A DNA stretch of 16,897 nt from Promethearchaeota archaeon (GTDB lineage Archaea; Asgardarchaeota; Lokiarchaeia; Sigynarchaeales; SOKP01): contig JAUXAJ010000082.1 in the NCBI GenBank assembly GCA_030620005.1, positions 1-16,897 of the forward strand, written 5' to 3'. The position numbers were made by a program, and so were the translations under genes. A model generated the notes under the pieces. That model saw only the letters and a program-made list of their open reading frames with translations, searched no databases and was not told the DNA's origin. This document shows positions 1-16,897 of the stretch, piece after piece. Every line of letters begins with the position of its first letter. The first letter of the stretch is position 1.

Positions 1-757
1 CTTTATGAACAAGACCATCATTTTCTGCTTCTATTAAAACTTTTTTCGCTTCCTCTTTGGATATTGGTTTGCCAAAACCATGTTCAATAAAATAGCGACC
101 TATATGCCCAAAATGTAAGCATCTAAATTGATCTTTTGTCATTTTACAAGGATCACCTAAAAGCTCCTTTTGGAACTTACAAGGACATTGGGATAATGAG
201 ATGGTATCATATCGATCAATAATTTTAGAGGCTTCATAAAAAGGTAACGTTTCTTCTTGTGGAATAATAAGCTCCTTATCAATTGGTACTATCCTTGTAA
301 AAGCGGGCATTTCATTTTCGAACAAAGCTAACATTGTCTCATAGTTTTTTTGGGTTAATTCCATCGCGTCTTCAAGTATTTTATCATAAATTTTCGCGAG
401 TTTCTTCCTTTTCTCCGTGGTGCCTTTTTTAACTAAAGAATATTCGAATATATCGGGGATTGGCGCCAATAGATGGTATTCCATAATATCAGAATCTTCA
501 TTAGGCATATCTAAAATAATTCCTTCATCCATTAAAGAATTTAGCATTGCTTTTAGATCTCTATCTTCCATCCCTGTTTTTTCTTTTAATTTAGCAAATG
601 TCAAGATGGGATTTCTGAAATTCAAGAGGAATTTTACTTGTTCTTTATTTAATAGAGTCTTTAATAGCTTAATCATTGTATCATTGGGTTGAAATAGAGG
701 ATTACCGCTGACTCTAACTATTATTTTTGCCACTTTTTGCCACACTTTTTCCGACAT
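1..757 (-). CDS. Iron-sulfur (4Fe-4S) protein with helical N-terminal region, C-terminus cut by window edge
   Basis: An uninterrupted frame of 252 codons runs from an ATG at 757 to the left edge, with no stop seen, so the C-terminus is missing. Residues about 50-85 (KLKEKTGMEDRDLKAML and on to EGIIL) look like a winged-helix-type segment. Residues 187-252 carry SLSQCPCKF, GDPCK, CLHFG, GRYFIEHGFGKPISKEEA and ENDGLVH. This pattern is known from anaerobe iron-sulfur proteins in which a cysteine-rich and 4Fe-4S ferredoxin domain follows directly; that domain would lie beyond the edge. The role is probably electron transfer or redox sensing in the cytoplasm, but no partner is visible. A TATA-like stretch (TTTATAATTT on the minus strand, near 785-795) lies about 30 bases upstream of the start. 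The frame is certain; the family is fairly confident, the function is not. Confidence 0.8.
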   Translation of the reverse strand, partial: MSEKVWQKVAKIIVRVSGNPLFQPNDTMIKLLKTLLNKEQVKFLLNFRNPILTFAKLKEKTGMEDRDLKAMLNSLMDEGIILDMPNEDSDIMEYHLLAPIPDIFEYSLVKKGTTEKRKKLAKIYDKILEDAMELTQKNYETMLALFENEMPAFTRIVPIDKELIIPQEETLPFYEASKIIDRYDTISLSQCPCKFQKELLGDPCKMTKDQFRCLHFGHIGRYFIEHGFGKPISKEEAKKVLIEAENDGLVHK

Positions 758-1002
758 TTTAAAAAAACCTTTTTTACTAAGTAAATTATAAAATTATTCA
801 AATCACATAAAGTAATCTAATCTTTAAAAGTTACGCTGGTACTAAATCAAGAACCCCCATAAAGCAAGCGTTAAAAGTTTCATAATCTTGGCGGAGCGTT
901 CAGTATTTTTTTGGGCGCCTTCTTCCACCACTACCTCTTATTCTTCGTCTTCTTTCTCGAAAGGTCTACTTTCTAATTTTGTCTTGTTTTATTAAATAAA
1001 GA

Positions 1003-1815
1003 TTATTTTTTAACATGATTTTTATTCTTATTCTTGCCTGCGACCTTGATTTCATCGATAATTGCTTTTAACGAAGTCCCATTATCGTTCATGATATTAT
1101 TTTCTATAAACGTACCCATGACAATGATGTCTGCACCGGCTTCGATAAGTTCTCTCGCATCTTCTTCATTATTTACTCCACCCCCCGCAATGATTGGAAT
1201 TGATAAAACTTTTGAGCACATGTTAATATGTTCAGGGGGAATTCTTTCGCCTCCAGAACCTGCTTCCAAATATATGAGTTTAAAGCCAAACATTTCAGCA
1301 GCTAAGGCGTACGCCGCAGTTAATTTTGGTTTTTTTCTAGGAAGGAGTTTTGCGTCACCGATCCACCCTGCTGAAGCGCCAGGTTCAATAATTAAATATC
1401 CCATTGAGATATATTCAAGATTAGCCATTTTTATCAGGTAAGAGGCTAACGCTTGCTGGCCAATTATGAAGTATGGCGTATTAGAATTCAGCAGCGACAT
1501 GAAAAAGATAGCGTCTGCGTTTTGAGAGATATTACTAATACCTCCCGGAAAAATTATGATTGGTATTTCAACATTTTTCTTAATTAACTCTATAGTTTTA
1601 TCAACATACGATTGGGAAAACGCAGTGGAACCTCCAACTAAAATTGCGTCCGTCCCAGCGAGTTCCGCGTATTTTGCCATTTTTGCAGCCTTCATAGGGC
1701 TCTGTTGGAGCGGATCGGGATCTATTAACGAAAAATGAAGCGCTCCATCAATGTTTAATTTATCAATTATGTATTCGTAAGTCTTACTTTTTGAATCAAG
1801 CATGATTTTAACCAT
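1003..1815 (-). CDS. Geranylgeranylglyceryl phosphate synthase (GGGP synthase)
   Basis: Catalyses the first committed step of archaeal membrane-lipid synthesis, joining geranylgeranyl diphosphate to sn-glycerol-1-phosphate with Mg2+. The TIM-barrel family motifs are all present in order: HFSLIDPDP with the metal-binding Asp pair, ILVGGST, IIIFPGG, ADAIFFMSLLNS, GYLIIEPG, LIYLEAGSGG, IIAGGGV and ADIIVMGT. About 270 residues is slightly longer than the usual roughly 250, because of a Lys/Asn-rich tail. The start is ambiguous: a GTG at 1824 overlaps the TGA of the upstream reductase as GTGA, and ATG codons lie at 1815 and 1803. I chose 1815 because AGTGA sits a few bases before it. The overlap indicates translational coupling with the geranylgeranyl reductase, in line with a shared lipid pathway. 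A role in bacterial-type heptaprenylglyceryl phosphate synthesis is less likely given the reductase neighbour. Confidence 0.93.
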   Translation of the reverse strand: MVKIMLDSKSKTYEYIIDKLNIDGALHFSLIDPDPLQQSPMKAAKMAKYAELAGTDAILVGGSTAFSQSYVDKTIELIKKNVEIPIIIFPGGISNISQNADAIFFMSLLNSNTPYFIIGQQALASYLIKMANLEYISMGYLIIEPGASAGWIGDAKLLPRKKPKLTAAYALAAEMFGFKLIYLEAGSGGERIPPEHINMCSKVLSIPIIAGGGVNNEEDARELIEAGADIIVMGTFIENNIMNDNGTSLKAIIDEIKVAGKNKNKNHVKK

Positions 1816-1820
1816 TATTT

Positions 1821-3218
1821 TCACTTCTTCACGTTATTTTTCTTTTTTTTATTAATAATCATTTTTTTGATTTTATCGTAAATTTGAATAACTTCGTTTT
1901 TCCAATCTTCAAATTTACTAATTTCGAGGGGGAACTTTTTGTAAAGATTTGAAATTTCATTCATCTTAATCCTAAGAAAATTTAAATCTAATAATAAATC
2001 AGGACGGGTTATTCCTTTAAAAGCCTTAATTACCATGCCAACCAACGATAAATGCACGCCTCCCGTTGAGGCTACTTCCAAAATTTCTTCTCCTGTTAAT
2101 AAACCTTTTTCTAAAACAAAGTTTAAATCAGCGTTCGATAATACTTGTAACACCATTCTCAACAAGTCTAAAGAAGCAAACTCGTATCCAAAACCCGTCA
2201 TTACTTTATAATTATAATCCCATAACTTCTCAATTGAGTAATCACCGTCTTCAATGGCAGTGGCAACCGTACTTGCAGCAAAATATCCTCCTCTCATGGA
2301 AGGATCAATTCCACCACCGTGAAGTGGATTAACTTGACAGCCAGCATCTCCAACAAATAGAATACCACCATCAGCGCAAGACCATAAGGGTCTACGAACA
2401 GGAACGACACCACCACCGCTGGATATTATTTCAATATTAGAACTTTTGATGAAATTATTAAATGCATGTTTTTGATAAAACTCCTTTACTTTTCCCTTGT
2501 AGTCCACGAATACACCTAATCCAATATTAACAGATTCTAAATCTTTTGGAAAATACCATATATAACCCCCTGGAGCTTTTTCTTGATCGAGAATGATTGT
2601 AATGTATTCTGGATCTTTTACTTGTTGATCGTTATTTAGAAATTTTACGATTTCTCTATAACATAAAATTGAGTCCGACCCTGGAATTTCTTTTTCGATT
2701 ATTGAACTTTTTAGCTTCTTTCTTAAAGGGGAGTAAAAACCGCTCGCATCAATCACTACTTTCGCATTAAGATCCACCTTCTCCCCGTCTTTTAATTTAA
2801 CTTTTATTCCATTTACAATTCCATTGCTGTAGGATAGGTCCAAGACCATTGTATCATCTAAAAATTGTTTAACTCCCGCGTCAAGTGCTTCGTTTAATAA
2901 CCTTTGTCCAAATTCAACCCTATTGACAACATATCCTGCTTGCTTGGGATCTAATAAAGTAAGGCATTTTTTAAGATTAGGAGAATATAATTTAGCTCCC
3001 TTGATATAGCACGACAATTCTTCAGCTTTAGGATGATTAATACCTAAGAAATTGAAGATCTCTGTGCCCACCGCATCTCCACATATTTTCTCTCCAATTT
3101 TACCTTTATCTTTTCTGTCTATAAGACAGACATCCAATCCTTTCTGGGAAGCAAATCTTGCCGCAGTAGAACCTCCTGTTCCAGCACCAACAACGATTAC
3201 ATCAAAAGACATTTCCAT
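1821..3218 (-). CDS. Geranylgeranyl reductase family FAD-dependent oxidoreductase
   Basis: Flavoprotein expected to saturate the double bonds of geranylgeranyl chains in archaeal lipids or their precursors. The N-terminus has the FAD Rossmann motif VVGAGTGGSTAA (about residues 8-19). The family CG motif follows in EKICGDAVG (about 44-52). The substrate-side motif YIWYFP is at about 219-224, followed by the second FAD motif FVGDAGCQVNPLHGGGID near 288-305. The length, about 465 residues, fits the family. A TTG at 3227 and ATGs at 3218 and 3212 are all in frame; no convincing ribosome binding site decides among them, and I prefer ATG 3218. The stop overlaps the GTG upstream of GGGP synthase. 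Related enzymes reduce menaquinone or chlorophyll side chains, but the synthase neighbour favours lipids. The electron donor (ferredoxin, F420 or NADH) cannot be read from the sequence. Confidence 0.9.
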   Translation of the reverse strand: MEMSFDVIVVGAGTGGSTAARFASQKGLDVCLIDRKDKGKIGEKICGDAVGTEIFNFLGINHPKAEELSCYIKGAKLYSPNLKKCLTLLDPKQAGYVVNRVEFGQRLLNEALDAGVKQFLDDTMVLDLSYSNGIVNGIKVKLKDGEKVDLNAKVVIDASGFYSPLRKKLKSSIIEKEIPGSDSILCYREIVKFLNNDQQVKDPEYITIILDQEKAPGGYIWYFPKDLESVNIGLGVFVDYKGKVKEFYQKHAFNNFIKSSNIEIISSGGGVVPVRRPLWSCADGGILFVGDAGCQVNPLHGGGIDPSMRGGYFAASTVATAIEDGDYSIEKLWDYNYKVMTGFGYEFASLDLLRMVLQVLSNADLNFVLEKGLLTGEEILEVASTGGVHLSLVGMVIKAFKGITRPDLLLDLNFLRIKMNEISNLYKKFPLEISKFEDWKNEVIQIYDKIKKMIINKKKKNNVKK

Positions 3219-3260
3219 GATTTCCAACTTTATTATTATCCGTCTCGATTATTGCTTTGA

Positions 3261-3304
3261 GAAAATAGATTAAAAGCGTTTTATTGAATAATATCATTAG
3301 AAGT
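3261..3304. repeat. Imperfect direct repeat, copy 1
   Basis: Starts GAAAATAGATTA and ends ATTAGAA. The second copy begins 90 bases further on with the same 12 bases. The middle parts agree only loosely once short gaps are allowed. It lies just upstream of the reductase start on the minus strand, so it may be promoter-related, but low sequence complexity makes chance similarity possible. Confidence 0.35.
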
Positions 3305-3350
3305 TAAAAGAACTCTAATTATATAATTAAAATAATTTAACCAATTTAAA

Positions 3351-3396
3351 GAAAATAGATTAGAAACGTATTATCAAACTTTAATAGTATTAGAAA
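3351..3396. repeat. Imperfect direct repeat, copy 2
   Basis: Second copy of the repeat at 3261. Shared parts are GAAAATAGATTA, then ACGT/GCGT, a TTAT core and a final ATTAGAA. No function can be assigned from the sequence. Confidence 0.35.
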
Positions 3397-3491
3397 TAGG
3401 TAAAACTTTTAAAGTGATTTGTATGCGAAATTATCTGATTTCAAGAATGTCAAAATTTAATCTTAAGTATTAAAACGATTTCTTTAACCTT

Positions 3492-3514
3492 ATATAAAAA
3501 TAAAAATAAAAATT
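3492..3514 (-). terminator. T-tract terminator after the kinase-type gene
   Basis: Read on the minus strand, just after the stop of the polyprenol-kinase-type gene, the sequence is three T5 tracts separated by single A bases. Such T-rich tracts without a required hairpin are typical of archaeal transcription termination. Confidence 0.5.
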
Positions 3515-3521
3515 TTAGAAT

Positions 3522-4304
3522 TTAAAGAGTCATTATTGTCAAAATGTAAATTATCAGAGTAGAAATAATAGGGACTGTTAAATCGTCGTATGTACTTGGA
3601 GAAATTATCTCAATTAGAGCGGCTATTAAGCTAGTAATGAACGAATACAATAAAATGATTTCAAGGGTCAAAGGCGCTTGCAAATTCGGAATGAGTAAAC
3701 CAAAGATCGAAAAGGACAGAAAACACAGCAAAAAGGCAGAGAAAAAGAAAGCTAATGAACCTTCCAGAGTTCTTTTTGAATTTGTCCAAGATAAGCTTAT
3801 ACTCCTTTTTCCCCAGCGCTTTCCAACTACAGAAGCAAGCGTGTCAGAAACGATCATGATTAAAATTCCCGCTATGGGAAAATAAAATTGATCTGGAGCA
3901 AAAAGCGCAAATATAAAGACTAAGAATGTAATTGATATGCAATAGAATAGCGGGCCCATCAGACGTCCAGATTTTTCCTCTTGTTCTTCTCCAATAGAGT
4001 CGTATAAATCCTTCAATAATTTAACTTTGCTGTCTTTTTCACTAAAAAAAACTAGAACTGTTAAACTTCCAGCAATTATTGCCGACCAAAACGGCCAAAC
4101 GAAAAACGGTGCAGACAAAGCGGCAAGTCCAGCAAGCGAGTGAACGATTTTTCTAGCCGTAAATTTAGAAATCTTGTCTTTCTTTTTTAATATCAGAGGA
4201 GTAAGGATCGTTATAAACACATAGACGAACGTGAGCAACACAACAATGATATCGCTAATAAAATTGTCGAAAGTGTATTGATATAAAGCCATTCTTCTTT
4301 TCAT
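3522..4304 (-). CDS. Polyprenol / dolichol / phytol kinase-type integral membrane protein
   Basis: A 260-residue membrane protein with about seven hydrophobic segments. It shows signature parts of the dolichol kinase / phytol kinase / CDP-diglyceride-type family: FTARKIVHSLAG near residues 48-59, a charged loop EEQEEKSGRLMGP near 107-118, and the conserved SDTLASVVGKRWGKRSI near 153-169 followed by SKRTLEGS, with TVP close to the C-terminus. Family members use CTP or another NTP to phosphorylate a prenyl alcohol, or activate phosphatidate. The nearby GGGP synthase and geranylgeranyl reductase suggest a prenol or archaeal-lipid substrate, which is inference. TTG 4307 and ATG 4304 are adjacent; ATG is preferred. 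The gene is divergent from the TetR-type regulator, which may control it. The family is confident, the substrate is not. Confidence 0.82.
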   Translation of the reverse strand: MKRRMALYQYTFDNFISDIIVVLLTFVYVFITILTPLILKKKDKISKFTARKIVHSLAGLAALSAPFFVWPFWSAIIAGSLTVLVFFSEKDSKVKLLKDLYDSIGEEQEEKSGRLMGPLFYCISITFLVFIFALFAPDQFYFPIAGILIMIVSDTLASVVGKRWGKRSISLSWTNSKRTLEGSLAFFFSAFLLCFLSFSIFGLLIPNLQAPLTLEIILLYSFITSLIAALIEIISPSTYDDLTVPIISTLIIYILTIMTL

Positions 4305-4383
4305 CAAATTTTAGTAGTTAATTATTTGATATCATCTACTTTTCAATAAAAAGAATTGCATAATGTTCATGATTATAATATTT

Positions 4384-4404
4384 AATAATATTAAGAGTAT
4401 TATT
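4384..4404. promoter_or_regulatory. Inverted repeat in the kinase/TetR divergent spacer, possible operator
   Basis: AATAATA, then a 7-base spacer TTAAGAG, then TATTATT: a perfect 7-base inverted repeat. It sits in the 258-base spacer between two divergent genes, one of which encodes a TetR-type regulator. Such regulators commonly bind inverted repeats in their own divergent promoter. AT-rich composition makes short repeats like this common by chance. Confidence 0.3.
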
Positions 4405-4407
4405 CTT

Positions 4408-4446
4408 TAATTCTCCCTTTTATTTGATAATTCTTTCCTTTATTTA
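4408..4446. repeat. Tandem imperfect repeat of about 20 bases
   Basis: Two adjacent units, TAATTCTCCCTTTTATTTGA and TAATTCTTTCCTTTATTTA, agree over most positions. They lie between the inverted repeat at 4384 and the TATA region of the TetR-type gene, so they could be a tandem protein-binding site. There is no direct proof. Confidence 0.35.
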
Positions 4447-4499
4447 GGGAGTACTGGTTTAAAATTAAAAAAAAAAGATTTATAAAAAAGATTTAAGAG

Positions 4500-4562
4500 T
4501 TTAAAAATATATAAAATTAAGTGAGTTATTTCGCGTAAAAAATTATTTCAAGGAATAAAATC
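4500..4562 (+). promoter_or_regulatory. TATA element and ribosome binding site of the TetR-type gene
   Basis: TTTAAAAATATATAAAATT at about 4500-4518 is a good archaeal TATA element and would place the transcript start around 4540. AAGGA at about 4550-4554 sits 8 bases before the ATG at 4563 and supports that start. Confidence 0.55.
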
Positions 4563-5231
4563 ATGGAAAAGAAAAGAAAAAGATCAAGAGCACGTGCGCC
4601 GGAGAAAAAAGCAAAGCAATTCGAACAAATTTTAGACACGGGTAAAGAATTATTTGTAAAATATGGCACCCACGGATTTAGTCTGCGAGCCTTGGCAAAG
4701 CAACTGGACATGTCGCAAACGAACCTTTATAATTACGTTGAGAGCAAGAGAGAACTCTGGATTGCTATAAGAAAAAGATATTATACCGAATTTCTTAATG
4801 GAATTTCTAATATTATAGATAATCATGAAGGAAAAAACATTGGTCTATTTTTAAAGTTGTCAGAATATTATTTAGAACACGCTAGTCAGGATTACAAGCG
4901 TTTTTTAATGATGTATTCGATTTTGGCTCCACCATCTAAGAAAGTTGGCCCATTAGAGCAAGCTTACGAACCGTTTCAGTTGATGAGAAGAGTATTTAAC
5001 TTATTTCAGCGAGCAATCGATGTTAACGAATTTAAACAAGAAGAAGCAGTTGAGCGTATTTACTATTTTTATGGATTGCTTTTTGGCGCAGCCAAGGTTG
5101 AAGCCGATCTCAAATTAAGCGCAAAAATTACAGAACCAATCAGGGTCGATTCTAAAGACTTTCCAGCCCTCGAATTTAGAAAATACGTGCTGAAACGAAT
5201 TCGAAAGTTTCTTGAAGAAATGTCTGTTTGA
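4563..5231 (+). CDS. TetR/AcrR-type transcriptional regulator
   Basis: A 222-residue DNA-binding regulator. The N-terminus is strongly basic (KKRKRSRARAPEKKAK), which is unusual for TetR proteins and may add DNA affinity. Residues about 20-66 form the TetR helix-turn-helix: QILDTGKELFVKYGTHGFSL, then RALAKQLDMSQTNLYNYVESKRELW, with the typical Y-x-Y/F-x-x-K end. The remaining helices form a variable ligand-binding domain without recognisable sequence. A clear ribosome binding site precedes the ATG. The gene is divergent from the polyprenol-kinase-type gene and upstream of the oxidoreductase / acyl-CoA dehydrogenase genes. Members next to acyl-CoA dehydrogenases often sense acyl-CoA, but that link is only suggested by position. 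Confidence 0.9.
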   Translation: MEKKRKRSRARAPEKKAKQFEQILDTGKELFVKYGTHGFSLRALAKQLDMSQTNLYNYVESKRELWIAIRKRYYTEFLNGISNIIDNHEGKNIGLFLKLSEYYLEHASQDYKRFLMMYSILAPPSKKVGPLEQAYEPFQLMRRVFNLFQRAIDVNEFKQEEAVERIYYFYGLLFGAAKVEADLKLSAKITEPIRVDSKDFPALEFRKYVLKRIRKFLEEMSV

Positions 5232-5404
5232 TTCGAAATAACATGATTTTTTGAAAATTCAGTTCTTAACACCCAGGAACTTGAATAAATAATATTGTAA
5301 GAGAATAATTCACATGAAAATTTTTAATCTTAACTATATTAAAGAGATTATTGTTGTTATTTCATCTTAACTCGTAAGCTGTTGAGAGCAGGTTTAAATT
5401 AAAA

Positions 5405-6664
5405 ATGTTGAGAATAGGTCTAATCGGAACAGGTGAGATATCAGAATTAAATTATCTCGGCTATTATTATTCTCCCGATGCTGAAATAGTTGCCGTTGCT
5501 AACATTGATAAGAATGAAGCAATAGAGAAATTAAATAAGTGGGGTCTAAGAACTACCAAGATTTACACTGATTACAAGAAGATGATCGATAAGGAAGATC
5601 TTGACGTGGTTGAGATATTAACACCACACCACTTACATTTCCCGATGGCAGAATATGCTGCTAGAGCTGGCGTGCCTGGAATTTGCGTGCAAAAGCCATT
5701 AGCTCACACCATTACGGAATGCGAAAAAATAATTCAGGTTTGTAAGGAAGAAAATGTAAAACTGAAATCGTTTGAAAATTTTCGTTTTTATCCACCCTAT
5801 TTAAAAGCGAAAGAATTGCTCGACCAAGGGATTATAGGAGAACCCTTAAATTTTAGGATTAATACACTTGAAACGGCAGGACCAGGTTGGCCGCGGAAAC
5901 TTAGCTCCTTACAATGGAGAATTCAAATGGAAAAGTGTGGCGGGGGTCCAATGATATACGATGATGGAATTCACAAATTTTCCGTGGCATTATGGCTAAT
6001 GAACCAAGAACGAGTCGAAAAAGTCCATGCGTGGATCGATTTTTTTTCGGGAGCAATAGATAGTCCTGCAATTATTTTTTGGAAATACCCAAGTAAAAAT
6101 CCCGACGATCCGCCTAAATATGGCTCGATGGAGTTTTCAATGGCGTCGAATTTATATTATCCTTCAAATTATTACGATTGTGACGAATTTATTGAGATAT
6201 CTGGTACAAAAGGCATGATGTGGTTGAATCAATCGACGGCAGGAGGGAATTTCTTATCAAAAACACCTCAATATCCTCCCATTGTCGTATATGTAGATGG
6301 AGAAGTTAGGACATTTGGAGAAGATTTGCCGCGAGATTGGAAATATTCCTTCATTAATTCTACAGAACATTTTATTGAAGTAATGAAAAGTGGGCGCGGA
6401 GAGCCGATTTATACTGGTGAACAAGGGAAAAACCTCTGTATCTTTGCAAAAATGCCATACATCTCCAATCAGCGTGGAAGCGCCGTTTATTGGGAAGATA
6501 TTACTCCAGATAACGAAGAGATAGGGTCTTGCGTGGTTGAAAAACCTCCAGCTGCATTAGGAAAAGGACTGATCAAATTCAATCTTAGAAAAAAAAAAGA
6601 CATGAGAAAAGGTATAATGCAGGGTTTAAAACACGAAAAATTTGAATATAATTTCGAAGAATAA
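5405..6664 (+). CDS. Gfo/Idh/MocA-family NAD(P)-dependent oxidoreductase
   Basis: A 419-residue dehydrogenase of the sugar / inositol / amino-sugar type. The N-terminal Rossmann fold is shown by LRIGLIGTGEIS (residues 2-13) and the Asp in VANID. The segment ILTPHHLHFPMAEYAARAG matches the family's conserved cofactor region. The catalytic EKP motif reads QKP here (residues 96-98), keeping the essential Lys. ENFRFYP follows at 124-130. The C-terminal domain has GGGPMIYDDGIHKFS with Asp187 and His190 in the usual catalytic positions. A basic C-terminal tail of about 40 residues is an addition. AGGT 11 bases upstream is a modest ribosome binding site for ATG 5405. The substrate is unknown; neighbours do not decide it. 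Confidence 0.9.
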   Translation: MLRIGLIGTGEISELNYLGYYYSPDAEIVAVANIDKNEAIEKLNKWGLRTTKIYTDYKKMIDKEDLDVVEILTPHHLHFPMAEYAARAGVPGICVQKPLAHTITECEKIIQVCKEENVKLKSFENFRFYPPYLKAKELLDQGIIGEPLNFRINTLETAGPGWPRKLSSLQWRIQMEKCGGGPMIYDDGIHKFSVALWLMNQERVEKVHAWIDFFSGAIDSPAIIFWKYPSKNPDDPPKYGSMEFSMASNLYYPSNYYDCDEFIEISGTKGMMWLNQSTAGGNFLSKTPQYPPIVVYVDGEVRTFGEDLPRDWKYSFINSTEHFIEVMKSGRGEPIYTGEQGKNLCIFAKMPYISNQRGSAVYWEDITPDNEEIGSCVVEKPPAALGKGLIKFNLRKKKDMRKGIMQGLKHEKFEYNFEE

Positions 6665-6738
6665 TAACTTCTTTACTTTCCCTTGAATAAAGTACAATTT
6701 CTAATTTTCAATTTGAAATCAAGTTCAATTGAAATATA

Positions 6739-6782
6739 TTCTTAAAATATTTAAGTTTTAAATTATAAGATTGAAATAGTAT
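6739..6782 (+). promoter_or_regulatory. Duplicated promoter segment, copy 1 (ahead of acyl-CoA dehydrogenase)
   Basis: A 44-base segment that matches 8749-8792 with one mismatch (A at 6760, G at 8770). It contains the inverted repeat CTTAAA-ATA-TTTAAG (6741-6755), directly followed by a TATA-like AATTATAA (6761-6768). The expected transcript start lies about 25 bases after the TATA element, some 45 bases before the ATG at 6835. The inverted repeat overlapping the upstream promoter edge suits a regulator site. Confidence 0.7.
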
Positions 6783-6834
6783 TATTTTTTAAATCTTTAT
6801 GTTGAAAAAATCACAAATTTGAAAAGTTGATATA

Positions 6835-8574
6835 ATGAATATATTATTAAATCCTAAGAAACACACTCGCTATTATCCCGATGATCGTTCGAGAGAAATA
6901 ATGCTTAAGACGATTGAGTTTTTTGAAAAAAAAGGTTTAGCAAAAATCAAGGAAGACGACCGCAATAACACTTGGTACCGTAATTTTCTTGATTTTATTA
7001 AGGAAAATAAAATTTTTGCGCAGCTTCTAACGCCTACTCAATACGGAGAAGATGAAAATTACCGATGGGATACTTGGCGTAATTGCGAGTTTAACGAAAT
7101 CCTCGGATTCTACGGCATTGGCTACTGGTATACATGGCAGGTAACAATTTTGGGGCTTGGACCAATTTGGATGAGTAAAAATGAGATTGCTAAAAAGAAA
7201 GCCGCTAAATTACTTAATGAAGGAGCGATATTTGCATTTGGTCTTTCGGAGCAAGCCCACGGTGCGGACATTTATGCAACGGAGATGGCTCTCACCCCTC
7301 AAGATGATGGAACTTACAAAGCGAATGGAGTAAAATATTACATTGGAAATGGGAACGAAGCAGAAATGGTTTCTAATTTTGGTAAATTTGCCGATAAGGA
7401 TGGAAAGATACCCCCTTATGACATGAAGAACAAAGAACAGTATGCATTCTTTATTGCGAATTACAAGCATAAAAACTATGAATTGATACAAAATGTAGTT
7501 AGTCACCAGAATTACGTTTCTCAATATGCTTTAAATGATTATCCAATTACTGAAGACGAGATTCTTTCTAAAGGAGAAGAAGCGTGGAATGCTTCGCTTA
7601 ATATTGTCAATGTAGGCAAGTATAATTTAGGATGGGGTTCCATTGGAATCTGCACGCACGCGTTTTATGAAGCAATCCATCACGCCGCCTACCGAAGGCT
7701 TTATAACATGTATGTCACCGATTTTCAACATGTTAAACAGAGTTTCGTGGATGCTTACGCGCGATTAACAGCCATGAAGCTTTTTGGATTGAGAACTTGT
7801 GATTATATTCGTGTAGCTTCGGAAAAGGACCGCCGATATCTCCTCTATTCGCCTACGATGAAAATGAAAGCGACAACGCAAGGCGAGGAAGTGATAAATT
7901 TACTTTGGGACGTGATAGCTGCAAAAGGCTTCGAAAGGAACATGTATTTTGAAATGGCTGCGAAAGATATCCGATCATTTCCGAAACTGGAGGGCACGGT
8001 GCACGTGAACCTTGCATTGATTCTTAAGTTCATGATGAATTTTTTTATGAACCACAAAAAATACGAAGATGTGCCAAGGCAAGACCAAGTTGGAGACGAC
8101 AAATTCCTTTTCAACCAAGGGCCAACTCGAGGTTTATCAAAAATTCGCTTTCACGATTGGAAACTGGCCTTTGAAAGATATGATTTACCTAATGTTAAAA
8201 TTTTCTTGGAACAAGTACAAATTTTCCAAGAGCTTGGAGCAAAAGCACCACCAAGTTCTAAACAAATGAAGGATTTGGATTTCATGCTTTCAGGAATTGG
8301 AGAGCTGTTTGCACTAATCGTTTATTCGCACTTAGTCATTGAAAACGCTTCTATCTACGATATAGATAAAGATACAGTAGATCAGATTTTTGATTTTTTA
8401 GTTAGGGATTTCTCGAAATATGCACTAGACCTATATCATAAGTCAGGCACTACACAGGTGCAAATGGAAATGTGTTTAAAAATGATCAAAAAGCCCAATG
8501 TCGATATGGAGCGATTTAATAGGGTTTGGAAAATCGTGCATTCGTTGAAAGACGCCTATAAGATGAACGATTGA
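6835..8574 (+). CDS. Acyl-CoA dehydrogenase, long (579-residue) form
   Basis: FAD enzyme that introduces an alpha-beta double bond into an acyl-CoA. Residues 133-172 hold the family signature: FAFGLSEQAHGADIYATE, then DDGTYKANGVKYYIGNGNE, where the flavin and the substrate bind. The central C-terminal helical domain includes the dimer/FAD region AYRRLYNMYVTDFQHVKQSF (285-304) and TTQGEEVINLLWDVIAAKGF (347-366). KLEGTVHVN at 384-392 places Glu386 at the catalytic base position. An extra region of about 180 residues follows the base and makes the protein much longer than the usual roughly 380, as in the long-chain and AidB-like branches. The upstream promoter segment is shared with the M24 gene. 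The acyl substrate is not evident. The start has only a weak upstream GTTGAT. Confidence 0.93.
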   Translation: MNILLNPKKHTRYYPDDRSREIMLKTIEFFEKKGLAKIKEDDRNNTWYRNFLDFIKENKIFAQLLTPTQYGEDENYRWDTWRNCEFNEILGFYGIGYWYTWQVTILGLGPIWMSKNEIAKKKAAKLLNEGAIFAFGLSEQAHGADIYATEMALTPQDDGTYKANGVKYYIGNGNEAEMVSNFGKFADKDGKIPPYDMKNKEQYAFFIANYKHKNYELIQNVVSHQNYVSQYALNDYPITEDEILSKGEEAWNASLNIVNVGKYNLGWGSIGICTHAFYEAIHHAAYRRLYNMYVTDFQHVKQSFVDAYARLTAMKLFGLRTCDYIRVASEKDRRYLLYSPTMKMKATTQGEEVINLLWDVIAAKGFERNMYFEMAAKDIRSFPKLEGTVHVNLALILKFMMNFFMNHKKYEDVPRQDQVGDDKFLFNQGPTRGLSKIRFHDWKLAFERYDLPNVKIFLEQVQIFQELGAKAPPSSKQMKDLDFMLSGIGELFALIVYSHLVIENASIYDIDKDTVDQIFDFLVRDFSKYALDLYHKSGTTQVQMEMCLKMIKKPNVDMERFNRVWKIVHSLKDAYKMND

Positions 8575-8594
8575 GAAATGGGAGAAAAAAATTC

Positions 8595-8627
8595 ATAAAA
8601 ATCTATCATAGCGATTTTTATTTTTTT
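8595..8627 (+). terminator. Hairpin plus T-tract terminator after acyl-CoA dehydrogenase
   Basis: ATAAAAATC (8595-8603), a 9-base loop, then GATTTTTAT (8613-8621): a perfect 9-base stem, followed at once by a T-tract to 8627. It lies 21 bases after the stop codon, so the acyl-CoA dehydrogenase is probably its own transcription unit. Confidence 0.6.
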
Positions 8628-8748
8628 ACTATTTAAAGAGTTTTTTATCGCTCCCGAATAAATCAATGGTTTCAAGATTTGTGAGTTTCATTTTTAATTC
8701 TCTCAAAAAGCTGTTCTTCTTATTGTTTCACATTTATAGTATCAAAAT

Positions 8749-8792
8749 TTCTTAAAATATTTAAGTTTTGAATTATAAGATTGAAATAGTAT
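8749..8792 (+). promoter_or_regulatory. Duplicated promoter segment, copy 2 (ahead of M24 gene)
   Basis: Second copy of the 44-base segment at 6739, with one mismatch. It has the same inverted repeat CTTAAA-ATA-TTTAAG (8751-8765) and TATA-like AATTATAA (8771-8778). Its distance to the preferred start at 8854 is 61 bases, close to the 52 in the first copy. The flanks outside it are unrelated, which argues for selection on this block. Confidence 0.7.
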
Positions 8793-8853
8793 ATTCAATA
8801 TTATTAGTAAGATTAATATAAAAAATTAGTATAGACATATGGAGATGCATTTA

Positions 8854-10053
8854 ATGAGTGAAATTAAAATAAATTGGCAAGGACATGTGAAAAAATATCA
8901 AGCCGCAATGGAGGAGCTTAACCTCGATTTTTGCGTGCTTACTCGCGTGAAATCAATAACTTACCTTGCAGGGTGTTTCGTCCCCTGGAAGAGTGCCATA
9001 TTTTTACCAAAAGAAGGTGCAGGAGAACCCGTGCTATTTACCGTGTTATTAGATGTAGAACGAGTTAAAGCAGAAGGAGTCCTCGATACTCAAGGCTGGG
9101 GACCAATGAAAGGATTCTACTGGGAAAAGAATATTCAAAAAGCGGCAAAGAAGGCGGGATTATACAAGCCAAAAGGGCCTCCTCCAAGAATCGGAGTTGA
9201 ACTCGGTTTAGACATTTGCGTGACAGGAACAATGCTCTCGTATACGGAGTCAGAACTCTTAAAAAAGGTATTCCCAGGTTGTACATTAGAGGATTTTAAT
9301 GGGAAAACAGAAAGGATACAATTCATTAAAGAACCCGAAGAAATCGCCATGTTGCGAAAAGCCAGTGAAATAACGGATGTTGGCCAGGAAGTGGTAAAAA
9401 AAACCTTAAGTGAGCGCCCTCCAGGCAAAGTCTTTACGGAAAACGAAATTGCTGGAATAGGAACTCTAGCAATGAGGAAAGCGGGCAGTAATTACGAATG
9501 GACTTTCACGGGAAACCAAGAGATTGGATCAGGGTATCGAGCAAGTTGGACTTTTAATGGCTGTACACCGGCAACGAATAAACAAGTGAACGAGGGAGAA
9601 TCCTTATTAGTAGATTTACATAGCGAATATGGATGTTACCTAGGGGATTTGAGCCATAATTATATTCTTGGTAATTGTCCGCCTGAATTAAAGGCGTTCA
9701 ACGATGTATACGAGCAATTGTGTTACGCGCTCATAGATAACATGTATCCAGGAAATACATTCGAGAATTGCTACCAAGAAGTAAGGAAAGTTGCCGATAA
9801 GGCAGGATACGCCAACGATTTATTCTTTGGATTGGGGCACGGAATTGGATGTATAGGGAACGAATCATGGCCAGTTGTTGTACCTGGGAAAGAATGGGGC
9901 CCAATGGTGTTTGAGGAAAACATGGTAGAAATAGCTGCTGTTGTTTTCAATCGTCCTGGACTTGGAGGGTTGCGACTGGAGTCACCTACCCTTGTTACCA
10001 GTAAAGGGGCAGAAGTCCTCCCTAAAACACCGTTTGAAGTGGATTATATTTAA
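8854..10053 (+). CDS. M24-fold (creatinase / Xaa-Pro peptidase-like) hydrolase with altered active site
   Basis: A two-domain pita-bread protein of 399 residues, with numbering from the start at 8854. The N-terminal creatinase-like domain spans about 5-150 (LDFCVLTRVKSITYLAG). The catalytic domain starts with KEPEEIAMLRKASEITD. Metal-ligand candidates are Asp254 (VDLHSEYG), Asp265 (GDLSHNY), His329 (GLGHGIG) and Glu376 (LRLESPTLVT). The usual second His of the HGxGxxxHE pattern is Asn336 (CIGNESWP). The usual MxxxxEP ligand lies in NMVEIAAVVF without Pro, Glu359 being the only candidate. This makes it uncertain that it is a normal peptidase; it could be a creatinase- or lyase-type member. GGAG at 8841 lies 9 bases before ATG 8854, which is why I prefer it to ATG 8839. 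It shares its promoter segment with the acyl-CoA dehydrogenase. Confidence 0.85.
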   Translation: MSEIKINWQGHVKKYQAAMEELNLDFCVLTRVKSITYLAGCFVPWKSAIFLPKEGAGEPVLFTVLLDVERVKAEGVLDTQGWGPMKGFYWEKNIQKAAKKAGLYKPKGPPPRIGVELGLDICVTGTMLSYTESELLKKVFPGCTLEDFNGKTERIQFIKEPEEIAMLRKASEITDVGQEVVKKTLSERPPGKVFTENEIAGIGTLAMRKAGSNYEWTFTGNQEIGSGYRASWTFNGCTPATNKQVNEGESLLVDLHSEYGCYLGDLSHNYILGNCPPELKAFNDVYEQLCYALIDNMYPGNTFENCYQEVRKVADKAGYANDLFFGLGHGIGCIGNESWPVVVPGKEWGPMVFEENMVEIAAVVFNRPGLGGLRLESPTLVTSKGAEVLPKTPFEVDYI

Positions 10054-10069
10054 ACTTTTTTTATTTTCA
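10054..10069 (+). terminator. T-tract after the M24 gene
   Basis: A T7 tract directly after the stop codon (10056-10062), followed by a second T4 tract. This is an archaeal-type T-rich termination signal; no hairpin is seen. Confidence 0.4.
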
Positions 10070-10288
10070 TTCTTGAGATTTAATATATTGGCATTAAACG
10101 CGTGATCCCTCATCAGTAATTCATAACATTTACTTCTTAAAAGTTCCACTTTTTTTAAATAACAAAAGTAAAGTGAATTTAAATTTCATTAAGTTTTAAT
10201 CAAATCTTCTCTTAAGTTTGAGTCATGTTTTTAAAGAAAAAAATCAATATAATATTATTTCCAAAGTTTTAAATAAAAGGTGTTAATT

Positions 10289-11959
10289 ATGACGATAAAA
10301 AACTATATAAAATCTAACAAAAAACGAGCGGGAATCATAATAAGCATTATAATAATTATTATTGGCGTCGTTCCCTTGTATTTTCTCATGTATCAAGCAG
10401 ATCCCGAACATCCATATACGGTGGAACAAATAACTTTAACTACAGAGGATAATGTTACACTTTTAGCAGTTGTATATACACCCCAAGCGGAAGCTTCTCA
10501 GCCACATCCTGGTGTCGTTGTAGCACATGGATATTGTGGTAATAAGATGCACATGGCTCCAACATGCATAGAACTTGTCAAACGAGGCTTTACAGCAATT
10601 GCGCTCGATTTTCGAGGTCATGGCTCGTCTGGAGGCGGTCTAGATCGTGATAATGGATTACTAATGGATATGGAAGCTGCAGTGGCATATCTTGAAACTT
10701 ATAAAAATGTAAACAAAATTGGCTTGGTAGGACATTCAATGGGTGGAGGTGCCATTCGACAATATGCTAACGCTCATCGAAGTAAAGTTACAGCAATGGT
10801 ATCAATGGGGTCTTCAACGGGCTCAGGTGATTATCCAAACTTGTTAATGACAGAAGGTTTATTAGAGCAAACTACCACGCCAGCAAAAGTTCTGGCTGAA
10901 TTTAGATCGTATACTGGGAACCCTAATGCGCAAGCGGACATAGTATATGGAAATTTTGGAGATGGTAGTGCGACCAAACTGATTTTTGGACCTACTTCCG
11001 AGCATATTTACGAGCCAAAGGAACCCACGATACTTTATGAAATGGTTCGATGGTTTGAACTAGCTTTTAATGGCGTAGATCCAACTGACATTACGATAAC
11101 GGTCTCATATTCCCATTCTTTCCATATTTGGACATTGCACGGCCTAGTTGCTCTTATATTCGTATTGATAGTATACATGAGCAATTATATTTTTAAAGGC
11201 AAACAGATAGTTTATCCAGAAATAGAAATTAAAGAAGAAAGATCAATGGTTAAATTGATTTTGTTATATTTCGCTATTGCTTCTATATTTAGTTTGGTAT
11301 TTTCACAAGTATCTGGTGATCTATTTAGTAAGGTATTAACAATTTCTGCTGGAGATCAATTATTTGCTCTTATGTTCGGCGCAGCAATGGGAAACTTGTT
11401 GATATTGATTATCTTATCAGCTCGAAAAAGAAATGGTGGTTTAAAAGATCTGGAAGCAAAATTCAAGGAGATGTGCTCAACAAATTACGGGAGATCATTC
11501 ATTTACGGGATTGCTTGTGCCATTTTAAGCATTGTTTTGATCGCTTTTATAACCCAATGGACTTCAAATGCGGCATTTTTAACGGTTAATGAGTTCGGAA
11601 CGGTGTTAGCGATGACAATTCTCTTCTTTCCCTTTTTGTTCATTAAAGAATTTTATTTCAGGATGCTTCACGGATACTTGAAAATTGATCGTTCCAAGAC
11701 TAAAGATAGGCTTAAAGAATACTTCGTCATGACAGGCGTTTCTGTCTTCAATGAGGCCTTTATTTTTATTATAATACTTTTACTCACTTGGGGCGGTGGG
11801 CTAGCGCTCAATATGACCGTCATGCTATTTTACACGATTATCCAACAAGTGCTGGTAACATGGGTTTACATGCACTCCGGACGGAACATTTTAGGTTCAA
11901 CCGTTTTCTTATCGATATTAGTTTCGTGGATGTTTGTAGCCTTCTTTCCATTCCTTTAA
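10289..11959 (+). CDS. Membrane-anchored alpha/beta hydrolase fused to a multi-helix membrane domain
   Basis: A 556-residue protein. A basic N-terminus is followed by one membrane helix (about 14-35, Ile-rich). Then comes an alpha/beta hydrolase domain, probably on the outer face of the membrane: VVVAHGYCGNK (77-86, oxyanion region), LDFRGHGSSGG, and the nucleophile elbow GLVGHSMGGG with Ser150. His239 in PTSEHIYEP is the best catalytic His candidate; the acid residue is not evident. From about 281 to the end there are about eight hydrophobic helices. These include KEFYFR (Glu454-Arg458) and a final GRNILGSTVFLSI, which faintly resemble degenerate CPBP-type membrane protease motifs (inference). 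AAAGGTG lies 6 bases before ATG 10289 and decides the start over GTG 10280. The substrate is unknown; the gene appears to be a single unit. Confidence 0.85.
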   Translation: MTIKNYIKSNKKRAGIIISIIIIIIGVVPLYFLMYQADPEHPYTVEQITLTTEDNVTLLAVVYTPQAEASQPHPGVVVAHGYCGNKMHMAPTCIELVKRGFTAIALDFRGHGSSGGGLDRDNGLLMDMEAAVAYLETYKNVNKIGLVGHSMGGGAIRQYANAHRSKVTAMVSMGSSTGSGDYPNLLMTEGLLEQTTTPAKVLAEFRSYTGNPNAQADIVYGNFGDGSATKLIFGPTSEHIYEPKEPTILYEMVRWFELAFNGVDPTDITITVSYSHSFHIWTLHGLVALIFVLIVYMSNYIFKGKQIVYPEIEIKEERSMVKLILLYFAIASIFSLVFSQVSGDLFSKVLTISAGDQLFALMFGAAMGNLLILIILSARKRNGGLKDLEAKFKEMCSTNYGRSFIYGIACAILSIVLIAFITQWTSNAAFLTVNEFGTVLAMTILFFPFLFIKEFYFRMLHGYLKIDRSKTKDRLKEYFVMTGVSVFNEAFIFIIILLLTWGGGLALNMTVMLFYTIIQQVLVTWVYMHSGRNILGSTVFLSILVSWMFVAFFPFL

Positions 11960-12003
11960 ATGGAAAATAAATCTTAATCTATTTTTTTTATTTTGACTTT
12001 TTT
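11945..12003 (+). terminator. Hairpin and T-tracts after the hydrolase gene
   Basis: TTTCCATT (11945-11952), a 6-base loop and AATGGAAA (11959-11966) form a perfect 8-base stem that spans the stop codon. T8 and T6 tracts follow at 11982-11989 and 11998-12003. This is a likely terminator for the hydrolase in the convergent spacer. Confidence 0.55.
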
Positions 12004-12137
12004 CTTATAGGACACGCTTCAATGCAAGCGTTACACCAGATCGAAGTATAATCAGATATTTTTCTCAGGTTAGAAAGATTATATGGGTGGTTCATAGTTG
12101 AGGAAAAAATGTACAAATCTGGACAGTACTTAAAGTT
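11988..12137 (-). other. Cysteine-rich in-frame extension beyond the UGA stop of the 7-helix protein
   Basis: After the TGA stop (12138-12140) of the membrane-protein gene, the same frame stays open for 49 more codons to a TAA. Those codons give KYCPDL, then MNHPYNLSNLRKISDYTS and IWCNACIEACPIRKKSK. The CxxCxxxCP is the hallmark of the second part of a 4Fe-4S ferredoxin motif, with the preceding cysteine position occupied by Ser. An ATG at 12095 would allow an independent 35-residue product, but it has no clear ribosome binding site. It may be a ferredoxin remnant, a small gene, or a read-through tail; see findings. Confidence 0.35.
12014..12031. repeat. Small perfect hairpin ACGCTT / AAGCGT
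   Basis: Six-base perfect arms (12014-12019 and 12026-12031) separated by CAATGC. They lie inside the cysteine-rich extension, in the most GC-rich stretch of this spacer. This may be coincidental to coding sequence. Confidence 0.3.
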
Positions 12138-12863
12138 TCAAGTCTTTAAAAACAATTTTTTAATCCACTTAGGTAAAACAAAGCTAGCATAAAAGCAAAA
12201 AGCACTAGCCAATATTATTAATCGTGGGATTAAAATGGTTACTGCGGTAAAATCAACGGACGAGTCCAAGAATGCTCCACCGACATATAGTAGAAAAGCA
12301 ATGAGGAGAAGCTTACCTCTCAAGATGTGCTCTGGGTTATTAGACTTTAAAGAAGCACGAGCTATTAACATGCCTGTTACGAAAACGATAATTAAACTAA
12401 TCAGAATGTAAATGAGTACAAGTGAAGAATAATCAGCGTTAACGGGTGTGACCAATTCACCGAGTTGAGACGAATTTGTGAAGAATATGTACAGAAAGAC
12501 AATTTCAAAGACCGCTTCAAAAATGAAAAAGAATCCAAATAGTTTTTTTTTAATTTCCCCGTATAATAGTTTAGAAAACGCCGCAATCCAAATAATTGAG
12601 GTGATTGGAAGTAGAGTAATGGCTACTAAGAAGTAGGTTTCAAACGATATGCCTTCGCCGTTATTAAAAAGCGCTACAATGAATGAAATTGCACTCCCGT
12701 ACCAAGGTTCCGCTAATAAAATCCAAGTACACCCTACTAAAAGATACGTGATATCTTTCAACTCCCGGTATCTGAGAGCAATTCTTAGGCCAACTAATGC
12801 GTAAATTACGATAATAATGTTGCTAAATATTCCATTTGTTATTTCAAGGGGTCCAAATACCAT
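12138..12863 (-). CDS. Seven-helix integral membrane protein of unknown function
   Basis: A 241-residue protein with about seven hydrophobic segments (near residues 12-31, 38-52, 55-67, 75-101, 108-128, 148-170, 183-200 and 209-230; two of the early ones may be one helix). It has short loops, a basic KEIKKK-type loop (YGEIKKK near 101-107) and a basic C-terminus (WIKKLFLKT). No enzyme motif or metal-binding site is visible and I do not recognise the family. On the minus strand ATTATAAAAA at about 12881-12890 is a TATA-like element roughly 25 bases before the ATG, so the message could be nearly leaderless. The gene is convergent with the hydrolase and divergent from the dehydrogenase remnant. 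A cysteine-rich frame follows its UGA stop. Confidence 0.75.
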   Translation of the reverse strand: MVFGPLEITNGIFSNIIIVIYALVGLRIALRYRELKDITYLLVGCTWILLAEPWYGSAISFIVALFNNGEGISFETYFLVAITLLPITSIIWIAAFSKLLYGEIKKKLFGFFFIFEAVFEIVFLYIFFTNSSQLGELVTPVNADYSSLVLIYILISLIIVFVTGMLIARASLKSNNPEHILRGKLLLIAFLLYVGGAFLDSSVDFTAVTILIPRLIILASAFCFYASFVLPKWIKKLFLKT

Positions 12864-13243
12864 GAGAATTACATCTTTCTTTTTATAATAAATTAGAACG
12901 TGTGTTATAAAACTAATAGAATTGAATGAAAATAATTTATTAAAAAGTAATAGATATATAAATATTTCTAAATAGTTAAACTAGAAAAATGTAATTAAAC
13001 TAAAAGCTCAATTTAAAACGAAAAAATCAAAAAATTTAGGAAATAAGAATCTTAATGAAAAGTCCTAATATATTATGAGTTGGTATAACAAAAAAAAGTG
13101 CTACAAGGTCTGAACCAAAAATGTTGCTTGCGAGAAAAATAAAAAGAAGATGATTTATTGAATAAATCATTAATAATTAAAAAAAAAATGAATAATAAAA
13201 TCATCTAATAAATAATAAAATAAAATGAAGGTGATACTAAAAT
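12864..13243. other. Long AT-rich spacer with promoter elements of divergent genes
   Basis: A 380-base spacer that I read as purely regulatory. It has TATA-like elements for the 7-helix protein on the minus strand (about 12881-12890) and an AT-rich candidate CTAATATATTATGAG (about 13064-13078) for the dehydrogenase on the plus strand. It also holds the palindrome at 13150 and a ribosome binding site GGTGAT at 13230-13235. No other coding frame is supported. Confidence 0.5.
13150..13170. promoter_or_regulatory. Perfect 21-base palindrome, candidate operator
   Basis: ATGATTTATT, a central G, then AATAAATCAT: ten-base perfect arms. A second related arm (AATAAAATCATC, about 13194-13205) follows 30 bases later, so a larger inverted repeat can also form. 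It lies about 75-95 bases ahead of the dehydrogenase start and 280 ahead of the divergent gene. This is a plausible dimeric-regulator site. Confidence 0.45.
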
Positions 13244-14568
13244 TTGTCAAGAATAAAACCAGCATGGTACGAAGCAGACATAATTAAAGAGAGCATGAGT
13301 AATATGGGTGGGAGAGCAGTTCGAGGTGTCATGTCGAATTATTTTTCATCCCGGATATATACTGGAAAAATGGGCTTGCTTCAAGTTACGAATTATTTGG
13401 AAGCGCGATTTGATGAAGAGGAGAGAAGAGCATTAATCATTTGTGATGATTTTACACAAAGATATGCTAAGAAAGTCACGGATTTCTTGGATACCATTAA
13501 CATGGTGTGGAAAATATGGCCAAATGTCATACCTGAAGTTCCTTTTTCTACAATTGAAGAAGGAGCTAAAGCATGTGAGGAATTTAAACCGACTGTGATT
13601 TTCACGATTGGGGGAGGTTCCGTCATGGACGCCTGTAAGATGATCATGATTAAATATGAAAGGCCTGATGTGAATCTCTTAATGATATTACCCTTTTTTG
13701 GATCTTTAGGATTACGAAAAAAGGTAAAATTGTGGATTGCGATATTTACTACCTCTGGAACTGGTGCTGAAGTCACTTAAGCAGCAGTTATCACGGATAT
13801 TGATAGAGATCCTCCAAAAAAAATTGAGGTTCTGAGTGACGAGATATTTTCTGATATCGTTATCTTGGATACCGATTTCGTGAAGGATATGCCCCCATTA
13901 TTAACAATGGGTTCAGGGCTCGACGCTCTTGCCCATGCTGTGGGAAATTAATGCTTGATATCCATGCATAAACTCAAGGCTATGTTTCAAATTGGGGCAC
14001 GCCCTATATTGATGCCGTTAATCTAATGGCAATAAAAGAGACTCTTAAATATCTTCCTAGAGCCTATAAGTATGGTGCGAAAGATTTAGAAGCACGATCA
14101 CACATGCAAATGGCTTCATTGATGGCAGGTATAGGATTTGGGAATACCATAACAGGAATAGACCACTCTTTAGGACATAGTTGCGGAAAAATCTTCAAAG
14201 TTCACCACGGAATTTGCGTAGCATTATTCTTACCTTATTCCATTCAATTTCAAAAAAGCGTGACCGATAGGTGGCAAGATTTATGCCCGCTTTTCGGAAT
14301 AACCATAGAAAATAAGGAGAGAGATGAGTTATTTAAAGAATTCATTCAAGCTCTTAGAGAATTCATGCATTCTTTAGATGGTCCTACCCGTGTAAAAGAT
14401 TTAAAACATCCTATAATAACAAAAGAAGAATATTTTGAAAAATTAGATATATTAGCTGAATATGCAGATAATGATGCCGTATCTCTAACATCTTATCGTC
14501 CTATCAATAAAGAACTCTATAAAAAAATATATGAATACGCGTGGGATGGTCGAGAAATTGATTTCTAA
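13244..14568 (+). pseudogene. Iron-containing alcohol dehydrogenase, broken reading frame
   Basis: Would reduce or oxidise alcohols/aldehydes with NAD(P) and Fe2+. A TTG start at 13244 is supported by GGTGAT 8 bases upstream. Conserved parts in order are FTIGGGSVMDACKM (NAD binding) and FTTSGTGAEVT, then an in-frame TAA at 13778. The same frame resumes as AAVITDIDRD and DMPPLLTMGSGLDALAHAV, which holds the first Asp and His iron ligands. After GN comes a second TAA at 13949. Family sequence reappears in a different frame, TQGYVSNWGTPYIDAVNLM, from about 13972 and continues through GIDHSLGHSCGKIFKVHHGICVALFLPY (further iron ligands) to 14568. Total length is not a multiple of three. So at least one stop and one frameshift region break it, unless the assembly is wrong. 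The remnant from 14026 is a 180-residue frame on its own. It sits immediately before the aldehyde oxidoreductase. Confidence 0.85.
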
Positions 14569-14591
14569 TAAAAAAAATGAGGTATGAAAAG

Positions 14592-16472
14592 ATGAGTGCA
14601 AATTTAATAGGTTATAATGGTAAGATTGCTTTCGTAAATTTAAATGATGAGAAAGTGGATGTTAAGGATCTTGATCCGAATATCGCAAGAGATTATCTTG
14701 GAGGGACTGGATTAAGTGCTAAGATCATTTATGATTTGCTATCAGAAGAAGATTACAATACGCTTAAAAAGGACCCCTTTTCGGAGATTAATCCTTTAAT
14801 TTTTGCAACGGGTCCAGTAACGGGAACGATTAGACCTTCATCAGGGCGATATTCGGTTTCAGGGATATCTCCTTTGACAGGTATATGGGGTGAAGGCACA
14901 TCAGGTGGTACATTTTGCATTTCCTTGCGCAACAGTGGTTTTGATGCAATTGTCATTACCGGGAAGGCAAAAAACCCTCTTTACTTATATATCAATGATG
15001 GGAACATTGAATTCAAGGATGCCAGTAAAATACATGGGAAAGATTGCTATGAGGCTCAGAAATTAATTAAAGAAGAATTAAATAGCGAAAAAGTGAAAGT
15101 TGCAACCATAGGAATTGCAGGCGAAAATTTAGTAAAATATGCCGGAATCATTAACGATGAAGGAAGAGCTATTGGACGATGTGGTTTAGGTGCTCTCATG
15201 GGTTCAAAAAATCTCAAAGCTCTAGCAATTCACGGAACTAAAAGAGTAAAAATAGCTGATCCAGAAATTGGTAAAAAAATATTGAAAGAAGCTGAAGCTA
15301 GGGATAAAAAATTGTTTCTTAAAAAAGCTGTAGCCAATGTCTTTCATCTTTATGGAACTAATTCATATCTTGATATTGGAATGGTTTTGGGCGATACTCC
15401 AGGGTATTATTTTACAAATACAGAATATTTAGCAGAAAAATTGACTGGAAAAACATTAAAAGAACTCTTTCCTGTTTTTAATTATGGATGTGCAGGTTGC
15501 ACGTTGCAATGTGGTAAATCAACAATCATAGAAGTTGATGGAAAAGAAATTGAGGTAGATGGTCCCGAATATGAATCCGTAGCAGCATTTGGTCCCATGG
15601 TTGGCGTTTTTGATCCTGTAACTGTTATATTATCAAATCATAAATGTAACGTTTATGGATTTGATACGATTTCGGGAGGTGTCAGCATCTCATTTTTAAT
15701 TTATTTAGTGGAAAATAATCTTGGAATCGAGAAAATAAAACCACACCTAAAAGATATAAAAATAGAAGATATTAAATGGGGAAACGGAGAATTAATTCTA
15801 CAATTAATTGACAAGATCTCAAAAAGAGAGGGTATTGGTGATGTACTGGCAGAAGGCGTTAGAATCATGGCTGAGAAATTTGAAGTTGATCCTGAATTGG
15901 CAGCTCATGTGAAAGGCTTAGAGGTGCCCATGCATGACCCAAGAGCCTTCGAGGGACAAGCATTAAGTTACATGACGTGTTGTGTTGGCGCTAATCATGA
16001 GAAATGTGATTGGTTTAGTGCTGAAATTGGGAATATGGGATATAAAATATTACGTATTAAAGGTGGAGGTGGTGGCAAAAGGAGTATAGAACGACGAGAA
16101 AAGGGCGTGATGGCATTTCAAGATATTAGGGCTATTGATGACTCTGCTGTGAATTGTAATTTCAGAAATCCTGAACTAGAAGATATCATTGGATATATTA
16201 ACGCAGCAACGGGATTTAACTACAATCGAAAATCATTATTAAAAGTTGGAGAGCGCATTAATACCATTAAAAGAGTCATCAGCTGTAAGTTAGGTATAAC
16301 TAGAGCAGACGATAAATTAGCTGGGATAAATACTAAAGTCTTACAGAAAGGAAAAATCGCGGGAGTTACGCTTGATTTAAAGGATAATTTAAAACGATAT
16401 TATAAGGAACGAAAATGGGATTGGGAAACAGGTGCGCCGACCCAAGAAAAACTAGATGAATTAGGAATATAA
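14592..16472 (+). CDS. Aldehyde:ferredoxin oxidoreductase (tungsten-pterin type)
   Basis: Oxidises aldehydes to carboxylic acids and reduces ferredoxin, using a tungsten-bis-pterin cofactor and one 4Fe-4S cluster. From the ATG at 14577 the cluster cysteines are Cys305, Cys308 and Cys312 (GCAGCTLQC) plus Cys527 (DDSAVNCNF), matching the family arrangement. The pterin-binding region reads NVYGFDTISGGVS. Also conserved are GRYSVSGISPLTG, GRCGLGALMGSKNLKA, DGPEYES and VPMHDPRAFEG. The protein has about 626 residues, usual for the family. GAGG at 14579-14582 lies 9 bases before ATG 14592, which I prefer to ATG 14577. The gene starts 23 bases after the dehydrogenase stop and is probably co-transcribed with it. 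The preferred aldehyde substrate is unknown. A long poly-T follows. Confidence 0.95.
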   Translation: MSANLIGYNGKIAFVNLNDEKVDVKDLDPNIARDYLGGTGLSAKIIYDLLSEEDYNTLKKDPFSEINPLIFATGPVTGTIRPSSGRYSVSGISPLTGIWGEGTSGGTFCISLRNSGFDAIVITGKAKNPLYLYINDGNIEFKDASKIHGKDCYEAQKLIKEELNSEKVKVATIGIAGENLVKYAGIINDEGRAIGRCGLGALMGSKNLKALAIHGTKRVKIADPEIGKKILKEAEARDKKLFLKKAVANVFHLYGTNSYLDIGMVLGDTPGYYFTNTEYLAEKLTGKTLKELFPVFNYGCAGCTLQCGKSTIIEVDGKEIEVDGPEYESVAAFGPMVGVFDPVTVILSNHKCNVYGFDTISGGVSISFLIYLVENNLGIEKIKPHLKDIKIEDIKWGNGELILQLIDKISKREGIGDVLAEGVRIMAEKFEVDPELAAHVKGLEVPMHDPRAFEGQALSYMTCCVGANHEKCDWFSAEIGNMGYKILRIKGGGGGKRSIERREKGVMAFQDIRAIDDSAVNCNFRNPELEDIIGYINAATGFNYNRKSLLKVGERINTIKRVISCKLGITRADDKLAGINTKVLQKGKIAGVTLDLKDNLKRYYKERKWDWETGAPTQEKLDELGI

Positions 16473-16485
16473 TCTTCTATACTAA

Positions 16486-16501
16486 TTTTTTTTTTTTTTT
16501 T
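16486..16501 (+). terminator. Poly-T (T16) terminator after the aldehyde oxidoreductase
   Basis: An uninterrupted run of 16 T residues begins 13 bases after the stop codon. Long T runs terminate archaeal RNA polymerase. No hairpin is evident. Confidence 0.6.
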
Positions 16502-16778
16502 AATTTAAAATTTTACTAGTGATATTTTATATTAATAATTTCAAGGGCAAAAATTTCATTAATTCATCCGAAATAAACTTATTTATATAAATTATTAATA
16601 TGACAGAGCGGATGTTTTTCTGGCTCAGCTCATTTAAAATAAATCTTATAGAAATTTCCAATTTTTTATAAATAATTGTAAGGTTATATTTTAAGAAAAT
16701 TTGCTTAAATTTTTTAAAAAAAAGACATTTTCATCTTAATAATCAATTTAATTCACAATTAAAAAAGGTTAAAATTTG
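16502..16778. other. AT-rich spacer before the right-edge gene
   Basis: Between the T16 tract and the start of the next frame I see no coding frame or RNA gene. A short GC-richer patch (about 16600-16630, GACAGAGCGG and CTGGCTCAGCTC) stands out but matches nothing I know. AAAAAAGGTT (about 16761-16770) is the ribosome binding site of the next gene. Confidence 0.4.
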
Positions 16779-16897
16779 ATGTTTAATTGGAGAGAGATTT
16801 CTAAATTAAAAAAGCAATATAAATTTGGGGCATGTAACGGTGGATGGAAGTATGATTCTTATCCTGAACTTGAGTCCTTAGATGCGGGTAAATCTAT
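16779..16897 (+). CDS. Hypothetical protein, N-terminal part only (cut by right edge)
   Basis: ATG at 16779 opens a frame that stays open for 39 codons to the edge. AAGGTT lies 8 bases upstream as a ribosome binding site. The visible residues begin MFNWREISKLKKQYKFGACN and continue with GGWKYDSYPELESLDAGKS. There is no signal peptide or membrane segment. I do not recognise the family. Confidence 0.55.
   Translation, partial: MFNWREISKLKKQYKFGACNGGWKYDSYPELESLDAGKS

Follow-up and report, generated by a model that had tools for sequence, protein, structure and literature searches.

A 44-base segment stands in two nearly identical copies, one ahead of a gene for an acyl-CoA dehydrogenase (ACAD) family protein and one ahead of a gene for an M24-fold protein, within the window (the whole 16.9-kb stretch of DNA analysed here, 16,897 bases). 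The duplication is real and lineage-specific, and most likely reflects a promoter copied between two newly adjacent genes; it is of an ordinary kind, its mechanism and direction are uncertain, and it gives no evidence for a new pathway. Since the segment is truly duplicated and sits at promoter position before both genes, the simplest reading is that the two genes share a promoter in this organism. An earlier note on this DNA had proposed that the two genes are under shared control; the duplication at promoter position stands, whereas the operator, the TetR-type regulator and the pathway which that note attached to it are not supported. The features referred to are as follows.

6739..6782, + strand: segment copy 1, in the spacer ahead of the ACAD gene
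8749..8792, + strand: segment copy 2, identical to copy 1 at 43 of 44 positions, ahead of the M24-fold gene
6741..6755 (copy 1) and 8751..8765 (copy 2), no strand assigned: palindrome CTTAAA-ATA-TTTAAG, no commoner than in shuffled spacers
6755..6762, + strand: GTTTTAAA, candidate TATA box, which fits the VYTTWWAA consensus
6761..6768 (second copy 8771..8778), + strand: AATTATAA, the TATA-like element of the earlier note, an alternative TATA assignment
6835..8574, + strand: ACAD family protein, 579 aa, with an EGT motif
8839..10053, + strand: M24 (prolidase-fold) family protein, 404 aa
4563..5231, + strand: TetR-family regulator, family confirmed, no link to the segment found

The sole mismatch between the copies is A6760 versus G8770, and identity is 35-39% over the 20, 50 and 100 bases on either side, which gives the duplication sharp edges. 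The best ungapped match between the two spacers scores 40, as compared to 15 or less in 200 dinucleotide shuffles. The claim that 6739-6782 and 8749-8792 form a near-identical pair in spacers otherwise unlike each other is thus borne out on both counts. These are the only two copies in the window. Both are oriented toward their own gene and stop 46-61 bases short of a start codon: copy 1 ends 52 bases before the ATG of the ACAD gene at 6835, and copy 2 ends 46 bases before the ATG of the M24 gene at 8839 or 61 bases before an ATG at 8854, which is where most M24 orthologues in our alignment start. The inverted repeat was also described as fused to the TATA-like element, but five bases separate CTTAAA-ATA-TTTAAG from AATTATAA.

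The ACAD protein has only distant relatives among solved enzymes, the best being a butyryl-CoA dehydrogenase (E 1.3e-11). A 95% identical ACAD is encoded on a 6437-base contig in ENA. Its EGT motif is one that we presume to bear the catalytic Glu in related enzymes. The M24 protein is highly conserved among Asgard archaea, with 18 aligned relatives 82-89% identical to the protein of the window. We take the Glu of the prolidase IEPG motif to be one of five metal ligands. Compared to an Xaa-Pro dipeptidase (1wy2), this Glu is replaced in the M24 protein by Ala (A367), which is invariant in 19 aligned members, so the protein may carry out chemistry other than proline peptide hydrolysis, and calling it an altered M24 protein was a fair description. 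Further along the window, an iron-containing alcohol dehydrogenase gene (13244-14568, + strand) adjoins an aldehyde:ferredoxin oxidoreductase gene and looks broken, with an in-frame stop and a later frame change; its counterpart in a relative (locus L062) reads through as one frame.

Named protein relatives of the genes in the window came mostly from Promethearchaeota, Lokiarchaeota or other Asgard archaea, with one ACAD entry labelled Glassbacteria, and the M24 search yielded 35 loci, every title of which reads Lokiarchaeia or Lokiarchaeota. When 42 bases of the segment were searched for with up to three mismatches, no match was found in any of 83 Lokiarchaeia genomes. DNA identity between the window and these genomes was at most 79% among the matches listed, and the species itself and its very close relatives are therefore absent from the set. 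The 22-base right half of the segment retrieved 70 matches in the 83 genomes and its reversed control 50 (our counts), none with fewer than two mismatches. Among the 35 M24 loci of relatives, just two stretches resemble the segment at 31 or more of 44 positions, one of which lies ahead of M24 (genome G062). A viral origin of the segment was considered and set aside: the 44-mer had no match by blastn to phage records, and its exact 28-base core, the only form searched there, occurs in no viral contig scanned.

These searches bear on whether the segment could be a repeat of the dispersed or mobile type, with many copies in the genome before or between unrelated genes. The sharp edges and near identity of the copies are what such a repeat would leave, and in genome G042 a piece of the ACAD upstream region is copied to a place with no gene behind it (see below). 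Nevertheless, we consider a mobile repeat improbable. The segment is absent from the related genomes and, as an exact core, from the viral contigs, no terminal inverted repeats of the MITE type were seen, and both copies are rightly placed and oriented before genes.

The gene neighbourhood of M24 in the window is unusual. The gene immediately upstream of M24, on the same strand and at a gap of 106-262 bases, encodes a CDC48-like ATPase (Pfam CDC48_N plus two AAA stretches) in 25 of 30 relative loci; the count is 23 of 28 when two contigs that were entered twice are taken once. Locus L015 (7550-11203) provides an example of this conserved pair. The five loci without the ATPase gene directly upstream are L001, L007, L021, L098 and L104. 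The CDC48-like ATPase gene has no match in the window, where M24 sits behind ACAD instead. Because its usual neighbour is missing, we conclude that the M24 gene of the window has moved away from its usual position, and the same has happened in a few other lineages. Neither the TetR nor the Gfo/Idh protein of the window was found in any of the 35 relative M24 loci (E <= 1e-15). Around ACAD, no neighbouring gene family recurs in more than five of 25 loci, with the window counted.

Two of the 35 M24 loci (L013 and L015) contain the end of an ACAD gene, in both cases at a contig edge. In genome G001, this ACAD end shares 141 identical bases with a second contig that carries the rest of the gene, which places M24 and ACAD about 6.5 kb apart; in genome G002, where the two contig ends are 95% alike, about 7.5 kb separates them. 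M24 was within reach in none of the 24 ACAD loci that were retrieved from other genomes. This last result is what would be expected if unrelated contigs had been wrongly joined at the 44-mer during assembly. Such an error is very unlikely, as the copies differ by one base, each is flanked on both sides by unique sequence, and ACAD is linked to M24 in G001 and G002 as well.

The inverted repeat inside the segment had been taken as a possible binding site for a regulator. The 2365 spacer bases of the window contain 31 inverted repeats (arms of 6, loops of 0-8); shuffled spacers average 30.8 +/- 7.8, and of 2000 shuffled 44-mers, 893 carry one or more. When the loop is fixed at 3, the window has 6 such repeats, two of which are those of the segment copies, and the shuffles have 3.7 +/- 2.0. 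Across the 83 genomes, the palindrome with a TTTTRAA tail retrieved 30 matches, and the reversed-pattern control retrieved 28 (counted from the table of matches). At chance level in the window's spacers and without enrichment in the genomes, the palindrome is rejected as evidence for an operator.

We then compared ACAD and M24 across the relatives. The M24 protein is present in 36 of the 83 genomes (E <= 1e-80) and ACAD in 30, with both in 16. ACAD identity is at least 76% in 27 of the 30, some of the matches being fragments. In 20 of the 36 M24-bearing genomes there is no ACAD match at E <= 1e-80, although one of these, G005, holds a 78% identical fragment. Likeness between the ACAD and M24 upstream regions, taken as the mean local-alignment score between them, was 17.19 when both came from one of the 16 genomes and 17.12 when they came from different ones (permutation p=0.47). 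When upstream regions were ranked within each genome by their likeness to that of ACAD, the number of other genes scoring equal to or better than M24 was 0 of 19 in G046, 1 of 19 in G078, 1 of 5 in G001, 2 of 24 in G052, 2 of 12 in G008 and 3 of 23 in G037, and M24 ranked lower in the other ten genomes. These ranks appear to lean slightly toward ACAD-M24 likeness, with a possible bias in that M24 starts were taken from the alignment and those of other genes from the longest ATG frame. A conserved element upstream of ACAD was found once each in seven of the 83 genomes, always before ACAD; being found solely there, it is gene-specific and not the mark of a regulon.

It is on this evidence that a shared operator has to be weighed, in which one regulator acting on the palindrome would co-regulate ACAD and M24 as a functional pair, with the arrangement kept by selection. 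The palindrome is intact in both copies, ACAD also lies near M24 in G001 and G002, and the six genomes with high M24 ranks fit the idea. Against this, palindromes of this size occur at chance level and this one is not enriched, upstream likeness within genomes is that of permuted pairs, and M24 was out of reach in the 24 ACAD loci fetched. We therefore regard a shared operator as unlikely. A conserved ACAD-M24 regulon is rejected on the permutation result and the gene-specific ACAD element. The earlier note had gone on to suggest that the two genes form an unrecognised pathway, which finds no support in upstream regions that are not alike beyond chance or in M24-bearing genomes of which 20 of 36 have no ACAD match at E <= 1e-80.

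The regulator proposed for the segment was the TetR-type protein encoded at 4563-5231, and its assignment to that family was correct. A precedent exists in FadR of Sulfolobus acidocaldarius, a TetR-family protein that controls beta-oxidation genes and represses a 30-kb gene cluster by way of near-identical operators, including one at the fadR gene itself, with a 16-bp ChIP-defined motif (PMC6449355). The likeness consists of an archaeal TetR-family regulator, acyl-CoA dehydrogenase genes, and semi-palindromic sites repeated in one neighbourhood (PMC6449355). FadR binds its own control region, whereas no match to the palindrome within two mismatches lies upstream of the window's TetR gene. The window also contains no beta-oxidation cluster, and its palindrome is no more frequent than expected by chance. 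Relatives of the TetR protein occur in 46 of the 83 genomes (E <= 1e-12), and in the 12 TetR loci fetched, which reach only about 1.5 kb to each side, neither ACAD nor M24 was present. Genome G006 instead has three TetR genes near those for archaeal-lipid enzymes. A FadR-type regulon, judged by enrichment of the operator and by an operator at the regulator's own gene, is thus not supported, and we consider control of the segment by this TetR protein highly improbable; the lack of an upstream palindrome, the occurrence of TetR relatives in 46 genomes, and the 12 loci with neither ACAD nor M24 within about 1.5 kb led us to discard it. The G006 genes (L154, C6:290261-292665) are three in tandem, all kin of the window's TetR gene.

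Which of the two genes first owned the segment was approached by comparing it to the upstream regions of relatives. When both strands of the window were scanned with a 48-column profile built from the ACAD elements of 11 relatives, the top match, at 6743, overlapped copy 1 and scored only 4.5 of a possible 64; the next match scored 2.8. With shorter ACAD-element profiles, copy 1 was not ranked first. With nhmmer, a profile built from 25 ACAD upstream regions matched 8742-8764 only at E=14, and copy 1 was absent among the matches listed. A diagonal match between the ACAD upstream region of the window and those of relatives, TTGAAATAGTA, was equalled by 51 of 100 shuffles. Compared directly to 28 M24 upstream regions, copy 1 matched at best at 31 of 44 positions (in G062; 2 of 300 shuffles did as well), with a mean of 25.2 (0 of 300); compared to 25 ACAD upstream regions, the best was 29 (50 of 300) and the mean 24.8 (56 of 300), which is chance level. 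Copy 2 showed a weaker form of the same trend, with 5 and 12 of 300 shuffles for M24 and 98 and 60 of 300 for ACAD. These hints conflict and perhaps lean toward M24 as first owner; the shuffle comparison speaks against ACAD as the donor.

Such a lean would suit a different history, in which ACAD integrated or recombined ahead of M24, the first owner, and left 44-base direct repeats on either side. The repeats closely flank the ACAD gene, and the 44-mer is closer to the M24 upstream regions of relatives than shuffles are, while it is not so for those of ACAD. A gene for an alpha/beta-hydrolase beside ACAD in G054 is likewise bracketed by direct repeats of 114 bases. Nevertheless, no second gene of at least 105 aa lies between the repeats of the window, and thus no integrase or transposase. 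The likeness to M24 upstream regions is also weak (31 of 44 at most), involves AT-rich sequence, and reaches that level in two stretches of the 35 loci, of which one is before M24. We judge integration of ACAD to be a doubtful account. The repeats in G054 (L073 11167-11280 and 12289-12402) are imperfect, one copy overlaps the 3' end of a gene for a flavodoxin/ferredoxin-domain protein, and the pair looks like the product of an insertion or a local duplication.

Direct repeats were also collected from 49 non-redundant loci (833 kb, window included), and most were coding repeats. Reading frames were inspected for 20 repeat pairs; the remaining entries belong to the same arrays as these. Only two pairs have no open frame of at least 80 aa over either copy, namely that of the window and one in G042, and in four further pairs (L073, L006, L066 at 4417, and L069) a long frame covers one copy but not the other. 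The G042 pair (L066 8941-8973 and 14309-14341) is 33 bases long with one mismatch, 28 bases of it exact; one copy begins 58 bases upstream of the start of ACAD, and the second is found 5.4 kb farther downstream, with no + strand gene of at least 90 aa directly behind it. These 28 bases occur twice in G042 and once in G062, ahead of ACAD, among the 83 genomes. Short local copies thus arise now and then, and they need not serve a gene. A bolder reading would be that Lokiarchaeal promoter segments of about 30-45 bases are portable cassettes, copied locally and open to adoption by newly adjacent genes, with ACAD/M24 here and the exact 28-base ACAD-upstream copy in G042 as two independent instances; we offer it as a long shot.

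As to the promoter itself, the TATA box bound by archaeal TBP is located about 26-28 bases ahead of the transcription start, and TFB binds the BRE just upstream of that box (PMC8553660). In copy 1, GTTTTAAA fits VYTTWWAA, the consensus printed for Thermococcus in that source. Its counterpart in copy 2 is GTTTTGAA (8765-8772), which contains the sole base that differs between the copies and through it departs from the printed VYTTWWAA (PMC8553660). Because that one difference sits in the first TATA candidate, copy 2 could be a weaker promoter than copy 1. Among 530 Lokiarchaeal upstream regions, no clear preferred TATA position emerged, and no title found in a limited literature search on Asgard promoters named mapped Lokiarchaeal promoters. 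Terminator and sigma-70 scans were set aside as unsuited to archaea. The position and composition of the segment suggest that it is a promoter, and co-expression of ACAD and M24 in this organism is plausible on that basis.

The closest parallel that we found is in halovirus HF2, whose intergenic repeats of class I (56-58 bp, seven copies) and class II (29 bp, two copies) keep conserved positions and act as promoters in a reporter assay (PMC8707807). Both systems have short, near-identical, AT-rich intergenic repeats with a BRE and a TATA box, those of the window being candidates, in an archaeal genetic system (PMC8707807), and in the window, too, the repeats lie in spacers before genes and in the sense direction. 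In contrast, HF2 is a virus with conserved copy positions, whereas the window has two copies in one cellular contig that are not conserved (0 of 83 genomes). Promoter activity is also proved in HF2, while that of the window's segment is putative and read from its sequence. Provided that it is a promoter in the first place, the segment would work as the HF2 repeats do.

Our preferred account, which we put at slightly less than an even chance, is that a core promoter was copied once in this Lokiarchaeal lineage as M24 and ACAD became neighbours. The segment would comprise sequence upstream of the BRE, the BRE and TATA box, and the stretch toward the transcription start, with its 3' end shortly before that start. 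A single copying event, either recent or under selection, would have coincided with the two genes becoming adjacent, and TBP and TFB would assemble on both copies, such that nearly the same promoter would drive each gene. A conspicuous promoter repeat that links two metabolic genes is not by itself the sign of a conserved pathway. If the promoter reading is true, the window provides a clear small case of a copied promoter common to two newly adjacent Asgard genes, and if the far less certain cassettes are real, they would represent regulatory rewiring by micro-duplication in Asgard archaea.
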